Positions 1 to 64,000 of a DNA stretch of 64,000 nt are shown piece by piece. The translations under genes and the position numbers were made by a program. The DNA comes from Candidatus Manganitrophus noduliformans (GTDB taxonomy: Bacteria > Nitrospirota > Nitrospiria > SBBL01 > Manganitrophaceae), in the NCBI RefSeq assembly GCF_012184425.1, contig NZ_VTOW01000001.1, positions 1,860,001 to 1,924,000 on the forward strand, in the 5' to 3' direction. Positions within the stretch are counted from its first letter, which is position 1; each line of letters starts with the position of its first letter. The notes beneath the pieces were generated by a model, which made no database searches, was not told the DNA's origin, and saw nothing but the letters and a program-made list of their open reading frames with translations.

Positions 1-624
1 AGAGGCATAGAGAAAGAGGCCTCCTAAACCGGCGCTCAACCAGACCAGCCGGTTTCCCTGTTTGATGGCATGAAAGAGGGTGAGCGGAACTTTGTAAACT
101 TCTACCACTCCGACGACTTTGTTCTCCCTGATGTTCCAAATGGGGATATAAATCTCGGCGAAAAAGGGAACCTCCTGATCGAAAACGTGCTCCGGTTTTG
201 ATGATTTCCCGGAAGTCCCGCTCGTGACGGCCAGTTTTCCCGAAAGCGCCGTCTCCAATTGGGGGTTGGGGCTGAAACGATGGCCGATGAAGCGATCGTC
301 ATCCGACCAGAGAATCGATCCGTTGCTGTTGTAAACATTCGCCCGGACCACCTCCGGCATGGTGGCAATCTGCTTGAAGAAGGCCTCGAAAACGGTTTTC
401 GTTTTTCCGGGATCATCCGTCTCGAAATAGCTTCGCGTGTTCTCCGCTTGCGCGATGGTCTGGACAAACTCCATCGTCACGACGGCGTCGCGCTGGAGCA
501 TGTTGTGCGTAAGAAAGTTCGAGAGGAGAAAAGAAGAGACGGCTGTGATCAGGCCAATGGAGAGGAAACTCAGAAGCGCGAACCGGCGGAGCAGATTAAA
601 TGAACGTTTTTTTTCAATCGCCAT
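1..624 (-). CDS. membrane-anchored sensor protein, N-terminal part (cut by window edge)
   Basis: The frame is open from the ATG at 624 to the window edge and gives 208 residues without a stop. It starts MAIEKKRSFNLLRRF and has one membrane segment at about residues 13-36. An extracytoplasmic domain of about 155 residues follows, with single-cache-like text such as VVRANVYNSNGSILW and IYIPIWNIRENKVVGVVEVY. A second hydrophobic stretch begins at about residue 194 (LVWLSAGLGGLFLY). This is the usual sensor half of a histidine kinase, diguanylate cyclase or chemoreceptor; the output domain lies outside the window. The gene diverges from the two-component operon at 1060-6363. A sigma-54 promoter reading towards it lies at 731-746, with palindromic enhancer sites further upstream, so it is probably co-regulated with that operon. 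The ribosome binding site is weak. Confidence 0.75.
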   Translation of the reverse strand, partial: MAIEKKRSFNLLRRFALLSFLSIGLITAVSSFLLSNFLTHNMLQRDAVVTMEFVQTIAQAENTRSYFETDDPGKTKTVFEAFFKQIATMPEVVRANVYNSNGSILWSDDDRFIGHRFSPNPQLETALSGKLAVTSGTSGKSSKPEHVFDQEVPFFAEIYIPIWNIRENKVVGVVEVYKVPLTLFHAIKQGNRLVWLSAGLGGLFLYAS

Positions 625-730
625 TAGACTTTAAACGCGGGTAGAGGAAATAGATCCGAGTCACTTCAAAATCTCCGATTAATCTAGCCCATTGCCGGCA
701 ACGAGTCAATGCGCTTAAGAACATGAGAAT

Positions 731-746
731 AGCAATTTATGTTCCA
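731..746 (-). promoter_or_regulatory. sigma-54 (-24/-12) promoter for the divergent sensor gene
   Basis: On the minus strand the sequence reads TGGAACATAAATTGCT. GG and GC are separated by exactly ten bases, and the -12 element is a perfect TTGCT. The known consensus is TGGCAC-N5-TTGCW. Transcription would start near 720, about 95 nt before the ATG at 624. The enhancer-like palindromes at 845-900 lie roughly 100-155 bp upstream, a normal distance for an enhancer-binding activator. Confidence 0.7.
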
Positions 747-844
747 AACACGATCGACTTTTCCAGCGGTCATCGATTCATCGCAATTCTGGGCGTTCGA
801 ATTCAACCTGAAGGTAACACCCGGATTTGTTGTTGATCGACCAT

Positions 845-900
845 TGGGACATTTCCCCCAAGTCGTGGGGCAAATCCCCCATCGTGGGTGAATTGACCCG
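845..900. promoter_or_regulatory. three tandem 16-bp palindromes, predicted enhancer (UAS) array
   Basis: Three sites share the form TGGG-N8-CCC(A/G): TGGGACATTTCCCCCA at 845-860, TGGGGCAAATCCCCCA at 866-881 and TGGGTGAATTGACCCG at 885-900. Starts are 21 and 19 bp apart, about two helical turns, so dimers would bind the same DNA face. The array lies midway between the minus-strand sigma-54 promoter at 731-746 and the plus-strand one at 984-999. The same motif recurs at 8790-8825. The size and symmetry match sites of NtrC-family activators; the activator encoded at 3448-4800 is the obvious candidate. Confidence 0.75.
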
Positions 901-983
901 GAACAATTCCGACGGCTAAAAGTAAACGATTATTTTTCTGCGTATTTACAGGTGAATATATCAATATGCCTCGTCCGGCGCTT

Positions 984-999
984 CGGCATTATATTTGCC
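984..999 (+). promoter_or_regulatory. sigma-54 (-24/-12) promoter of the two-component operon
   Basis: The sequence CGGCATTATATTTGCC has GG at 985-986 and GC at 997-998, separated by ten bases, with GGCAT and TTTGC matching the -24 and -12 elements. The predicted transcription start near 1010 lies downstream of an in-frame ATG at 952. This supports the TTG at 1060 as the true start of the first gene. The enhancer array at 845-900 is 85-140 bp upstream. Confidence 0.72.
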
Positions 1000-1059
1000 C
1001 TTCGCTGTAGCGCTGAAAGGGCATTGAACCTTGGGATAGTGAGGGAGAGAAACATCATC

Positions 1060-1452
1060 TTGAAAAATAAAATCTTAATTGTCGAGGATGAACCGGTTTT
1101 GCAGAAAAACATCGCAATCAGCCTTCGCCGCGAAGGGTATGAAGTGATGGAAGCGGGTAGCGGAGCGGACGCCTGGCGAATATTAGATGTTTCTTCAATC
1201 GACTTTCTTATTTTGGATGTCGGCTTACCCGATTACAACGGCCTTGAGCTATTGAAAGAGATCCGAGAAATCCACCCGCGACTTTCAACCATTGTGATGA
1301 CGGCGCGAGACGCTCCGGAGATACAAGACCGGGCAATCAAATGGGGCGCAGCGGCATTTCTGGCAAAGCCGATTGCGCTTCGCGTATTAAAAGCCAAGAT
1401 CCGGAGCATCGAAGAAAAAAAACATCGCCAACAACCGGAAAGCAAACAATGA
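1060..1452 (+). CDS. stand-alone response regulator receiver protein
   Basis: A single CheY-like receiver domain of 130 residues, starting KNKILIVEDEP after the initiator, with no output domain. The acidic pair sits in VEDE, the phospho-acceptor is Asp53 (FLILDVGLPDY) and the conserved lysine is Lys103 (FLAKPI). I chose the TTG at 1060 because a purine-rich ribosome binding site (gagggagag) ends about ten bases upstream, the domain begins there, and the in-frame ATG at 952 precedes the predicted transcription start. It is first in a five-gene operon, 25 bp before the histidine kinase. It probably acts as a phosphate sink or relay partner for that kinase; this role is inferred from context only. 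Confidence 0.85.
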   Translation: MKNKILIVEDEPVLQKNIAISLRREGYEVMEAGSGADAWRILDVSSIDFLILDVGLPDYNGLELLKEIREIHPRLSTIVMTARDAPEIQDRAIKWGAAAFLAKPIALRVLKAKIRSIEEKKHRQQPESKQ

Positions 1453-1477
1453 CAAACACTTTTATTGCGGGCCGAAG

Positions 1478-3436
1478 ATGCCGGCGCTTTCCCGAACTGT
1501 TCAGATGAAGCGGCCGATTTTCCGCAGCCGGCTCTTTTTTAAGTTCATCATCCCCTATATTTTTTTAATCGTGCTCGTTTTTTCCCTCAGCGGATGGCTT
1601 TTCTTCTCCTCTGCAAGCGAGGCACTCGACGCGGAATTGTCCCGACGCTTGATCGGGGTGGCTGATCTGACTTCGAGAACGGTGAATCCCGCTTTCATTT
1701 TGAGAATTCAGCCCGGGGATGAAGACACTTCTCTTTATCGGCTGATCCTGGGGGAGTTGGAAAAGATTCGAGAGGCCGCTCAGGTGAAAGACATCCATCT
1801 TTTTAATCGTCAAAACAGGGTCATCGTCGATTTAGATGGAACGCAAGCGATCGGAGAAGAGGATCTGCTCCTCCAGATCGACGCCTATGAGCTTGGTCAG
1901 GTATGGCGCGGACAGGCGGTCTCGTCCATTCTCTACCGGGGACGGGACGGGCGGTTTTATAAAGCCGGTTATGCCCCCTTAAAGGATGAGCAGGGAGCGA
2001 TCATTGCGGGAGTCGGGGTCGAAGTGGGGGTCGATTTCATGCAGATCATGGATCGGGTCCGCCGCCAGTTCATCGGAATCACCCTTGCCAGCGGAGGATT
2101 GATCCTCCTGATCAGTTTTCTGATCTCCCAATCGATCATCCGTCCGATACAGACACTGACTTCCGCGACCGAGGAGCTTGGAAATGAGGAGGGCTACCCG
2201 ACGGTCGATTTAAATCGAAACGACGAGCTGGGCGACCTCGGAAAACATTTTAACCGGATGATTGATCAGATCCGGACAAAAGACGCATTGCTCCGTCGAA
2301 TGTACGACGAAGAACGAACCCGCGCGGAGGTCCTTGAAGGATACAGCCAAACGCTCCTGAAAAGCATCCCGAGCGGGGTCTTGGGGGTGAACCTGAAAGG
2401 AGAGATCACTTCGTGTAATCCGGCCGCCGAGAAGATACTCGGCCTCTCCTCATTGAGCCTGCTTGATCGGCCGGTTCAGGGGGCGCTCGGCGTCTGCGCT
2501 CCTTTGGAGAAAATCATCATGACCACGGTGACCACCGGAAGGGAGGCGGCCTGGGAAGAATCCCCGGTCGAAGATCCATCGGGGGGGAAACGTTGGATCG
2601 GTGCGATGGCTTCGCCGATTAAAAATGGGGGAGGAAGAGAAATCGGCGCCACCGCGGTTTTTGCCGACCTCACGGAGGTGAAAAACCTGCAAGAGGAGAT
2701 CGCGTTAAAGCGGCAGATGGCGATTCTCGGCGAGCTCTCGGCGGGGATGGCGCATGAGATCCGAAATCCGCTCGCCGCGATTCAGGCGCTCGGCGAGCTG
2801 CTCAGCCGAAGGGTGAAGGGGAGGGCCGGTCGCGATGAGCAAGGTCATGTTCCGTCCGGTGAGGGAGACCTTGAGGAATTGAGCCGGGACCTGGTCGCCG
2901 AGATCAGGCATCTGAACCGCTTCGTCACCGAATTTCTGATTTATGCGCGAATGCCGCTGCTTCGTATTGAAAAGAGCGATCTTCGGGAGATTGTCGATGC
3001 GGCCCTCTCGCTGGCCGCGCCGTCCGGAAGGCCGGAGCGGGTCGTCGTCCGGAATAACATTCCTCCTTCCTTCCCCGAAGCGCCGGTCGATCCGATTGAG
3101 TTCCGGCGGGTCCTCCTCAATTTAATCCAGAACGCATTCCAGGCGATGGGGGAAGAGGGGGAGCTCGGCATTGATGCCGAAATTGTACATCGGTATCTCG
3201 TCCTGCGCGTCTCGGACACCGGCCCCGGGATTTCATCGGAGCACCGGGATAAAATCTTTCGTCCTTTTTTTACGACAAAGCAGGGGGGAACGGGGCTGGG
3301 CCTCGCGATTTCAGAGCGGATCATCCGCGGGCACGGCGGAAGCCTGACCTTTGAAACCGGCGAAGGGAAGGGGACGACCTTCATCGTTCAGATCCCTCTG
3401 CAGGAACCGATAGAAACACCCACCCTGATTTCATAG
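1478..3436 (+). CDS. membrane sensor histidine kinase (HAMP-PAS-HisKA-HATPase)
   Basis: A 652-residue sensor kinase. Membrane segments lie at about 20-44 and 197-217 and flank an extracytoplasmic sensor of about 150 residues. HAMP (about 218-270), a short linker and PAS (about 285-400) follow. The dimerisation and phospho-acceptor helix carries His426 in AHEIRNPLAAI. The ATPase has an N box near 547 (NLIQNAFQAM), DTGPGI, and a G2 box near 604 (GTGLGLAISERI). It sits 11 bp before the sigma-54 activator gene, its likely cognate partner. This is an AtoS/ZraS-like layout and lacks the many-spanning membrane domain of PrsK kinases in exosortase systems. An alternative ATG at 1505 would shorten it by nine residues. 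The signal is unknown. Confidence 0.9.
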   Translation: MPALSRTVQMKRPIFRSRLFFKFIIPYIFLIVLVFSLSGWLFFSSASEALDAELSRRLIGVADLTSRTVNPAFILRIQPGDEDTSLYRLILGELEKIREAAQVKDIHLFNRQNRVIVDLDGTQAIGEEDLLLQIDAYELGQVWRGQAVSSILYRGRDGRFYKAGYAPLKDEQGAIIAGVGVEVGVDFMQIMDRVRRQFIGITLASGGLILLISFLISQSIIRPIQTLTSATEELGNEEGYPTVDLNRNDELGDLGKHFNRMIDQIRTKDALLRRMYDEERTRAEVLEGYSQTLLKSIPSGVLGVNLKGEITSCNPAAEKILGLSSLSLLDRPVQGALGVCAPLEKIIMTTVTTGREAAWEESPVEDPSGGKRWIGAMASPIKNGGGREIGATAVFADLTEVKNLQEEIALKRQMAILGELSAGMAHEIRNPLAAIQALGELLSRRVKGRAGRDEQGHVPSGEGDLEELSRDLVAEIRHLNRFVTEFLIYARMPLLRIEKSDLREIVDAALSLAAPSGRPERVVVRNNIPPSFPEAPVDPIEFRRVLLNLIQNAFQAMGEEGELGIDAEIVHRYLVLRVSDTGPGISSEHRDKIFRPFFTTKQGGTGLGLAISERIIRGHGGSLTFETGEGKGTTFIVQIPLQEPIETPTLIS

Positions 3437-3447
3437 CGGAGTGAACG

Positions 3448-4800
3448 ATGATTCGGATGTTGATTGCGGAAGACAAAGAGGCGATGCGGCGGTCGTTGGT
3501 CCGTCTTTTCTCTGAAAAAGGACATGAAGTCATCGAAGCGGGGAGCGGCGCGGAGGCGCTGGAGCGCTTCAACGAGACGGAGATTGATCTGGTGATTACC
3601 GATCTTCAGATGGGGGAGGTCGGCGGACTCCAGGTCCTTTGCGAGGTCAAAAAAAGGTCGCCCCAGACCCCGGTGTTGATGGTCACGGCGTTCGGAACGG
3701 TGGAGACCGCGGTGGAAGCGATGCGTCAGGGGGCGTTCGACTACATCCTCAAGCCATTTTCACTGACGGAAATCGAAGCACGGGTGGAGAAGGCGTTGGA
3801 GCAACGAAGACTGCTGACGGAGAACCGGTACCTGAAAGAAATACTCAATCACACCGTCGGACGGATGGTGGGCCGCTCGGAGCGGATGCAGCAAGTCTAT
3901 CGGCTCATTGAAAAGGTCGCTCCCTATCCCTCCCCTGTGTTGGTCCTCGGAGAGACCGGAACGGGAAAGGAGCTGGTCGCCAGAGAGACCCACCGGATGA
4001 GCGCGCATCATGCCGGCCCGTTCATCGCGGTCAATTGCGGGGCGATCCCTGAGAATCTCCTGGAGAGCGAGCTCTTCGGATATGAGAAGGGGGCGTTTAC
4101 GGGCGCCGCGGCCCAGAAGAAAGGCTGGCTGGAGTTGGCCGAGGGGGGGACCTTATTTCTCGACGAGATCGGCGAGCTTCCCCTCTCCCTTCAGGTCAAG
4201 CTCCTGCGGTTTTTACAGGAGCGGGAAATTCAGCGGGTGGGGGGAACAAAAACCATCCGGGTCGATGTGCGTTTGATCGCCGCGACGAACCGCGATTTAA
4301 AAGAGGAAATTCAAGCGCACCGCTTTCGAGAAGATCTCTATTACCGAATCCGGGTGATTGAAATCCATCTCCCGCCGCTCAGAGAAAGGCATGGAGATAT
4401 ACCGGAACTGACGGCTTACTTCTTGCAAAAGTTTAGTCGTGAGCTTCATAAGAAGCTCGAAATGGCCCCGGAAGCCCTCGATCTGCTCTCCCTCTATCCA
4501 TGGCCCGGGAACGTGCGGGAGCTGGAGAACGTCATCGAACGGGCCGCCGTTCTTTCGGAGGGGGAGGTCATTCGAGCGGGCGATCTTCCCCCGGAACTCC
4601 AGCTGGTTTCAACGCCGACGGAATCGAACGGGGAGGGGGCCGAATTGGGCCTGACCGAGCGCTTGGAGATGCTAGAGCGTGACATCATCAAGAAGACACT
4701 GGAGGAGACGGCGGGAAATCAGACACAGGCGGCCAGGATGCTCCGCCTGCACCGCAGCTCGCTCCAGTACAAGATGCGCAAGTATGGGCTGTTGGATTAG
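3448..4800 (+). CDS. sigma-54-dependent response regulator (NtrC family activator)
   Basis: A full-length 450-residue enhancer-binding protein. The receiver domain has Asp52 as acceptor ([10 protein letters not shown]) and a conserved KPF near its end. The AAA+ domain has Walker A GETGTGKE near 168-175, the sigma-54-contacting loop GAFTGA near 215-220, and Walker [11 protein letters not shown] Fis-type helix-turn-helix closes the protein ([20 protein letters not shown]). The intact GAFTGA loop means it should activate sigma-54 RNA polymerase. It follows its presumed kinase by 11 bp. The palindromes at 845-900 and 8790-8825, beside sigma-54 promoters, are its likely targets; the first would make its own operon autoregulated. 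Confidence 0.92.
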
Positions 4801-5677
4801 CGGAGCCATTCATGGACTTCTGCGGTGCGGCGTTCTTTTTGGTCTGATATGGGGGAGCATGACGATCTCCGTCGGAGATTCCGCCGCGGCGGAGCGATCC
4901 GACGCGCTCATCTCGGAGATCCGCGCCCTCGATACGACGTTCCAGCAGGTGTTGAATCATCTCGATCGGTCGGCGCGGCAATCGGAGGAGATCTCTCGTG
5001 AAGTGCAGGCGCTCAAGTCGCAAAGGAGAGCCGGCGTTCTCGATCAGATCCGCCTCGAAGCGCTTCTCTCCCGCTTGAGGGAAATGCTCCTTGATCGGCG
5101 AGAGTTAAAGAAATTGGAGCAGACGCTCCAATCCGAGCGGGAGAAAAAGGCCCAGCTTCTCTACGATCTGATCGGAGAGGAGATCGCGTCGCTTCTTCGC
5201 GAGGCGGAAGCATCCGTGCGACGGGGGGAGCAGGAGCGGGCCGACGAAATTCATCGCTCGATGCTGGCTAAAATGCAAATGAGAGAGAATCTGCGGCGAC
5301 CCCGATCGCTTCATATCACCGCGCTTCCGAAGATTGAGCTGCCCGACATGGAGGAAGCCTCCCTGATCGAGATGAGGGAGATGGCGGTTTTACTTCGAAA
5401 TGATGCGGAAACACTCGATAAAAAAAGAAAAGAAATAGAAGAAGAGAGACGGGTTCTTCGGGAGGAGCTCAAGATCAAACAGACCCTGGCGCGGGTTCAG
5501 GGATTCCCCAGAGGAATTGAAAAAGAGCCGATCGACCGCCAGATTCGAGCCCTGGAAGAGGGCCTGGCGGTCCTCGATGAGGCGGTGGAGCGTTACAAGG
5601 AGCGGGTGGGGGCTTTATTCACGCTATCGGACGAGATGCTAGAGAAATTGAAACGGGAAGAAGATCGTCTAAAGTAA
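4784..5677 (+). CDS. exported coiled-coil protein of unknown function
   Basis: The in-frame ATG at 4784, inside the last codons of the preceding activator gene, gives 297 residues. A hydrophobic stretch of residues about 10-27 (LLRCGVLFGLIWGS) and a possible AAA-E cleavage site suggest export. The rest is strongly helical and charged, with long heptad-like runs rich in Glu, Arg, Leu and Lys (EEISREVQALKSQRRAGVL, EEERRVLREELKIKQTL). No catalytic motif is visible. The overlap upstream and the 11-bp gap to the TPR lipoprotein downstream place it in the same operon. A scaffold or periplasmic partner of the TPR lipoprotein is a guess from position only. Confidence 0.7.
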   Translation: MGCWISGAIHGLLRCGVLFGLIWGSMTISVGDSAAAERSDALISEIRALDTTFQQVLNHLDRSARQSEEISREVQALKSQRRAGVLDQIRLEALLSRLREMLLDRRELKKLEQTLQSEREKKAQLLYDLIGEEIASLLREAEASVRRGEQERADEIHRSMLAKMQMRENLRRPRSLHITALPKIELPDMEEASLIEMREMAVLLRNDAETLDKKRKEIEEERRVLREELKIKQTLARVQGFPRGIEKEPIDRQIRALEEGLAVLDEAVERYKERVGALFTLSDEMLEKLKREEDRLK

Positions 5678-5688
5678 GGGCGAAGAAG

Positions 5689-6363
5689 ATGTTTCAGCGC
5701 GTGCTTCGAACAATATTACGATTCGGACTCTTTTCCGGGAGATGCAAAGCCGCCGTTTTGTTTTGCTCATGTATGGTTCTCGCCTCGTGCGCTTCCAGCC
5801 TGCACCAGCGGGGGCTGGAGGCGACCGTACGGGAAGATCATGCCGACGCGGTTCGCTTTTACCTGGAACATTTGAAAGACCACCCGGAGGATCTCCGCGC
5901 CAGAAACGATCTCGGGGTCTCCTATCTTCGGAGCGCGCAGTATGATCTCGCCTTTCTGGAATTTCAGAAGGTTCTCGCCGCCGATCCCCGGTATGTCCGG
6001 GCTTATTACAATATTGCATTAGTCTATAATTTCAAAGGTCTCCTCGACGAGGAGTTCAATGCCTATCAGAAGGCTTTGGAAATCGACCCGGATCACCTTC
6101 CCACCCGATTAAACCTTGCCCATCTGCATATCGAACGGGGAGAGACCACAAAGGCAAAAGAGATTTATGAAGCAGTCCTCCACGCACATCCGAATCAGCC
6201 GCGTGCCCTCTACAACCTCGCCTTGCTCTATGATCAGGAAGGAAAGGGAAAGGAAGCCGTGGCGTTGCTAGAGCGATTTCTAGGCCAGCAGCGGGATCCT
6301 CGATGGAGAGAAGAGGCTGAGGAACATCTTACACGATTAAAGCAGTTCTCCTCCGCCCCGTAG
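5689..6363 (+). CDS. TPR-repeat lipoprotein
   Basis: A 224-residue protein with a signal peptide ending in a lipobox (VLASC at about residues 31-35). About four to five tetratricopeptide repeats follow, for example DLGVSYLRSAQYDLAFLEFQ, NIALVYNFKGLLDEEFNAYQ and NLALLYDQEGKGKEAVALLE. It is last in the two-component operon. TPR lipoproteins serve as periplasmic adaptors in polysaccharide secretion systems; AlgK paired with the AlgE porin is one example. An AlgE-like barrel is encoded at 24273-25598, so an assembly role is conceivable, but this protein is much shorter than AlgK and the link is only inference. The stop codon lies inside a small GCCCC/GGGGC hairpin (6355-6367), a possible weak terminator. 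Confidence 0.85.
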   Translation: MFQRVLRTILRFGLFSGRCKAAVLFCSCMVLASCASSLHQRGLEATVREDHADAVRFYLEHLKDHPEDLRARNDLGVSYLRSAQYDLAFLEFQKVLAADPRYVRAYYNIALVYNFKGLLDEEFNAYQKALEIDPDHLPTRLNLAHLHIERGETTKAKEIYEAVLHAHPNQPRALYNLALLYDQEGKGKEAVALLERFLGQQRDPRWREEAEEHLTRLKQFSSAP

Positions 6364-6455
6364 GGGCCGAATCCAGCCTTTTAAATCTTGCCTTTCCAGC
6401 CCCGGAAACTTCACTGCCGATCGAATGATGTTCATTGGATCTGTTGAGGTGCGCC

Positions 6456-7337
6456 TTATTCCATCGTGGTGAGGGAGACCGCTTCTTCGAACGGCATCGG
6501 GTTGATCCGGAGCAAATCTCTCATCAGAGAAAGGTCGACCGAATGTGAAGTGGTAATGATGTCCACACGCTCGGCGTTCAGGCCCCATTGTGGGTGGATA
6601 AGCGATGCCATCCAGGCGAGCGGGTAGACGGCTGACTTCGGAATGTGGACGAAGCGACATCGATCTTTCCGGATCAAGCGACAAAACCGCCGCGCGAATT
6701 CGTTGAACGAGACGAGATCATTGCCTGCCACCGAGATTGCTCGGCCTGCCGAGGCCGGCGTTTCAAGCGCCTTGCAAAGAGCGGCGCAAACATCATCGAC
6801 ATGGATCGGCTGGCTGGTGTAGGTTCCATCTCCAATGACCGGAATGCATCTCGCCCTTCTCCAAATCCGCAAGGTTCTCCCGAGGTCTTTCGCCCCCGGG
6901 CCGACAATCGTATCGGGCCGGAGAATGGTCCACTCTAAGCCGGAGTGCATTACGGCCTCTTCGGCCTCGATCTTGGAGCGAGCATAAGGGCCTTTCTTTG
7001 GAAACAAAACGCAGAGAGAAGAAACAAAAATAAAGCGTCTAATTCCATTGGCGCGGGCCGCGGCAATGAGGTTTCTCGTTCCGACCGTTGTGGCGTCGAA
7101 GTTTCCCGCCGCGTAGGCTCGATTCGGCGTTGCCCCCCCGATGTGGAGAATCGCATCACAGCCTTTGGTTGCCGGGAGCAAGCCGTCGATATCAAGAAGA
7201 TCCCCCTTTGCGGTTCCGACTTGGTTCCCGAAGGGGTCATTCCTTGTCAATGCGGTAATATCGAGGCGGGTTTGATAAAGGTCGATGAATCGCGATCCGA
7301 CGAATCCCGTCCCCCCGGTCAGAAAAATCCGATTCAT
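6456..7337 (-). CDS. NAD-dependent epimerase/dehydratase (extended SDR)
   Basis: A 293-residue extended short-chain dehydrogenase. The N-terminal Rossmann motif is GGTGFVGSRF. The catalytic Ser region lies in FIFVSSLCVLF and the YxxxK motif is YARSKIEAEE. A PDTIVGPG-like segment follows, typical of nucleotide-sugar epimerases and 3-beta-HSD-like members. The ATG overlaps the end of the CDP-alcohol phosphatidyltransferase gene by four bases, so the two are translationally coupled. The substrate cannot be read from sequence; a sugar nucleotide or a lipid-linked ketone would both fit the neighbourhood. Confidence 0.85.
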   Translation of the reverse strand: MNRIFLTGGTGFVGSRFIDLYQTRLDITALTRNDPFGNQVGTAKGDLLDIDGLLPATKGCDAILHIGGATPNRAYAAGNFDATTVGTRNLIAAARANGIRRFIFVSSLCVLFPKKGPYARSKIEAEEAVMHSGLEWTILRPDTIVGPGAKDLGRTLRIWRRARCIPVIGDGTYTSQPIHVDDVCAALCKALETPASAGRAISVAGNDLVSFNEFARRFCRLIRKDRCRFVHIPKSAVYPLAWMASLIHPQWGLNAERVDIITTSHSVDLSLMRDLLRINPMPFEEAVSLTTME

Positions 7338-7969
7338 CGGACGGAAAGCCTGTATGCAGTGATGAGTCTTTCCATCAATGCAAAGGTGGTGAGGATTGAG
7401 AGAAGAGCGAAAAGGGGAAGAAACTGCTGGAACGGCGTCAGTGTGACGAGGAGCGTATAACGCGCGGCGCGGAGTGAGAGGCCATCGCTGACCTGTTGAC
7501 CGAGAATCGCTTCGATATTAGAAGAGAGGCCGGTAGAGATCAGCATTGTCGCCATCGTGTAGATTCCCAGGGGAAGAGGGACGGGTGTGAAGAGGAGATA
7601 GAGCGATAAGATCATCGCGTCGCTGATCTTATCGGCGGTCCGGTCGAAGAGTTTACCAAGCGGCGTCTCGACGTTCGACGCCCGGGCGACGGTGCCGTCG
7701 ATGAAATCGCAGAGCCCGTTGAAGATAATGAAGCCTGCGGCGAGATAGTAGTCATGAACGCTGAAAGCGTAAACGACGCCGACGAGGAAGGCCAGACCCG
7801 CGGCCGTGACGGTGTTGGGAGAGATTGCCAGGGCGACGAAGGGCCGGGCGAGTCTCCGCTTCAAAGAAGAAATTGCGGTCTCAAGTAAAGGAAGCCTCGC
7901 GATGCGTCCGCGCAGGGATACCACCTGCCGATGAGAAGGGGGTAAAAGAGAATGCTTCGTTTTGATCAT
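7334..7969 (-). CDS. CDP-alcohol phosphatidyltransferase family protein
   Basis: A 211-residue membrane enzyme with the complete family signature: DFIDGTVAR, eight residues, G, three residues, D (GKLFD), three residues, D (RTAD). The four aspartates bind the divalent metal and the CDP group. Several hydrophobic segments flank it. The family transfers a phosphatidyl or phospho-alcohol group from a CDP-alcohol to a second alcohol, giving phosphatidylglycerol phosphate, phosphatidylinositol phosphate or archaetidyl-type products; the exact acceptor cannot be assigned. It lies 16 bp after the UPF0016 gene and overlaps the epimerase gene by four bases, forming a three-gene operon. Confidence 0.88.
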   Translation of the reverse strand: MIKTKHSLLPPSHRQVVSLRGRIARLPLLETAISSLKRRLARPFVALAISPNTVTAAGLAFLVGVVYAFSVHDYYLAAGFIIFNGLCDFIDGTVARASNVETPLGKLFDRTADKISDAMILSLYLLFTPVPLPLGIYTMATMLISTGLSSNIEAILGQQVSDGLSLRAARYTLLVTLTPFQQFLPLFALLSILTTFALMERLITAYRLSVR

Positions 7970-7985
7970 CTTCTCTAAAATCCGT

Positions 7986-8261
7986 TTATTGCCGAATCGT
8001 TTGAGCCACCATCCAAAGGCCGATGAGGATGAAGCCGCATCCCGCGGCGGCTTTCAGCGCCGTGGGGGAGAGGATCGAGGCGAGCTTCGCGCCGGCGACG
8101 ACCGCAATGCCGGTGCTCAGGACAAGCGCTCCGGCGGCAGCAAGAAATATCGCGGTTTTGCTTGCATTCCGATCGGCCGCGTAGAGAAGGGTTGCAAGCT
8201 GCGTCTTATCCCCCAATTCGGCCAAAAAGACGGTCACAAAGACGATGATTAGCTTTTGCAT
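7986..8261 (-). CDS. UPF0016/GDT1-family cation exporter, single-domain form
   Basis: A 91-residue membrane protein with three hydrophobic helices and the family motif ELGDKTQLAT. Characterised GDT1/TMEM165/MneA-type members exchange Mn2+ or Ca2+ for protons. This is a half-size form with one motif copy, which would have to dimerise; many bacterial members carry two copies or have a second gene alongside, and none is seen here. The ATG at 8261 is preferred over a GTG at 8267 because GGAG sits five bases upstream of it. It begins the operon with the CDP-alcohol phosphatidyltransferase and epimerase. Confidence 0.85.
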   Translation of the reverse strand: MQKLIIVFVTVFLAELGDKTQLATLLYAADRNASKTAIFLAAAGALVLSTGIAVVAGAKLASILSPTALKAAAGCGFILIGLWMVAQTIRQ

Positions 8262-8324
8262 CTCCACTCCGCATCAATTAACAAAAGTCAATAAGGTTGA
8301 ATCAGATCTGCAGGCGCCGTTCGA

Positions 8325-8657
8325 TTATCGATGATGCTCTCGACTGCGAGCGTCATCGCGGTCGTCATCATCCCGGGTCAAGATTCCTCGATCGTCGCGG
8401 CCCCGGTTTCGATGAGAGCGCCTTCGATTTTCCTCAATGGGCCGATCCTCCGAACGATCGTCGTTAGAGGCACCCCTTCGGCGCTTTAACTCCAATGAAG
8501 ATTCGGACGGCGACTGATTGGCGTCAACCAAGCCGCTTCCCCATCGTGTTGAGCCGGATGAGGTGCCGTCCAGAATGGCCGAACAAGAAAGGGCCGACCC
8601 GGCAAAAAAAATCACAAGACCGATGGAAAAGAGCGTGGATGTCGCGATTCTGATCAT
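8325..8657 (-). CDS. small lipoprotein with Arg/Asp-rich tail, sigma-54 controlled
   Basis: A 110-residue protein with a signal peptide ending in a lipobox-like ALSC (about residues 22-25). A serine- and glycine-rich segment follows, then a highly charged tail of alternating Arg and Asp (RSEDRPIEENRRR, DDDDRDDARSRE). No known domain is recognised. A GAGG ribosome binding site lies upstream of the ATG. A consensus sigma-54 promoter at 8698-8713 would give a leader of about 30 nt, and two enhancer-like palindromes sit 80-115 bp beyond that. The promoter quality is the main reason to believe this gene is real. It may be a surface or periplasmic polyelectrolyte, but the function is unknown. Confidence 0.68.
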   Translation of the reverse strand: MIRIATSTLFSIGLVIFFAGSALSCSAILDGTSSGSTRWGSGLVDANQSPSESSLELKRRRGASNDDRSEDRPIEENRRRSHRNRGRDDRGILTRDDDDRDDARSREHHR

Positions 8658-8697
8658 CTCTCGTTATCCTCAGCGTTGACTCTGAATGGAGTGGCAG

Positions 8698-8713
8698 TGC
8701 AACCAGAGTGCCA
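8698..8713 (-). promoter_or_regulatory. consensus sigma-54 promoter for the small lipoprotein
   Basis: On the minus strand the sequence reads TGGCACTCTGGTTGCA, an exact match to TGGCAC-N5-TTGCA. It is the best sigma-54 promoter in the window. Transcription would start near 8687, about 30 nt before the ATG at 8657. The palindromes at 8790-8805 and 8810-8825 lie 80-115 bp upstream, the usual enhancer distance. Confidence 0.85.
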
Positions 8714-8789
8714 TCAGCGATTTTAAAGGAACGACGACGATGGTATCCCCCGGCCGTTTGTCATCCATCGTTTCGGATCAAGAGGTCGG

Positions 8790-8825
8790 TGGGAGTTTTC
8801 ACCCAGTGCTGGGGCAAATGCCCCA
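8790..8825. promoter_or_regulatory. two tandem 16-bp palindromes, predicted enhancer (UAS) pair
   Basis: TGGGAGTTTTCACCCA (8790-8805) and TGGGGCAAATGCCCCA (8810-8825) are both TGGG-N8-CCCA, and their starts are exactly 20 bp apart. The second extends to a perfect 18-bp palindrome, CTGGGGC-AAAT-GCCCCAG (8809-8826). This is the same motif as the array at 845-900. The pair is well placed for the minus-strand sigma-54 promoter at 8698-8713 and about 270 bp from the plus-strand one at 9092-9107, so it may serve both. Confidence 0.78.
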
Positions 8826-9091
8826 GAAGAATACCGGTCTTTTAAGTTTCTAAAGAGGATGGATCTGTTCCTTCACGCTTTCGAAGGAGTGAAATCGTGC
8901 GACCACTGCCGGATTCCCGGCACCCCCCGCCGGTAATCCGTTTATTCGGGGACGAAGGCCGGGCCAAAGGAGGTGCGGCGTTTGAAGCGGATCACACGAT
9001 CAGCGTTTTCTTTCTTTTACTAAGATGTCGCGTGGTCTTTTTGAGCGAGGTAATCGATCCCTAGGACGATAATTTATCCCGTTTAGGAGAC

Positions 9092-9107
9092 CGGCATGCT
9101 GTTTGCT
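9092..9107 (+). promoter_or_regulatory. sigma-54 (-24/-12) promoter of the DUF4382-like lipoprotein
   Basis: CGGCATGCTGTTTGCT has GG at 9093-9094 and GC at 9105-9106 with ten bases between them, a GGCAT -24 and a TTTGCT -12 element. Transcription would begin near 9118. An in-frame ATG at 9103 lies inside the promoter and so cannot be the start; the ATG at 9229, with a good ribosome binding site, fits. The rest of 8714-9228, apart from the palindromes, shows no other clear feature. Confidence 0.65.
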
Positions 9108-9228
9108 TTACGGCCCCGTATGCGGGGACGGCGGTCCGAATGAGAGAGCATCGATGAACGGCATAACAGGATTTCAGATCATGGCGGAGAATAGAACTTC
9201 ACTTTTACCTAAGAGAAGGAGTCATAAA

Positions 9229-10329
9229 ATGAAAAACGTTTTGAGAGCTTGGCTATTGATCACGATCGGGCTGACGTTCGCCGCTTGCGGCGGGGGCGGC
9301 GAGGGGGGATCGGACGGCAGTGGAGGCGGCGCCGGGAACCCGACGTTGGGAATCTTATCGATTCAAAAATTGGGGGCGACGGCGATCCCCAATGCGAGTG
9401 TGTCTTCGAAACCGGTTTTTGCGTCGAATCTTTTCGGAAAGGGATGGCGCTTGGGTCCGCGCCAGGCCTTCGCGCAGGCGGCGCCCTGCGTTTCCGATGC
9501 GCCGACCTCTTTTGTGGTTTCCGGCGGCAAGGTGTGGATCAACCAAGCCTATGCCATTGTCGATGAAGTCGAATTCAACCGGGAGCCTTCGACCGCGACG
9601 AGCCCCGAGTTCGGCCCCTTCGCGCTCGACCTGACCAATACCGACGCCAACGTCGGAGAGGCGATCACGGTCGATGTGCCGGAGGGGAATTACAGCAGCG
9701 TGAAGTATCGGATCAAACGGATCGAAGATGACCTGAACCAGCCGATTAAAAACGTCGCCGATGTCGGCGTGTTTAGAGGTAAACTCGTCGGCGAGCCGAA
9801 GCGCCGGCCGAGTATCTGGATCGAGGGGGTGATCGGCGTCGGATCGGACGCCCAAGGCTTCTCCTCTTGCAGGGAATTTATCTTTGTCGCCGATCATCGT
9901 TGGGAGGTCCGGGTTCCGTTCCAAAGTATCTCCGCAGGATCGACGGCGTCCAATGCGGTTCTCCTCTTCGATCTTGAAGCGGCATTCACGGCGGGGATGG
10001 CGGCTTCGGGCGCCACCGCGCAAAGCCTCGCGGGAGAGGTCGGCGGGGGGAACGAAGACAACATGGGGGCGCAATACCTCGACGGCCGGACAAAAGATGA
10101 AGACCACGGCACCCCGATCGCGAAGGCGATCACGGCGGCGCTTCCGGGGAACGTGAAGGTCTTCTCGCAGTCGGTGGCCGCTCCAAGGGGATTCGACGAC
10201 AACCCGTCCGTTTCCGATCTGGTGAACAGCACCGCCCCGGCCGGGACGACCGTCATCGACGACAGCGCCAACCGGGTGAGCGGCGACGACAATCCCTCGG
10301 TTTCGGATCTCGCCGAAACCGCCGGGTAA
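9229..10329 (+). CDS. DUF4382-like surface lipoprotein, paralog of 20252-21274
   Basis: A 366-residue lipoprotein: signal peptide, lipobox FAAC at about 17-20, then a glycine-rich tether. The body contains SPEFGPFALDLT, VPEGNYSSVKYRIKR and a WIEGVIGVG segment, resembling the beta-sandwich DUF4382 family, though the assignment is approximate. The C-terminus carries the nonapeptide DDNPSVSDL twice, separated by about 28 residues. The paralog at 20252 shares the body and ends with one copy (DDNPSASDL). The start follows AGAAGGA with proper spacing. A sigma-54 promoter lies about 120 nt upstream. The gene stands at the left edge of the exopolysaccharide cluster and may be an anchored surface partner; no biochemical function is known to me. 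Confidence 0.82.
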   Translation: MKNVLRAWLLITIGLTFAACGGGGEGGSDGSGGGAGNPTLGILSIQKLGATAIPNASVSSKPVFASNLFGKGWRLGPRQAFAQAAPCVSDAPTSFVVSGGKVWINQAYAIVDEVEFNREPSTATSPEFGPFALDLTNTDANVGEAITVDVPEGNYSSVKYRIKRIEDDLNQPIKNVADVGVFRGKLVGEPKRRPSIWIEGVIGVGSDAQGFSSCREFIFVADHRWEVRVPFQSISAGSTASNAVLLFDLEAAFTAGMAASGATAQSLAGEVGGGNEDNMGAQYLDGRTKDEDHGTPIAKAITAALPGNVKVFSQSVAAPRGFDDNPSVSDLVNSTAPAGTTVIDDSANRVSGDDNPSVSDLAETAG

Positions 10330-10344
10330 TCCATCCTGCTGAAG

Positions 10345-10375
10345 CCGGCGGCGGGAAAATTTCTCCCGCCGCCGG
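10345..10375. terminator. strong GC hairpin after the lipoprotein gene
   Basis: CCGGCGGCGGGA (10345-10356) pairs perfectly with TCCCGCCGCCGG (10364-10375) around a 7-nt loop, 15 bp after the stop at 10329. There is no U-tract on the plus strand, so it may act as a Rho-assisted terminator or as an mRNA-stabilising structure. Confidence 0.55.
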
Positions 10376-10524
10376 AAAGCAGACCGGTCCTAAAAATCTT
10401 CCCCTCACATTTTACTTAGACTCAAGTTTCATTTTTTTCGGCCATTCACATTCAAACAAATACTTTTGGATTTATTTGCCCGATCGGCGATGACATCGCT
10501 CCAAACAGCCATGGTAGGAAGAGA

Positions 10525-11802
10525 ATGAAAAAATTGATGGTCTACTCGCACGACACCTTCGGCCTGGGGAACATTCGGCGGATGCTCTCGATCTGCAAGT
10601 ACCTGATCGATTCCATCCCAGATCTCTCGATTCTGATTGTCTCCGGCTCTCCGATGGTCCACACCTTCCGGATCCCGCAACGGCTCGACTACATCAAACT
10701 TCCCTGCCTTCGCCGGACGGAGCGGGAAGGTTATTCGGTGAAGTATCTCGGCACCGATATGGCCGAGACGATGCGGCTTCGGTCCGAGCTGATCCTTTCG
10801 GCGGTCACCCACTTCAGGCCCGATCTTCTCCTGGTCGACAAGAAGCCGTTCGGCGTGAAAAAAGAATTAAAGGGGGTGCTCAACTATTTGAAGATCCATC
10901 TTCCCGAAACCAAACAGGTCCTCTTGCTCCGGGATATTCTCGACAGTCCGGAAGCGACGATCAAAGTCTGGAAGCAGAATCGATATCAAGAGGCGATCCG
11001 CCTCTTCTACGATCTGGTCCTGGTGGTCGGCTCGTCCGAGGTCTTCGATCCCAGGAAAGAATATCGGATGCCCCCCTCCGTGTCCGGGAAGGTGCAGCTT
11101 TGCGGGTATATCCGACGGGAGGCCGGCCTCGCCGGGCGCGATGCCGTCCGGAAGGAGCTTCAGTTGACTGACGAGCGATTGGTTCTGGTCACGCCGGGAG
11201 GGGGAGAGGACGGATATCGTCTTGTAAAGGCCTACCTCTCCGCTCTGGAGCGCCTCCCCACCGGTCTGAACATCCGCAGTCTGATTATCTGCGGGCCGGA
11301 GATGCCGGAGATTCAGCGAAAACAGCTGTTCCAAGCGGCGGCCGGGGGACCGTCGGTTCAAATGACCGAGTTTACAAACGACCTGATGAGCTATATGGAA
11401 GCGGCCGACGTCGTTCTCTCGATGGCCGGATACAACACTGTCTGCGAGATCCTTTCTTTGCAGAAGCGGGCGATCGTGGTCCCCCGGGTTCACCCGGTAA
11501 AGGAGCAGCTTCTTCGGGCCGAACGGATGGCGCGACTGGGACTTCTTCGGACAATCCATCCGGATCGCCTTACGCCGCAATCGCTGGCTCAAGGACTCTT
11601 GGAGGAGCTCGATCTGCAGGGGACCGGACCTGTCCCCCGATTCCCTCTGGAAATGAACGCGCTCCCCCAGATCCGGGAACGGATCATGCGGCTTTTATCC
11701 GAAGCCGAATCGGACGAGAGTGCCGACCGACCGGTATACCGACGCGATCGTCGTGGTCCGGCTCAGGCGGGAGATCATGTTCAACCTATTTCGATTCTAT
11801 AG
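10525..11802 (+). CDS. MurG-like glycosyltransferase (COG4671-type)
   Basis: A 425-residue GT-B enzyme. The N-terminal domain begins KLMVYSHDTFGLGNIRRML, with the glycine loop of MurG-like folds. The C-terminal donor domain contains LVTPGGGEDGY (about residue 230) and MAGYNTVCEILSLQKRAIVV (about 297), the glycosyltransferase-28-like motif. It is closely related in layout to residues 1-390 of the fusion protein at 17990-19981. A purine-rich binding site (GGAAGAG) precedes the ATG. It is the first gene of the exopolysaccharide cluster and ends three bases before the next glycosyltransferase. The sugar donor is unknown. It is likely a cytoplasmic enzyme acting on a lipid- or protein-linked acceptor. 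Confidence 0.85.
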   Translation: MKKLMVYSHDTFGLGNIRRMLSICKYLIDSIPDLSILIVSGSPMVHTFRIPQRLDYIKLPCLRRTEREGYSVKYLGTDMAETMRLRSELILSAVTHFRPDLLLVDKKPFGVKKELKGVLNYLKIHLPETKQVLLLRDILDSPEATIKVWKQNRYQEAIRLFYDLVLVVGSSEVFDPRKEYRMPPSVSGKVQLCGYIRREAGLAGRDAVRKELQLTDERLVLVTPGGGEDGYRLVKAYLSALERLPTGLNIRSLIICGPEMPEIQRKQLFQAAAGGPSVQMTEFTNDLMSYMEAADVVLSMAGYNTVCEILSLQKRAIVVPRVHPVKEQLLRAERMARLGLLRTIHPDRLTPQSLAQGLLEELDLQGTGPVPRFPLEMNALPQIRERIMRLLSEAESDESADRPVYRRDRRGPAQAGDHVQPISIL

Positions 11803-11805
11803 ACC

Positions 11806-13152
11806 ATGATGAAAAAAGTTTCTAAAGATGGAAGCGACCCATTTGAAATCGCCTACATCATCAAGGAATTCCCGCGCCTCTCGGAGACATTTATCTCGAA
11901 TGAGATTTATCAGCTCGAACAAATCGGGATGAGGCTGAGACTCTTCTCGGTGAAGAGGCCGGGGATACGGAAGAATCACGGAACGGTCGATCGAATTAAA
12001 TCGCCGATCATTTATCTGCCGGAGGCGAGCTCCCTCTCGGAGAGTCATTTTATCCGGTGGCTTTGGGTCCATTTCCCGAAGTTTATCAAAGACCACGTTC
12101 GCCTTTTTAGATTGCGTCCGCGTCATTATCTTCGGACGTTGAAAGAGGCGGTTCAAATGAGCCTCCGCTACCGGACCTGGTTTTTCGACCGACCCAAGAA
12201 GGTCTTCATCAAAGAATTTCTTCAGGCGGGGTTTATCGCGCGGCAGGTGATCGAGGCTGGAAATATACGGCACCTGCACGCCCATTTCTGCCACGGTGCA
12301 ACGACCATCGCGATGTTCGCCGGCCGGCTCAGCGGGATTCCGTTCAGCTTCACCGCCCACGCCAAAGATATTTATCTGCAGAAGCTGAATCCGGGAGACC
12401 TTCTGCAAATCAAAATAAAAGAGGCGGAGTTTGTGGTGACCTGCACGGAGGCGAATCGGATCTATCTCAAGAGTCTCTCTCCGGAGAGCAACTCGGTCCA
12501 CACAATTTACCATGGATTGGACACAACCCTCTTTTCACCGGAAGAGGAGAAGGGATCTCCCCTCGTCACGCCGCTGATTCTCTCCGTCGGCCGCTTTGTC
12601 GAGAAGAAAGGTTTTGTTCATCTGGTCAGGGCGTGTGCGATTCTGAAAGAACGCGGCCATCCCTTCCGATGCAGGATCATCGGGGAGGCGGACGAGCAGA
12701 GCCCGCTGCTGAAAGAACTGATCGGGGATTTGGGGCTTGAAAAGATTGTTTCCTTGGAAGAGGCGGTGACCCACGAGGCGTTGAAGCGGATTTATGCGGA
12801 GTGCGCCGTCTTCGTTCTCCCCTGCCAGATCGTTGAGAACGGCGATCGGGACGGCATTCCGAATGTCCTGGTGGAAGCGATGTCGATGCGGCGGCCGGTC
12901 GTCTCCACGATGATCTCGGGGATTCCGGAGCTGATCGAGCATCGGCGCAACGGCTTGTTGGTCCCTCAGAAGGACCCCACCGAATTGGCCCTGGCGCTTG
13001 AAACGCTCCTCAAAGATCCCGACCTGAGAACGCTGTTGGGCACCGCCGCCCGCAGAAGGGTCTGCACACACTTTGATTCCACAAAGACAACGCAGGCGCT
13101 GAGAGCATTGTTTCTCTCGTCGATCAAAGGGGGGAGGCTTCGACCTTTATGA
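11806..13152 (+). CDS. family 4 glycosyltransferase
   Basis: A 448-residue GT-B retaining glycosyltransferase. The N-terminal half includes IIKEFPRLSETFISNEIYQL and HLHAHFCHGATTIAMFAG. The C-terminal half shows LSVGRFVEKKGFVHLVRA and the donor-binding E-x7-E region around DGIPNVLVEAMSMRRPVV and GIPELIEHRRNGLLV. This combination (SETF at the start, NGDRDGIPNVLVEAM near the end) is typical of colanic-acid/WcaL-like exopolysaccharide transferases. It begins three bases after the preceding gene and overlaps the heparinase-like gene by four bases, so the genes are coupled. Confidence 0.9.
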   Translation: MMKKVSKDGSDPFEIAYIIKEFPRLSETFISNEIYQLEQIGMRLRLFSVKRPGIRKNHGTVDRIKSPIIYLPEASSLSESHFIRWLWVHFPKFIKDHVRLFRLRPRHYLRTLKEAVQMSLRYRTWFFDRPKKVFIKEFLQAGFIARQVIEAGNIRHLHAHFCHGATTIAMFAGRLSGIPFSFTAHAKDIYLQKLNPGDLLQIKIKEAEFVVTCTEANRIYLKSLSPESNSVHTIYHGLDTTLFSPEEEKGSPLVTPLILSVGRFVEKKGFVHLVRACAILKERGHPFRCRIIGEADEQSPLLKELIGDLGLEKIVSLEEAVTHEALKRIYAECAVFVLPCQIVENGDRDGIPNVLVEAMSMRRPVVSTMISGIPELIEHRRNGLLVPQKDPTELALALETLLKDPDLRTLLGTAARRRVCTHFDSTKTTQALRALFLSSIKGGRLRPL

Positions 13153-15197
13153 CCCATCGGGGAAACCAGGCTCCGGCGAAAAAGGGGATCGGCTTTTTCC
13201 GCCGGTCTCAATGCTTCGAGATGCCCGAACAGGTTCTCACCTATTATCGAACACGGATGGAAATCGACTATTTTCCGGTCGCCGATGAGAATGAAACGGC
13301 GAGGGAAAAAATAGATGACATCCTGAGAAACCGGTTCGAGTTCAATCACGAGTCGCACCCATTGTCCGATCCGATCGACTGGAAGACCAACCCCAGCCGG
13401 GATGTCGAATGGCTGATCCTCCTCCACAAGTTTTATTACGCGGTCGGCCTTGGCATGGCTTACCGGGAGACCCAGGATCCTCGATACGCCGAGAAGTGGA
13501 TGGCGCTGACCGCCTCCTGGATCGACTCCGTTCCGCTCGATTTCCTTCCGAGCGACGTCGCCGGTCGCCGGATCCAGAACTGGATCTTTGCGCATTATTA
13601 TTTCGTGACGTCGGGTCCGACCCCCGCCGTCTCGCCCGATTTCTACGTAAAATTCCTCGAATCGATCTATCGTCAGGTGAACCATCTCCGCGAGCATCTT
13701 ACCCCGGCGCGGAATCACCGGACGCTCGAGCTCTACGCGATCTTTTTGGCCGCCGTTGTTTTTCCGGAGATGAAAGGGGCGGAGGAGTGGCTTGCGTTTT
13801 CTAAAAACGAGCTGCTGAAGAACATACAAACCGACCTCCTCCCCGACGGCGTTCACTGCGAGCTCTCGACCGACTACCATCATCTTGTTTTGAAAAACTA
13901 CCTCGGGATTCGAAAGCTGGCGGCCCTGAACGGGATCGGCATGCCGGGGGAGTTCGATTCGCTCGTCCAAAAGGCGCTCACATTTTCCCTTTATGTCCAC
14001 AAGCCGGATGGATTCATTCCTTCCCTGAGCGACGGGGATGTCCGGAGCTTTCTCGATCTTCTCGCCCAGGGGTATCGGCTTTACGGCTCGGAGGAGCTGC
14101 TTTATGCCGCCTCTAAGGGGAAGGGGGGACGGCCGCCGGCGCTTCGATCAAAAGGATTTCCCGCCGCCGGCTATTACATCCTCCGAAGCGGCCGGGGAAA
14201 CGGGGCGGAGCCTTATGAAGACGAGCGATACCTTGTCTTCGATTGCGGCCCGTTGGGGGAGGGAAACCACGGGCATCTCGATCTGCTGAGCATCGAGGTC
14301 GCGGGGTACGGCCGGTCGCTGATCGTCGATCCGGGACGCTACACCTATGATGAGTCGGGCGAGACGAACTGGCGGGCCCGCTTCCGAGGCACCGCTTATC
14401 ACAACACGGTGATGGTCGATGGAAGAAACCAGACGGCGTATCGCTTCGACAAAAAGAAATACAAAATCAAAGGACCCCCGCCGGATCGGGAGATGAAGCG
14501 TTTTATCTGCGGCCGCGGGTTCGATTATCTCCACGGGATCGCTCGAAGCCATGAATATGAAGCGGTGCATGAGCGGAAGGTCTTTTTTGCCTGTCCGGAG
14601 TACTGGATCGTCTCCGATTTTCTCATCGCGCAACAGCCTCATGACTATGACCTTCTGTTCCATCTCTCGGACGAGGCGCACCAAAAGGTCTCCGTTTCCG
14701 TTGAGCTCGGCACGCTTCTTGTGAATTCACCCCATCTTGTCGTCGCGCAAGCGCTCGATCCCGAAGCCGAGCTGCACGTCGAACAGGGATATCTCTCCCG
14801 GACCTATGGGGTGAAACATCCGGCGCCGGTCCTCCGGTTTATGCGCCACGGAACGAATGTCTCCTATCACACGGTTCTCTATCCTTATAAAGATCAAGCG
14901 CCGGGGATATCCGTGGAAGCGCTCTCTGTCACGGGCGGTTCCGGGGGGCATTGCTCGGAGGGAGCATCTGCACTCTGCATTACCGTGACCCGAAACGGCG
15001 AGCGGTTTTGCGATTACTACTTTACGGCTCGAAATGAGGTCGGTTTGGAGTATCTCTTCGATGACCTGCAGTATAACGGCACGTTCGCGTTTGTCAGAAA
15101 GGATTCGGAGGGAAGAATCGTCAGGGTTCATACCGAACAGAGTCGAATGTTATCAGTGTCGGGAAAAACGATCTCTCCTGAAGATCATCAGAGGTGA
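13149..15197 (+). CDS. heparinase II/III-fold polysaccharide lyase-like protein
   Basis: A 682-residue protein with the heparinase II/III two-domain layout: an alpha/alpha toroid at about residues 60-330 (NWIFAHYYFVTS, LTPARNHRTLELYAIF, ELSTDYHHLVLKNYL) and a beta-sandwich from about 360 (GEGNHGHLDLLSIEVAG near 375, then YHNTVMVDGRNQTAYR). The conserved Asn, His and Tyr of the lyase centre appear in RNHRTLE, DYHH and GHGHLD-like positions. No signal peptide is evident, which is unusual for a lyase acting outside the cytoplasm. In capsule clusters such proteins (for example WbpV- or AlgL-like partners) edit or degrade uronic-acid polymers. The substrate here is unknown. It is translationally coupled to its upstream neighbour by an ATGA overlap. 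Confidence 0.85.
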   Translation: MTHRGNQAPAKKGIGFFRRSQCFEMPEQVLTYYRTRMEIDYFPVADENETAREKIDDILRNRFEFNHESHPLSDPIDWKTNPSRDVEWLILLHKFYYAVGLGMAYRETQDPRYAEKWMALTASWIDSVPLDFLPSDVAGRRIQNWIFAHYYFVTSGPTPAVSPDFYVKFLESIYRQVNHLREHLTPARNHRTLELYAIFLAAVVFPEMKGAEEWLAFSKNELLKNIQTDLLPDGVHCELSTDYHHLVLKNYLGIRKLAALNGIGMPGEFDSLVQKALTFSLYVHKPDGFIPSLSDGDVRSFLDLLAQGYRLYGSEELLYAASKGKGGRPPALRSKGFPAAGYYILRSGRGNGAEPYEDERYLVFDCGPLGEGNHGHLDLLSIEVAGYGRSLIVDPGRYTYDESGETNWRARFRGTAYHNTVMVDGRNQTAYRFDKKKYKIKGPPPDREMKRFICGRGFDYLHGIARSHEYEAVHERKVFFACPEYWIVSDFLIAQQPHDYDLLFHLSDEAHQKVSVSVELGTLLVNSPHLVVAQALDPEAELHVEQGYLSRTYGVKHPAPVLRFMRHGTNVSYHTVLYPYKDQAPGISVEALSVTGGSGGHCSEGASALCITVTRNGERFCDYYFTARNEVGLEYLFDDLQYNGTFAFVRKDSEGRIVRVHTEQSRMLSVSGKTISPEDHQR

Positions 15198-15200
15198 TCG

Positions 15201-16598
15201 GTGATTCGGAATAAAGACATTCCACATGATGTAGCGCTCCCTCAATTGGCGGATGTGTTGAATCGGCCAAAGATGAAGAGGTTATTTCAGGATGAATTTT
15301 TCCCGGAAGGACGGTTGCAGATTCAAGCGTGTTCGATCGAACGGGTGAAGTACAAACCGGGAAAGAATTGCCTGGTTTGTTATCGATTGGAGATACGGGA
15401 CCGGATGACACAACAAGTTTTCACACAGCGGCTTTCGACCCGAATTTTCGAAAAGGGGGGGGCGATCTCCCGGTTCAAAAAAGCGCAATTACAAATCGGG
15501 GTCATGCCGGTTCTCGGAAGGGGGGTGAGTCACCTTCCCGCGCTCGATATGGTGGTCTGGGTCTTTCCCAACGACCGTAAACTTCAAGGGCTGCCGAAGA
15601 TCACCGATTCGATTTATTTGAAAGAGAAGCTGCTTCCGGACCTGATGCGCTCGGCGCTCGGACCGGAGTGGATCATTTCCGAATTGTCGAATGAAGTGGT
15701 CCATTATGTTCCGGAACACACCTGCACCGTCCGGGTTTCCCTTCGTCTGAAGAATTCCGAATCGAACAGAACGAAAGTGATGACCCTCTATGGAAAGACC
15801 TACTACAACGAAGAGGGGAGAGAAGCCCATCGGATGATGGCGCAGTTGTGGGACTCCGAGAGACGGCGGGCCGGAGACTTAAAAATACCAAAACCGCTCG
15901 GCTATGACCCGGAGACAAAGAGCCTCTGGCAAATCGGCTTGCCGGGCGGAACCCTTCTCGATCAGGAGATGACCGCTCCTTGTTTTCCGGCGCTTTTAGA
16001 GGGGGCAGCCGCGGCGGTGGCGACCCTGCATCGCTCCGGGCTTTCCTGTTCGAGATCGGTCGATTTAAGCGATTGGGTCGTGAAATTAGAAGAGATGAGG
16101 CGAGTGCTTCCGACAGCGTGGCCTTCGTGTCGGGAAATGCTCGCTCCTTTGGTCGATCGTTTGGTTCTCCAGTCGAAACAATTCAAGACGCATCCGGTCG
16201 TCACACTTCATGGAGACCTTCACTTTAAAAACTTCCTGGTAGACGGCGAAAAAGTTTCACTGATCGATCTCGACAATCTTTGTCACGGGGCGCCGCTCCA
16301 GGATATCGGCAGCTTCCTTGCGGGCCTGTTTTATCGGGGCATCCTGACGCAGGCGCCGGTCGAACGAATCGAAAAAATCGGCGACCTGTTCGTCCGACAC
16401 TATGAGAAACGTGTTCCATGGACCGTCTCCCGGTCGGAGCTTGGATGGCACACGGCGGCCGCCCTGATCAATGAGCGCGCCTTTCGCTGCTTAACGCGGT
16501 TGAAACCTGGAAGGCGGGAAATCCTGGACCGGCTGATCCGGCTGGCCGATCGGATCAGTTTCGAATCGCGTGAAAACGGGAATTTGGTTCAGGTCTAG
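15201..16598 (+). CDS. APH-fold phosphotransferase, exopolysaccharide cluster
   Basis: A 465-residue protein-kinase-like protein of the aminoglycoside/choline phosphotransferase fold. The Brenner motif HGDLHFKNFL lies near residue 337, followed by the metal-binding LIDLDNL near 351. The first 200 residues have a distinct domain (SIERVKYKPGKNCLVCYRLE, LDMVVWVFPNDRKLQGLPK) shared with the next gene. The start is GTG at 15201, preceded by GAGGTG. It probably phosphorylates a small molecule or sugar rather than an antibiotic, given its position between a lyase-like protein and glycosyltransferases. Catalytic residues appear complete, unlike in the neighbouring paralog. Confidence 0.8.
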   Translation: MIRNKDIPHDVALPQLADVLNRPKMKRLFQDEFFPEGRLQIQACSIERVKYKPGKNCLVCYRLEIRDRMTQQVFTQRLSTRIFEKGGAISRFKKAQLQIGVMPVLGRGVSHLPALDMVVWVFPNDRKLQGLPKITDSIYLKEKLLPDLMRSALGPEWIISELSNEVVHYVPEHTCTVRVSLRLKNSESNRTKVMTLYGKTYYNEEGREAHRMMAQLWDSERRRAGDLKIPKPLGYDPETKSLWQIGLPGGTLLDQEMTAPCFPALLEGAAAAVATLHRSGLSCSRSVDLSDWVVKLEEMRRVLPTAWPSCREMLAPLVDRLVLQSKQFKTHPVVTLHGDLHFKNFLVDGEKVSLIDLDNLCHGAPLQDIGSFLAGLFYRGILTQAPVERIEKIGDLFVRHYEKRVPWTVSRSELGWHTAAALINERAFRCLTRLKPGRREILDRLIRLADRISFESRENGNLVQV

Positions 16599-16617
16599 AA
16601 GGGAGCGGTCGTTGTTC

Positions 16618-17988
16618 ATGATGAATTCTTTAAAGCCGGATCGACACGGATTTGAGATTTTCCTCGATCCGGGCCGGATGAAAATGGTTTTCCAGGAGCA
16701 ATTATTCGAATCTCCCGAGGGCCGCCTTGCGATTTCAGACTGCCGCATCGGGTATACCCGATATAAGACTTATAAGAAGCCGTCGGCCTGGGGTCACTCC
16801 TCTCTCTCGGTCTGTTATCACCTGGAAATTCACGATCCATCGGCCCGGAAAAACCGGAGAGAAATTCTCTATGCAAAGGCTTTTTTAGGAGACCGCAGCC
16901 GGATCGAATTTCAAAAGATCAAGGGAGTTTCGTCTATTCCCAGCGCGTGCGAAGAGGGGATTCTCCATTTCTCCGAACTCGATATGATCGTCTGGGTTTT
17001 CCCAAACGATCCGGTTTTGCTTCACCTGCCCGAGTGTATTCATCCGGAAGCGGTCAAGCGGCATCTTCCTTACGACCGGCTTCCTTCCGGGCTCAATGGA
17101 CCGGCGGACATTTCCGGCCTCGCCAGCGAGGTAGTGCATTACCGTCCGGAGGTTCGTTGCACAACCCGTTACCGTCTACAGTCGGGAACGGCTGCTGATC
17201 CGAAAGAGATCGTCGTCTATGGGAAAACGTTCAATGATGCTCGGGGAGAAGAAATATATCAGCGGATGAATGCCCTCCGGCGGAGCGGCGCCGACAATAC
17301 GGAGCGCTTTATCGTTGCAGCGCCGCTGGCCTACTGCGAGGAAATCAAAACGGTTTGGCAGTCCGGCCTGGACGGTGATCCATTCGCCGACGTGATTAAC
17401 GAAACGAATTACCGGTCCCTCCTGGAGCGGGCCGCGGGGGGCCTGGCCTGTTTCCACAAAAGCGGCCTTTCCAGCAACGTTCGGATCACGCTCGGTGATC
17501 ACCTGGAAGAGATTAAAAAGAAAATCGCCAAGCTGATTCATGCCTTTCCCGGCTTGAGAGAATGGCTGCAATCGATCGAGCATGACTTAGCACAGCGGAT
17601 TCACCAACTGTTACCGGTCCTCGAAGGAATCATCCACGCAGACTTTACCGTCCAACAGCTCCTGGTTTGTGATGGCAGAATCGCTTTTTTTGACTTTGAT
17701 GAGTTCGCGATCGGAGACCCCGCTCAGGATGTCGCCAATTTCATGGTCGATTTGCATTTTCGCCCGTTCGACCGAAGCCTTGTGGAGGAGATGAAAGTCG
17801 TCTTCTTGCGCGCCTATCGACGCCGGAGCGACCGGCTCCTCTCCGACGATCGGCTGCATTGGCATTTGCAGGTTCAATTTGTCACCAAGGCATACCGGAT
17901 CTACATTCAGCAAGCCCCCGGCCTCGAGAAGGAGATTGAAGCGATCCTCTCGCTCGCGCAGAAAAAAATAACTTCGGAGAAGGTGTGA
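16618..17988 (+). CDS. APH-fold phosphotransferase paralog with altered catalytic loop
   Basis: A 456-residue paralog of the preceding gene, with the same N-terminal signature (CRIGYTRYKTYKKPSAW, LDMIVWVFPNDPVLLHLPE) and APH fold. The catalytic loop near residue 339 reads HADFTVQQLL. Asp is kept, but the usual metal-binding Asn (HGDxxxxN) is replaced by Gln. The following acidic motif is FFDFDEF. It could be a weak kinase, a kinase with changed metal use, or a pseudokinase partner of the upstream protein. The ATG at 16618 is preferred because an in-frame ATG at 16570 lies inside the previous gene and GGGAG sits 12 bases upstream of 16618. It ends two bases before the fusion glycosyltransferase. 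Confidence 0.75.
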   Translation: MMNSLKPDRHGFEIFLDPGRMKMVFQEQLFESPEGRLAISDCRIGYTRYKTYKKPSAWGHSSLSVCYHLEIHDPSARKNRREILYAKAFLGDRSRIEFQKIKGVSSIPSACEEGILHFSELDMIVWVFPNDPVLLHLPECIHPEAVKRHLPYDRLPSGLNGPADISGLASEVVHYRPEVRCTTRYRLQSGTAADPKEIVVYGKTFNDARGEEIYQRMNALRRSGADNTERFIVAAPLAYCEEIKTVWQSGLDGDPFADVINETNYRSLLERAAGGLACFHKSGLSSNVRITLGDHLEEIKKKIAKLIHAFPGLREWLQSIEHDLAQRIHQLLPVLEGIIHADFTVQQLLVCDGRIAFFDFDEFAIGDPAQDVANFMVDLHFRPFDRSLVEEMKVVFLRAYRRRSDRLLSDDRLHWHLQVQFVTKAYRIYIQQAPGLEKEIEAILSLAQKKITSEKV

Positions 17989-17989
17989 G

Positions 17990-19981
17990 ATGACCCGAAA
18001 AAAGGTGCTCTTCTACTGTCAACATGTTCTTGGAATGGGTCACTTTATCCGGAGCATGGAGATCGTCCGCGCGCTGAACGATTTCGAAGTCTGTTTCTTA
18101 AACGGCGGGGAAATCGTCCCGGGATTCCAGTTTCCTTCATCGGTCGACGTTGTGAATTTGCCGCCGCTCACATCGGATGCGGACTTCAAGGAGGTTCGAT
18201 CCGGCGGCCCACATTCTCTCGAAGAGATTAAAGAGACCCGGCGGTTGAAAATCCTCTCGGAATTTGAGCGGTTCAAGCCCGATCTTTTCATCGTCGAGCT
18301 CTTCCCGTTTGGAAGGAGAAAATTCGCTTTTGAGCTGGTTCCCCTCCTCGCGCGGATTCGTTTGGGCGGGTATCCGACCCAGGTGGTCTGCAGTCTTCGA
18401 GATATTTTGGTGGGCAAGCGGGATCAGGCGCGGCATGAAGATCAGGTCTGCCGGATCGTGAACCGCTATTTCGATCTGATCCTGATCCACTCCGATCCCA
18501 GGTTTCAGCGATTGGATGAGACATTTTCCAGGGTGGAAGATATTCATGCGGCGACCTGGTATACCGGTTTTGTCGCACAGCAGGTCGGTCAACCCTCCGG
18601 TGATCGGCGCGAAGAGATTCTGGCGGAGGATGAAAAACAGATGATCCTTGTCAGCATCGGAGGCGGGCGCGTCGGAATCGAATTGCTGGAGTGCGCCATC
18701 GGCGCGGGGCCGATCGTTGGAGAAACGGTGCCGCATCGGATGCTCCTTTTTACAGGACCCTATTTTCCAGAGGATCACTTTTTGCGGCTTCAGAAGAGGG
18801 TCGAAAAGAATCCGAATATGACGATCAGGCGGTATACGACCGACTTTCTTTCGTATATGAAGCGAGCCGACCTTTCGATCAGCATGGCCGGCTATAACAC
18901 CTGCATGAATATTTTGATTACCGGGACAAAATCGTTGCTCTTGCCGTTTACGGGAAATCAAAACGAGGAGCAAACCATCCGGGCGGAAAAATTAGCAGCC
19001 CTCGGTGTCGCCGCGATGATTGGTCCGGACGAACTGCAGCCGCGATCGCTCGCCGATCAGATCATCCGCGCCCTCAAAACGGAGCCGGTTTCGGTCCGCT
19101 TGGAGATGCAGGGGGCCGAGAAGACAGCCCGATTTCTTGGGGAAACGGTCCGGTCCGGGCAACGGGGGAAAGATCAGGCGAAGCGGAAATTCGATTCACT
19201 CGAACGGCCGCTCAGACCGCTCCTCGATAAGATGGCGGAAGACAAAAGGAAGATCGATCTCTTCTTAAGGGACGATGACGTCGATGAGGATGAGGAAACG
19301 CTCCAACAACTATTCGATATCACCTTGGCGCATTACGTTCCTCTGAATCTGGAGATTATTCCGGGCGCGCTCACCGATTCAGGGATCAAGCTGCTCGATC
19401 ATCATAAGCATCTTCACCCGAATCTATTTGAGCTGAACCAGCACGGCTGGCTCCATCGGAACCATGAGATGGAAGGGAAGAAATGTGAGTTCGGGATCAG
19501 CCGCACTTTCGATCAACAGTGGGAAGATATTTCAAAGGGGAAAGCGCTTCTGGAGAAGATCTTCGGGGAGAAGTTCTATCCCGTTTTTACCCCCCCCTGG
19601 AACCGCTGCACCGAAGAGACCTATCACGTCCTCGACCGCCTCGGCTTTCGGGTCTTCTCGAAAGACAAAGGGGAACGGCCGGTCACCCGATTCAGCTTCA
19701 AAGAGATCTCGACGACGCTCGACCTCTATCGCTGGAAGGGAAAGCCCTCGATGAAATCGCCGGACGAGATCGTGGAAAGTTTGGCGATCCAGATGAGAGG
19801 GAGCGGGCCGATCGGAATCCTCCTCCACCATAAGGTGATGACCGAGGAGGCATTCGCGTTTCTCGACGCGCTGCTCGGCGCGCTCTGTCGGTATCCGAAT
19901 CTCCGATTCCATACTTTTCAGAGCCTCGCGGAAGCGGCTTCTACCTTGCCAGACCGGAAAGGGCTATCCCCCCTATGTTGA
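17990..19981 (+). CDS. fused MurG-like glycosyltransferase and polysaccharide deacetylase-like domain
   Basis: A 663-residue fusion. Residues 1-390 form a GT-B glycosyltransferase paralogous to 10525-11802 (FYCQHVLGMGHFIRSMEIVR, SIGGGRVGIELLE, MAGYNTCMNILITGTKSLLL). From about residue 415 a polysaccharide-deacetylase-like domain follows: LFLRDDDVDEDEE near 427 with the metal Asp pair, LNQHGWLHRNHE near 481 with the histidines, FTPPWNRCTEETY near 532, and a closing LLHHKVMTEEAF. The order suggests transfer and deacetylation of an amino sugar by one cytoplasmic polypeptide, although family-4 deacetylases usually act outside. The missing signal peptide argues for an intracellular acceptor. It is the last gene before the second lipoprotein. 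Confidence 0.83.
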   Translation: MTRKKVLFYCQHVLGMGHFIRSMEIVRALNDFEVCFLNGGEIVPGFQFPSSVDVVNLPPLTSDADFKEVRSGGPHSLEEIKETRRLKILSEFERFKPDLFIVELFPFGRRKFAFELVPLLARIRLGGYPTQVVCSLRDILVGKRDQARHEDQVCRIVNRYFDLILIHSDPRFQRLDETFSRVEDIHAATWYTGFVAQQVGQPSGDRREEILAEDEKQMILVSIGGGRVGIELLECAIGAGPIVGETVPHRMLLFTGPYFPEDHFLRLQKRVEKNPNMTIRRYTTDFLSYMKRADLSISMAGYNTCMNILITGTKSLLLPFTGNQNEEQTIRAEKLAALGVAAMIGPDELQPRSLADQIIRALKTEPVSVRLEMQGAEKTARFLGETVRSGQRGKDQAKRKFDSLERPLRPLLDKMAEDKRKIDLFLRDDDVDEDEETLQQLFDITLAHYVPLNLEIIPGALTDSGIKLLDHHKHLHPNLFELNQHGWLHRNHEMEGKKCEFGISRTFDQQWEDISKGKALLEKIFGEKFYPVFTPPWNRCTEETYHVLDRLGFRVFSKDKGERPVTRFSFKEISTTLDLYRWKGKPSMKSPDEIVESLAIQMRGSGPIGILLHHKVMTEEAFAFLDALLGALCRYPNLRFHTFQSLAEAASTLPDRKGLSPLC

Positions 19982-20135
19982 TCTTCCCGTATGGAATGAG
20001 TGGAGGATGGAACAATGCGGAGAAACCGGCGCGCCTGCCGGAATTCCATCGGGAACGGCCGCCAACAACGTCTTTTTCATGGTGCGAAATCGGCGGAGCG
20101 CCGCTTGGCGGATAGTTTCACTCCCGTTTTTGTAG

Positions 20136-20151
20136 GGGCATGGGATTTGCT
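20136..20151 (+). promoter_or_regulatory. possible sigma-54 promoter of the second DUF4382-like lipoprotein
   Basis: GGGCATGGGATTTGCT has GG (20137-20138) and GC (20149-20150) ten bases apart. It closely resembles the promoter of the paralog (GGCATG, then TTTGCT), at a similar distance from the start codon (about 115 against 135 bp). No TGGG-N8-CCCA site is seen nearby, and the sequence lies in a degenerate GTAGGGGC...CCCC palindrome of a dispersed type, so the match could be incidental. Confidence 0.4.
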
Positions 20152-20251
20152 CCCGACCCCTGAACGAGAGCGTGCGAGGCTAAAGAGGACAATGTTGAAG
20201 ACTTTGCCGCAATCGGAAGAGGTCAAACAGATGAAACCAGGGAGGAGAATA

Positions 20252-21274
20252 ATGAAAAATCCAATTAAGTTGTGGCCGATCGTCGCACTCTTTTTCGGTC
20301 TGGTTGCGTGTGGCGGAGGCGGCGGAGCGGCTGGAGGAGGGGGTAATGCCGCGGGGAGCGAGAATCCTTCCGGGCCGACGCTCGGGATGACGGCCGTTCC
20401 TCAAGCGGCCGGCGCTTCGGCGTCCGTTTTTTCCAAGGTTCTGGTTCAGGCCGGGCGTTTCTTTGCCGGCGGCCAGGCCTTGGCGCAGAGCAGTTGCCCG
20501 CCGGAAAACTTCAAACATCAATTTACGCTGATCGATGGGACCCTCTGGCTCTCTCAGGCGTATGTCATTGCGGACGAAGTCGAGTTCCGGCGGCAACCCT
20601 CGTCATTTACCTCGCCGGAATTCGGCCCTTTTGCATTGGATTTAACCGGGACCGATCCGAATGTGCCCGAAGCAATCTCCATCTCGGTTCCGACTGAAAA
20701 TTACAATGGAGTGAAGTTCAAGATCAAACGGCTTGAAGATGATCGCGCCGAACAACCGAAGAATGTCTCAAACCTTCCCGCCTTCCTTGAAAAACTCGGT
20801 TTCAGCGGCAACGACGACCGGCGGCCGAGCGTCTGGATTCAGGGGGTCATCGGTTTGGGAGCGCCGGGGAGCTTCACGCGCTGCACCCCCTTCACCTTTG
20901 TGACCGACCATCGATGGCAAGTGACGGTGCCGTTCTCCAGCGGTGCGACGGCCGATCCCAACACGGTGGACGCCGTGATCTTTTTTGATCTGGAAGGGGC
21001 GTTCCAATCGTCAGGCGTTACGGCCGCGGAGTTAGAAGCGGAGGTGGGACAGCCCTCCTCCAAAAAGCCGCTCGGGGCGGGATTCCTGGATGGACGGACC
21101 AAGGATGACCGGTTCGGCACGCCGAAGGCCCGCCAATTGGCCGTAGCGCTTCCGACCCGAATGCAGCTCTTTGTCCAGCAGGGCGGGACCTTTTCGGCCG
21201 ATCCGACGATCCGCCCCGACGCCACGATCGTTACGGATGACAATCCCTCGGCGTCGGATCTGCAGGGGACTTAG
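20252..21274 (+). CDS. DUF4382-like surface lipoprotein, paralog of 9229-10329
   Basis: A 340-residue lipoprotein: signal peptide, lipobox LVAC, then a Gly-rich tether (CGGGGGAAGGGG). The body shares SPEFGPFALDLT, EVEFRRQPS, YNGVKFKIKRLEDD and WIQGVIGLG with the protein at 9229-10329. It ends with one DDNPSASDL motif where the paralog has two. The ATG at 20252 follows GGAGGAGAA. The two paralogs bracket the glycosyltransferase block, suggesting a joint role at the cell surface or a duplication that carried the promoter. The function is unknown. Confidence 0.82.
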   Translation: MKNPIKLWPIVALFFGLVACGGGGGAAGGGGNAAGSENPSGPTLGMTAVPQAAGASASVFSKVLVQAGRFFAGGQALAQSSCPPENFKHQFTLIDGTLWLSQAYVIADEVEFRRQPSSFTSPEFGPFALDLTGTDPNVPEAISISVPTENYNGVKFKIKRLEDDRAEQPKNVSNLPAFLEKLGFSGNDDRRPSVWIQGVIGLGAPGSFTRCTPFTFVTDHRWQVTVPFSSGATADPNTVDAVIFFDLEGAFQSSGVTAAELEAEVGQPSSKKPLGAGFLDGRTKDDRFGTPKARQLAVALPTRMQLFVQQGGTFSADPTIRPDATIVTDDNPSASDLQGT

Positions 21275-21370
21275 CGAACGGATTCATCTGCACTGTTGTA
21301 ATGACATGACCGGGATGATGAGAGAGGGGCCGTCTCACGCACAAAAGGCCGCCTCTGATACGAGGATGAA

Positions 21371-22447
21371 ATGGGTCGCAGTCGGATTGTAATGGTTGTC
21401 AGCGGCTTTCCCCGCCGTTCGGAGACATTTGCGCTGCAGGAGCTGCTCGCTCTCGACGGGTGTGGTTTGTTGGCCGCCATCTTTGCGACGAAGCCGGGAG
21501 ACGGCTCTTCTCTTCACCCCGATTGTCACAGAATTCTCAACAAAGTTCAGCTTCTTCCGGCCGGAAGTTCGGTCGAGCAGGCCGAGGCGTTGGTTCAGCG
21601 TCTCGATCGTAAAACGGTGACCGGCATCCACGGCTACTTTGCCCATACTCCCGCCGAGGTCGCCTCTCATGTCTCAGCGCGAATCGGTATTCCATACGGC
21701 TTCAGCGCGCATGCGCTCGATCTTCGCAAGGTACCTGGTGAGGAAATGGCGGCGCGCGCGGGCAACGCCGCCTGCGTGATCGCCTGTAATCCCGATGCCG
21801 CGGCCGATCTCTCCAGGCGCGGCGCGAAAGTAAAACTGCTCCCGCACGGCGTCGATCTCGACCGTTTCCGCCCGGCCCCGTTGACCCTTTGTGAGCCGGT
21901 GCGTTTGCTGGCGGTCGGCCGGCTGGTCGAGAAAAAAGGGTTTCACATACTGATCGAAGCGGTCCGCCGGCTTCCGTTCCCGTTTTACCTTCGGATCATC
22001 GGGGAGGGACCCGAACGCACGCGGCTGGCGGCGGCTATTCTTGAGGCGGGTCTTTCGGAGAGCGTCGAACTCTGCGGCGGCATGACGCATACCGACCTTC
22101 CGGGCCAATACGCAAAAGCGGATATCATCCTCGTCCCGTCGATCCAAACCGGCGCCGGAGATCGGGACGGTCTGCCCAATGTCGTTCTCGAGGCGATGGC
22201 GAGCGGACGTCCGATCATCGGAAGCGATGTCGGGGCGATCGGGAGCGCCGTCGCGCAGGGAGAGACCGGAATGCTCCTTCCTCCGGGCGACCCCTCGGCG
22301 CTGGCCGGCGCGCTCGAAACGCTGGTTCGTACGCCCGGGCTCTCTATGAAATTCGGGAAGGCCGCGCGCCGGCTCGTCGAGCGTGATTTCGAGCTTGGCG
22401 CCTGCACGGAGCGCTTTTGCCGGCATTTGGAAACGGTCTACGTTTAA
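21371..22447 (+). CDS. family 4 glycosyltransferase
   Basis: A 358-residue GT-B transferase. The N-terminal motif VVSGFPRRSETFALQELLAL parallels the protein at 11806-13152. The C-terminal domain has AVGRLVEKKGFHILIEAVRR, AGDRDGLPNVVLEAMASGRP and GETGMLLPPGDPSALAGALE. It is shorter than the other family-4 enzyme in the cluster (448 residues) because its acceptor-domain loops are reduced. One base separates its stop from the ABC exporter start, so the two are probably co-expressed. The donor sugar is unknown; the enzyme is likely cytoplasmic or peripheral on the inner membrane. Confidence 0.9.
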   Translation: MGRSRIVMVVSGFPRRSETFALQELLALDGCGLLAAIFATKPGDGSSLHPDCHRILNKVQLLPAGSSVEQAEALVQRLDRKTVTGIHGYFAHTPAEVASHVSARIGIPYGFSAHALDLRKVPGEEMAARAGNAACVIACNPDAAADLSRRGAKVKLLPHGVDLDRFRPAPLTLCEPVRLLAVGRLVEKKGFHILIEAVRRLPFPFYLRIIGEGPERTRLAAAILEAGLSESVELCGGMTHTDLPGQYAKADIILVPSIQTGAGDRDGLPNVVLEAMASGRPIIGSDVGAIGSAVAQGETGMLLPPGDPSALAGALETLVRTPGLSMKFGKAARRLVERDFELGACTERFCRHLETVYV

Positions 22448-22448
22448 G

Positions 22449-24233
22449 ATGAGAAAAAAAGAACCGTCGAAATTTAACCGGATCGTGCTGAATCAACTGG
22501 GCGAGGTGAAGGGAAACCTTTTCGTCGCCGCTGTTTGCATGATCTGTTACACGCTGACCGAGCTCCTCGCACCCTGGCCCTTCAAGATCATCTTCGACCA
22601 CATTCTGTTGGTCGAACCGCTTCCTTCTTCTCTCTCCTTCTTAAAAGGAATTTTCCAGCGCGGAGAGATTTTCTCTCTGGTCATCTTTTCTCTTTCGATT
22701 TTTCTGATTGCGATCTGCAAAGGTCTCTTTTCCTACCTCCAAATTTATATGACATCACGCATCGGCTACCAGGTGGTCGACACCCTCCGGAGGGAGCTGT
22801 TCGGCCATCTCCAGCGGCTTTCCCTCTCCTTTCACAATCGGGCCCGGTCGGGCGAGCTTCTGACCAAGGTGACGAGCGACACCAACATCCTGAAGGATGT
22901 TTTCGCCGGGTCGGCGCTGACTTTCACGTCCCATCTGTTCACGATTATCGGAATGTTCGCCATCATGCTGGCGATGAACTGGAAATTGACGCTGATCGTC
23001 CTGGCGACCCTTCCGGTTTTATCGTACGCCCTCTTTTATCTTTACGGCAAGATCAAAGCGTCGGCCCAGACGCAGCGGAGAAAGGAGGGAAAAGTCGCCT
23101 CCCGGCTCAATGAAATCCTGGCATCGGTCTCACTGGTTCAGGCCTTCGGCAGGGAGAAATATGAGAAGGAGCGGTTCGAGACCGAGAGCGCCGAAACGTT
23201 CGAAGAGAGCATCCGGACCGCCCGGATGGAGGCGGCCACCACCCGGACCGTCGAGATCGTCAGCGCGGTCGGCGTCTGCGCCGTGGTTTTCTTCGGCTCC
23301 TTTCAGGCCCTCCAAGGCCGGATGACTCCCGGCGAGGTATTGGTCTTCATCGCTTATTTGAACAACATGTACAAACCGATCCGGAATCTCGCCCGGCTTT
23401 CGGCCAAATTTGTCAGAGCGAAGGTGAGCGCGGAGCGGGTTTCTGAAATATTGGAAATCGAGCCGGAGATTCAAGATCGTCCGGACGCGGTTGAGGCATC
23501 TGACTTGAAAGGAGAGATTGTCTTCAAAGAGGTCTCTTTCGACTACGGAGGGGGGAGAGATGTTTTGAGGAAGGTCTCTTTTTCAATCCTTCCGGGTCAG
23601 AAGGTCGCGCTAGTCGGCGCCTCCGGGGCCGGCAAATCGACCATCGTCAACCTGATCCTTCGCCTCTACGATCCCCAGGGAGGGGCGATTTTGATTGACG
23701 GGATCGACATTAAACGCTACCGGCGAGAGTCGCTTCGCCGCGAGATCGGGATTGTCCTTCAGGATTCGATCCTCTTCGGCGCGACAGTGAAAGAGAACAT
23801 CTCTTACGGAAAGCCGCAGGCGACGCAAGAGGAGATCGAAGCCGCGGCGCGGCGGGCTCATGCGCATGATTTTATCACGAGTCTTCCAGAGGGATACGAC
23901 ACCGTCCTCGGGGAGCGGGGGAGCACCCTTTCCGGGGGGCAGCGCCAGCGGATCTCGCTCGCCCGCGCCCTCATCAAGGAGCCGTCGATTCTGGTCCTCG
24001 ACGAGCCGACCTCCGCGGTCGACGCCGAATCGGCGACATTGATCCAAGACGCCCTCATCAATTTCCAAAAGGGGCGGACGATCCTGGTGATCGTTCATCA
24101 GTTTTCAGCCATCAAACATGTCGATCAGATCTTCGTGATCAAGGACGGGGAGGTGGTCGAGCAGGGAACCCATGATGCCCTCCTGGAGCAAAAGGGGCAT
24201 TATCATCAGCTCTTCGAGTTTCAGCTCCGCTAA
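22449..24233 (+). CDS. MsbA-like ABC exporter (fused membrane and ATPase domains)
   Basis: A 594-residue half-transporter. Six membrane helices occupy about residues 20-300. The nucleotide-binding domain has Walker A GASGAGKST near 390, signature LSGGQRQR near 494, Walker B ILVLDEPTS near 514, and a switch histidine (VIVHQFS). Such transporters act as homodimers and flip lipid-linked glycans or lipids across the inner membrane. Its place between a glycosyltransferase and an AlgE-like barrel suggests it exports the cluster's product. The ATG at 22449 is used, just after the previous stop. An earlier in-frame start at 22383 would overlap that gene by 65 bp and add a non-helical extension. Confidence 0.92.
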   Translation: MRKKEPSKFNRIVLNQLGEVKGNLFVAAVCMICYTLTELLAPWPFKIIFDHILLVEPLPSSLSFLKGIFQRGEIFSLVIFSLSIFLIAICKGLFSYLQIYMTSRIGYQVVDTLRRELFGHLQRLSLSFHNRARSGELLTKVTSDTNILKDVFAGSALTFTSHLFTIIGMFAIMLAMNWKLTLIVLATLPVLSYALFYLYGKIKASAQTQRRKEGKVASRLNEILASVSLVQAFGREKYEKERFETESAETFEESIRTARMEAATTRTVEIVSAVGVCAVVFFGSFQALQGRMTPGEVLVFIAYLNNMYKPIRNLARLSAKFVRAKVSAERVSEILEIEPEIQDRPDAVEASDLKGEIVFKEVSFDYGGGRDVLRKVSFSILPGQKVALVGASGAGKSTIVNLILRLYDPQGGAILIDGIDIKRYRRESLRREIGIVLQDSILFGATVKENISYGKPQATQEEIEAAARRAHAHDFITSLPEGYDTVLGERGSTLSGGQRQRISLARALIKEPSILVLDEPTSAVDAESATLIQDALINFQKGRTILVIVHQFSAIKHVDQIFVIKDGEVVEQGTHDALLEQKGHYHQLFEFQLR

Positions 24234-24272
24234 GAGATATCCGCCCCTCCATTCAGAGAGGAGTTTCTCATC

Positions 24273-25598
24273 TTGATACGTATTCTGTTGGTTTTGATTG
24301 TTCTTTTGATCGATCGCTCCACTTTGCTTGCTTTGGAAAACGGCCAGGAGGTTTCAAAGGAGGGGAGGCCGGCGCCGAATGGGAAAAACGAGGTTCCTCC
24401 CGTGATCGATCCGGATGCCTCTCCCGCGTTGAGTTTTGAGATTACGCCGAGGCTCTCGGTCGGCGCGAAGATAGAAATCAATTTTCTCAGAAGGATCAAT
24501 CGGGATCTCGATCGCGCGGAGGAGGACGACCGGATCGACACGGAGGCGTCGTTGGATCTGGCGGCGCAGTTGATTTTGACCAAGGACATTCTCTTTTTTG
24601 TCGATCTTGATTTTTCCGATGAGCGTCTCTTTCGAGACGGTGAGGGGCAAGCGGAACGAGAAACAAAGGGTCAATTCGATCGGCTGTATCTTCTCTGGGA
24701 ACGTTTTTTCTCCCCTTCTCTCGACCTGCAGGTGGGGCGCCAGCGGTTTAACGATGCGCGGGAATGGCTCTACGATGAAGAGCTCGACGCCGTCCGGCTC
24801 TTTTACACCCAAGCGCCGTTTGATCTGGAGCTTTCCGCGAGCACAAACCTCCTCGATCCCGAGGGGCCTGAGGAGAAAATTCGAAATTATGTTTTATATG
24901 GGACGTATCAATTCGGCCGGAAGGAGAAGATTTCGGTCTACGTGGTGGCCCAAAGGGATCCGACCGATGAGGAAAGGAACCCGAATTTTGTCGGCCTGTT
25001 GTGGCGGGGAAAGGCGATCGAGGATCAGAAATACTGGCTGGAGATCGCCTCTCTCTCCGGGCGCGAGGATTCGACGCGGCTTAGCGGGTATGCATTCGAT
25101 TTCGCATGGACCTCGGAATTTGATTTGCCGTTAGAGCCTTCTGTTACCATCGGTTACGCGTTCGGCTCCGGCGACCCGGAACCGGAGGACGGGGTCGATC
25201 GGAATTTTCGGCAGACCGGCCTTCAAGACAATGAAGCAAAGTTCAACGGTGTGAGGAAGTTCAAGTATTATGGTGAGTTGTTCGATCCGGAGCTAAGCAA
25301 CATGAGGATACGCACTTTGGGATTCGGAATTATCCCCTTTGAAAAGTTCTCTTTCGATGTTGTTTTCCATTCTTATTCGCTTGTCTATTCAGGTGTGGAG
25401 TTGAGGGATACCGGAATCCGGGAGGATCCGTCAGGGACGTCGAAAAATCTGGGAAAAGAGGTCGATCTGATTGTCGGATTTAAGATGACTCCTGAGATGC
25501 TGTTGGAGGTTTCGACCGCTGCTTTCGTGCCGGGTAAGGCGTTCCCCGGCGCAGGCAATGCTTATTCCGGGGAGGTGACAATCCGCGTTTCATTCTAG
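24273..25598 (+). CDS. AlgE-like outer-membrane beta-barrel (alginate-export family)
   Basis: A 441-residue protein with a signal peptide (IRILLVLIVLLIDRSTLLA) and the alternating amphipathic strands of a barrel. LDLQVGRQRFNDAREWLYDE followed by LDAVRLFYTQAP is characteristic of the alginate-export family. The C-terminal residue is Phe (VTIRVSF), as expected for BAM-assembled proteins. The start is TTG at 24273, preceded by GAGAGGAG. It closes the exopolysaccharide cluster, 39 bp after the ABC exporter, and is the likely outer-membrane exit pore for the polymer. No canonical Wza or Wzx/Wzy gene is present in the window. Confidence 0.85.
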   Translation: MIRILLVLIVLLIDRSTLLALENGQEVSKEGRPAPNGKNEVPPVIDPDASPALSFEITPRLSVGAKIEINFLRRINRDLDRAEEDDRIDTEASLDLAAQLILTKDILFFVDLDFSDERLFRDGEGQAERETKGQFDRLYLLWERFFSPSLDLQVGRQRFNDAREWLYDEELDAVRLFYTQAPFDLELSASTNLLDPEGPEEKIRNYVLYGTYQFGRKEKISVYVVAQRDPTDEERNPNFVGLLWRGKAIEDQKYWLEIASLSGREDSTRLSGYAFDFAWTSEFDLPLEPSVTIGYAFGSGDPEPEDGVDRNFRQTGLQDNEAKFNGVRKFKYYGELFDPELSNMRIRTLGFGIIPFEKFSFDVVFHSYSLVYSGVELRDTGIREDPSGTSKNLGKEVDLIVGFKMTPEMLLEVSTAAFVPGKAFPGAGNAYSGEVTIRVSF

Positions 25599-25671
25599 AT
25601 TTTTATTGAGAACATTGAGAATTCGCAGATAACTGGCAGCCCGAAAAATAAAATTAAGTAGTTGATAAGAG

Positions 25672-25705
25672 GTGGCCGGCTTTCGTGGACGATCTTAGAG
25701 CTTTT
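25672..25705. repeat. left copy of imperfect 34-bp direct repeat
   Basis: It starts GTGGCCGGC and contains the core ATCTTAGA. It matches 28324-28357 at 28 of 34 positions with no gaps. The two copies flank the LysR-MFS pair. No transposase or terminal inverted repeat is visible. Confidence 0.6.
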
Positions 25706-25731
25706 TGTTTTGAGGTTTCAGTGACATAGGG

Positions 25732-26658
25732 TTATTTAGAAGTTCCCTTTGTCGATGATTCGGTGAGTTGCTCCGCGCAAGTGTCCCGAACGCACCCGCG
25801 CAGCCAGCGATGCGCCGGATCGGCATCGAGCCGCGGGTGCCAGAGCAATGAAACCGTGATCTCCGACGTGGAGACCGGAAGGGGAAAACTATGCATTCCG
25901 GCGCGCAGGTTTCCGGTGTGTCGTTCGGGAACAGTGGCGATCAGATCGGAGGTCCGAGCAAGCGCCAATGCGGTCGAAAAACCACCCACGATCGTGACGA
26001 TCTCCCGCTGCAGTCCGAACGGTTTCAAGGCGTCATCAATCGGTCCTCGGTCGAGCCCACGCCGCGAGACGCAGATGTGCCTGCCGGTCACATAACGGGA
26101 GAGAGTGATCTCGCCCCGGCTCAGCGGGTGCCCCTTTCGCACGACGCCAATGAAACGGTCTCGGAACAATGCCTGCGCACGCACCTCCGGACCCGTCGTC
26201 TCCCCCACAACGCCTGTTTCCAGATCGACGGTCCCGTCGCGAAGCGGCGCGCTCTCTTTGTTTGGCTTCTGCACGAAGCAGAGCCGCACGCCGGGCGCTT
26301 CCTCGCCGACGCGAGCAATGAGGCCCGCTCCGAAGTTTTCCACAAAGCCTTCGCTGGTCCGCAGGGTGAACGTTCGGACGAGCTGTTTGAGGTTGAGCTT
26401 CTCGGCAGGGCGTAGAACCGATTCTGCGTCCTGCACGAGCCGACCGACCCGCTCGCGAAGTTCGAGCGCTCGGGGTGTGGGAACGAGACCGCGTCCTGCC
26501 CTGACCAACAGCGGATCGCCCGTCGTCTCACGCAATCGCGCCAGCGCCCGGCTCATCGCCGACGGGCTCAGGCGCAATCGTCGGGCTGCGCGCGCAACGC
26601 TCCCTTCGGCGAGCAGCACATCCAGGGTGATAAGTAAGTTGAAATCGGGTTTCGACAT
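25732..26658 (-). CDS. LysR-family transcriptional regulator
   Basis: A 308-residue regulator of normal LysR length. The N-terminal winged helix-turn-helix is clear (LITLDVLLAEGSVARAARRL, LSPSAMSRALARLRETTGD). An effector-binding domain of periplasmic-binding-protein type follows from about residue 90. It diverges from an MFS exporter gene across about 146 bp, the classic arrangement in which a LysR protein controls its neighbour in response to the exporter's substrate. Codon use is visibly richer in GCG, CGC and GCC than in flanking genes, and repeats flank the pair, so transfer from a proteobacterium is plausible. The ligand is unknown. Confidence 0.92.
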   Translation of the reverse strand: MSKPDFNLLITLDVLLAEGSVARAARRLRLSPSAMSRALARLRETTGDPLLVRAGRGLVPTPRALELRERVGRLVQDAESVLRPAEKLNLKQLVRTFTLRTSEGFVENFGAGLIARVGEEAPGVRLCFVQKPNKESAPLRDGTVDLETGVVGETTGPEVRAQALFRDRFIGVVRKGHPLSRGEITLSRYVTGRHICVSRRGLDRGPIDDALKPFGLQREIVTIVGGFSTALALARTSDLIATVPERHTGNLRAGMHSFPLPVSTSEITVSLLWHPRLDADPAHRWLRGCVRDTCAEQLTESSTKGTSK

Positions 26659-26804
26659 CGGTTGAATATAGCACAGTTTAATCGTGATGTGGCGTCAAAC
26701 GCATGAATAAAGTGTAAGTGGCGCGCCTTCCGCCGCATCAAGCAAATGACTATACTCTGTTTATGACAGCTCCGCTTCGGGAGCCGCCGGAAAAAGGAGT
26801 TCAG

Positions 26805-28262
26805 ATGAAGCCGATGATTGCAGAACGAGATGAGGCCATTGCTGGAGGTGCGGAACGGGCCCCTTCGGTTCGGTGGGCGCTCGCCACCCTTTCGCTCTCA
26901 ACGTTGCTCTCCTCGCTCGGCACCAGCATCGCCAATGTCGGTTTGCCGACGTTGGCAGAGGCGTTCAACGCCTCCTTCCAGGAAGTCCAGTGGGTCGTTC
27001 TCGCTTATCTCCTCGCCATTACCACCCTGATCGTCAGCGTCGGACGGCTCGGCGACCTCACCGGCCGCCGACGGCTGCTACTGGCCGGAATCTTCCTGTT
27101 CACGGCCGCCTCGGTCCTGTGCGGCGTCGCGCCCACGCTCCGGATGCTGATTGCCGCCCGGGCGGCGCAGGGCCTGGGAGCAGCCGTCATGATGGCCCTC
27201 ACCATGGCCTTTGTCGGCGAGACGGTTCCGAAGGCAAAGACCGGTAGCGCCATGGGGCTGCTCGGAACGATGTCCGCAATTGGCACTGCGCTCGGTCCAT
27301 CGCTCGGCGGCGTTCTGATCGCAGGACTCAGTTGGCGGGCCATCTTCCTCGTCAACCTACCGCTGGGACTCCTGACTTTCATTCTCGCCCATCGCACCCT
27401 GCCTGTTGATCGCCGGGAGCCGAAGGCGGATCGGGCCGGATTCGACCATGTGGGCACGCTGCTGCTTGCGCTGACGCTCGCGGCGTATGCCCTCGCCATG
27501 ACGATGGGGCGCGGCCGTTTCGGTTCGCTCAACATTACATTGCTGTCGGCTGCGCTCTTCGGAGCCGGCCTCTTCGTGCTCGCCGAGGCGAGAGCCGCAT
27601 CGCCTTTGATCCGATTGGAGATGTTCCGCGATCCGGTGCTGAGTGCGAGCCTTGCCATGAGCGCGCTCGTCTCGACGGTGATGATGGTGACGCTGGTGGT
27701 TGGGCCGTTTTATCTCTCTCGTGCGCTTGGGCTCGATGCGGCCAGGGTTGGAATCGTCTTATCGGTCGGTCCGCTGGTCGTCGCGCTGACGGGTGTGCCG
27801 GCCGGTCGCATTGCGGATCGTTTTGGCGCGCAACGCATGACCCTCGTCGGGCTCATCGGAATCGCGGCCGGTTCCTTCATTCTTTCGATGATGCCGGCGA
27901 CGCTCGGCATCATCGGCTATCTCGCGCCCATCATAATCATCACCGTCGGCTATGCGCTGTTCCAGACGGCCAACAACACCGCCGTCATGGCAGAGATCCC
28001 CGCGGACCAGCGGGGCGTCATTTCCGGCATGCTCAACCTATCGCGCAATCTCGGGCTCATCACCGGTGCATCCGCGATGGGCGCCGTATTCGCGCTCGCA
28101 TCGGCCACGATCGACATCACCACGGCGCGTCCTGAGGCCGTTGCCAGCGGCATGCGGATCACATTCGCAGTCGCGGCCATTCTGGTCGTCGTCGCGCTCG
28201 CCATCGCGGTTGGAAGTCGTGTTCTCGCAAAACGCCCTTCGCACTCCGGATACGCGTCATGA
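26805..28262 (+). CDS. MFS drug exporter, DHA2 (14-helix) family
   Basis: A 485-residue major-facilitator protein with about 14 hydrophobic helices. Motif A reads GRLGDLTGRRRLLLAG, motif B includes RAAQGLGAAVMMALTMAF, and motif C lies around GTMSAIGTALGPSLGGVLI. These mark proton-driven multidrug exporters of the DHA2/EmrB type. The ATG at 26805 is chosen because AAGGAG lies at the right distance; longer in-frame starts at 26718 and 26763 lack a binding site. It is divergent from the LysR gene and probably under its control. A TATACT at 26751-26756 may be its -10 box, but the -35 is poor. Confidence 0.9.
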   Translation: MKPMIAERDEAIAGGAERAPSVRWALATLSLSTLLSSLGTSIANVGLPTLAEAFNASFQEVQWVVLAYLLAITTLIVSVGRLGDLTGRRRLLLAGIFLFTAASVLCGVAPTLRMLIAARAAQGLGAAVMMALTMAFVGETVPKAKTGSAMGLLGTMSAIGTALGPSLGGVLIAGLSWRAIFLVNLPLGLLTFILAHRTLPVDRREPKADRAGFDHVGTLLLALTLAAYALAMTMGRGRFGSLNITLLSAALFGAGLFVLAEARAASPLIRLEMFRDPVLSASLAMSALVSTVMMVTLVVGPFYLSRALGLDAARVGIVLSVGPLVVALTGVPAGRIADRFGAQRMTLVGLIGIAAGSFILSMMPATLGIIGYLAPIIIITVGYALFQTANNTAVMAEIPADQRGVISGMLNLSRNLGLITGASAMGAVFALASATIDITTARPEAVASGMRITFAVAAILVVVALAIAVGSRVLAKRPSHSGYAS

Positions 28263-28264
28263 TC

Positions 28265-28705
28265 CTACTCGACGCGACGCGCGCCGGCGTCGAGACCGCT
28301 GTTTTTGGATGGGAAGAAAAGGGGAGGCTGGCCTTTGTGGACAATCTTAGAACTTTTATCTGGATGATCTCTTCTTTGTGCGTGGGTATCAATCGGGTTT
28401 CTTCTCTTCATCCAAGTTCGTCTCTTTTTTAGCTTATTGATGATTAGGAACAGATTGAGCACGACCTCTTTCAGTTTTTCCGATGTTCCGCTTCCAGTCG
28501 CTTTAAGCCCGCGGGGTGATCGGCTTGTTGCTGAGAAGGGAAGCCGGAACGCTCCCTTCCAGCTCCCGCGTCCATACTCCATCAATCGAATATTGAAGCC
28601 GGGATTTCGTTCAATGCTCCTTGACGGCTCCAATGTTTGGATCTCATCTAGAGTCTCAAACCCTGTGCTCTGATGTAAAAACAACCAGACCTTCCTCTCT
28701 TCCAT
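28265..28705 (-). CDS. hypothetical protein, possibly disrupted
   Basis: An open frame of 146 residues whose ATG at 28705 has a strong ribosome binding site (GGAGGAG, seven bases away). The first 96 residues look protein-like (VWLFLHQSTGFETLDEIQTL, EKLKEVVLNLFLIINKLKKR). The last 50 are basic, low in hydrophobics and run through the direct repeat at 28324-28357 to within three bases of the MFS stop. One reading is an older gene whose 3' end was replaced when the LysR-MFS cassette arrived. No family is recognised, and the frame could be chance. Confidence 0.4.
   Translation of the reverse strand: MEERKVWLFLHQSTGFETLDEIQTLEPSRSIERNPGFNIRLMEYGRGSWKGAFRLPFSATSRSPRGLKATGSGTSEKLKEVVLNLFLIINKLKKRRTWMKRRNPIDTHAQRRDHPDKSSKIVHKGQPPLFFPSKNSGLDAGARRVE
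28324..28357. repeat. right copy of imperfect 34-bp direct repeat
   Basis: It matches 25672-25705 at 28 of 34 positions, same orientation, with the shared core ATCTTAGA and conserved GTGGAC. It lies about 60 bp past the MFS stop codon. Together the copies bracket about 2.6 kb. Confidence 0.6.
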
Positions 28706-28773
28706 ACTGCTCTCTCCTCCAAGAATGAATCACTTTATATTTCATTCTGTCTACATGTTAAAAAAACAGGGCC

Positions 28774-28791
28774 TTGTCTGAAAGCAGACAA
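28774..28791. promoter_or_regulatory. perfect 18-bp palindrome, predicted enhancer for the fmd-urt operon
   Basis: TTGTCTG-AAAG-CAGACAA has 7-bp arms and a 4-bp centre, the same geometry as NtrC-family sites (TGCACCA-N4-TGGTGCA in enterics) but with a different sequence. It lies about 110-125 bp upstream of the sigma-54 promoter at 28900. It differs from the TGGG-N8-CCCA sites, so another activator would bind it. Confidence 0.55.
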
Positions 28792-28899
28792 TTCCGTCGC
28801 GAAGCCTCTCCGCTGCTCCGTTTCCATTTTTACTCGTTAATCTGAAAAATGAATTGGAAAATTGGTCTCTTACAGAGTTTTACATTGCCAATATCGGAA

Positions 28900-28915
28900 T
28901 GGCATTTGATTTGCT
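28900..28915 (+). promoter_or_regulatory. sigma-54 promoter of the formamidase/urt operon
   Basis: TGGCATTTGATTTGCT differs from the TGGCAC-N5-TTGCW consensus at one listed position. GG is at 28901-28902 and GC at 28913-28914. The start of transcription would be near 28926, leaving a leader of about 220 nt before the formamidase gene. Sigma-54 control fits nitrogen-limitation induction of amide and urea scavenging. Confidence 0.75.
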
Positions 28916-29031
28916 CTTCGTGTAAGCAGGATACAGCGTTGTATTCTGAAATGCAGCGAAGGCGCTTTCTTCCATGATGTGAAATTTTCTTCATGGCAAG
29001 GAGCGCTTTTTTATTTACATGGAGGAGGAAA

Positions 29032-29136
29032 ATGAAAATCGCATTATGAAGACCACATGATGAAATCAAGCAAAAGAATCTGCCGCATCGATTCATCCCG
29101 CGGCGCATGATCCTGCGTAAAATTTTAAGCTCATAA
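29032..29136 (+). other. chain of four coupled mini-ORFs in the fmdA leader
   Basis: After a strong GGAGGAGG, four short frames follow: MKIAL (29032-29049), MKTT (29046-29060), MMKSSKRICRIDSSRGA (29057-29110) and MILRKILSS (29107-29136). Each start overlaps the previous stop as ATGA, and the last stop lies 11 bp before the fmdA start. This could be a translated regulatory leader or an accident of an AT-rich leader. Confidence 0.3.
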
Positions 29137-29147
29137 AGGGGGGAGAG

Positions 29148-30374
29148 ATGCCTAAAACGCTGATCAAAGTCGATTTTAGCAAAACACCGGAGAAGCAATC
29201 GGAAGTGATCCACAACCGCTGGCACCCGGACATCCCGATGGCGGTGATGGTAAAGCCGGGCGAGGAGTTCCGCATCGAATGCCTCGATTGGACGGGTGGA
29301 CAGATCGCCAATAATGACAGTGCGAATGATGTTCGTGACGTTGATCTGACCCAGGTGCATTACCTCAGTGGGCCGGTCGGCGTGGAAGGGGCGAAACCGG
29401 GTGATCTGCTGGTTGTGGATATTCTCGATGTCGGCACCCTGGCGGAATCGGAGTGGGGCTTCACCGGCTTATTTGCGCGGGAGAATGGCGGCGGGTTTCT
29501 GGTCGATCACTATCCCGAAGCGCGCAAGGCTTGCTGGGATTTTCATGGAATTTATACAACCTCACGGCAGATTCCCCATGTGAAGTTCGCAGGCATTATG
29601 CACCCCGGTTTGATCGGCTGTATGCCCTCGAAAGAGCTGCTGGCGGAATGGAACAAACGTGAAACCGCATTGGTGGCAACAGACCCGGACCGTGTTCCCC
29701 CCTTAGCCACGTTGCCGAATGTGAAATCCGCGGTCATGGGGGGGCTGCGCGGTACTGCCGCCGAGACGGCCGCTAAGACAGGCGCGCGCACGGTGCCGCC
29801 GCGCGAACACGGCGGCAATTGCGATATCAAAAATCTGTCGCGCGGCTCGCGCGTTTATTTCCCGGTGTATGTAAAGAATGCCGGCTTGTCGATGGGCGAC
29901 ATTCATTTTTCACAAGGGGACGGCGAGATCACTTTTTGCGGCGCCATCGAGATGGCCGGTTACCTCGATTTGCGCGTGGATCTGATCAAAGGCGGCATGG
30001 AGAAATATGGCATCAAAAACCCGATTTTTCAGCCGAGTCCGATGGAGCCGCGCTACACCGATTATTTGATCTTCGAAGGGATCTCCGTCGATGAAAAAGG
30101 AAAGCAGTTTTATCTCGACCCCCACGTCGCTTATCGGATGGCCTGCCTCAATGCCATCGAGTATCTGAAAAAATTCGGTTATACCGGTGAGCAGGCCTAT
30201 GCCATTCTCGGCACGGCGCCGGTGGAGGGCCACATCAGCGGCATCGTCGACATTCCGAATGCGTGCGCAACGCTCTGGTTGCCGACCGGCATCTTTGATT
30301 TCGATATCAAGCCGACTGCCGCCGGGCCGGTCAAGCTAAATATGAAGGGTGTCGATTTGGCGAAAGCGTCGTAA
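29148..30374 (+). CDS. fmdA: formamidase (acetamidase/formamidase family)
   Basis: A 408-residue enzyme matching the length and text of FmdA: HNRWHPDIPMAVMVKPGEEF at the start, FHGIYTTSRQIPHVKFAGIM, HPGLIGCMP, PPREHGGNCDIKNLSRGSRV, FSQGDGEITFCGAIEMAGY. The family hydrolyses formamide to formate and ammonia in the cytoplasm. The ATG follows GGGGGGAGAG. It heads an operon with the zinc-ribbon gene fmdB and a five-component ABC importer, behind a sigma-54 promoter. This matches the known formamide/urea uptake clusters of methylotrophs and points to nitrogen scavenging. No urease genes are in the window, so formamide or short amides are likely substrates. Confidence 0.95.
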   Translation: MPKTLIKVDFSKTPEKQSEVIHNRWHPDIPMAVMVKPGEEFRIECLDWTGGQIANNDSANDVRDVDLTQVHYLSGPVGVEGAKPGDLLVVDILDVGTLAESEWGFTGLFARENGGGFLVDHYPEARKACWDFHGIYTTSRQIPHVKFAGIMHPGLIGCMPSKELLAEWNKRETALVATDPDRVPPLATLPNVKSAVMGGLRGTAAETAAKTGARTVPPREHGGNCDIKNLSRGSRVYFPVYVKNAGLSMGDIHFSQGDGEITFCGAIEMAGYLDLRVDLIKGGMEKYGIKNPIFQPSPMEPRYTDYLIFEGISVDEKGKQFYLDPHVAYRMACLNAIEYLKKFGYTGEQAYAILGTAPVEGHISGIVDIPNACATLWLPTGIFDFDIKPTAAGPVKLNMKGVDLAKAS

Positions 30375-30402
30375 TCGCTCACCTGAACATTAGGAGAATT
30401 TT

Positions 30403-30717
30403 ATGCCGATGTATGACTATCAGTGTAGCGATTGTGGAAGTTTCACGGGATACGCGCCGGTCAGTCGGGCCGCCGAGCCTCTTCCCTGCCCGGGATGCAG
30501 CGGTCCGGGCCGGCGGATCATCTCAGCGCCGAATCTGTCGCGGATGAATGGCGATGTCAGGAAAGCGATGCATCGCAATGAGCGGGCCGCCCATGAGCCG
30601 GGGATGGCGCGGCGAAGTGGCGCTGTCGGCGTCTCTTCCGATCCTGAACGTAAGGGGACGCCGGCGTTACAGGCTCAAACCAAGGTCAATGCACGGCCAT
30701 GGATGTTGGGGCATTAA
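30403..30717 (+). CDS. fmdB: FmdB-type zinc-ribbon regulatory protein
   Basis: A 104-residue protein with the FmdB zinc ribbon at the N-terminus: MPMYDYQCSDCGSF and LPCPGCSG give two CxxC knuckles that bind one zinc. A flexible basic and proline-rich tail follows. FmdB proteins accompany formamidase genes and were proposed as regulators, but a direct mechanism is not established. It lies 28 bp after fmdA and 67 bp before the urea/amide-binding protein, in the same operon. Confidence 0.9.
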   Translation: MPMYDYQCSDCGSFTGYAPVSRAAEPLPCPGCSGPGRRIISAPNLSRMNGDVRKAMHRNERAAHEPGMARRSGAVGVSSDPERKGTPALQAQTKVNARPWMLGH

Positions 30718-30784
30718 GAGCATCAATATGTTGGTTGTATCCAGACTGAAACCGTTTTCATTCACAACTGTAAGGGGGAGAACG

Positions 30785-32032
30785 ATGGATAGATTGAACG
30801 GACAAAAACTTTTCAAAATCAGCGCGATCTTCATCGGCATCATCATGATGGCAGCCGGCGTGGTGGTTCGCAGCGTGATGGCGGCCGACTATCCGACGGC
30901 GAAAGTCAACACCACCAATCTGGCGGTGACGGATACCACAGTGAAAGTCGGGATATTACATTCCGCGACCGGAACGATGGCGATCAGTGAGACAGGATCG
31001 ATCCAGGCGGAAAAATTGGCGATCGCCCAGATCAATGCCATGGGGGGAGTTCTGGGGCGCAAGATCGAAGTGATTCAGGAAGACGGCGCCAGCGACTGGC
31101 CGACCTTTGCGGAGAAGGCGCGCAAGTTATTGGTCAAAGATAGGGTGGCAGCGGTTATGGGATGCTGGACATCCGCTTCACGCAAAGCCGTGTTGCCGGT
31201 ATTTGAGAAAGAAAACGGTTTGTTGTATTACCCCACTTTCTACGAGGGCTTGGAGCAATCGAAGAATGTGATTTATACCGGACAAGAAGCCACACAGCAA
31301 ATTTTGGCCGGTATCGATTGGATCGCCAAGGAAAAAGGAGCCAAGTCGTTCTATCTGATCGGTTCCGATTATATCTGGCCGCGCACTTCGATGAAAATTG
31401 CAAGGAAGCATATTGAAAATGTGCTGAAGGGAAAAGTGGTCGGCGAGGAATACGTCGCCTTGGGCGATACGCAGTTCGGCTCTGTGATCAACAAAATCCG
31501 ATTGAAGAAGCCGGATGTCATTTATGCTGCGGTGGTCGGCGGCAGCAACGTCGCCTGGTTCAAGCAGCTCAAGGCGGCAGGCATTACCTCCAAGACGCAA
31601 ACCATGTTGACCATTTCGGTCACCGAAGACGAAGTGCTCGGCATCGGCGGCGAAAACTTGGAAGGCTTTTACTCCGCCATGAAATATTTCCATAGCCTCG
31701 ATAACGCCAACAACAAAGCCTTCGTAGAGGAGTTCAAGAAAATGTGGGGGCCGAAGAGTGTCGTCGGCGACGTCACCCAAGCGGCCTATCTTGGCCCCTG
31801 GTTGTGGAAAGCCGCCGTCGAAAAAGCGGGGAGCTTCGATGTCGACAAAGTGGTGGCCGCCTCGCCCGGACTTGAGTTTAAGGCAGCACCGGAAGGGTAT
31901 GTCAAAATTCATAACAATCACCACTTATGGAGCAAGCTGCGGGTCGGCAAGTGGCGCAGCGATGGTCAGGCGGATGTCGTCTACGAATCCCCACTGATCG
32001 AACCCGATCCCTTTCCCAAAGGTTACCAATAA
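30785..32032 (+). CDS. urtA: urea/short-chain amide ABC transporter, substrate-binding protein
   Basis: A 415-residue periplasmic binding protein of the UrtA/FmdD family. A signal peptide (IFIGIIMMAAGVVVRSVMAA) is followed by VKVGILHSATGTMAISETG, GGVLGRKIEVIQEDGASDWP, MGCWTSASRKAVLPVFEKEN, LYYPTFYEGLEQSKNVIY and ETLYVFP-like closing text (YESPLIEPDPFPKGYQ). The ATG at 30785 follows GGGGGAG. It is the first transporter gene, between fmdB and urtB. A long stem-loop after its stop may set its higher expression relative to the membrane components. Confidence 0.93.
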   Translation: MDRLNGQKLFKISAIFIGIIMMAAGVVVRSVMAADYPTAKVNTTNLAVTDTTVKVGILHSATGTMAISETGSIQAEKLAIAQINAMGGVLGRKIEVIQEDGASDWPTFAEKARKLLVKDRVAAVMGCWTSASRKAVLPVFEKENGLLYYPTFYEGLEQSKNVIYTGQEATQQILAGIDWIAKEKGAKSFYLIGSDYIWPRTSMKIARKHIENVLKGKVVGEEYVALGDTQFGSVINKIRLKKPDVIYAAVVGGSNVAWFKQLKAAGITSKTQTMLTISVTEDEVLGIGGENLEGFYSAMKYFHSLDNANNKAFVEEFKKMWGPKSVVGDVTQAAYLGPWLWKAAVEKAGSFDVDKVVAASPGLEFKAAPEGYVKIHNNHHLWSKLRVGKWRSDGQADVVYESPLIEPDPFPKGYQ

Positions 32033-32045
32033 ACGGATGCGTCGT

Positions 32046-32084
32046 CTCCTCTAAACATTGCAGGGACGCAAATGTTTAGAGGAG
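32046..32084. other. long intercistronic stem-loop between urtA and urtB
   Basis: CTCCTCTAAACATT (32046-32059) pairs perfectly with AATGTTTAGAGGAG (32071-32084) around an 11-nt loop. There is no U-tract. Such structures after binding-protein genes commonly protect the upstream mRNA or terminate partially, giving more binding protein than permease. Confidence 0.7.
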
Positions 32085-32135
32085 GACCACCGATTGCTTA
32101 CACTAACCTGATTTTTAATTGAGAGAGGCAGGGTC

Positions 32136-33053
32136 ATGGGGGAATATTCCGCATCTGAATTATGGTCCATTGTGGTGATGCAAGGGTTTTCCGGACTGAG
32201 CTTATTCAGCGTGTTGCTCTTAATGGCCTTGGGGCTGGCGATTATTTTTGGTCAGATGGGCGTGATCAACATGGCGCACGGCGAATTCATGGCGATCGGG
32301 GCCTACACCACCGTGATGCTGTCGAAAGTCGCGGTAGAGTACGGTTTCGGTAACTTGTATTTTTTGCCTGCGATTGCGGTCTCCTTTGCCATGGCGTTTC
32401 TTACCGGGTATTTGGTAGAGATCGGGCTCATCCGATATCTCTACAAACGGCCTCTCGATACACTGCTGGCGACGTGGGGTCTCAGTCTCATTATGCAGCA
32501 GACCTTTCGCTCCACCTTCGGCGCAAAAGAGGTCAGCGCAGAACTGCCGCCGTGGATGATGGGTTCGTTCAAGCCGACGGAAACAGTGGACATTCCGATC
32601 AACGGCGTCTTTGTCATGGGCTTAACGGCGTTCGTCTGCCTGGGCGTATTTCTTTTCCTGTTCCGCGCCCGTTGGGGTTTGCAGGCGCGGGCGACCACGC
32701 AGAATCGGGTGATGGCCGGCGCCGTCGGCATCAACACCAAAAAAGTGGATCGGGTCACCTTCGCTTTAGGGTGTGGGATTGCCGGTTTGGCCGGCGCCGC
32801 CTTTACCACGATCGCATCAACCGGCCCCACCACCGGCTCCCTTTACATCGTCGACAGTTTTATGGTGGTGGTCTTCGGCGGGGCGGCGAGTTTAATGGGG
32901 ACGGTCGTGTCGGCATTCGGCATTGCTCAAGCCCAATCGATTCTGCAATTTTTCATTACCAGCTCGATGGGGAAAGTAGCGACCCTGCTGGTGATCGTGA
33001 CCATTCTGATGATACGTCCCGAAGGGCTGTTCGCGGCGAAAGTGCGCAGATAA
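32136..33053 (+). CDS. urtB: urea/amide ABC transporter permease
   Basis: A 305-residue permease of the LivH/UrtB family with about eight membrane helices. Family text includes GLAIIFGQMGVINMAHGEFM near residue 32, TLLATWGLSLIMQQTFRSTF and RATTQNRVMAGAVGINTKKV, with MIRPEGLFAAKVRR at the end. UrtB is distinguished from LivH by the AxxGVNT(K/S)KVD-type segment. It forms the inner-membrane channel with UrtC and is followed by urtC after 17 bp. Confidence 0.92.
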   Translation: MGEYSASELWSIVVMQGFSGLSLFSVLLLMALGLAIIFGQMGVINMAHGEFMAIGAYTTVMLSKVAVEYGFGNLYFLPAIAVSFAMAFLTGYLVEIGLIRYLYKRPLDTLLATWGLSLIMQQTFRSTFGAKEVSAELPPWMMGSFKPTETVDIPINGVFVMGLTAFVCLGVFLFLFRARWGLQARATTQNRVMAGAVGINTKKVDRVTFALGCGIAGLAGAAFTTIASTGPTTGSLYIVDSFMVVVFGGAASLMGTVVSAFGIAQAQSILQFFITSSMGKVATLLVIVTILMIRPEGLFAAKVRR

Positions 33054-33070
33054 CTATTCAAGGAGTTTTA

Positions 33071-34279
33071 ATGATAAAGGCAATCTTTCAAAAGATGTTG
33101 GGTGGTAAATCAGGCATGGCCGGCCTGCTGATCTTGGCGGCGATTATTTTCCTGGTCTTGCCGCTCGGTCTCGACTTATTTCGCCTGAATCTGGTCGGCA
33201 AATATTTGACCTATGCGTTTGTTGCGGTAAGCCTGGTCTTGTTATGGGGCTATGGGGGGATTCTGAGTCTCGGTCAAGGGATTTTCTTCGGCTTGGGCGG
33301 TTATTGCATGGCGATGTTTCTCAAGCTGGAAGCCTCCGACCCGGTCAGCACCAAGATCCAGACCACGCCGGGGATTCCTGACTTTATGGACTGGAACCAG
33401 CTGACGGCGCTCCCCTGGTTCTGGGAACCGTTCCATAGCCTCACGTTTACGATCATCGCCATCCTGCTCGTGCCGACGCTCTTCGCCTTCCTCATCGGTT
33501 CTGCCATGTTCAAGCGCCGTGTCGGGGGGGTCTACTTTGCGATTATCACCCAGGTCGTCGCGTTGATTCTGACCATCCTGATTGTCGGTCAGCAAGGTTA
33601 TATCGGCGGCGTGAACGGCATTACCGATTTAAAAACACTGCGGGGATGGGATATCCGGAGCGATTCCGCAAAATATATTTTGTATTTCATAAACGGCACG
33701 TTGCTGGTCGGCGTGATTTTGCTCTCACGGGTGATCCTCGGCAGCAAGTTCGGCCTGCTGATGCTGGCGATGCGGGATAAGGAAGAGCGGGTCCGTTTCT
33801 CCGGCTATGACGTCGCAAATTTCAAGATTTTCATGTTCTGTCTTGCGGCGATGATTTCTGCGATCGGCGGCGCGATGTTTACCTTGCAGGTTGGATTTAT
33901 GTCGCCCTCGTTTGTCGGCATCGTCCCCTCTATTGAAATGGTGATCTTTGCGGCGGTGGGCGGGCGGATGTCTTTGATCGGCGCCGTCTATGGCGCCTTG
34001 CTGGTCAATTATGGAAAAACCGCCTTTTCAGAAAGCTATCCCGAGCTCTGGTTATTCCTCATGGGGGGATTATTCATCGCAGTCGTGATGTTTTTCCCAA
34101 ATGGTCTTGCCGGAATTTATGAAAAGTACGGCAAAAAACGTGTTGCCGGAAAAGAGTACACGGGCTCCGGTCCGGTGATGCCGTCGCGCACTCTGCCCGA
34201 CCCGAAACTGGTGCCGGTGGGTGACGCCGTTTCCCCGCCGACAAAAGGGATGGGGATCAGCAAGCAATCGGTTCATTGA
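33071..34279 (+). CDS. urtC: urea/amide ABC transporter permease
   Basis: A 402-residue permease of the LivM/UrtC family. About ten helices are visible, with LLWGYGGILSLGQGIFFGLGG near residue 60 and MLAMRDKEERVRFSGYDVANFK near 235. A long insert at 90-115 (SDPVSTKIQTTPGIPDFMDW) is typical of UrtC compared with LivM. The ATG at 33071 follows AAGGAG and matches UrtC length; an upstream in-frame start at 32474 lies within urtB and is discounted. It pairs with UrtB. Confidence 0.92.
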   Translation: MIKAIFQKMLGGKSGMAGLLILAAIIFLVLPLGLDLFRLNLVGKYLTYAFVAVSLVLLWGYGGILSLGQGIFFGLGGYCMAMFLKLEASDPVSTKIQTTPGIPDFMDWNQLTALPWFWEPFHSLTFTIIAILLVPTLFAFLIGSAMFKRRVGGVYFAIITQVVALILTILIVGQQGYIGGVNGITDLKTLRGWDIRSDSAKYILYFINGTLLVGVILLSRVILGSKFGLLMLAMRDKEERVRFSGYDVANFKIFMFCLAAMISAIGGAMFTLQVGFMSPSFVGIVPSIEMVIFAAVGGRMSLIGAVYGALLVNYGKTAFSESYPELWLFLMGGLFIAVVMFFPNGLAGIYEKYGKKRVAGKEYTGSGPVMPSRTLPDPKLVPVGDAVSPPTKGMGISKQSVH

Positions 34280-34292
34280 GCGGGGAGAATGG

Positions 34293-35042
34293 ATGATTAC
34301 CAACAATGATTATATGCTTTCAATCGAAGATCTTACGGTCTCTTTTGATGGGTTCAGGGCTGTTGATGCGATCTGTTTATATATGGATAGAAACGAACTG
34401 CGCGTCATCATCGGCCCCAACGGCGCGGGCAAGACCACCTTGCTCGATCTGATTTGCGGTAAGACCAAGGCCACGTCAGGGTCGATCAAGTTCAAGGGGA
34501 AGGAGCTGACGACCCTTCCCGAACACGGCATTGTCCGCGCGGGGGTCGGGCGAAAATTTCAGACCCCTTCTATTTACGAAAATCTCTCAGTATTTCAAAA
34601 CCTGGAAATGTCCTTTCCACGCGGGCGAAGCGTATTCGGCTGTCTGACATTTCGCCGCACCGACGATGTGCTCGATCGTGTCCATGAAGTGGCTGAACAG
34701 GTGATGCTCACCGATTCCCTCCACCTCGAAGAGGCGGGCCTGCTCAGTCATGGTCAGAAACAGTGGCTGGAAATCGGCATGCTGCTGATGCAGGATCCGG
34801 AGCTGTTGATGCTGGATGAACCGGTGGCGGGGATGAGTGTCAAGGAGCGCGAGCAAACCGCAGAGTTGCTGAACAGGATTTCACGCAATCGCTCCGTGAT
34901 CGTGATCGAGCATGATATGGAATTTGTAAAACGGATTGCTCATAAGGTCACCGTGCTCCATCAGGGCAAGGTGTTAATGGAAGGGACGATGGATCAGGTT
35001 CAGTCCGACCCGCGTGTTGTCGAAGTTTATTTAGGTCATTAG
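34293..35042 (+). CDS. urtD: urea/amide ABC transporter ATP-binding protein
   Basis: A 249-residue ATPase of the LivG/UrtD type. Walker A is GPNGAGKTTL near residue 41, the signature region appears as LLSHGQKQWLEIGMLL, and Walker B is PELLMLDEPVAGMS. The Q-loop and switch (IVIEHDMEFVKRIA) are intact. The LSHGQKQW signature variant is characteristic of UrtD. The ATG at 34293 follows GGGGAG. It energises UrtBC together with UrtE, 33 bp downstream. Confidence 0.92.
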   Translation: MITNNDYMLSIEDLTVSFDGFRAVDAICLYMDRNELRVIIGPNGAGKTTLLDLICGKTKATSGSIKFKGKELTTLPEHGIVRAGVGRKFQTPSIYENLSVFQNLEMSFPRGRSVFGCLTFRRTDDVLDRVHEVAEQVMLTDSLHLEEAGLLSHGQKQWLEIGMLLMQDPELLMLDEPVAGMSVKEREQTAELLNRISRNRSVIVIEHDMEFVKRIAHKVTVLHQGKVLMEGTMDQVQSDPRVVEVYLGH

Positions 35043-35075
35043 ATCATCATTAGAAAGAGAAAGGTAGAGCAGACG

Positions 35076-35765
35076 ATGTTTGAAGTTTCCGATTTACAAG
35101 TCAGTTATGGTCAAAGTGAAGTGATCCATCAGATCAACTTCAGCGCTAAAAAGAATGAAACGGTGGCGATCATGGGCCGGAACGGCATGGGAAAAACGAC
35201 GCTCTTCAAGGCGCTGATCGGCATTCTGCCAAGTAAAGGCGGCAAGATTACGTTAGAGGGAAAAGAGCTCACCCACCTCGAAAGCTATCAACGGGTGAGC
35301 AGCGGCTTGGCTTACGTCCCCCAGGGGAGGATGATTTTCCCCAACATGACCGTGGAGGAAAATATTAAAACCGGCCTGGAGAATTCGAAAACCAGGGAGA
35401 TACCGGAGGACATTTATAGCCTCTTTCCGGTTTTATTTGAGATGAGCCGCCGCAAGGGGGGAAATCTTTCGGGCGGACAGCAGCAGCAACTGGCGATCGC
35501 ACGCGCGCTGGTGACGAATCCAAAGGTTTTGCTGCTGGATGAGCCGACTGAGGGGATACAGCCATCGATCATCAAGGAGATTGCCCGCACGCTGAACGAG
35601 ATCCGTAAGATGCGGGAAATCACCATTCTTGTCTCAGAACAGGTGCTCAGTTTTACCTTGGAGATCGCAGATCGTCTCATCGTGATCGAATCGGGTCAGT
35701 TCATTCACGAAGATCAGCGCCAACAGGTGGATGCCGCTAAGATTCGGCAATATCTGTCTGTGTAG
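35076..35765 (+). CDS. urtE: urea/amide ABC transporter ATP-binding protein
   Basis: A 229-residue ATPase of the LivF/UrtE type. Walker A is GRNGMGKTTL near residue 36, signature NLSGGQQQQLAIARAL, Walker B KVLLLDEPTEGIQPS, and switch-region EQVLSF, where the usual His is replaced by Gln, as is common in LivF/UrtE. It is the last gene of the operon. No clear terminator hairpin follows in 35766-35992, which otherwise shows only AT-rich, featureless sequence. Confidence 0.92.
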   Translation: MFEVSDLQVSYGQSEVIHQINFSAKKNETVAIMGRNGMGKTTLFKALIGILPSKGGKITLEGKELTHLESYQRVSSGLAYVPQGRMIFPNMTVEENIKTGLENSKTREIPEDIYSLFPVLFEMSRRKGGNLSGGQQQQLAIARALVTNPKVLLLDEPTEGIQPSIIKEIARTLNEIRKMREITILVSEQVLSFTLEIADRLIVIESGQFIHEDQRQQVDAAKIRQYLSV

Positions 35766-35992
35766 TCCTTCGCAAGGTCTGATGAAAGAGAAAGAGGTTG
35801 GATTGTTAGAGTAAGGAAATAACAGACGACCGTATCGTCGACGTCAGAAGAGGGGGTATCATATATAATCCCAAGTGTTCAGAAGTATATCGTGAAAGTG
35901 CTTGCCTTCCGACACCTCACTCTCGAACGACTCGCCCGGGATCAGAGCCCTTATTTTTACTAACTAAAGTCTACAATTCGTGGTTTTGGAGG

Positions 35993-36066
35993 TGGCTGGG
36001 GGACGAGGATTCGAACCTCGGTAAGCAGAGTCAGAGTCTGCTGTCCTGCCGCTAGACGATCCCCCA
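35993..36066 (-). tRNA. tRNA-Gln (anticodon CTG)
   Basis: On the minus strand the acceptor arms TGGGGGA and TCCCCCA pair fully. The D loop contains TAGCGGCAGGAC, the anticodon arm is GCAGA-CTCTGAC-TCTGC with anticodon CTG, and the T arm is CGAGG-TTCGAAT-CCTCG. The discriminator is G and the terminal CCA is encoded (35993-35995). It lies 58 bp downstream of gltX on the same strand. Confidence 0.95.
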
Positions 36067-36124
36067 ATAGAGAAGGTTGGAAGGTAGAAAGAATTTAACG
36101 GAAAGCGCTTTTGCTGTCAAGCGA

Positions 36125-37549
36125 CTATTTTGCGGTGAATTGAGCCACCTGCCGGTCTAACCGCTTCAACGATTTTTCTTTTCCAAGAATCATCAGCACG
36201 TCAAAAATACCCGGGCTGACCGTTTTCCCGGTGACCGCCGCGCGGACCGGCTGGGCGATCTGGGCCAGCTTCAGCCCAAGCGCCTCGCTGATCGATCGAA
36301 AGGCCTCCTCCAATGGCGCATGCTCGAACGGCGTTTCCGCCAGCCGATCGCGAACCGCCTTAAGAACCGGCAACGCTTCCGGCGTGAGGAGCTTCTGCGC
36401 CTTCTCATCGATCGTGATCTCATCCGTAAAGAAATAGACCGCCGAATCCGCCATCTCCTTCAACGTCCGGGTGCGCTCGCGTAATGCGACCACGATCTGC
36501 GTAAGGCGCGCCAGGTCGATCTGGTCGGATGCAACTCCGAGCCGCTCCAGGTGGGGGAGCAGAAGCTGCGCGAGCCGCTTCGGATCGCCGGTTTTAATGT
36601 AGTGCGCATTCAGCCAGATCAGCTTCTCTGGATTGAAAACCGCGGCCGAGGCGCCGACCTGCTCGATCGAAAACTTCTCGATCAGCTCCGGCAGAGAGAA
36701 AATTTCTTGATCTTTGTGGGACCAGCCGAGGCGAACGAGGTAGTTGACCATCGCCTCCGGGAGATATCCCTCCTCGCGGTATTGCTGAATGGCGGTGGCC
36801 CCGTGACGTTTCGAAAGACGCGCCTTGTCGGGACCGAGGATCATCGAGACATGGCCGAAACGCGGGAGGGGATAACCGAGCGCCTGATAAAGCTGGATCT
36901 GCCGCGGGGTGTTGTTCAGATGGTCGTCCCCCCGGATGACATGGGAGATCTGCATGTCGACGTCGTCGACCACCACGCAGAAGTTGTAGGTCGGCGTTCC
37001 GTCCGAGCGGAGGATGATCAGATCGTCCACGGTGCCGGCATCGAAGACGACCTTCCCCTTGACCATATCGTCGATGACGATTTCCCCCTCGGAGGAGGCC
37101 TTAAACCGGATGGCGGCTTCCTTTCCTGGGACCGGCGCGGTCAGCAGGCGGCAGCGGCCGTCATAACGGGGGACCTTCCCTTGGGCCATCGCTTCTTTTC
37201 GTCGCGCGTCCAGCTCTTCGGCGGTGCAGTAGCAGTGGTAGGCCAGTCCGCGGTCGAGCAGCTCCCGGACCTTCTGCCGATAGAGATCAAACCGGTCGGT
37301 CTGACGGATCGGATCTTTGTCGGAGCCTTCCCATTTGTCCCAATCGAGACCGAACCAGCGCATCCCGTCGATGATCGCCTCGATTGCTTCGTCTGTCGAT
37401 CGGGAGCGGTCGGTGTCCTCGATCCGGAGGAAAAATTTTCCGCCGTGATGCCGGGCGAAGAGCCAGTTGAAAAGAGCGGTCCTTGCCCCGCCGATGTGAA
37501 GGTAGCCGGTCGGGCTGGGGGCAAAACGGACGCGAACGTCGGACGACAT
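36125..37549 (-). CDS. gltX: glutamyl-tRNA synthetase
   Basis: A 474-residue class I synthetase. The HIGH-type motif appears as FAPSPTGYLHIGGARTALF, and the KMSKS-type motif as DKARLSKRHGATA. A zinc-type segment CYCTAEELDARR follows. It charges tRNA-Glu, and in organisms without GlnRS also tRNA-Gln for later amidation; whether that applies here cannot be told from the window. The ATG at 37549 is preferred to a TTG at 37558 because AAGGAG lies ten bases upstream of it. It precedes the tRNA-Gln gene on the same strand. Confidence 0.96.
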   Translation of the reverse strand: MSSDVRVRFAPSPTGYLHIGGARTALFNWLFARHHGGKFFLRIEDTDRSRSTDEAIEAIIDGMRWFGLDWDKWEGSDKDPIRQTDRFDLYRQKVRELLDRGLAYHCYCTAEELDARRKEAMAQGKVPRYDGRCRLLTAPVPGKEAAIRFKASSEGEIVIDDMVKGKVVFDAGTVDDLIILRSDGTPTYNFCVVVDDVDMQISHVIRGDDHLNNTPRQIQLYQALGYPLPRFGHVSMILGPDKARLSKRHGATAIQQYREEGYLPEAMVNYLVRLGWSHKDQEIFSLPELIEKFSIEQVGASAAVFNPEKLIWLNAHYIKTGDPKRLAQLLLPHLERLGVASDQIDLARLTQIVVALRERTRTLKEMADSAVYFFTDEITIDEKAQKLLTPEALPVLKAVRDRLAETPFEHAPLEEAFRSISEALGLKLAQIAQPVRAAVTGKTVSPGIFDVLMILGKEKSLKRLDRQVAQFTAK

Positions 37550-37621
37550 ATCGAGCAATCTCCTTCTACCTACAAACGTTGCGAAATTATGGCATCTTTG
37601 AGAGCGAAAGTAAAGTTGTAG

Positions 37622-37643
37622 GGGCGGACCGTTGTGTCCGCCC
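37622..37643. terminator. GC-rich hairpin between the 37672 gene and gltX
   Basis: GGGCGGAC (37622-37629) and GTCCGCCC (37636-37643) pair around a 6-nt loop, just after the stop of the minus-strand gene at 37672. There is no clear U-tract. The flank GTAGGGGCGGACC resembles a dispersed intergenic palindrome type, so it may be a repeat element acting as a terminator. Confidence 0.45.
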
Positions 37644-37671
37644 TGTCTCTCTGAAAATCCTCTGCCGGTGT

Positions 37672-38274
37672 TTAAAACGGATTCACGCCCAGAAAATCGG
37701 CGGGCGGGGTGAACCGGGCGGGGTCGGAAGGTTCGGTCCGGAGGGAATCGTAGTCGGCGACGACCGTCTCATAATCGCTTGCCGGGTAGATCGCTCGAAG
37801 GGGAAACTCGGACGCGTCGGCGGTGGTCCATCGAAGGGAGTGCCACTTTTTCCCCTTCTCTTCAAGAATAATAAAATAAAGCCGCGCTTCCCTTCCCTTG
37901 AGTGTTCCCTCCCTCAATAAGATCCGCTTCTCTTCCAGTGGCGCCGGGGGGGGCAACCATCCCTCTCGGACCGCTTTCAGAATGCGCGCCGGACCGAGCC
38001 TCGCCCTAAAGTAAATCCGGTCGGCGGGAAAAAGACGGAGCTCTTCCATTTCTTTGAGGTCGTAGAGGTCGATCTCCTCCGATCCGGCCGGCTCGTATCG
38101 GATCTTTGATCCGGTTTGGTGGAAGACCCCCTTTGCGGTGATCGGGGCATGGTAGGGGGAGTGAAAGGTCACTGTCAGGTCGGCGACCCACATCGGCGGG
38201 GGTGAGGGGGCCTGAGCGATCAGCAAGAAAAAGAAGAAGGATAAAAAAAACAACGATCGGCTATTTCTGATCAT
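37672..38274 (-). CDS. exported protein of unknown function
   Basis: A 200-residue protein with a strongly hydrophobic signal peptide (SLFFLSFFFFLLIAQA). The mature part is rich in beta-type segments (WVADLTVTFHSPYHAPITAK, GVFHQTGSKIRYEP, DLYDLKEMEELRLFPADRIY). The pattern of short amphipathic strands around a hydrophobic interior recalls LolA- or DUF4412-like periplasmic proteins, but no diagnostic motif is seen. Its start overlaps the larE end by 14 bp, so it belongs to the M16-M16-larE operon. Confidence 0.75.
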   Translation of the reverse strand: MIRNSRSLFFLSFFFFLLIAQAPSPPPMWVADLTVTFHSPYHAPITAKGVFHQTGSKIRYEPAGSEEIDLYDLKEMEELRLFPADRIYFRARLGPARILKAVREGWLPPPAPLEEKRILLREGTLKGREARLYFIILEEKGKKWHSLRWTTADASEFPLRAIYPASDYETVVADYDSLRTEPSDPARFTPPADFLGVNPF

Positions 38275-39106
38275 CGGACCGATGCAGCAGGATCAGGTTT
38301 CCATTCGGCCGGACGGCGCCTCCCGGTCGATAGCCGGCGAGATCGAGGGTGACCCATTTGAACCCGCAGGCTTGAATCTGGGCGACCAGCTCCTCTCTCC
38401 GCCCGGCATCGAGGAGGGCCGGGAATTCTTCGACCGCGATTTCGATCCGGGCTGTCTCGCCATGGTAGCGGACACGGAATTGCCGAAATCCGATCCGGCG
38501 AAGAACCTCTTCCGATTCCTCCACCTGTTTGAGACGTTCGTAGGTGATCGGCGTTCCGTGCGGGAATCGCGAGGAGAGGCAGGCGGAGGCCGGCTTGTCC
38601 CAGGTCGGGAGCCCCAGCTCCCGCGAGAGCGATCGGACCCCCTCCTTGTCCAACCCCGCCTCGACCAAGGGACTGCGGACCCCCCGTTCCCGCGCGGCCT
38701 TCAGGCCGGGACGGATGTCGGTCAGATCGTCGAGATGGGTTCCGTCCACAATCGTCCGGAGGCGTTCTCTTTCGGCGACGCCGGTCAGGAGGGTGTAGAG
38801 GTCGCCCTTACAGAGGTAGCAGCGGTTTGTATTATTCTCGGCATAGCCGGGAATTTCGAGCTCATCCGATTGAACGAAGATCTGGCGGATGCCGATGGCG
38901 GCCGCGACCTGTTTTGCCTCTTCCAGTTGAGATAAAGGAAACGTCGGGGAGATCGAGGTGACGGCGACGGCGGTCTCCGGGAGGGCGTCATGAGCAACCT
39001 TCGCGACGAGGGCGGAGTCGACCCCGCCGGAGTAGGCGACGGCGACCGATTCCATCTCGTGTAGAATTTGAAAGAGACGGTTGTATGCGGGCTGCGCGTC
39101 GCTCAC
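38261..39106 (-). CDS. larE: ATP-dependent sulfur transferase LarE family
   Basis: A 281-residue PP-loop ATPase. The ATP loop AYSGGVDSALVAKVA lies at about residues 19-33. Cys residues occur in NRCYLCKGDLY and in PASACLSSRFPHG. LarE activates and thiolates the nickel-pincer cofactor precursor. In the Lactobacillus enzyme a single Cys, at the SACLSSR-like position, gives up its sulfur. Proteins with an extra CxxC are known to bind a 4Fe-4S cluster and use external sulfur; the sequence here has that three-Cys pattern. No larA, larB or larC lies in the window. It overlaps the M16 gene upstream by four bases, which is an unexpected partner. Confidence 0.88.
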   Translation of the reverse strand: MSDAQPAYNRLFQILHEMESVAVAYSGGVDSALVAKVAHDALPETAVAVTSISPTFPLSQLEEAKQVAAAIGIRQIFVQSDELEIPGYAENNTNRCYLCKGDLYTLLTGVAERERLRTIVDGTHLDDLTDIRPGLKAARERGVRSPLVEAGLDKEGVRSLSRELGLPTWDKPASACLSSRFPHGTPITYERLKQVEESEEVLRRIGFRQFRVRYHGETARIEIAVEEFPALLDAGRREELVAQIQACGFKWVTLDLAGYRPGGAVRPNGNLILLHRSDDQK

Positions 39107-40593
39107 CGGCCCGCTCCCTCTTTTTGAGCAGGGAGGTTGATCATGGGCGGGTCGCTGGTCCGGATCCCCCCTTCCGGTTCCGGGGCGTTTCTCATCGCCC
39201 CCGACTCCGCCGGCGGAGGAGCGGGAGGCTCTTTCACGTTCGCTTCGCTCTGTTTCGCGACGACGACCAGCGCGTAGTGTTCCGGGTCGAGATATCTTTT
39301 GGCGACCCGCAGAACATCTTTATCCGTGACTTTGTTGATGTAGCTCGGGTACTTCTCGAAGTAGTCGAGCCCGAGCTGATAATATTCGATCGCCGAGAGG
39401 AGGGAGGCAAGGCGGGCAGTCGTCTCCATCCGCAGCGGGAAGCTTCCGACGAGGTAAGCCTTCGCTTCGGCGAGCTCCGTTTCGGTGACCGGTGCGCTTC
39501 GGATTCTCTGAATTTCTTCCAAGACCCCTTCGATCGCTTCGTTGGCGCTCTTCGATTTTGTCTGAAGCGAGACGGCGAATTCGCCGGGGAACCGGTTGGC
39601 GTCGAAGAGGGAGTAGATCGAGTAGACCAAGCCTTTATTGTCCCGGATATCGGTCATCATCCGCGAAGAGAATCCGCCGCCGCCGAGAATGTAGTTCATC
39701 ACCGTGACGGCGTAATAATCGGGATTCCCCCGCTCGATGCCGACGTGGCCGAGGACGACGCTCGCTTGCGTCAGCTCCTTGTCGATCAGCTCCATCTTTC
39801 TGGTCTGAAAGGGGGCCGGCGGGCCGATCCTCGGAAAGAGGATCTGTTTTCGTTCCCACTTCCCGAAATACTTCTTGGCCAATGCGACCGCCTCTCTCTC
39901 GGTGACGTCGCCGACGATCGAGAGGATCAAATTGTTCGGAGCATAATAGGTTTGATGGAAAGAAGCGATGTCGTCGCGCGTGATGCCGGGGATCGTCTCC
40001 TCCCGGCCGATCACCGGATGTTGATAGGGGTGCTCGCCGAAGATGATGCTTCGGAAGGCCCGGTCGGCGATCGCCTGGGGTTGGTCTTTTTCCGAGAGGA
40101 TGCTGCCGAGGATGTTTTTTCGAACCCGCTCCACCTCTTTCGGATCGAAAGCGGGGTTGATGAGAATATCGGACAAGAGGTCGAACCCGGTCTCCACCTC
40201 CTTCTTGATGACCCGGAGGCTGGCGGTCATATAATCTTCGCTGGCGCCGGCTGCGAGGTTGGCCCCGATGAAATCGACCGCGTCGGCGATCTGTGTGGCG
40301 CTCCGTTTTTTTGTCCCCTCATCGAGGAGCGAAGCGGTCAGGTTGGCGAGGCCGGCCTTGTCGTTCGGATCATAGAGGGAGCCGGCCCGAATCAGCGCCT
40401 CGACGCTGACGATCGGGAGGGAAGAACGCTCCAGGATCAAGAGGGTGATCCCGTTCTCCATCACGACTCGCTTCGGCTTGATCTCGGCGGCGGAAGTAGG
40501 GACGGCCGGCATAAAAATGGAAACGAAAAGGAGAACGAGGATCGGGAGAAAGAGAGGCCGCGGGAAGAGAACCGGCTGTCTAGAATAACTCAT
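39103..40593 (-). CDS. M16 peptidase-like protein, catalytically inactive type
   Basis: A 496-residue exported protein with the M16 fold: signal peptide (LPILVLLFVSIFMPAVPTSA), GITLLILERSSLPIVSVEAL, and the conserved C-terminal halves (YYAPNNLILSIVGDV, GGGGFSSRMMTDIRDNKGLV). Where active enzymes have HxxEH it reads ANLTASLLDEG, so it cannot bind zinc. In bacterial M16 pairs such a subunit forms a chamber with the active partner, encoded just upstream with an ATGA overlap. The tail is proline-rich (KEPPAPPPAESG). It overlaps larE by four bases. Confidence 0.9.
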   Translation of the reverse strand: MSYSRQPVLFPRPLFLPILVLLFVSIFMPAVPTSAAEIKPKRVVMENGITLLILERSSLPIVSVEALIRAGSLYDPNDKAGLANLTASLLDEGTKKRSATQIADAVDFIGANLAAGASEDYMTASLRVIKKEVETGFDLLSDILINPAFDPKEVERVRKNILGSILSEKDQPQAIADRAFRSIIFGEHPYQHPVIGREETIPGITRDDIASFHQTYYAPNNLILSIVGDVTEREAVALAKKYFGKWERKQILFPRIGPPAPFQTRKMELIDKELTQASVVLGHVGIERGNPDYYAVTVMNYILGGGGFSSRMMTDIRDNKGLVYSIYSLFDANRFPGEFAVSLQTKSKSANEAIEGVLEEIQRIRSAPVTETELAEAKAYLVGSFPLRMETTARLASLLSAIEYYQLGLDYFEKYPSYINKVTDKDVLRVAKRYLDPEHYALVVVAKQSEANVKEPPAPPPAESGAMRNAPEPEGGIRTSDPPMINLPAQKEGAGR

Positions 40594-41987
40594 CGTGACT
40601 CCTTTGCCGGCTCATCGGGAGCGGGGCTTTCCGCCGCTTCGGCTTCTTCGTCGGCCGAAGGGGGGAGAAGGGTGCCGACGCTCCGCTGATCCTCGACCAG
40701 GTACTTCCGGGCGACGCGCAGGACGTCCTGCGCGGTGACTTTTCGGATGTTGTCGACGAACCGGGTGACGTATTCATGTCCCGCGCCGACCGTCTCCGCC
40801 GTGCCGATCCGCATGGCGCGATAAAAGTTGGAATCGGATCCCAAAATAAATTCGGCTTCGATCTGGTTCTTCGCTTTTTGCAACTCCTGGTTGGAGACCG
40901 GCTCCGTCTGAAGCCGGCTGATCTCGTCGGTCAAGGCCTCTTCGATTTCTTCAGGCGAAACCTGAGGGCGCGCCGTCGCGTAGACGTAGAAGAGTTCCGG
41001 ATCGGCGGTCAGGCCGTCGTAATGTCCGCCGGCATCGAGCGCGATCTGCTGCTGATAAACGAGGCCGCGGTAGAGCCGGGAGCTTTTTCCGGATGAAAGA
41101 ATATTTGAGAGGACCTTCAACGCATAGGTGTCGGGACTCTTGTAGTTGGGGGTATGAAACGTGGCGAAGACAAACGGAAGCTGCGCCTCCCGTTTTACAA
41201 CGGTCCGCCGCTCGCCGAGCTGAGGGGGCTCGGGCGGAATGTATTTCGGCGGCTCCGGTCCTTTGGGGATCTTCTCGAAGGCGGCCTTGATTTTGGGGAG
41301 GAGCGTTTTGGTGTTGAAATCACCGACGACGACAATGGTTGCATTGTTCGGCTGGTAATAACGTTGATAGTAGTCGAAGGCGTCGTCGCGCGTGAGATGG
41401 TCGAGATCGCTCATCCAGCCGATGACCGGCGAACGGTAGGGGTGGACCAAAAAGGCGATGGCGTACAACTTTTCGATCAGGAAGGAGTAGGGGTCGTCTT
41501 CCGTTCGGGTCCGGCGTTCCTCTTTCACGACCTCCGCCTCCAGTTGGAACTCTTTCGGATCGATGATGAGGTTTTGCATCCGGTCCGATTCCAGCTCCAG
41601 CGACAATTCGATTCGGTCCGAAGCGAAGTTTTCGAAGTAGGCGGTGTAGTCGTTCCCGGTGAAGGCGTTCTCCGTCCCGCCGTTTTTGGCGACGATCCGT
41701 GAGAACTCTCCCTTTCCATACTTCGGGGTTCCCTTGAACATCATATGCTCGAGGAGATGGGAGAGGCCGGTCTTGCCGGTGATTTCATTCCGCGAGCCGA
41801 CCTTGTACCAGACCTGGAAGGTGACGACCGGCGCTTTGTGCTCCTCCAGCAAGATCACCTTGAGGCCGTTGGGAAGAATCACCTCTTCGATCTTGGCGGC
41901 CTGGCCGAAGACGGGGATGAGAAGGAAAAATAAAAGAAGGAAGAGGAGGGAAGCGTTCAGGCGGGGCGAGCTTTCTCTTCGATGCAT
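40590..41987 (-). CDS. M16 zinc peptidase, active subunit
   Basis: A 465-residue exported metallopeptidase. The signal peptide is LLFLLLFFLLIPVFGQA. The inverted zinc motif HLLEH is at residues 77-81 (GLSHLLEHMMFKGTPKYGKG), and the downstream Glu ligand lies in EAEVVKEERRTRTEDDPYS. The partner-type closing halves include YYQPNNATIVVVGDFN. It is the first gene of the operon; GGAG lies upstream of the ATG. A promoter with a perfect TTGACA is at 42020-42049. Active and inactive M16 pairs degrade peptides in the periplasm. Linkage to larE suggests a role in cofactor-related or general periplasmic quality control, which is unproved. Confidence 0.93.
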   Translation of the reverse strand: MHRRESSPRLNASLLFLLLFFLLIPVFGQAAKIEEVILPNGLKVILLEEHKAPVVTFQVWYKVGSRNEITGKTGLSHLLEHMMFKGTPKYGKGEFSRIVAKNGGTENAFTGNDYTAYFENFASDRIELSLELESDRMQNLIIDPKEFQLEAEVVKEERRTRTEDDPYSFLIEKLYAIAFLVHPYRSPVIGWMSDLDHLTRDDAFDYYQRYYQPNNATIVVVGDFNTKTLLPKIKAAFEKIPKGPEPPKYIPPEPPQLGERRTVVKREAQLPFVFATFHTPNYKSPDTYALKVLSNILSSGKSSRLYRGLVYQQQIALDAGGHYDGLTADPELFYVYATARPQVSPEEIEEALTDEISRLQTEPVSNQELQKAKNQIEAEFILGSDSNFYRAMRIGTAETVGAGHEYVTRFVDNIRKVTAQDVLRVARKYLVEDQRSVGTLLPPSADEEAEAAESPAPDEPAKESR

Positions 41988-42019
41988 CCTAGCTCCTAAG
42001 CGATTTTCTAAACTCGGCC

Positions 42020-42049
42020 ATCTTAACAGATGCTTAAAAAGTGTGTCAA
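42020..42049 (-). promoter_or_regulatory. sigma-70-type promoter of the M16-larE operon
   Basis: On the minus strand a perfect TTGACA (42049-42044) and TAAGAT (42025-42020) are 18 bp apart, with transcription starting near 42013, about 26 nt before the ATG at 41987. Confidence 0.55.
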
Positions 42050-42053
42050 GGCA

Positions 42054-42085
42054 GCGTCGGGGTTCACTCTGTCGAACCCCGACGC
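42054..42085. other. perfect 12-bp inverted repeat between divergent promoters
   Basis: GCGTCGGGGTTC (42054-42065) and GAACCCCGACGC (42074-42085) flank an 8-bp centre. It lies between the minus-strand promoter at 42020-42049 and the plus-strand promoter at 42107-42135. There is no gene end nearby to terminate, so an operator or a dispersed palindrome is more likely than a terminator. Confidence 0.6.
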
Positions 42086-42106
42086 TTGCGTGGGTAGAAC
42101 CGCCGG

Positions 42107-42135
42107 TTGTCTGATGAAGGATTTTCGTTTATCAT
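42107..42135 (+). promoter_or_regulatory. sigma-70-type promoter of the Spy-like gene
   Basis: TTGTCT (42107-42112) and TATCAT (42130-42135) are separated by 17 bp; the -10 matches five of six positions. The start near 42142 gives a 40-nt leader to the ATG at 42182. Confidence 0.5.
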
Positions 42136-42181
42136 AGACACTTGTGATGACCAGTCGAAAAATTATCTGAGGAGGGATATG

Positions 42182-42868
42182 ATGAATAAACGGAATCTGT
42201 TCCGGCAAGTCGGAATCGGGATGCTGGTGGTCTCTCTGACCGCGGCGACGGTGATGGCGCAAGGATCGCCCGGCCAAAGCCCGCATCGCGGCGGGGAGGG
42301 GGGGCGGATGGAGCGGCCGAAGGGCCATCCACCGTCTTCCGGGATGCGCGGCGGAAGTTTCTTTTCAGCGGAGGGACTAAAGGAAGGACTCAACCTGACC
42401 GACGAGCAGGCGAAAAAGCTTCACGATCTTTTTATCGATTACCGCAAGGGGGCGATCCAAAAGCGGGCCAATCTCCAGGTGGCCGAGATTGAGCTGGAGG
42501 AGCTGATCGCCGATCCGAAGCTGGATCTATCCAAGATCGAGAAAAAGGCGAAGGAGAAAGAGGGGCTGGAAACCGATATGCTGATGTTCCGGGTCCGCTC
42601 CATGGCCAAGGCGAAAGAGTTCCTCTCCGACGCCCAATACGACAAGTTTAGATCGATGATCGAGCGCCGGATGTCGATGGGCGGCGGGGGGATGCATTCA
42701 ATGATGGGCGGAATGTCTCACGGAAAAATGGGTAAAGGAAAAGGGATGAAGGGCTCCCCCCACGGTTCGATGGGGGGTGGTAAAGGCTCGCCGCACGGCT
42801 CCATGGGGATGGGATCCCCGCACGGATCGATGGGAATGTCGGATTCGTACGAAGACGACGATGAATAA
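42182..42868 (+). CDS. Spy/CpxP/ZraP-like periplasmic protein with His/Met repeat tail
   Basis: A 228-residue exported protein: signal peptide ending VMAQG, then a basic Gly/Pro/His segment. The helical core contains LNLTDEQAKKLHDLFIDYRK, matching the LTxxQ motif of Spy-type chaperones. The C-terminal 60 residues are low complexity, with the unit GSPHGSMG repeated three to four times and many Met-Gly pairs, which suggests metal binding. GGAGG six bases upstream favours 42182 over the ATG at 42179. It is convergent with a YHS-domain gene. A role in envelope or metal stress is likely. Confidence 0.85.
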   Translation: MNKRNLFRQVGIGMLVVSLTAATVMAQGSPGQSPHRGGEGGRMERPKGHPPSSGMRGGSFFSAEGLKEGLNLTDEQAKKLHDLFIDYRKGAIQKRANLQVAEIELEELIADPKLDLSKIEKKAKEKEGLETDMLMFRVRSMAKAKEFLSDAQYDKFRSMIERRMSMGGGGMHSMMGGMSHGKMGKGKGMKGSPHGSMGGGKGSPHGSMGMGSPHGSMGMSDSYEDDDE

Positions 42869-42884
42869 ATAGATTCGTATTCGA

Positions 42885-42916
42885 CTTGACCGGAGATCGT
42901 GCGATCTCCGGTCAAG
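42885..42916. terminator. bidirectional terminator hairpin
   Basis: CTTGACCGGAGATC (42885-42898) pairs perfectly with GATCTCCGGTCAAG (42903-42916) around GTGC, between convergent genes ending at 42868 and 42931. A short pyrimidine run (ccttttcttt) follows on the plus strand. Confidence 0.75.
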
Positions 42917-42930
42917 CAGAGACCTTTTCT

Positions 42931-43086
42931 TTATCCCGCCTTCCGGGCGTACTGTTCGGGAGACTTTTGAAACTTCTGAAAACATCCCTCCGAGCAAAAG
43001 CAGTAGTGCTTTCCTTCAAAATCGGTGCAGATGTTCTCGTTCGTCACTTTCATCCCGCAGACCGGATCGGTCATCGACTTTTCCAT
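42931..43086 (-). CDS. small YHS-domain protein
   Basis: A 51-residue protein. It begins MEKSMTDPVCGMKVTNENIC and ends KFQKSPEQYARKAG, with the YHS-domain cysteines in PVCGM and in YCFCSEGCFQKF. The ATG at 43086 follows GAGGAG by about seven bases. YHS/TRASH-like domains bind metals and often accompany copper or heavy-metal handling proteins. Placed opposite a Spy-like protein with His/Met repeats, it supports a metal-stress module. It is too short for default gene callers in some pipelines. Confidence 0.85.
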   Translation of the reverse strand: MEKSMTDPVCGMKVTNENICTDFEGKHYCFCSEGCFQKFQKSPEQYARKAG

Positions 43087-43166
43087 ATCACGCTCTCCTC
43101 GCTTTAGACTAATCGCTCACCATTCCAGTGTAGCGTTTCAGAAAACCGCGGTTCAAGAGGGTGGTT

Positions 43167-44270
43167 TTAACAGGGCAGCGCTGAGGTTGGGGTTTGCGTC
43201 CGGCGAACGGGTTGGACCAAAGGAAGGGATGCGGCGCCGACTTCACTGTTGAGCTGGCCGCAGGCGGCAAGGATATCTCTCCCTTTGCTCTTCCGGACGG
43301 TGGCCGTGAGGCCGGCGTGGTGCAGGATGTCCTGGAAGCGCAAAACATCCTGATCGGCCGGGCGGCGATACGGTGAACCGAGAAATTCATTAAAAGGAAT
43401 CAGGTTGATCTTGCATCGGATCCCATGGCTCAGACGAACCAATCGCGCGGCATCTTCCGGCGTGTCGTTCACCCCGGCCAGAAGGACATATTCGAAAGTG
43501 ATCCTCCGGCGAGACGGAAGGGGGAAGGCTTTGCAGACCTTCAGAAGTTCTTCGATCGGGTAGAGCCGGTTGACCTTCGGCATGATTTGGTCTCGAACCT
43601 CATTCGTGGTGGCGTTTAAGGAAATTGAGAGGTTGACCGGCACCTCTTCCCAGAGCTTTAATATCTGTGGGACCATCCCCGCCGTCGAGACGGTGACCCG
43701 TCGCGGCGAGAAACCGAGCCCGATCGGCGAGATCATCCGCTTGAGCGCCTCGACCACCTGGGTGAGATTGGCCAGCGGTTCGCCCATTCCCATCATCACG
43801 ATATTGGTGATTCGGCTCTCTTCAGGCAGGGTCCGTTGAACGGTGAGGATCTGGCCGACGATTTCATCGGCCTTCAGGTTGCGCTTCAGTTTTTCCCGCG
43901 CCGTGAGGCAGAAGCCGCAGTCGAGGGTGCAGCCGGCCTGTGAGGAGATGCAGAGGGTGAGGCGGTTGTCGTCCGGAATGAGAACCGATTCGATCCGGTT
44001 TCCATCCTCCAACCCTAAGAGAAACTTCTCGGTTCCATCGATTGACTTCCGGCGGGTGACAATCTCGAGGTGGCGCAGAGACGCCTTTTCGGCCAAAAGG
44101 GCGCGGTCGGCCTTGGAGAGATCGGTCATCTCTTCAAAATCGGCGGCCCGCCGCTGATAAAGCCAGGAGAGGAGCTGCTTGGCGCGGTATTTTTTCCAGC
44201 CGAGGTCAAGGAGCCACGCTTCCAGCTCCTCAAAGGAGAAGGCGAGGATGTTCTTTTTGCTCTCTGTCAT
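43167..44270 (-). CDS. rlmN: 23S rRNA/tRNA adenine C2-methyltransferase RlmN
   Basis: A 367-residue radical-SAM methyltransferase. The cluster motif is Cys114, Cys118 and Cys121 (AGCTLDCGFC). The catalytic C-terminal Cys is 337 (RDILAACGQL). Other family marks are GMGEPLANL and STAGMVPQI. It methylates A2503 of 23S rRNA and A37 of some tRNAs. The final 20 or so residues extend beyond the usual end and are basic and proline-rich. It stands alone, divergent from the lipoprotein gene at 44463. Confidence 0.96.
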   Translation of the reverse strand: MTESKKNILAFSFEELEAWLLDLGWKKYRAKQLLSWLYQRRAADFEEMTDLSKADRALLAEKASLRHLEIVTRRKSIDGTEKFLLGLEDGNRIESVLIPDDNRLTLCISSQAGCTLDCGFCLTAREKLKRNLKADEIVGQILTVQRTLPEESRITNIVMMGMGEPLANLTQVVEALKRMISPIGLGFSPRRVTVSTAGMVPQILKLWEEVPVNLSISLNATTNEVRDQIMPKVNRLYPIEELLKVCKAFPLPSRRRITFEYVLLAGVNDTPEDAARLVRLSHGIRCKINLIPFNEFLGSPYRRPADQDVLRFQDILHHAGLTATVRKSKGRDILAACGQLNSEVGAASLPLVQPVRRTQTPTSALPC

Positions 44271-44462
44271 GTTGCCTACCCTATCATAGAGATCCCCTCT
44301 TCTGCAATGAGAGAGAGTGTAACGCGGGGACGAACAGGGTCCCCGTTCCGGGGTGTTCAGGCATCGAACAGGGATGTCACAGAAGGTAAAAAAAGCTTGA
44401 CATTAAAAAGAAGGTAATCCACTCTAGAGGGCACTAACTTTATGTAAAGAGATTCTCCGATC

Positions 44463-46079
44463 GTGGAACGCCGTCTTTTCATCTTTAGACCCGGACAAAC
44501 CCTTTTCATCCTCCCCCTTCTTGTTGCCCTCTTGTTTGGGTGCGGCGGCGGAGGGGGTGGGGGTGGCTCCGGTGGGACCAATCCTCCTCCGAATAATCCT
44601 CCGCCCGGCGGAGGAAATCCAGCAGATCCAAACACAGACCCGCCGTCGGTCGTTTCTGCGGCACCCCAAGGGAATTCCGTTTCAGTCAGCGCCTTCATTG
44701 AGATCACCTTCGACAAATCAATGGACGTCGCTACTTTTCAGGGGGGCCTGGAAGGTTTGGGAAACATCGGGTATGCGGCGGTCTGCGTCGATGCGGACTG
44801 CAAGATAATTCGCTTGAGCCGTACAACCAATTTGGAATATGATTTTTCTTATACACTGACACTCTTAGCTCAGGTGAGAGACCAGGAGGGGAATCTCCTC
44901 TCTTCTCCTTACGTGTGGTCGTTTGAAACCGAAGTCTTTGTGCCGGACCTTTCATTTGCCAGAACCACCATTGATGGTTTCGATGGGAAGAATTCCGGTG
45001 AATGCACCGCCATTGCCGTTGACAGCAGCGGGACGGTCCATATCGTTTACTACTCTGAAGAAGATGGTTCTCCAAAACATGCTTTCTGTTCTCCTAACAG
45101 TGAGGATTGCACTATCTCAGGAAACTGGACAGTCCAATTTATAGAAGCTCCGCTAGCCAATGAAAAACGTGGCCGCGACATCAACTTGGCCATTGATATG
45201 ATTACCGACACCCTCCATGTCAGTTACAGAGACGTGGACCCACCAAAACCAGGGACATTAGGTGACGATAAAGGGGTTTTAAAGTACACCAAAGGAGAAA
45301 AAAATGGAGAAGACTGGGACTGGTCGCCGGTTCCCGTTATTGTCGACGACACCGAAAATGGAGTGACCGATACCTACATCGCTTTCCACGCGGGTTCAGT
45401 CCATATCAGCTATCGGAAGGTCGGCGCCGTTTCAAGTAATGATGTCATCGCGTATGCCACCTGTTCATCTTCTTGTGACTCTCCGGGAGGGTGGGGTATA
45501 CTCGACGGCGAGCCCGGAAATCATGCAGGATCTCCAAACCATATCGTTGTCACGAATTCAGCCGTCCATATCAGCTATTACTTAGATGGAATGATAAAAT
45601 ATGTAACCTGCTCCTTACCTAATGATTGTCTTCAGTTAGCGGACTGGACGCCGATCATCGTTGACGACGGCGAGGCGGGCCAATTTGATGTCGGAACCGA
45701 GAATTCCCTCGCCGTCGATAATAATGGAATGGCTCATCTCACCTATCGAGACAATACGAATGGTCTTCTAAAATATACTCGTTGCCAGGGGAGTTGCGAG
45801 GATCCGATTGCGATAGATGCGGCGGGAGGAAGCAGCCAGATCAAAGTTGTGGGCAATGTCCTTCACGTTAGCTACCGGGACGATGATAACAAAGATCTTA
45901 AGTATGCAGTTTGCCCATCAAATTGTCTCGTCCCGGAGAGTTGGTCGACCTACACGATTGATGCCCCCGGAGAAGTCGGATTGGACACCTACCTTGCAGT
46001 TGACAACGGAACGGTTCACATCAGCTACCGGGCCGCGGGTGATGCTGACGACCTTAGGTATGCGCGAGGCACTCCTTAA
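44463..46079 (+). CDS. repeat-rich surface lipoprotein (Ig-like domain plus HISYR repeats)
   Basis: A 538-residue lipoprotein. The GTG start at 44463 gives a signal peptide, lipobox LFGC and an extreme Gly tether. An Ig-like domain (SVSAFIEITFDKSMDVATF) of the Big_5 type spans about 60-155. The rest carries about seven repeats with the core VHISYRD, at about 45-60 residue spacing (TVHIVYYSEEDG, TLHVSYRDVD, SVHISYRKVG, AVHISYYLDG, MAHLTYRDNTN, VLHVSYRDDDN, TVHISYRAAG), probably blades of a beta-propeller. Paired cysteines (CSSSCDS, CQGSCED, CPSNC) recur between repeats. The function is unknown; an adhesin or surface-binding role is plausible. Confidence 0.82.
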   Translation: MERRLFIFRPGQTLFILPLLVALLFGCGGGGGGGGSGGTNPPPNNPPPGGGNPADPNTDPPSVVSAAPQGNSVSVSAFIEITFDKSMDVATFQGGLEGLGNIGYAAVCVDADCKIIRLSRTTNLEYDFSYTLTLLAQVRDQEGNLLSSPYVWSFETEVFVPDLSFARTTIDGFDGKNSGECTAIAVDSSGTVHIVYYSEEDGSPKHAFCSPNSEDCTISGNWTVQFIEAPLANEKRGRDINLAIDMITDTLHVSYRDVDPPKPGTLGDDKGVLKYTKGEKNGEDWDWSPVPVIVDDTENGVTDTYIAFHAGSVHISYRKVGAVSSNDVIAYATCSSSCDSPGGWGILDGEPGNHAGSPNHIVVTNSAVHISYYLDGMIKYVTCSLPNDCLQLADWTPIIVDDGEAGQFDVGTENSLAVDNNGMAHLTYRDNTNGLLKYTRCQGSCEDPIAIDAAGGSSQIKVVGNVLHVSYRDDDNKDLKYAVCPSNCLVPESWSTYTIDAPGEVGLDTYLAVDNGTVHISYRAAGDADDLRYARGTP

Positions 46080-46165
46080 GGTTTCTAGAAAATAGCGGTT
46101 TGATCGGGTAGGTAATAGTCTCGTTTTATACTTAATGAAATTTAAATTCTTATTTGAAATTTTTG

Positions 46166-46194
46166 TTGACAGGTTAGTTTTTTTTATGTAGAGT
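46166..46194 (+). promoter_or_regulatory. sigma-70-type promoter upstream of the secreted-protein genes
   Basis: A perfect TTGACA (46166-46171) and TAGAGT (46189-46194) are spaced 17 bp, in an AT-rich gap (46080-46285). The start near 46201 gives an 85-nt leader. Confidence 0.55.
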
Positions 46195-46285
46195 GAAGTC
46201 TCCGTAAATAGCAGTATAAGATATACAGTCTCGGTTTTATTCAAAAAGGCAGTTGCTTCACCATTTTGGAGCGGGAGTATTCGTT

Positions 46286-47419
46286 ATGAAGATACTTGGA
46301 TGCTCGAAGTCTTTACTGCCATCCTCGAAAAGCATACGCTACATTCTTCCCACCTTAAGTTTTACGGCTCTTCTCATTGTTTGTTCCTCGCCGGTTTGGG
46401 CTCAATTCGGCGGCGGCGGTGGCGGCGGCGACAGCGGGTCGCAGCCCCCTCAACCCGGTCCTCTTCCACAGGCGACCGTGACGCCGCTTCCTTCCGATGC
46501 CCCGGCCCCCTGGGGAACCGATCCGGCGACCATTCCCGGAGCGACCATCTCCGACACGATTACAGGAAATGGGTTCCTGCAGGAGACGGTTTCGCTTCAG
46601 AATGGGAACAGCTTCTTTTTTCAAAACATCACGACGACCGATTTCTCCGTCGCTTCGTATGTCAAGAGAACGGAAGGGGCGAACAACGACCCGACCGGAA
46701 ATATCATCTTCAATCAAGTCCTGAAAGATCCCGCCTGGGGACTGACCGACCATAGCTTCATCAACGGCTTCAAACAGCCGATTCAGCTCCATTTCGATAT
46801 CGTCGAGTCGAAGGTCGCGGCATTGTCCGGCGGCTTCAACCAGATGGACATGTTTTTCAGACAGCAGCCTTTTCTCGATACCGCCACGGGAAGGGTCCGG
46901 GTCCGTCAGGATATCGGGGTCTGGATTACCGGTTTCAACGGGGTCCACGGCGATGACGTTACCGAGAGCGAGAATTTTACCCTCGGCGCCGGAGATCTTT
47001 CTCATGTCATTGCCAGGTCGATCGGGAGCGGGGGCGACGACGATGGCGGGTTTGGCGGCCGCGACGGCGATGGCGGGCCGATCGATTTCTGGAACGATCT
47101 CACGGTCGTTAAAGTCGTCGATCCGGTCACCAACCAAATCGTCAGCTTCAGCCGATGCAACGATTTCGGCGATCCGACCGGGCGGTTGGAGGGTGAGTTT
47201 CGGGATGACGCGGGACGACGCGGGGGATGTAATGCAACCCGTTCAAGCGGTTCGGGCCGACCTCCGATTCCGAACCACGATTCCGACAGCTTCCAGTTGA
47301 CCCCGATCTGGTGGGATCGCTGGGGCGGCCCCGGCTCCGGGGAGCTGAACAGCGGTATCAATACCACCTTCCCGGACGGTTCGGGAAGCAACGGCGGCGA
47401 TGGTGACGGTCGGAGATAG
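46286..47419 (+). CDS. secreted protein of unknown function (Q-motif family, member 1)
   Basis: A 377-residue exported protein with a long signal peptide ending VWAQ, then a Gly-rich run. The body shows repeated short strands with a hydrophobic-x-Gln motif (GFLQETVSLQ, SFFFQNITTTD, IIFNQVLKD, MFFRQQPFL, RVRQDIGVW), also present in the two following proteins. A Gly/Asp-rich loop (GSGGDDDGGFGGRDGDGG) lies near residue 255. No family is recognised. It is followed by a 149-bp gap and a related gene. GGGAG precedes the ATG at 46286 by eight bases. Surface fibre or matrix protein is a guess from composition. Confidence 0.75.
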   Translation: MKILGCSKSLLPSSKSIRYILPTLSFTALLIVCSSPVWAQFGGGGGGGDSGSQPPQPGPLPQATVTPLPSDAPAPWGTDPATIPGATISDTITGNGFLQETVSLQNGNSFFFQNITTTDFSVASYVKRTEGANNDPTGNIIFNQVLKDPAWGLTDHSFINGFKQPIQLHFDIVESKVAALSGGFNQMDMFFRQQPFLDTATGRVRVRQDIGVWITGFNGVHGDDVTESENFTLGAGDLSHVIARSIGSGGDDDGGFGGRDGDGGPIDFWNDLTVVKVVDPVTNQIVSFSRCNDFGDPTGRLEGEFRDDAGRRGGCNATRSSGSGRPPIPNHDSDSFQLTPIWWDRWGGPGSGELNSGINTTFPDGSGSNGGDGDGRR

Positions 47420-47568
47420 TTTAGTACGTCGGTAAGGTAAGCAAAGGGAAGAGAAACAGGAAACAAAAAGAAAGGTAAGTAGGCCATTCGCCGGATTGCC
47501 GGTTTCATAAATATCCGGTTATCGATCAATCTTCAAGAATATTAATAAAGATACAGGGGGGAACATTG

Positions 47569-48321
47569 ATGAGAAATGGCAAAATTAAGACATGGTCGAT
47601 CATGATGTCGGCGCTCGGGATCGTCTCGATCGCGAGCGGCGTCGCCCTGGCGCAGGTGGGAAATCCCACCTTTACCGATAACCCGTCGCCCTTCCCGTAC
47701 GTTCATACCGGAGTCGGCGGGTCGGGAACCCAACTGACGGGGGGACAGCTGATTACCTTCCAAGGAACCATGGGGAGCGGCAACTTTTTCCAACAGGAAT
47801 TCGTGAATATCGATCCGGACGGACCCGGAGGGGCCGGGCCCGAAGCGGCGATCCACACGATGTTGGAAGGGGCCAGCACCGGAAAAGCTTTTGTTCAGGA
47901 GTCGTTCGTTCTACTGAGCGGTCAGAGACCTCCGACGATCCAGAACAACACCCCGTCCCCGATTGTTCCTCCGCCGGGCCATACCCAGATCTCTTTCAGG
48001 CAGTCGGTCAAGGACAACGGGTTTTCCACCACGGCCAGCCTCGATCCCGGACAAGATATTCACATCCACCAGCAGAATGCATCGCCCGATCCGGTCAACG
48101 GCCAATCGGGAGGGCTCACCTTTAGCAACGTCGACATCCTTCCGAACAGAACCGGACCAAACGGACCACAAGAGGGCTCCGATCCGTCCTGCGGTACGAC
48201 CGCAACTTTCTGCACCACGATCGATCAGCAGGTCAGGGTTACGGAAGGGGCCACGGTGATCTTCACCCAGGATATGGATTTTACCACCGGGGGATTGCCG
48301 ACGATCGTTCAAGGTCCATAA
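47569..48321 (+). CDS. secreted protein of unknown function (Q-motif family, member 2)
   Basis: A 250-residue exported protein with signal peptide (IVSIASGVALAQ). It repeats the same hydrophobic-x-Gln pattern: NFFQQEFVNI, KAFVQESFVLL, QISFRQSVKDNG, IHIHQQN and TVIFTQDMDF. It shares GSGNFFQQE-like text with GDNFFFQEA in the next protein. The sequence has little charge bias and many Asn, Gln, Thr and Pro, as in surface matrix proteins. The ATG at 47569 follows GGGGGGAAC. Function unknown; the next gene is 53 bp away. Confidence 0.78.
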   Translation: MRNGKIKTWSIMMSALGIVSIASGVALAQVGNPTFTDNPSPFPYVHTGVGGSGTQLTGGQLITFQGTMGSGNFFQQEFVNIDPDGPGGAGPEAAIHTMLEGASTGKAFVQESFVLLSGQRPPTIQNNTPSPIVPPPGHTQISFRQSVKDNGFSTTASLDPGQDIHIHQQNASPDPVNGQSGGLTFSNVDILPNRTGPNGPQEGSDPSCGTTATFCTTIDQQVRVTEGATVIFTQDMDFTTGGLPTIVQGP

Positions 48322-48374
48322 AAGCGTCTCAAGGTGGATTGAATTTTAATTTAATTTAGGGAGGCACGAGATAA

Positions 48375-49034
48375 ATGAGATCAATTTACAAAAAAACGAC
48401 TCTGGCCATGGCAGGAGTCCTTCTCTCTGCCGGATTTGCAATGGCTCAGACAACGACCGTGAATTTCGCCAGCCCGACCTGTAACACGGCGGCCACCTGC
48501 GGATTGGCGGGAGGCACCAACCGGTTGACTGAGGTCAGCGGCGACAATTTCTTCTTCCAAGAGGCGATTGTCATCAACGGGCGGCAGATGAATCACATGA
48601 TCGTTCGGAGCAAGCCCGATCCAGCCGACGGTTCGGTCTTCATTCAGGAGACCTTCACCCCGGGAGGAGCGATTCAGGGGGCCACGAATACCAGCTCGAT
48701 CGATCAGCTTACTTTCAAGCAGACGATGAATGCAACCGGAGGCACGGTGAGCGTGCTGGCCCGGATGGACAATCTGAACATCATTAACAAGGGGACCGGC
48801 ACCGGCCAAGAAAACATGGTCGGCACCGAGATGAACATTACTCAGAGCATCACCGACACGGCGCAGGGGCTTAACGTGAACACGGTGACGATCACGCCGA
48901 ACATCAGCACGCCGGCGTTGGGTGATTTCAATACCTCGATCAACCAGGCCGTCAGCGATCCGACGACCCCCGGTTTCTCATCGACGATGACATTCCAAAC
49001 CGGGTCACCGGCCAACGTCGATCAGAACTTTTAG
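48375..49034 (+). CDS. secreted protein of unknown function (Q-motif family, member 3)
   Basis: A 219-residue exported protein (signal peptide LAMAGVLLSAGFAMAQ). At least six strands of hydrophobic-x-Gln type recur at about 25-30 residue intervals: FFFQEAIVI, VFIQETFTP, LTFKQTMNA, MNITQSITD, TSINQAVSD, MTFQTGSP. This resembles, in spacing and Gln/Asn placement, the ladders of curlin-like amyloids, although the curlin consensus itself is absent. GGGAGG precedes the start. A strong hairpin follows the stop, so the three-gene group appears to end here. Confidence 0.8.
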   Translation: MRSIYKKTTLAMAGVLLSAGFAMAQTTTVNFASPTCNTAATCGLAGGTNRLTEVSGDNFFFQEAIVINGRQMNHMIVRSKPDPADGSVFIQETFTPGGAIQGATNTSSIDQLTFKQTMNATGGTVSVLARMDNLNIINKGTGTGQENMVGTEMNITQSITDTAQGLNVNTVTITPNISTPALGDFNTSINQAVSDPTTPGFSSTMTFQTGSPANVDQNF

Positions 49035-49064
49035 TTAAGGAATTTAAGAAGTCGACGGAAACGG

Positions 49065-49092
49065 GGAGGGAGGCGGCCCGCCGCCTCCCTCC
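49065..49092. terminator. GC hairpin ending the secreted-protein group
   Basis: GGAGGGAGGCGG (49065-49076) pairs with CCGCCTCCCTCC (49081-49092) around CCCG, 31 bp after the stop at 49034. The downstream bases (tcacttta) are only mildly T-rich. Confidence 0.6.
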
Positions 49093-49687
49093 TCACTTTA
49101 CCTCGCGTATCGTTCCTCCGTACTCCTCTTTTCCATCCTGCTCTTTTCTTCCGCACCGAAAACCGGATATGCATGAATGGATCACGCGAATGATGAGTGT
49201 CTCACCCGAGAGGGGATGAGGCGCTGTCGCTATCTGTATGCCGCGTGTAAAGAGAGATCGAAGCCACAGAAGGGACGGAATTCTTGCTCGGCGCGGAGAT
49301 CGTTCCCGATGATCATCGCCGATTTTCCCGTCGGCGGGGGGTGCAAAAAAGAGTTGCCATACAACAATTTTATGATATTCTCAATTTGTTGGTTAGGTGT
49401 TTCACCGCAGAAGGATCCGGAGATGGTTCTTCTATTAAGAACGATGCTACTCGAACACGCGGCCGATCAGGTGGCTCACTTTGCTTGCGATCTGAAGGTG
49501 CGCGCTTTAGGTTTAATTCGTACCGGCATATTTCCCGCAGCGAGCTGCGGGAAGCTTCAATCACGAAGCCCCCTTATGGGTCTGGCAATAGGCTTACTCC
49601 GGCAACACGAACATCATCTTTCGTGTCGGCCGATGTAGATAGGATATATGGAGCATTCTTCAAAGAGTGGGGAGAGGATAAGTTCAA
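49093..49687. other. long gap without a convincing gene
   Basis: Open frames here lack ribosome binding sites, signal peptides and protein-like composition. A small GCAGC/GCTGC hairpin lies near 49537. A GG-N10-GC pair at 49524-49538 has a poor -12 element. The 3' end carries the ribosome binding site of the gene at 49688. Otherwise I see nothing specific; a leader RNA cannot be excluded. Confidence 0.5.
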
Positions 49688-51136
49688 TTGCACCTTAGGC
49701 TCCTCATTCTTTCTTTTTTAATTTTCTTTTTTTTTAGTCTCCCTGTGTTAGCCGAAGAAACGGGACTCGTCGGGAACCTGCATCTCGGCGGATATCTCAA
49801 AAATGAAACCGCTTTAAGGTTCCAAGAGCCGGTCGCATTCACCAAGATTCGAAACATCCTCTTTTTAGAAGCTTCCGCCGATCCCCGGACCAATTTCCAT
49901 CTCTATGCTTCTTTTTGGGCTTGGTACGACGCCGCTTATCTCTATGCCGATTATGATACGATCAATCCCCCGAATGATCCGAATCTTCCCCTTCCATTCC
50001 TTTCTCAGCGAGACCGAGAAGATTACCGCTATTTTTCCGAGCTTCGAGAACTTTACTTCGATCTTTTATTTCCGAGCCTCGATCTTCGGGTTGGAAAGCA
50101 GATCGTCGTTTGGGAGCAGCTTCTGGGATTTCGCATCATCGATGAAATCAACCCGCTCGACTTTCGGGAGTTCGTCCTTCCCGATCTGATCGATTTCCGA
50201 ATTCCGCTCTGGACCGTAAAGGCCGACTACTACTTCAGCCAATATCAGTTGGAAATGTTGTGGATTCCGTTCTTCGAGCCCCACCGTCCCGCTCCCCCCG
50301 GGTCGGAGTGGGAACTCTTCCAGCGGCTTCCGGGACAGGAGGAGCCTCCCAAGACGCTCGACAACTCCGAATATGGCGCGCGGCTCTCCCGGACCTTCGG
50401 CGGAATCGATCTGGCGGTCAGCTACCTCAATGTCTGGGACCCTTTTCCGACCCCGTTTCGGGAATATACCGGTTTTCGATTCTTCGCCCCTCCGTCGAAG
50501 TGTCTTCCGACGGAGGTCCGGTTCGATCAGCCGGTGACCGATCCCGATTGCGGGCCGGTGTTTCACCCGCGTTTTAACCGGATGCATATCTTCGGCGCCT
50601 CGGCGGTGCTCAACATGGGGAGCTATATCCTCAAGGGGGAGGCCGCTTATATCACGGGAAAATATTTTGGAACGCGCTTGGCCGATCGGGACGGGGACGG
50701 TCTGCTCGATCACGGCGGCGCCTTGGAGCGGAACCATATCCGGTGGGGGGTGGAGGTCGACACGATCCTCAAGGGGGCGGATCTCTCGTTCGCGGTGTCG
50801 CAGTGGATCGTTCTCGGCTGGGATGAGGTCCTCTTTCAGGACAATTACGACACTTTTCTCAGTTTTTTCGGGCAGAAGTCGTTTCGGAGCGCTTCGGTGA
50901 AAGCACAGTTCTTTATCCTTTATCTGATCAACAACGGCGAACTTCTGGTGAAGCCGAAAGTGTCCTACCAGATTTCGGAGCAGTTCCAGGTCGCGGTCGG
51001 GGCCGATATTTTTTACGGCAAAAAGGAGACCTTTCTTCCCGATATCGCCGCGCCGGCGAGCGACCGGCTCTTTAAATTCGTGAGCACTTTCGTCGGCCAT
51101 GATCGGGTGTTCGTCGAGTTGAAATACAGTTTCTGA
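49688..51136 (+). CDS. DUF1302-like outer-membrane beta-barrel
   Basis: A 482-residue outer-membrane protein. Signal peptide LLILSFLIFFFFSLPVLAEE; alternating strands; C-terminal Phe (FVELKYSF). The DUF1302-type region is LDLRVGKQIVVWEQLLGFRI followed by DEINPLDFREFVLPDLIDFR. The start is TTG at 49688 with GAGAGGAT nine bases upstream. DUF1302 proteins are usually paired with DUF1329 and an RND exporter in lipid or sterol handling; neither partner is here. Its stop overlaps the next start by one base, so it heads a five-gene operon of envelope proteins. Confidence 0.85.
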   Translation: MHLRLLILSFLIFFFFSLPVLAEETGLVGNLHLGGYLKNETALRFQEPVAFTKIRNILFLEASADPRTNFHLYASFWAWYDAAYLYADYDTINPPNDPNLPLPFLSQRDREDYRYFSELRELYFDLLFPSLDLRVGKQIVVWEQLLGFRIIDEINPLDFREFVLPDLIDFRIPLWTVKADYYFSQYQLEMLWIPFFEPHRPAPPGSEWELFQRLPGQEEPPKTLDNSEYGARLSRTFGGIDLAVSYLNVWDPFPTPFREYTGFRFFAPPSKCLPTEVRFDQPVTDPDCGPVFHPRFNRMHIFGASAVLNMGSYILKGEAAYITGKYFGTRLADRDGDGLLDHGGALERNHIRWGVEVDTILKGADLSFAVSQWIVLGWDEVLFQDNYDTFLSFFGQKSFRSASVKAQFFILYLINNGELLVKPKVSYQISEQFQVAVGADIFYGKKETFLPDIAAPASDRLFKFVSTFVGHDRVFVELKYSF

Positions 51137-51972
51137 TGGGAGGAGCGGTGCCGGTTTTTGTCCTGATTCTATTTTTGCTGGGAGCGGCGCAGCCGGCCTG
51201 GGGGGCGTCCGATTGGAACGTCCAGCTTTTTACCGGATATAACGATGCTTTGTTAAAGACGCTCAACAATGAAAAGCTCACTCAGAGCGGACCGTTTCCG
51301 CCGAGAGTGGGGGGAAGCCCTCCGATCGAGGGGGGACCGCTGTTTGGAATTGAGGTGGAGTGGCGCGTGCGGCGCAGCTTCTCGTTGGTGGCGCTGACCT
51401 CTTTCTGGGAGGGAGAGTCCAGCGCGCGTGAATCGAGCGAAATGCGTTTTCAGGATTTCGGCATCGTCCCTTTTCGAGCCGACCGGACCACCCGTGTTTC
51501 ATTCAACGAATATGCCCTCCGGGGGCGATACTATCTCGTAGATGAGCCGCAGCGGTATCGGCTTTACCTCGAGCTTGGTTTTTTTAATCAGGTTAAGGTG
51601 ACCTATCGGGAAGACTTTAATTATGTGTTCGAGGCGAATGGACAGCAGTTCCTTCGAAATGTCCTCTCCCGCGCCTCCAGCCGAGGGGGCTATCTTGTCA
51701 CCTGGGGAATCGGGGGCGATTACTACATCACCCGTTGGGCGGCGATCAGCATGACGGCGAATTACCGGCTGGGAAACGCGGTCCCTCTCTACTACAAGTC
51801 GTATCGGCACACCTTTCTGGAGGAAGACGCAATCGAGGAGGCCCTCGGAATAACGCGCCTTCCCGACGACGGAGATCCCGTTTCCTATGTGGACCGGAAT
51901 AGCAGGGCGCAGTTCCTCGAGATGGAGTTGAGCGGCTGGCAGGCGGCCGTCGGAATTAGGATTTTCTTTTAA
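51136..51972 (+). CDS. outer-membrane beta-barrel protein of unknown function
   Basis: A 278-residue exported protein: signal peptide (VFVLILFLLGAAQPAWGAS), about eight to ten predicted strands (FGIEVEWRVRRSFSLVALTS, RYRLYLELGFFNQVKVTYRE, WAAISMTANYRLGNAVPLYY), and Phe at the C-terminus (VGIRIFF). This is the size of OmpA/OmpW-like barrels, but no diagnostic motif is seen. It is coupled to the DUF1302-like gene by a TGATG overlap and lies eight bases before the TPR-barrel fusion. Confidence 0.82.
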   Translation: MGGAVPVFVLILFLLGAAQPAWGASDWNVQLFTGYNDALLKTLNNEKLTQSGPFPPRVGGSPPIEGGPLFGIEVEWRVRRSFSLVALTSFWEGESSARESSEMRFQDFGIVPFRADRTTRVSFNEYALRGRYYLVDEPQRYRLYLELGFFNQVKVTYREDFNYVFEANGQQFLRNVLSRASSRGGYLVTWGIGGDYYITRWAAISMTANYRLGNAVPLYYKSYRHTFLEEDAIEEALGITRLPDDGDPVSYVDRNSRAQFLEMELSGWQAAVGIRIFF

Positions 51973-51980
51973 ACGGTATT

Positions 51981-54674
51981 ATGATAAAGCAGATCTACGT
52001 CATCATGATCCTCCTCTCTCTCTGGAGCCCATTTTCCTGGGCGCAGGAGACCCCGGCAGAGGAAGAAAAAACGCCCTCTGTGGAAAAAGAGATGAAGGAA
52101 AAAATCCCCGAATCGAGGCTGAAAAAAAGGATGGAGGAGGGGATTCGGTTGATGCGGGAGAAAAAGTGGGAAGAGGCGATCCGCCTTTTTGAGGAGATCA
52201 TCAAACAGTCTCCACAGCAGGAGGAGATCTACTTCCGACTCGGAGTCAGTTACATGGAGCTGGGGAGATTCCCAAAAGCCGAAGAAGCCCTCAAGCGGGC
52301 GATCCGCCTCAATCCCGAGGATATCCGCCCTTATTTTCAACTTGCCGGCCTTTATGAGCAGACACAACGGCTGCAGGAGGCGCTCGATCTCTACGATCGG
52401 GTGATCCATGTGGATCCGATCGGAGAAGGGGCACAGATCGGGCTTTTTAAAAAGTACCTCGTCCAAGGAATTCTCACGGCGCGCGCAGGCGATTTTGACG
52501 GCGCTCTCCGCTTTTTTAAGTCGGCGGCGGAGATTGATCCCGGCAACCCGGATCCCCACTATAACATCGGCCGGGTTTATCAGAGAAAGGGAGAGGAGGC
52601 CAAGGCCGAGGAGGCTTTCCAAAAGGTGATCGAGTTGGCCCCGCAATATCAGCCGGCCTATCTGGAGCTCGGAGATCTCTACCAGCGGCAAACGCGATTC
52701 CAAGAGGCGCTCCAGGCCTTCATCGCCGCGGCCCAAATCAACCCGAATACCCCCGGGGGGAGGAACGCGCAGGCAAAGATCCCTTTCCTTCAAGGCATCC
52801 TTTTGGCCCAGAGCGGACGGGCGGAGGAGGCTTTGAGGGCGTTTCAACAGGCCCTCCGGATCTCGCCCGATCCGGCGCCGATCTATTTCAATATCGCTCA
52901 GGTTTACCTCAGGATCGGAGACTTCGAGAATGCCGAAGCGGCCTTAAACCGCACCCTGGAAGTCGATCCGAGAAATCAGGGGGCGTTTTTGAACCTGGGT
53001 ATTTTATACGAGCGGCAGGGAAAGCTGGAGGAGGCCTTGCGCGCATACGAGAATGCACGCGATGTCCAACCGGCGAGCCCGGACGGGGTGAATGCGGCGG
53101 TCAGCGCTCATACCGTGCGGGGAAAGAGGGCCATCGAGGCTGAAAAACTGGATGAGGCTCTGGAGGAGTTTAAGCAAGCCGTGGCGCTGCAGCCGAAGAA
53201 TCCGGCGAATTATTTCAATCTCGCTTTGCTCCATGTTCGGCGTAATGAGCTCGCCGAAGCCGCCGAGGCCTTCGATCAAGTCATTACCCTGGATCCTTCC
53301 GAAGAGGATGCCTATTTGCCGCTGGCGGAGATTCTTGAAAAGAGCGGCCGTGAGCAGGAGGCGATCGAAGCTTACGAGCGGCTGATCGCGCTCGGTCCGG
53401 AGCCTTTGGCCACCCGGGCCAAGCTCGGCCTCCATCTTCTCAAAGGGGTCGCTTTCGGAAAGCAGCTTCGCTATGACGACGCCCGCGCCGAATTTGAAGC
53501 GGTGATCCGGCTGGACCCTCAGGAGATGAGGGGGTACTACAATTTGGCATTGGTTCAGATCAAAACGAACGATCCCTACGCCGCGACGGAAAATCTCAAA
53601 AAGGTGTTGGAGATCGATCCCAAGCAGACGGTCATTCGATTTCAGCTGGCCAAGCTTTACGAAGAGTTGGGACGCCCCTACGACGCCCTCGACCTCTACC
53701 AAGGAGGGCTGGAGCAGGAAGGGGTGAGCCCGTCCCTCGTGGAGGAGTTCGAGGAGCGGATCAACGTTCTTTTCGGGACGATTTCTTTCGTCTATCAGGT
53801 GACGTATGACAGCAATATTAACTTGAGCGAAAACGAGGAGAGCGACTTAAAAACGGAGATCTTCTCGCAGTATCAGCGGTTCTTCCTGTTCGGGGAGGGC
53901 TGGCGAAGCGGTTTCCGCCTGACCCCTTCGTTGACCATGTTTCATCGGGACCAGGTCTCGGTCTTCACCGGACAGGTCGGCCTCTTCGGCGACTGGAGGC
54001 GGCTCCAAAGAGGAATTTCATACGGATACAATTTTCGCGTCGGATTGTTCGAGGGTTCTCTCTCGGACCGATCACACGAGCTTTTCCTGGACGGGTTCCG
54101 CCCGGCGGGGGACTCTTCGACGCTCAGCGGTTCCATTCGGCTTCGATATTTCGACTCGGTTGATAACGACTTCAACACGATCGACAGCGATATTTATGAC
54201 GGGATTCAGCCGTCGATTTCGAGCAGCTTTTCGACCGACGGCATCTTGGGGGGCCGGCTCGCGGTCTCGGGGGCGCTTTATGCCAACCTCAATACACAGG
54301 AGATCAATGATACAGCCCAGTCCGCGGACGACTATGCCTATGTCGGTTTTTCCCCGTCGATCTCTTTTGATCGTCCGTTGATCCAGGGGGTCATTCTGAA
54401 TCTCTCTTACAGCTACTCCTATCTACACTACTTGCATCCCGATTCGGTTCTCGGGGAGAAACGGGTCAGCCATGCTCATGCGATCAATGGAGGGGTGACG
54501 GTGGGGCTGGAGCGGGGACTCCAGCTCTATCTGCGGGGCTCTTTGTTGGCCAATCGGTCAAACCAACCTGGAATCCCCCCGGAACGTCAGACCGCCGTGA
54601 CGGCCGAGAAGGTGAACTCATTGAGCGAATATACAAAGTGGCTCACGACATTCGGCATCCGGTTGCTCTTTTAA
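51981..54674 (+). CDS. TPR-repeat/outer-membrane barrel fusion protein
   Basis: An 897-residue exported protein. Signal peptide MILLSLWSPFSWAQE; about 14 TPR units from residue 45 to about 585 (LGVSYMELGRFPKAEEALKR, NIGRVYQRKGEEAKAEEAFQ, NLGILYERQGKLEEALRAYE). The last 300 residues are a beta-barrel (VTYDSNINLSENEESD through WLTTFGIRLLF), ending in Phe. This TPR-then-barrel order is that of PgaA, BcsC and PelB exporters of polysaccharide. It also resembles TPR-barrel proteins of unknown substrate. It sits in an operon with two other barrels and two large lipoproteins, with no synthase gene, so a protein or adhesin substrate remains possible. Confidence 0.85.
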   Translation: MIKQIYVIMILLSLWSPFSWAQETPAEEEKTPSVEKEMKEKIPESRLKKRMEEGIRLMREKKWEEAIRLFEEIIKQSPQQEEIYFRLGVSYMELGRFPKAEEALKRAIRLNPEDIRPYFQLAGLYEQTQRLQEALDLYDRVIHVDPIGEGAQIGLFKKYLVQGILTARAGDFDGALRFFKSAAEIDPGNPDPHYNIGRVYQRKGEEAKAEEAFQKVIELAPQYQPAYLELGDLYQRQTRFQEALQAFIAAAQINPNTPGGRNAQAKIPFLQGILLAQSGRAEEALRAFQQALRISPDPAPIYFNIAQVYLRIGDFENAEAALNRTLEVDPRNQGAFLNLGILYERQGKLEEALRAYENARDVQPASPDGVNAAVSAHTVRGKRAIEAEKLDEALEEFKQAVALQPKNPANYFNLALLHVRRNELAEAAEAFDQVITLDPSEEDAYLPLAEILEKSGREQEAIEAYERLIALGPEPLATRAKLGLHLLKGVAFGKQLRYDDARAEFEAVIRLDPQEMRGYYNLALVQIKTNDPYAATENLKKVLEIDPKQTVIRFQLAKLYEELGRPYDALDLYQGGLEQEGVSPSLVEEFEERINVLFGTISFVYQVTYDSNINLSENEESDLKTEIFSQYQRFFLFGEGWRSGFRLTPSLTMFHRDQVSVFTGQVGLFGDWRRLQRGISYGYNFRVGLFEGSLSDRSHELFLDGFRPAGDSSTLSGSIRLRYFDSVDNDFNTIDSDIYDGIQPSISSSFSTDGILGGRLAVSGALYANLNTQEINDTAQSADDYAYVGFSPSISFDRPLIQGVILNLSYSYSYLHYLHPDSVLGEKRVSHAHAINGGVTVGLERGLQLYLRGSLLANRSNQPGIPPERQTAVTAEKVNSLSEYTKWLTTFGIRLLF

Positions 54675-54685
54675 CGAGGAAGAAA

Positions 54686-57400
54686 GTGAAACGAAACGGA
54701 CATCGCCATTGGAATTCACCGGGCGGATGGATCGGGCTTCTGATGATGCTCCTTCTCTCCTGCAGCGGCGGGGAGCAGCGGAACGATCGTCCGCTGCTTG
54801 CCTCCAATTGGGGGGGAACCGCCGGGGGGCCGATCGACGGGCGTCTGGAGGTGCAGGTGTTCGATGATATGACCGGGGATCCTTTTCCGAACGTCCTCGT
54901 CTCGCTCGGCGATTCTGGCAGAATCACGACCCGGACAGATAACCAAGGGATCGCCGTCTTCACGGGGGTGATCGGGCCGCAGGACGTTCATGTCTACTTT
55001 TGCGGAGGATGCGACGCCGACGCCGCCAATCCGGTGATCCCCGTTTTTTACCGGATCGGCTCTTATTATCAGGTGAACGCGAGCCAGGTCTCCATCCCGA
55101 TCATTCCGGGCAGCCGGTCGTTCACGGAGGCCGCCCTTCAAGGGAAAGTCTTCGATGTGGAGCGGAACGAATCGGTTTTTGTCTCCGCCCTTGATGAACT
55201 GGGGGTGTTTGAAGTTCTTGGGCCGCTCGGCTCGACGACCTATCACTGGGTGACGGCCGAGTCGCAGCTGCTGAATGATCCCGATCCTCCCCCGATCGAT
55301 TTGACGTTCGTTTTTACGAGGGATCTGGATGAATGGGCGGCCGCCGATCCGGACGGCGGACGTCAAGGGTTCAATCAGGTGGCGCTGATTGGAAAAGCGA
55401 TCAACGTGTCGAAGCAGCCCCAAGCCGGCGTCCGGGTCGGCGCGCGATACTTTGGTGGAAACGATGCCGGCCGGCCTTACTATTTTGACGAAGCGGGCCG
55501 GATCGATCCAAGCTTGGAGGCGACCACGGCCGACGGCCGATTTCTCTTCCTGCGGCTTTCGTCGAACAATGATGTTTTTGTTTCGGCGCGGCAGATCGGG
55601 GTGGGAGTGGGCGCCCGGTATATCCATCTTCCGGCCGCGGGGACGACCGTCTTCACCCTCCCGGTCCTCCCGATCATCGAGCAGGCGGTCGATCTTTCCG
55701 GCCGGGTCGTCGTCTATCGGCCCGATTTTCAGGAAGAGGAGCGCAAGGGGTTCCTTTCGAGCGAAAACGTCGGGGTGGAGGGGGTGCTCATCAATTTTTC
55801 AGGGGATCCGGTGAGTGAGATCGTCGTCACCGACAGCGGAGCGGAGATCGGCGGAAATTATCGAAGCGTGCGCCATCTCCTCCCGAACAGCCGCTATATC
55901 GCCGTTGTTTTGGCGGGGCGGACTTTCCGGCAAACCTATCAGGAGCTGCAATTCAATAACCGCTCCAAGACAAATTATCCTTTGGCCGTGGTGCCGCTGG
56001 GGGATTTGGTCGCAATGGTGCGCGCGGCAAAAGAGGACGACACCAGCGGCCTGGAGGCCGGCACGGCGGAGATTCTCGCTCGGATCGTGGCGCCGACCGG
56101 CCAGATCGATCCGAACGGCGATCCGATCCTCGCCCCGATCCCGAATGTCGAGATCGCCGTCGTGGACGCCTCTGGGGACGAAATCCTGACCCGCGCCTAT
56201 TTTGATGATCAGGGGGAGGTCGATCCCGACCGCCAACAGACCGGTGCAAAGGGGGCGTTCCTCGCCTTTGGCCTCACGCCGGGGGTCTACACGGTGATTG
56301 CGACCGATCCGATTACAAATGAGACGATCGACCGGAAGAGCCTTCTGGTGTATGCAAACGGCGTTCACCTGGTTGAGTTGGTCCAGGCGTCCGGAGAGAT
56401 CGTCCTGGGGGCGGTCCGCGATCCGGAAGGGAATCCGATCACCCCCCCCCAGCTCTCTCTGATCGGGGGGAATCCCGACTGTTCCCAATTGGGAGAAGGC
56501 TGTTCCCTCCCGGCCGCCGGGGAATACTTCGTTCGAATGGAGCAACGGACCGGGGGCGGCGATTATTCCGTCCCGGTTTCCGGCTCCAAGCGCGCTTTGG
56601 GATTGTCGACCTTCCGCCTCTCTCCGGACGGGACCTTGAACAACGTGGCGTTCGCCGCCGGCTTGGGCCCGCTCGCCGTGGGAGGGCGTCTGACTTTTGA
56701 TATCGGCTTTACCCCTTCGGTGTCGCTGGTCGAGACGACCGGGTTGATCACCCTTCCACCCGGTTTTTCCCACTCCGATATAGAAGCGGTTTTGATCGGA
56801 GCGGCCGCGCCTCGGGGAGAGGCTTTTATCGGCGCCGATATCATCGGGTTCTTTCCGGGGAAGGTCGGCCCCGGTTTCCGGGCCCTCTCGCTTCCTCCGG
56901 AAGGAGCGCTCTCTTATTTCGTGACGGCGACTGCTCGGAACGGCGGCGGAGCATCCAGTCTCATTCAGGTGCAGGGTCTTCCGGGGATCCCGATCCGCCA
57001 AGATCTGACCCTGCCCGATCCGCCTCGTCTTCTCTCGCCCGTTCCTCCCGCCCCAGAAGAGGAGGCAGTGGTCTCGGAGAACACCCCGCACCTCGTCTGG
57101 GCCGCTCCGGATGCGGGGCCGGTCGATCTCTACCGGGTGACCCTTGAAACGGAGGAGGGAGAGCAGCTCTGGGAGGCCTGGGTTCCGGGCAGCCGGACCG
57201 AAATCACCTTCCCGGCTTTCCCGGAGGAGGCGCCGGAACAACTCGACCCCTTTGTGGACGGGCGGCCGATTATCTGGAGAGTGCATGCAATCCAGGCGGG
57301 GGGGCTCTCGTTTCAAGAGTTTACTTTCCGCCAGCTTGCGCAGCGACGGGTGTCCAATGCGAGCGCCGTTTCACGCTTTACTATAAAGAGGGAACCATGA
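54686..57400 (+). CDS. large lipoprotein with carboxypeptidase-regulatory-like and Fn3-like domains
   Basis: A 904-residue lipoprotein. The GTG at 54686, preceded by GAGGAAG, gives a signal peptide and lipobox LLLSC. Several transthyretin-like domains of carboxypeptidase-regulatory type are present (VQVFDDMTGDPFPNVLVSLG near 55, GRVVVYRPDFQEE, VEIAVVDASGDEILTRAYFD, GEIVLGAVRDPEGNPITPPQ). A Fn3-like domain closes it (TPHLVWAAPDAGPVDLYRVT). The upstream TPR-barrel gene ends 11 bp before it, and the next lipoprotein overlaps it by four bases. The set looks like a surface assembly. No enzyme motif is visible. Confidence 0.82.
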   Translation: MKRNGHRHWNSPGGWIGLLMMLLLSCSGGEQRNDRPLLASNWGGTAGGPIDGRLEVQVFDDMTGDPFPNVLVSLGDSGRITTRTDNQGIAVFTGVIGPQDVHVYFCGGCDADAANPVIPVFYRIGSYYQVNASQVSIPIIPGSRSFTEAALQGKVFDVERNESVFVSALDELGVFEVLGPLGSTTYHWVTAESQLLNDPDPPPIDLTFVFTRDLDEWAAADPDGGRQGFNQVALIGKAINVSKQPQAGVRVGARYFGGNDAGRPYYFDEAGRIDPSLEATTADGRFLFLRLSSNNDVFVSARQIGVGVGARYIHLPAAGTTVFTLPVLPIIEQAVDLSGRVVVYRPDFQEEERKGFLSSENVGVEGVLINFSGDPVSEIVVTDSGAEIGGNYRSVRHLLPNSRYIAVVLAGRTFRQTYQELQFNNRSKTNYPLAVVPLGDLVAMVRAAKEDDTSGLEAGTAEILARIVAPTGQIDPNGDPILAPIPNVEIAVVDASGDEILTRAYFDDQGEVDPDRQQTGAKGAFLAFGLTPGVYTVIATDPITNETIDRKSLLVYANGVHLVELVQASGEIVLGAVRDPEGNPITPPQLSLIGGNPDCSQLGEGCSLPAAGEYFVRMEQRTGGGDYSVPVSGSKRALGLSTFRLSPDGTLNNVAFAAGLGPLAVGGRLTFDIGFTPSVSLVETTGLITLPPGFSHSDIEAVLIGAAAPRGEAFIGADIIGFFPGKVGPGFRALSLPPEGALSYFVTATARNGGGASSLIQVQGLPGIPIRQDLTLPDPPRLLSPVPPAPEEEAVVSENTPHLVWAAPDAGPVDLYRVTLETEEGEQLWEAWVPGSRTEITFPAFPEEAPEQLDPFVDGRPIIWRVHAIQAGGLSFQEFTFRQLAQRRVSNASAVSRFTIKREP

Positions 57401-59928
57401 TCCGGTTTTTGAATGGAGGACGCAGCTTTCTCCTCCTTCTTATTATTACGCTGGCGGGAGGCGTCTTCTTCGGCGGATGTGTCAATCACGAGCCGGACAG
57501 TGACAGTCTCTTTAATCAGAATCGGCCGCCGGTGGCCAATGCCGGTCCCGACCAGACGGTTCCGAGCGGCGCGCGGGTCCAACTGGAGGGAACCGGCAGC
57601 GATCCGGACGGTAATGAAATCCGATATGAATGGCGAATGGTTCAGACGCCGGAGGGGAGCAGCGCCCAGCTCGACACCCCCGCTTCTCCAACGGTTGGTT
57701 TTGTCGCCGATACCGATGGGGTCTACCGGATCGCGCTTCAGGTCGTTGAAGAAGTCGATCAGAATATTCCCGAAGGGGCCCCGATCGAGAATACCGGCGC
57801 GACCAGCGAGCCGGACGAGGTGATGGTGATCGCCGGAGACCCGGGGGCGTTCGAAAATGCCGGGAATAAGCTGATCCTCGATGGAAGCCATTTTGCCCTC
57901 TCCACCACCGTGTTGGATATCGGGGATCCGTTGCAGATCGGCGCGAATACCCAGCTGAACGAGATGACGGCGGAGGGATGGTTCTTCGCCGGCGCGCTGC
58001 CGGCGGGGGGGACGGAGGCGCTACTGATGCGGAAGAGCGATTTCTTCGAGATCGTTCTCACCTCCAATGCTGATCTTCTCTTGCGGATCACTATGCTGGA
58101 TAGAACCACACGGGTCGAACAGACCGTCACGCTGGGACCGGCTCCGTTCAGCATCGGCCAGTGGCATCATATCGCCGCCGTAATTGCCGGGAGAAGTCAG
58201 CATCGCGCCTATCTTGCGGTGGACGGGACAACCGTCGCCGCGGCCGATTTGACGGGATTGCTTCTCAACAATAACTCAAATCGCCTGACGATCGGCGGGG
58301 GGGCGGACAAAGCTTTTCTGGTGGGGATGGCCGATGAGATTCGGATCACCCAGGATGTCCGCTACCCTGAAGGGGGCTTTGATCCGCCGGTGGAGCGTCT
58401 CATCCAAGACTCTCCTTTCGTGCCGGGGGCGCGATTTGCGGTGCATGGTCTCTGGCATTTCGACGAGTTCGCCGGGGCCGAGCTTTTCACCGACTTTTCG
58501 CTCCGGCGAAACGATCTCTTCCTGGTCGGGGAGGTCGGCTTTCAGCCCTTCGGCCGGCTCGATTTCCCGCGGCGGTTCCATACGATCACGCCGCTGGCGG
58601 ATGGAAGCCTTCTCATCGCGGGCGGGATCGACGACGGCGCCCGCACCGTCTCCGAAACGGAGCAGATCCGGGACGACGACCAGCTCGATAATCTGGCCCC
58701 GCTCAACATTGTGAAGGTGACGAATGAAAATACGGGACAAACAGGCGACGGGTCGAAGACTCTCTTCGAGTTCAGCACAACCTTGGCGCCTATCGTCAGT
58801 GATACTGGGTCGGACCCCTCTCCAGATGAAACCGGCGACGACCGGCGCGTCGTGATTACCGCTGGGAATCTGACCGCGACCGATAACGGGCTTGGCGGAT
58901 GGACGGGGGACGCCGAATCGGGAACGATCGACTATGAGACCGGGGCGATCTCGCTGACTTTCGCAACCCCTCCTGCCAACCAGACGCCGCTTGTCGCCAA
59001 CTATTTTTACAACCGGGGGACCGGCGTTTTCTATCACACGGCGACAAGACTGGACGACGGCCAGGTTCTGATTGCAGGCGGCGCCGATAAGGATGAGGAT
59101 CTGATCGACCGCGCCCTCCTCTTCGATCCGGCGATCGATAATTCCGTCGTTGAAACGACGGAAATGGAGGACCCCCGGCGCTTCCACACGGCGCAGCTCC
59201 TTTCAGATGGGAGGGTGCTGCTGGTCGGGGGAGAGACCGACTTATCGGATGGGACAATTGAAACGTTGAGAAGGACGGAGTTTTACAACCCGGCCACGCT
59301 CGCTTTCACTCCTGGCCCGCTGCTGGTCCAGAGGCGCAAGCTGCACCGGACAATTCTTTTCAGAGAGTGTAACCAGAACGCACAGGACGATCGCTTCCTC
59401 GTCGTGGGGGGGTACGATGAGACCAATCGTCCGATCAAGACCGCTGAAATCTACTCGGGAGGGGCCAACGGCGGGTTCTTTCTGACCGGATCGATGTCGG
59501 TCGAGCGGGTCCGGCAGGCTCTGGTCTGTCTCCCCGACGGGAAGATTCTTGTAACAGGGGGGATTGATGCGAGCGGCCGTGTTCTGGACAGCGCCGAGAT
59601 CTATGATCCCGTCACCGGCCTTTTCACGCTGCTGCAGGCGGGGATGAACTCGGCGCGGGCGGAACATACCGCCACGCCGCTCCCCGACGGAAAAATTTTG
59701 ATCGCCGCCGGGTTCGATCAGTCGGGGCAGGGCCTTGCCTCGGCCGAGATCTATGATCCGGACCAAAATCTATTTACCCCCCTCTCCGACTCTCTCGGTT
59801 TGGCCCGATTCGGCCATGTCGCCCTGCCGTGGACGGAGAGCGCTTTGGGGAAAGAGGGGGTGCTTCTGATAGGCGGCGGGGATGCGTCGGGATTGCCGAC
59901 AGCGTTGATCGAGATTTTTTTCCCGTAA
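57397..59928 (+). CDS. large lipoprotein: PKD-like, LamG-like and kelch-propeller domains
   Basis: An 843-residue lipoprotein (LAGGVFFGGC lipobox). Order: a PKD/REJ-like Ig domain at about 45-125 (NAGPDQTVPSGARVQLEGTG), a LamG/concanavalin-like domain at about 150-320 (QWHHIAAVIAGRSQHRAYLA), then kelch repeats from about 385 (RRFHTITPLADGSLLIAGG, HTATRLDDGQVLIAGG, RRFHTAQLLSDGRVLLVGG, LVCLPDGKILVTGGIDASGR, HTATPLPDGKILIAAGFDQ). One strand-rich segment (about 440-530) interrupts the propeller. Lectin-like and propeller domains suggest glycan binding at the surface. It ends the operon begun at 49688. Confidence 0.88.
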   Translation: MIRFLNGGRSFLLLLIITLAGGVFFGGCVNHEPDSDSLFNQNRPPVANAGPDQTVPSGARVQLEGTGSDPDGNEIRYEWRMVQTPEGSSAQLDTPASPTVGFVADTDGVYRIALQVVEEVDQNIPEGAPIENTGATSEPDEVMVIAGDPGAFENAGNKLILDGSHFALSTTVLDIGDPLQIGANTQLNEMTAEGWFFAGALPAGGTEALLMRKSDFFEIVLTSNADLLLRITMLDRTTRVEQTVTLGPAPFSIGQWHHIAAVIAGRSQHRAYLAVDGTTVAAADLTGLLLNNNSNRLTIGGGADKAFLVGMADEIRITQDVRYPEGGFDPPVERLIQDSPFVPGARFAVHGLWHFDEFAGAELFTDFSLRRNDLFLVGEVGFQPFGRLDFPRRFHTITPLADGSLLIAGGIDDGARTVSETEQIRDDDQLDNLAPLNIVKVTNENTGQTGDGSKTLFEFSTTLAPIVSDTGSDPSPDETGDDRRVVITAGNLTATDNGLGGWTGDAESGTIDYETGAISLTFATPPANQTPLVANYFYNRGTGVFYHTATRLDDGQVLIAGGADKDEDLIDRALLFDPAIDNSVVETTEMEDPRRFHTAQLLSDGRVLLVGGETDLSDGTIETLRRTEFYNPATLAFTPGPLLVQRRKLHRTILFRECNQNAQDDRFLVVGGYDETNRPIKTAEIYSGGANGGFFLTGSMSVERVRQALVCLPDGKILVTGGIDASGRVLDSAEIYDPVTGLFTLLQAGMNSARAEHTATPLPDGKILIAAGFDQSGQGLASAEIYDPDQNLFTPLSDSLGLARFGHVALPWTESALGKEGVLLIGGGDASGLPTALIEIFFP

Positions 59929-59936
59929 AACAACCC

Positions 59937-59957
59937 GGGCGAGGAGGCGCCTCGCCC
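59937..59957. terminator. GC hairpin after the surface operon
   Basis: GGGCGAGG (59937-59944) pairs with CCTCGCCC (59950-59957) around a 5-nt loop, nine bases after the stop at 59928. No U-tract follows, so it may be Rho-assisted or a dispersed palindrome. Confidence 0.5.
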
Positions 59958-60074
59958 CGACAGGAATCCAATCCGGAGCATCATCGAATCCGTTGAAACC
60001 GCCCGCCGTTTCGCTTGATTGCCTTCTCCAAATATGATAGGTTAAAAACGCCTCAACAGATCGGAAGGCCTATC

Positions 60075-60734
60075 GTGAGCATCTATCCCTCCCAGAAAAA
60101 ATATTTTGAGGAGGCCTACCGGACCGGCGAGCATGGCTGGCCCGTGGAAGGGGCCTCTCTGCCGGTTTCCCGTTTCGTTACGCGATTTAAGAAAGAGCGC
60201 TCCGCAGGCCGCGTGTTGGATATCGGCTGCGGCGAAGGGAGACACTCCGCTCTCTTTGCGCGCGAGGGCTACCGGACGGTCGGTCTCGATTATCAGCCGC
60301 TCGCATTAGAGCGGGCGCGCCGGATCTCCGGGAACGGATCGGCCCGGGCAAACCTCCGATTCATGCTCGGAGATGTTTTCCATCTCCCCTTCCGGCCGGG
60401 AACATTCGACGTCGTTCTCGATTACGGCTGCCTCCATCACATCCGCCGTAGGGATACCCACGCCTATCTCGAGAACGTCGGCCCGGTTCTCAAGCCGGGG
60501 GGCTACTTTCTCCTTTCCTGTTTTTCGACGCACTTCAAACACCATCCTGATGAAAAGAGAAAGCGGGATTGGATGGTGCACAACGGTCACTACGACCGGT
60601 TTTTTCGGAAGGGGGATTTTAAGTCGATTTTCGGCCGGGACTTCGAGGTCCTGAATGTCGAGGAAGAGCGGCAATCGACCTACGCATTTTTTCATGTTCT
60701 GATGCGGAAAAAGGAGAAGGGAACACGCTCCTAG
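60075..60734 (+). CDS. class I SAM-dependent methyltransferase
   Basis: A 219-residue methyltransferase. Motif I is VLDIGCGEGRHSALFAREGY near residue 42; motif II is the acidic LGDVFHLPFRPGTFDVVLDY near 105; CLHHIRR follows, then LKPGGYFLLSCFS. The GTG at 60075, with GGAAGG six bases upstream, gives a start MSIYPSQKKYFEEAY typical of TehB-like and related families. The substrate is unknown; a Cys-Leu-His-His motif suggests a small-molecule or metalloid class. It is 13 bp before the aminotransferase, with which it may be co-transcribed. Confidence 0.85.
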   Translation: MSIYPSQKKYFEEAYRTGEHGWPVEGASLPVSRFVTRFKKERSAGRVLDIGCGEGRHSALFAREGYRTVGLDYQPLALERARRISGNGSARANLRFMLGDVFHLPFRPGTFDVVLDYGCLHHIRRRDTHAYLENVGPVLKPGGYFLLSCFSTHFKHHPDEKRKRDWMVHNGHYDRFFRKGDFKSIFGRDFEVLNVEEERQSTYAFFHVLMRKKEKGTRS

Positions 60735-60747
60735 AAAAGGAAAGTTC

Positions 60748-61593
60748 ATGCCCAATATTGCATTCGTGAACGGGAAGTGGAGTTCAATTTCAGCGGCGAA
60801 AGTTTCTGTCGAAGACAGGGGTTTTCAATTTGGAGACGGCGTTTATGAGCTGATTCGAACCTATCAAGGAGAGGTCTTCCATCTCGATGAACACCTCTCC
60901 CGCCTGGAGGCCAGCGCCAAAGAGATTGAAATTACCCTCCCGTACACCGGAAGCCGGTTGGAGAAGATCATCCGCCTCGGATGCCGCAAGAGCGGTTTTA
61001 CCGACGTGAAGATTTATATTCAGGTGACGCGCGGCGCCGCCCCCCGCCTTCATTCTTTTCCCAAAAAGGTGAAGCCGACCGTGGTCATGACCTTCCGGGA
61101 ATTCGAGCCGCTTCCACTGAAACTCCGTGAAGAGGGGGTGGCGATTATTTCCACCCCCGATATCCGATGGGCGCGGTGTAATGTCAAATCGCTCAACCTC
61201 TTGCCGAACGTGATGGGCCGGGAACAGGCGCTCCGTGCAGGGGCCTTTGAGGCGATTTTTATTCGCGACGGGAAGGTCACGGAGGGGGCGGGGAGCAACC
61301 TCTTTGCCGTGCTTGGAAAGAAAATTATTACCCCGCCGGCGGGCCCTTACATCCTGTCCGGTATTACCCGGGAGGTGGTTCTCCGGATCGGGAAGGAGAA
61401 CGGTCTCGAAATGGTCGAGAAAGAGCTGAAGCTCTCGCAGCTCTACTCGGCGGATGAGCTCTTCCTTACCGGAACGACCGTGGAAGTCTTGCCCGTCGTC
61501 CGCCTGGACGGCAAGCCGATCGGCGACGGACGGCCCGGAGAAAAGACGAAATTTTTATGCCGCGCCTTTCAAGAACAGATTGCCTCGAAATAG
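60748..61593 (+). CDS. dat: D-amino-acid aminotransferase (class IV)
   Basis: A 281-residue class IV (fold IV) PLP enzyme. VEDRGFQFGDGVYELIRTY opens it, the Schiff-base lysine is Lys147 in CNVKSLNLLPNVM, and VTEGAGSNLFAV, SGITREVVLRIG and LTGTTVEVLPVV follow. DIRWARCNVKSLNLL is the D-alanine transaminase form, as distinct from branched-chain IlvE, which lacks that spacing. It makes D-Ala and D-Glu for peptidoglycan from 2-oxo acids. Its end is followed by the rimP promoter. Confidence 0.88.
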   Translation: MPNIAFVNGKWSSISAAKVSVEDRGFQFGDGVYELIRTYQGEVFHLDEHLSRLEASAKEIEITLPYTGSRLEKIIRLGCRKSGFTDVKIYIQVTRGAAPRLHSFPKKVKPTVVMTFREFEPLPLKLREEGVAIISTPDIRWARCNVKSLNLLPNVMGREQALRAGAFEAIFIRDGKVTEGAGSNLFAVLGKKIITPPAGPYILSGITREVVLRIGKENGLEMVEKELKLSQLYSADELFLTGTTVEVLPVVRLDGKPIGDGRPGEKTKFLCRAFQEQIASK

Positions 61594-61603
61594 GGGATTC
61601 GTC

Positions 61604-61632
61604 TTGCATTTTGTCATTATTTGTGCTATAAA
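61604..61632 (+). promoter_or_regulatory. strong sigma-70 promoter of the rimP-nusA-infB operon
   Basis: TTGCAT (61604-61609) and TATAAA (61627-61632) are 17 bp apart, with TGC directly before the -10 (extended -10). The start near 61639 is followed at once by a terminator-like hairpin. Confidence 0.75.
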
Positions 61633-61657
61633 CACTTCTGAATTTGGTCTACTTTTC

Positions 61658-61687
61658 AAGTGGGCACGGTCTTCCGCCCACTTTTTT
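61658..61687 (+). terminator. attenuator-like hairpin in the rimP leader
   Basis: AAGTGGGC (61658-61665) pairs with GCCCACTT (61676-61683), a 10-nt loop, and four more T residues follow, all within 45 nt of the transcription start and 38 bp before rimP. A second small hairpin (GGGACCGA/TCGGCCC type) lies at 61694-61711. Terminators in this position are known upstream of rimP in several bacteria and allow NusA-dependent autoregulation. Confidence 0.7.
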
Positions 61688-61724
61688 GTTTTAAGGGACC
61701 GAAATCGGCCCTGATGGGGATCAG

Positions 61725-62195
61725 ATGGATCGAACGGTTCTGGTGGACAGGGTCAAAGAAATTGCGGAGCCGATGCTAAGGTCGCTGGGATTGGAATTGG
61801 TTGAGGTCGAGTATGCCGGTTCCGCAAGGAGCGGCACCCTTCGCGTTTTTATCGACAAACAAGGGGGGGTGACCCTCGATGATTGTGAAAAGGTCAGCCG
61901 GTATCTCAGTCAAGCGCTCGATGTCGACGATCCGATTCCGCATCACTATACGTTTGAAGTTTCTTCGCCCGGCCTTGATCGACCGTTAAAAAAGAGAGAC
62001 GATTTTTCTCGGTCGATCGGGAAGAAGATCAAGGTGAAAACATCCGCTCCAATCGACAACCAGAAGGTGTTCACCGGTCGGCTCGCCGATTTCAAAGAGG
62101 AAAAAGTGACTTTATATCTGGAGGAAGGGAAGGGAAAAGCGATCGAGATCCCCTTCGACCAGATTGCGCAAGCCCGCCTTGAGGTCGAGTTTTAG
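61725..62195 (+). CDS. rimP: ribosome maturation factor RimP
   Basis: A 156-residue protein of normal RimP length. The N-terminal domain includes GLELVEVEYAGSARSGTLRV and FIDKQGGVTLDDCEKVSRYL; the central EVSSPGLDRPLKKRDDFSR is the family hallmark; an Sm-like C-terminal domain follows (KVFTGRLADFKEEKVTLYLE). It helps assemble the 30S subunit in the cytoplasm. The first gene of the rimP-nusA-infB operon, 110 bp before nusA. Confidence 0.96.
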   Translation: MDRTVLVDRVKEIAEPMLRSLGLELVEVEYAGSARSGTLRVFIDKQGGVTLDDCEKVSRYLSQALDVDDPIPHHYTFEVSSPGLDRPLKKRDDFSRSIGKKIKVKTSAPIDNQKVFTGRLADFKEEKVTLYLEEGKGKAIEIPFDQIAQARLEVEF

Positions 62196-62305
62196 CTGAA
62201 GAGGCCCCTGATCCTCCTGGAAACCAGGCGGGTTCAAGAGATATCATGGATCGGACCGTGCCAAGATCCTGGCCCGATCCGTCGGAAAATGGAGGTTGAT
62301 AGAAA

Positions 62306-63658
62306 ATGAATCGCGAGCTCCTCTCTGTCATCGATCAGATTGGGAGAGAGAAGGGAATAGAGAGCCAGAAGATCATCAAGGCGGTGGAATCCGCGCTCCT
62401 GACGGCGGCGAAGAAGCGATACGGCGCAAACGAGAATATTCAGGTGCGGCTCGACTCTCAAACCGGAGAGATTGAAGTGATCTCCCTGAAGAAGATCGTC
62501 GAAGCCGTCACCAATCCCCGCGCCGAAGTTTCGTTGGAGGAGGCCAAGAAGGTCGATGAATCTGCGGAACTGGGCGATGAGATCGGCTCTCTCCTTGAGA
62601 TGGAAGATTTCGGCCGAATTGCCGCGCAGACCGCCAAGCAGGTGATCTTTCAGCGGGTGCGTGAGGCGGAGTGGGAATCGGTCCATCGAGAGTACTCGGT
62701 TCGGCAGGGGGAGATCATCAGCGGAATGATCTTGGGCCAGGAACGTCGCAATTACATCGTGGAACTCGGTAAAACCGAGGCGATCCTTCCCTACCAGGAG
62801 CAGGTCCCCCGGGAGAGTTACCGCCGCGGCGATCGGATTCGCGCCCATCTGCTGGAGGTGAAGCCTTCGGCAAAGGGGCCGCAGATCGTTCTGTCGCGGA
62901 CGCACCCCAATTTTGTCGCAAAGCTCTTCGAGATGGAAGTTCCGGAGATCGCCGAAGGGGTGGTGATCATCAAGGGGGTTGTCCGGGAGCCGGGCGATCG
63001 GACCAAGATCGCGGTCTTCTCCAAAGATTCGGCCGTCGATCCGGTCGGCGCCTGCGTCGGGGTTCGCGGCTCGCGGGTTCAAGCGGTCGTCCGTGAGCTC
63101 AAAGGGGAGAAGATCGATATCGTGACCTGGAGCGACGATCCGCGGACCTTTATCGGCGAGGCGCTCAGTCCGGCGGTCATCGAGAAGGTCGGCATCAATG
63201 AAGCGGAAAAGTCGGCCCTGGTCGTCGTTTCCGATCAACAGCTTTCGCTGGCGATCGGGAAGAAGGGACAAAATGTCCGGCTGGCCGCCAAGTTGACCGA
63301 CTGGAAGATCGACATCATCAATCAAGGAGAGTACGAGAAAGAGCGGGCCAAGGAGCGCGAGCAGGAAATTGCGGCGGCGATCTCTCATGAGCAGAAAATC
63401 CAGGCCGATGCGCAGATTGTGGAAGAGCAGCGGCAAGCGGCCGAGAAACGAGAGTATACCCTCTCCGATGTCCCCGGTCTGGGAGAGAATATGGTCGAAG
63501 CGCTCAAGGAGCAAGGAATCGACAGCGTTCAAAAGTTAGCTGAGACAAATGAAGCGGCCCTTTCCGATCTTCCGATGATCGGAATGAAAACAGCCGCCAA
63601 GATTATTGAGGAGGCGAGGGACCTTCTCAAAATGGAGAAGAAAGGGGAGGGAGCCTGA
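62306..63658 (+). CDS. nusA: transcription termination/antitermination factor NusA
   Basis: A 450-residue NusA. The RNA-polymerase-binding N-terminal domain is at 1-130 (RELLSVIDQIGREKGIESQK), S1 at about 132-200 (GEIISGMILGQERRNYIVEL), and KH1/KH2 at about 230-345 (GVRGSRVQAVVRELKGEKID, AIGKKGQNVRLAAKLTDWKI). A single helix-hairpin-helix repeat closes it (PGLGENMVEALKEQGIDSVQ), where gamma-proteobacteria have two acidic repeats. It modulates pausing and termination, and may control its own operon through the leader hairpin. AATGGAGG precedes the ATG. Confidence 0.97.
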   Translation: MNRELLSVIDQIGREKGIESQKIIKAVESALLTAAKKRYGANENIQVRLDSQTGEIEVISLKKIVEAVTNPRAEVSLEEAKKVDESAELGDEIGSLLEMEDFGRIAAQTAKQVIFQRVREAEWESVHREYSVRQGEIISGMILGQERRNYIVELGKTEAILPYQEQVPRESYRRGDRIRAHLLEVKPSAKGPQIVLSRTHPNFVAKLFEMEVPEIAEGVVIIKGVVREPGDRTKIAVFSKDSAVDPVGACVGVRGSRVQAVVRELKGEKIDIVTWSDDPRTFIGEALSPAVIEKVGINEAEKSALVVVSDQQLSLAIGKKGQNVRLAAKLTDWKIDIINQGEYEKERAKEREQEIAAAISHEQKIQADAQIVEEQRQAAEKREYTLSDVPGLGENMVEALKEQGIDSVQKLAETNEAALSDLPMIGMKTAAKIIEEARDLLKMEKKGEGA

Positions 63659-63732
63659 CCGATCGGAGAACTCCGGTTGTTCGGGAGGGTGGATCGCCCG
63701 CGAATCTCTTTTCCAGAGAAAGAAGGTAGACG

Positions 63733-64000
63733 ATGAGAGTTTTTGAGATTGCAAAAAAAATCGGCATCCCGACCAAGGAGATGATGGCGCTCCTGAAAAG
63801 GATGGGAATCAAGGCGAGCAATCATATGAGCGCCTTGGAGGAAAGCGACATCCAAGCGGTCATGAAAGGGATGGAGAAATCGACGATGACGAAGACCACG
63901 TCGAAGGGGACGAAGTCTGTCAAAGCGGCCCCTCCTCCCCCGCCCGTCGTCGAAAAGAAATCACGCGTCCTTATTAAGAGAAAGCCGACGCCGGAAGAGA
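63733..64000 (+). CDS. infB: translation initiation factor IF-2, N-terminal part (cut by window edge)
   Basis: The ATG at 63733 follows AGAAGGTAG and opens a frame running to the window edge (89 residues). MRVFEIAKKIGIPTKEMMAL and LKRMGIKASNHMSALEE match the IF-2 N-terminal domain, followed by the usual Lys/Pro-rich linker (KAAPPPPPVVEKKSRV). The GTPase domain lies beyond the window. Order rimP-nusA-infB is conserved across bacteria, which supports the call. Confidence 0.95.
   Translation, partial: MRVFEIAKKIGIPTKEMMALLKRMGIKASNHMSALEESDIQAVMKGMEKSTMTKTTSKGTKSVKAAPPPPPVVEKKSRVLIKRKPTPEE

Follow-up and report, generated by a model that had tools for sequence, protein, structure and literature searches.

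The window, that is, the whole 64,000-nt stretch of Candidatus Manganitrophus noduliformans DNA that was analysed, begins with two regulatory systems that are oriented divergently. On the minus strand, positions 1-624 encode the N-terminal 208 residues of a sensor kinase, HKdiv, which comprises 448 residues in full (C1:1859278-1860624). It is followed, beyond the window edge, by bEBPdiv, an NtrC-type regulator of 470 residues (C1:1857861-1859273) that contains a receiver domain (PF00072), a sigma-54 AAA+ domain (PF00158) and a Fis helix-turn-helix (PF02954), all above cut-offs. The plus strand carries an operon composed of RR1, a stand-alone receiver-domain response regulator with a probable TTG start (1060-1452; PF00072, orthologue alignment), a second sensor kinase, HK2 (1478-3436; HAMP, PAS, HisKA and HATPase), an NtrC/AtoC-type activator, bEBPop (3448-4800), a coiled-coil protein (4808-5677) and a TPR-repeat lipoprotein-like protein (5689-6363). 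The sensor region of HKdiv forms a single Cache/extracytoplasmic-PAS-like domain in the AlphaFold model (mean pLDDT 79), which resembles WalK (4ywz; VIA Z 14.1, 2.6 Å over 141 residues) and also CitA, a fold that leaves the ligand unspecified. The sigma-54 contact loop reads GAFTDA in all nine bEBPdiv copies and GAFTGA in the three bEBPop copies that were read; GAFTDA is one of the loop variants that PMC4641369 lists as permitting activation. The recognition helices, RDTLRYR in bEBPdiv (RHTLRYR in one copy) and RSSLQYK in bEBPop, are conserved within each protein and differ between them. One rpoN gene was found in the genome (C2:119087-119569, 193.5 bits to PF04552), together with approximately 37 AAA+ bEBP matches of at least 200 bits. 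A scan of the genome contigs for bEBPop returned only relatives of approximately 50% identity or less, which were left out of the comparisons, and a scan of the phylum located bEBPdiv only in the order of the source organism and in two relatives of 46% identity.

Three palindromes of the form TGGG-N8-CCC(A/G) (motif A) are located between the two systems on the plus strand: TGGGACATTTCCCCCA (845-860), TGGGGCAAATCCCCCA (866-881), which is the strongest, and TGGGTGAATTGACCCG (885-900). Their positions agree with the preliminary description, and their start-to-start distances of 21 and 19 bp correspond to approximately two helical turns. The motif quoted in that description, TGGGGCAAATGCCCCA, consists of the exact letters at 8810-8825, which belong to a second array in the window. 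The first array is flanked by two sigma-54 -24/-12 promoters, TGGAACATAAATTGCT on the minus strand (731-746), predicted to drive the divergent HKdiv-bEBPdiv operon, and CGGCATTATATTTGCC on the plus strand (984-999), predicted to drive the RR1-HK2-bEBPop operon. Both have the GG-N10-GC form that had been described for them, with the GG at 127 bp (minus) and 112 bp (plus) from the array centre. Using a consensus score built with approximate sigma-54 weights, the minus-strand element ranks among the best 6 in the 64 kb and the plus-strand element among the best 16; the latter scores only 19.5 on these approximate weights when taken alone. Both promoters are conserved in relatives. In the alignment of the window intergenic region with two copies from genome G005 and one from G003, the array and both -24/-12 elements are retained while the spacers diverge. 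The minus-side promoter is conserved as TGGAATATGAATTGCT, i.e. TGGAA(C/T)AT(A/G)AATTGCT, and the plus-side promoter as CGGCA[TC]CATATTTGCG, i.e. CGGCA(T/C)(T/C)ATATTTGC(C/G).

The second motif-A array comprises TGGGAGTTTTCACCCA (8790-8805, +) and TGGGGCAAATGCCCCA (8810-8825, +), both conserved in alignment. The sigma-54 promoter TGGCACTCTGGTTGCA (8698-8713, -), 95 bp from the centre of this array, is predicted to drive ORF 8325-8657 and probably also the GDT1, CDP-alcohol transferase and epimerase genes (8267-6459). On the plus strand, the sigma-54 promoter CGGCATGCTGTTTGCT (9092-9107), 285 bp from the centre, lies upstream of a lipoprotein-like ORF (9229-10329) and a glycosyltransferase cluster; its form CGGCAT(G/A)(C/T)TGTTTGCT is retained in 6/6 aligned copies. 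The products of the window cluster include GT28 and GT1 glycosyltransferases, a heparinase II/III protein, an APH-type protein, an ABC exporter and an alginate-export porin, as well as the GDT1 cation antiporter, the CDP-alcohol transferase and the epimerase. Because of this gene content, the production and export of extracellular polysaccharide is the likely output. The GDT1-family divalent cation/proton antiporter (PF01169) is short (7986-8267, -) and lies inside the predicted regulon. The GDT1 family includes manganese transporters, which would be relevant if the organism oxidises manganese.

A second type of element, motif B, was observed between this array and the 9092 promoter as tandem TGCCGGAATTCCGGCA-like dyads 21 bp apart (8907-8943, +). 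Another motif-B-like pair (20016-20051, +) is located 119/99 bp upstream of the sigma-54-like element GGGCATGGGATTTGCT (20136-20151, +), which precedes a lipoprotein paralogue, and the dyad spacing across the motif-B pairs is 20-21 bp. Since the second-array centre is 285 bp away and motif B is closer, the 9092 promoter may not depend on bEBPdiv. Motif B is a lead as a candidate second-tier site for bEBPop, and this assignment stays tentative because matches in a pattern search of 18 genomes were equally common where bEBPop is absent. The lipoprotein-like proteins encoded at 9229-10329, 20240-21274 and L118:13075-14193 each lie downstream of a sigma-54-like promoter; the first two have no Pfam or NCBIfam match, and the third has no match in a scan of Pfam only. 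Neither motif A nor motif B forms an array upstream of two strong sigma-54-like sites in the window, 28900(+) and 61294(-); for 28900-28915(+) (TGGCATTTGATTTGCT), which is presumably the target of another bEBP, this holds within 320 bp.

The motif statistics distinguish single sites from tandem arrays. In the 5.17 Mb genome, the loose single pattern TGGGN8CCCR shows no enrichment, with 299 matches (159+140) compared with 304 (155+149) in the control, and single sites were left unused for this reason. Tandem pairs yielded 10 matches (6+4) and none (0+0) in the control. The loose single motif has no predictive value, so the part of the proposed refutation test that rests on it would have misled. 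The genome contains seven exact copies of the strict core TGGGKNAWWTNMCCCA, all of them within arrays, and an order-3 Markov simulation of 1.5 Mb produced one site of at least 15 bits and zero pairs. When a matrix was trained only on sites from the sister family (f5), the three window sites ranked 1, 3 and 4 in the 64 kb, with 866-881 at the top, and the second-array sites (8790 and 8810) ranked 2 and 6.

The expectation that such arrays recur near GG-N10-GC promoters was borne out by pattern searches, from which the genome-wide promoter statistics derive; the promoters mostly lie 80-130 bp from the tandem pairs. Among 18 arrays and four more that were tested, almost every one has its centre 80-130 bp from a strong -24/-12 element; by chance, approximately 0.02 matches with a score of at least 20 are expected per 360-nt search. 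The exceptions are distances of 175-190 bp in G011:C32 and G016, and the IS-disrupted array C11:11209, which has none. The register of the tandem dyads across arrays is 19-23 bp.

Elsewhere in the genome, the array at C11:10402 is located 115 bp from the sigma-54 element TGGCATACACTTTGCG before a secreted-protein ORF, and the array at C11:32618 lies between genes for a divergent outer-membrane protein and a lipoprotein paralogue. Where the divergent gene encodes an outer-membrane protein (C11 and G002), a strong element of its own (TGGCATAGCAATTGCG or TGGCACGGCAATTGCG) accompanies it at 116-129 bp from the array. Two loci that were first single-mismatch matches (C3:676 kb and C2:976 kb) proved on inspection to be tandem arrays. 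At C3:676247, the element TGGCACGGGCCTTGCT has the full score (24.0) at 111 bp, and at C2:976231, TGGCATCCCTATTGCT scores 22.0 at 115 bp; the genes that follow encode single-pass membrane proteins of 76-82 aa. A third such gene follows bEBPdiv and has one good motif-A site and TGGCATCCGGTTTGCT; in G005 and G003, this same gene, with an array and a promoter, likewise follows bEBPdiv. Members of this ~76-82-aa single-pass family are encoded at C1:1857.4 kb (L119 ~7220-7450, -), L190 ~870-1097 (-), L194 ~874-1122 (-) and L148 ~1075-1317 (-), and every one of these genes is preceded by a strong sigma-54 promoter together with a motif-A site or array. The predicted regulon is small and comprises the bEBPdiv operon, the second two-component operon, the small membrane proteins and the envelope/polysaccharide locus. 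In the sister family, arrays precede glycosyltransferase/heparinase clusters. The variant array of G017 (L165:10870-10905), TGGGGCATTTCACTGA-N4-TCAGTGAAATGCCCCA, consists of two half-degenerate sites that together form a single large inverted repeat; a sigma-54 promoter with a glycosyltransferase gene downstream lies 105 bp away. A diverged second copy of much of the window cassette occupies C11:4575-40000 (L117, L118; ~63-91% protein identity). Here the divergent sensor, the arrays and the RR1 paralogue are now kept apart by insertion elements, whose transposase ORFs lie at L117:7486-8775 and 11339-12121, with the result that the operon copy seems severed from its enhancer.

The phyletic distribution of the array points to its activator. 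Across 58 relatives, the array co-occurs with bEBPdiv (6/1/1/50, Fisher 1.2e-6) more closely than with bEBPop (4/3/9/42, Fisher 0.038), in tests that ignore phylogeny. In the sister family, G011, G013, G016 and G017 contain bEBPdiv (63-66% identity) and arrays, in the variant form in G017, without bEBPop, and their motif-A sites lie 35 to ~560 bp from the bEBPdiv gene. The only genome of this family with bEBPop, G014 (69% identity), has neither bEBPdiv nor the array, and G009, G012 and G015 contain none of the three. Seven further class-level genomes with a bEBPop orthologue (RSSLQYK helix) and without bEBPdiv also have no array. In G002, the array is present and bEBPdiv was not found in an assembly that is fragmented, as is that of G001; no array is near the second bEBPdiv copy of G016 (C40). 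The array, its promoters, their conservation and fixed spacing, the regulon and the co-occurrence with bEBPdiv are shown by the sequences and their comparison. On these grounds, the likely binder of the array is bEBPdiv, which is encoded with the divergent sensor, rather than bEBPop.

The preliminary description had assigned the array to bEBPop, as an activator that controls its own operon and also drives the divergent sensor; bEBPdiv could not be considered because its gene lies just outside the window. It is true that bEBPop is a complete, operon-encoded GAFTGA activator and that within genus g1 no array occurs in the absence of bEBPop. The assignment is nevertheless improbable, since the four sister-family genomes named above have arrays without a bEBPop orthologue, and in eight genomes that encode bEBPop at 57-69% identity and with an unchanged RSSLQYK helix, no array lies in its vicinity. 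D. vulgaris presented a parallel ambiguity, and there EMSA identified the divergent EBP DVU2956, not the operon-encoded DVU2960, as the binder (PMC4641369). Phyletic and neighbourhood evidence both favour bEBPdiv, and bEBPop was set aside as the best reading. The autoregulated divergent switch that had been proposed consequently stands on the sensor side (HKdiv-bEBPdiv), and the operon side probably forms a downstream, second tier in a cascade, because the motif follows bEBPdiv and not bEBPop.

We consider it about equally improbable that both activators, or another of the ~37 bEBPs of the genome (AAA+ matches of at least 200 bits), use the array and that the divergent position of bEBPdiv is incidental: in D. 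vulgaris, several EBPs can share similar motifs (PMC4641369), but the array is confined to genomes with bEBPdiv, G002 apart, and adjoins bEBPdiv in two families, and the recognition helices of bEBPdiv, R(D/H)TLRYR, and bEBPop differ. The palindromes are GC-rich, and 600-1100 contains two weak sigma-70-like sites (shuffles mean 1.0), yet a repressor operator, sigma-70 element or transcription terminator has a very low probability, as no terminator-like site was found and the terminator and sigma-70 readings, which gained no support, were dropped, while the tandem spacing and the distance to the -24/-12 elements are typical of enhancers and the same arrangement recurs at unrelated genes on several contigs.

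We therefore favour, with a probability of roughly 0.8, the reading that the array is a shared enhancer of bEBPdiv that would act on both divergent sigma-54 promoters. For this reading, we infer binding, phosphorylation, looping, direction of control and signal as follows. The Cache-type sensor HKdiv, once stimulated, would phosphorylate bEBPdiv. Dimers of bEBPdiv would then occupy two or three TGGGGnAWWTnCCCCA palindromes approximately two helical turns apart, oligomerise and reach RNA polymerase-sigma-54 at both promoters by DNA looping over ~110-130 bp on each side. On the minus side, this would result in positive autoregulation of HKdiv-bEBPdiv. On the plus side, RR1-HK2-bEBPop-coiled coil-TPR would be induced in a feed-forward manner, which would place the second NtrC-type system downstream as a cascade. 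Motif A may also serve the second divergent pair (8698/9092), with the cation antiporter and lipid/sugar enzymes as output in one direction and the lipoprotein, glycosyltransferase cluster, ABC exporter and alginate-export porin in the other, and further the small single-pass membrane protein genes elsewhere. In sum, the most likely picture is that of a sensor-controlled activator that turns on its own operon together with a second regulatory operon and probable slime-export genes.

Subsequently, bEBPop may work at motif B, whose two pairs (8907-8943 and 20016-20051) lie closer to the lipoprotein/glycosyltransferase promoters. An extended version of the scheme is conceivable, although we rate it as somewhat doubtful: a bEBP relay of two tiers, each using a different enhancer code, in which bEBPdiv (GAFTDA, motif A) would autoactivate and induce bEBPop, which would in turn act through motif-B arrays on the lipoprotein/exopolysaccharide promoters. 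With both enhancers stacked on one divergent promoter pair at 8790-9107, such a relay could produce an ordered, AND-like extracellular-polymer programme.

For a lineage in which regulatory genetics is nearly absent, these results point to a regulator, a DNA motif and a small number of targets in the control of envelope and polysaccharide genes. They also suggest that operon membership is a poor guide to the binding activator, as a gene just outside the window appears to explain the array better than the visible one. Searches of the openly accessible literature returned no description of the motif or the regulon, and the main text on the Desulfovibrio sigma-54 regulome (PMC4641369) does not contain the TGGGG/CCCCA motif. 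The layout is already known; the bEBPdiv activator, the DNA motif and the gene set appear undescribed.

Compared with characterised families, HK2 and bEBPop most closely match AtoS and AtoC, respectively, over their full length in NCBIfam. HK2 is below the AtoS equivalog cut-off (264 of 646 bits) and bEBPop below that of AtoC (NF008469; 497 of 714 bits), and no acetoacetate genes were noted in the cassette. bEBPop is also below the curated cut-off of NtrC (TIGR01818; 441 of 558.6 bits). The PrsK/PrsR (XrtA/PEP-CTERM) sigma-54 systems are alike in that an NtrC-type regulator is tied to exopolysaccharide genes; however, bEBPop does not reach the PrsR cut-off (TIGR02915; 425.5 of 502.6 bits), and for HK2 and the TPR protein the shortfall against the PrsK and PrsT cut-offs is large. 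In D. vulgaris, DVU2956-DVU2957/2960 share with the present locus two candidate EBPs, one divergent and one in the operon, that flank a single sigma-54 control region, and the divergent DVU2956 was shown to bind (PMC4641369). Unlike bEBPdiv, DVU2956 has no N-terminal domain and does not belong to a two-component system (PMC4641369). Besides DVU2956, the closest precedent is ZraSR/zraP of E. coli and Salmonella, where an NtrC-type regulator acts between divergent sigma-54 promoters, one of which belongs to its own operon (PMC4987338). In the present layout, bEBPdiv would likewise control divergent sigma-54 promoters, including that of its own sensor-regulator operon. bEBPop itself falls short of the cut-off for ZraR (408 of 760 bits), and the other side of the locus described here is, in contrast to zraP, a second two-component operon that encodes a bEBP of its own.
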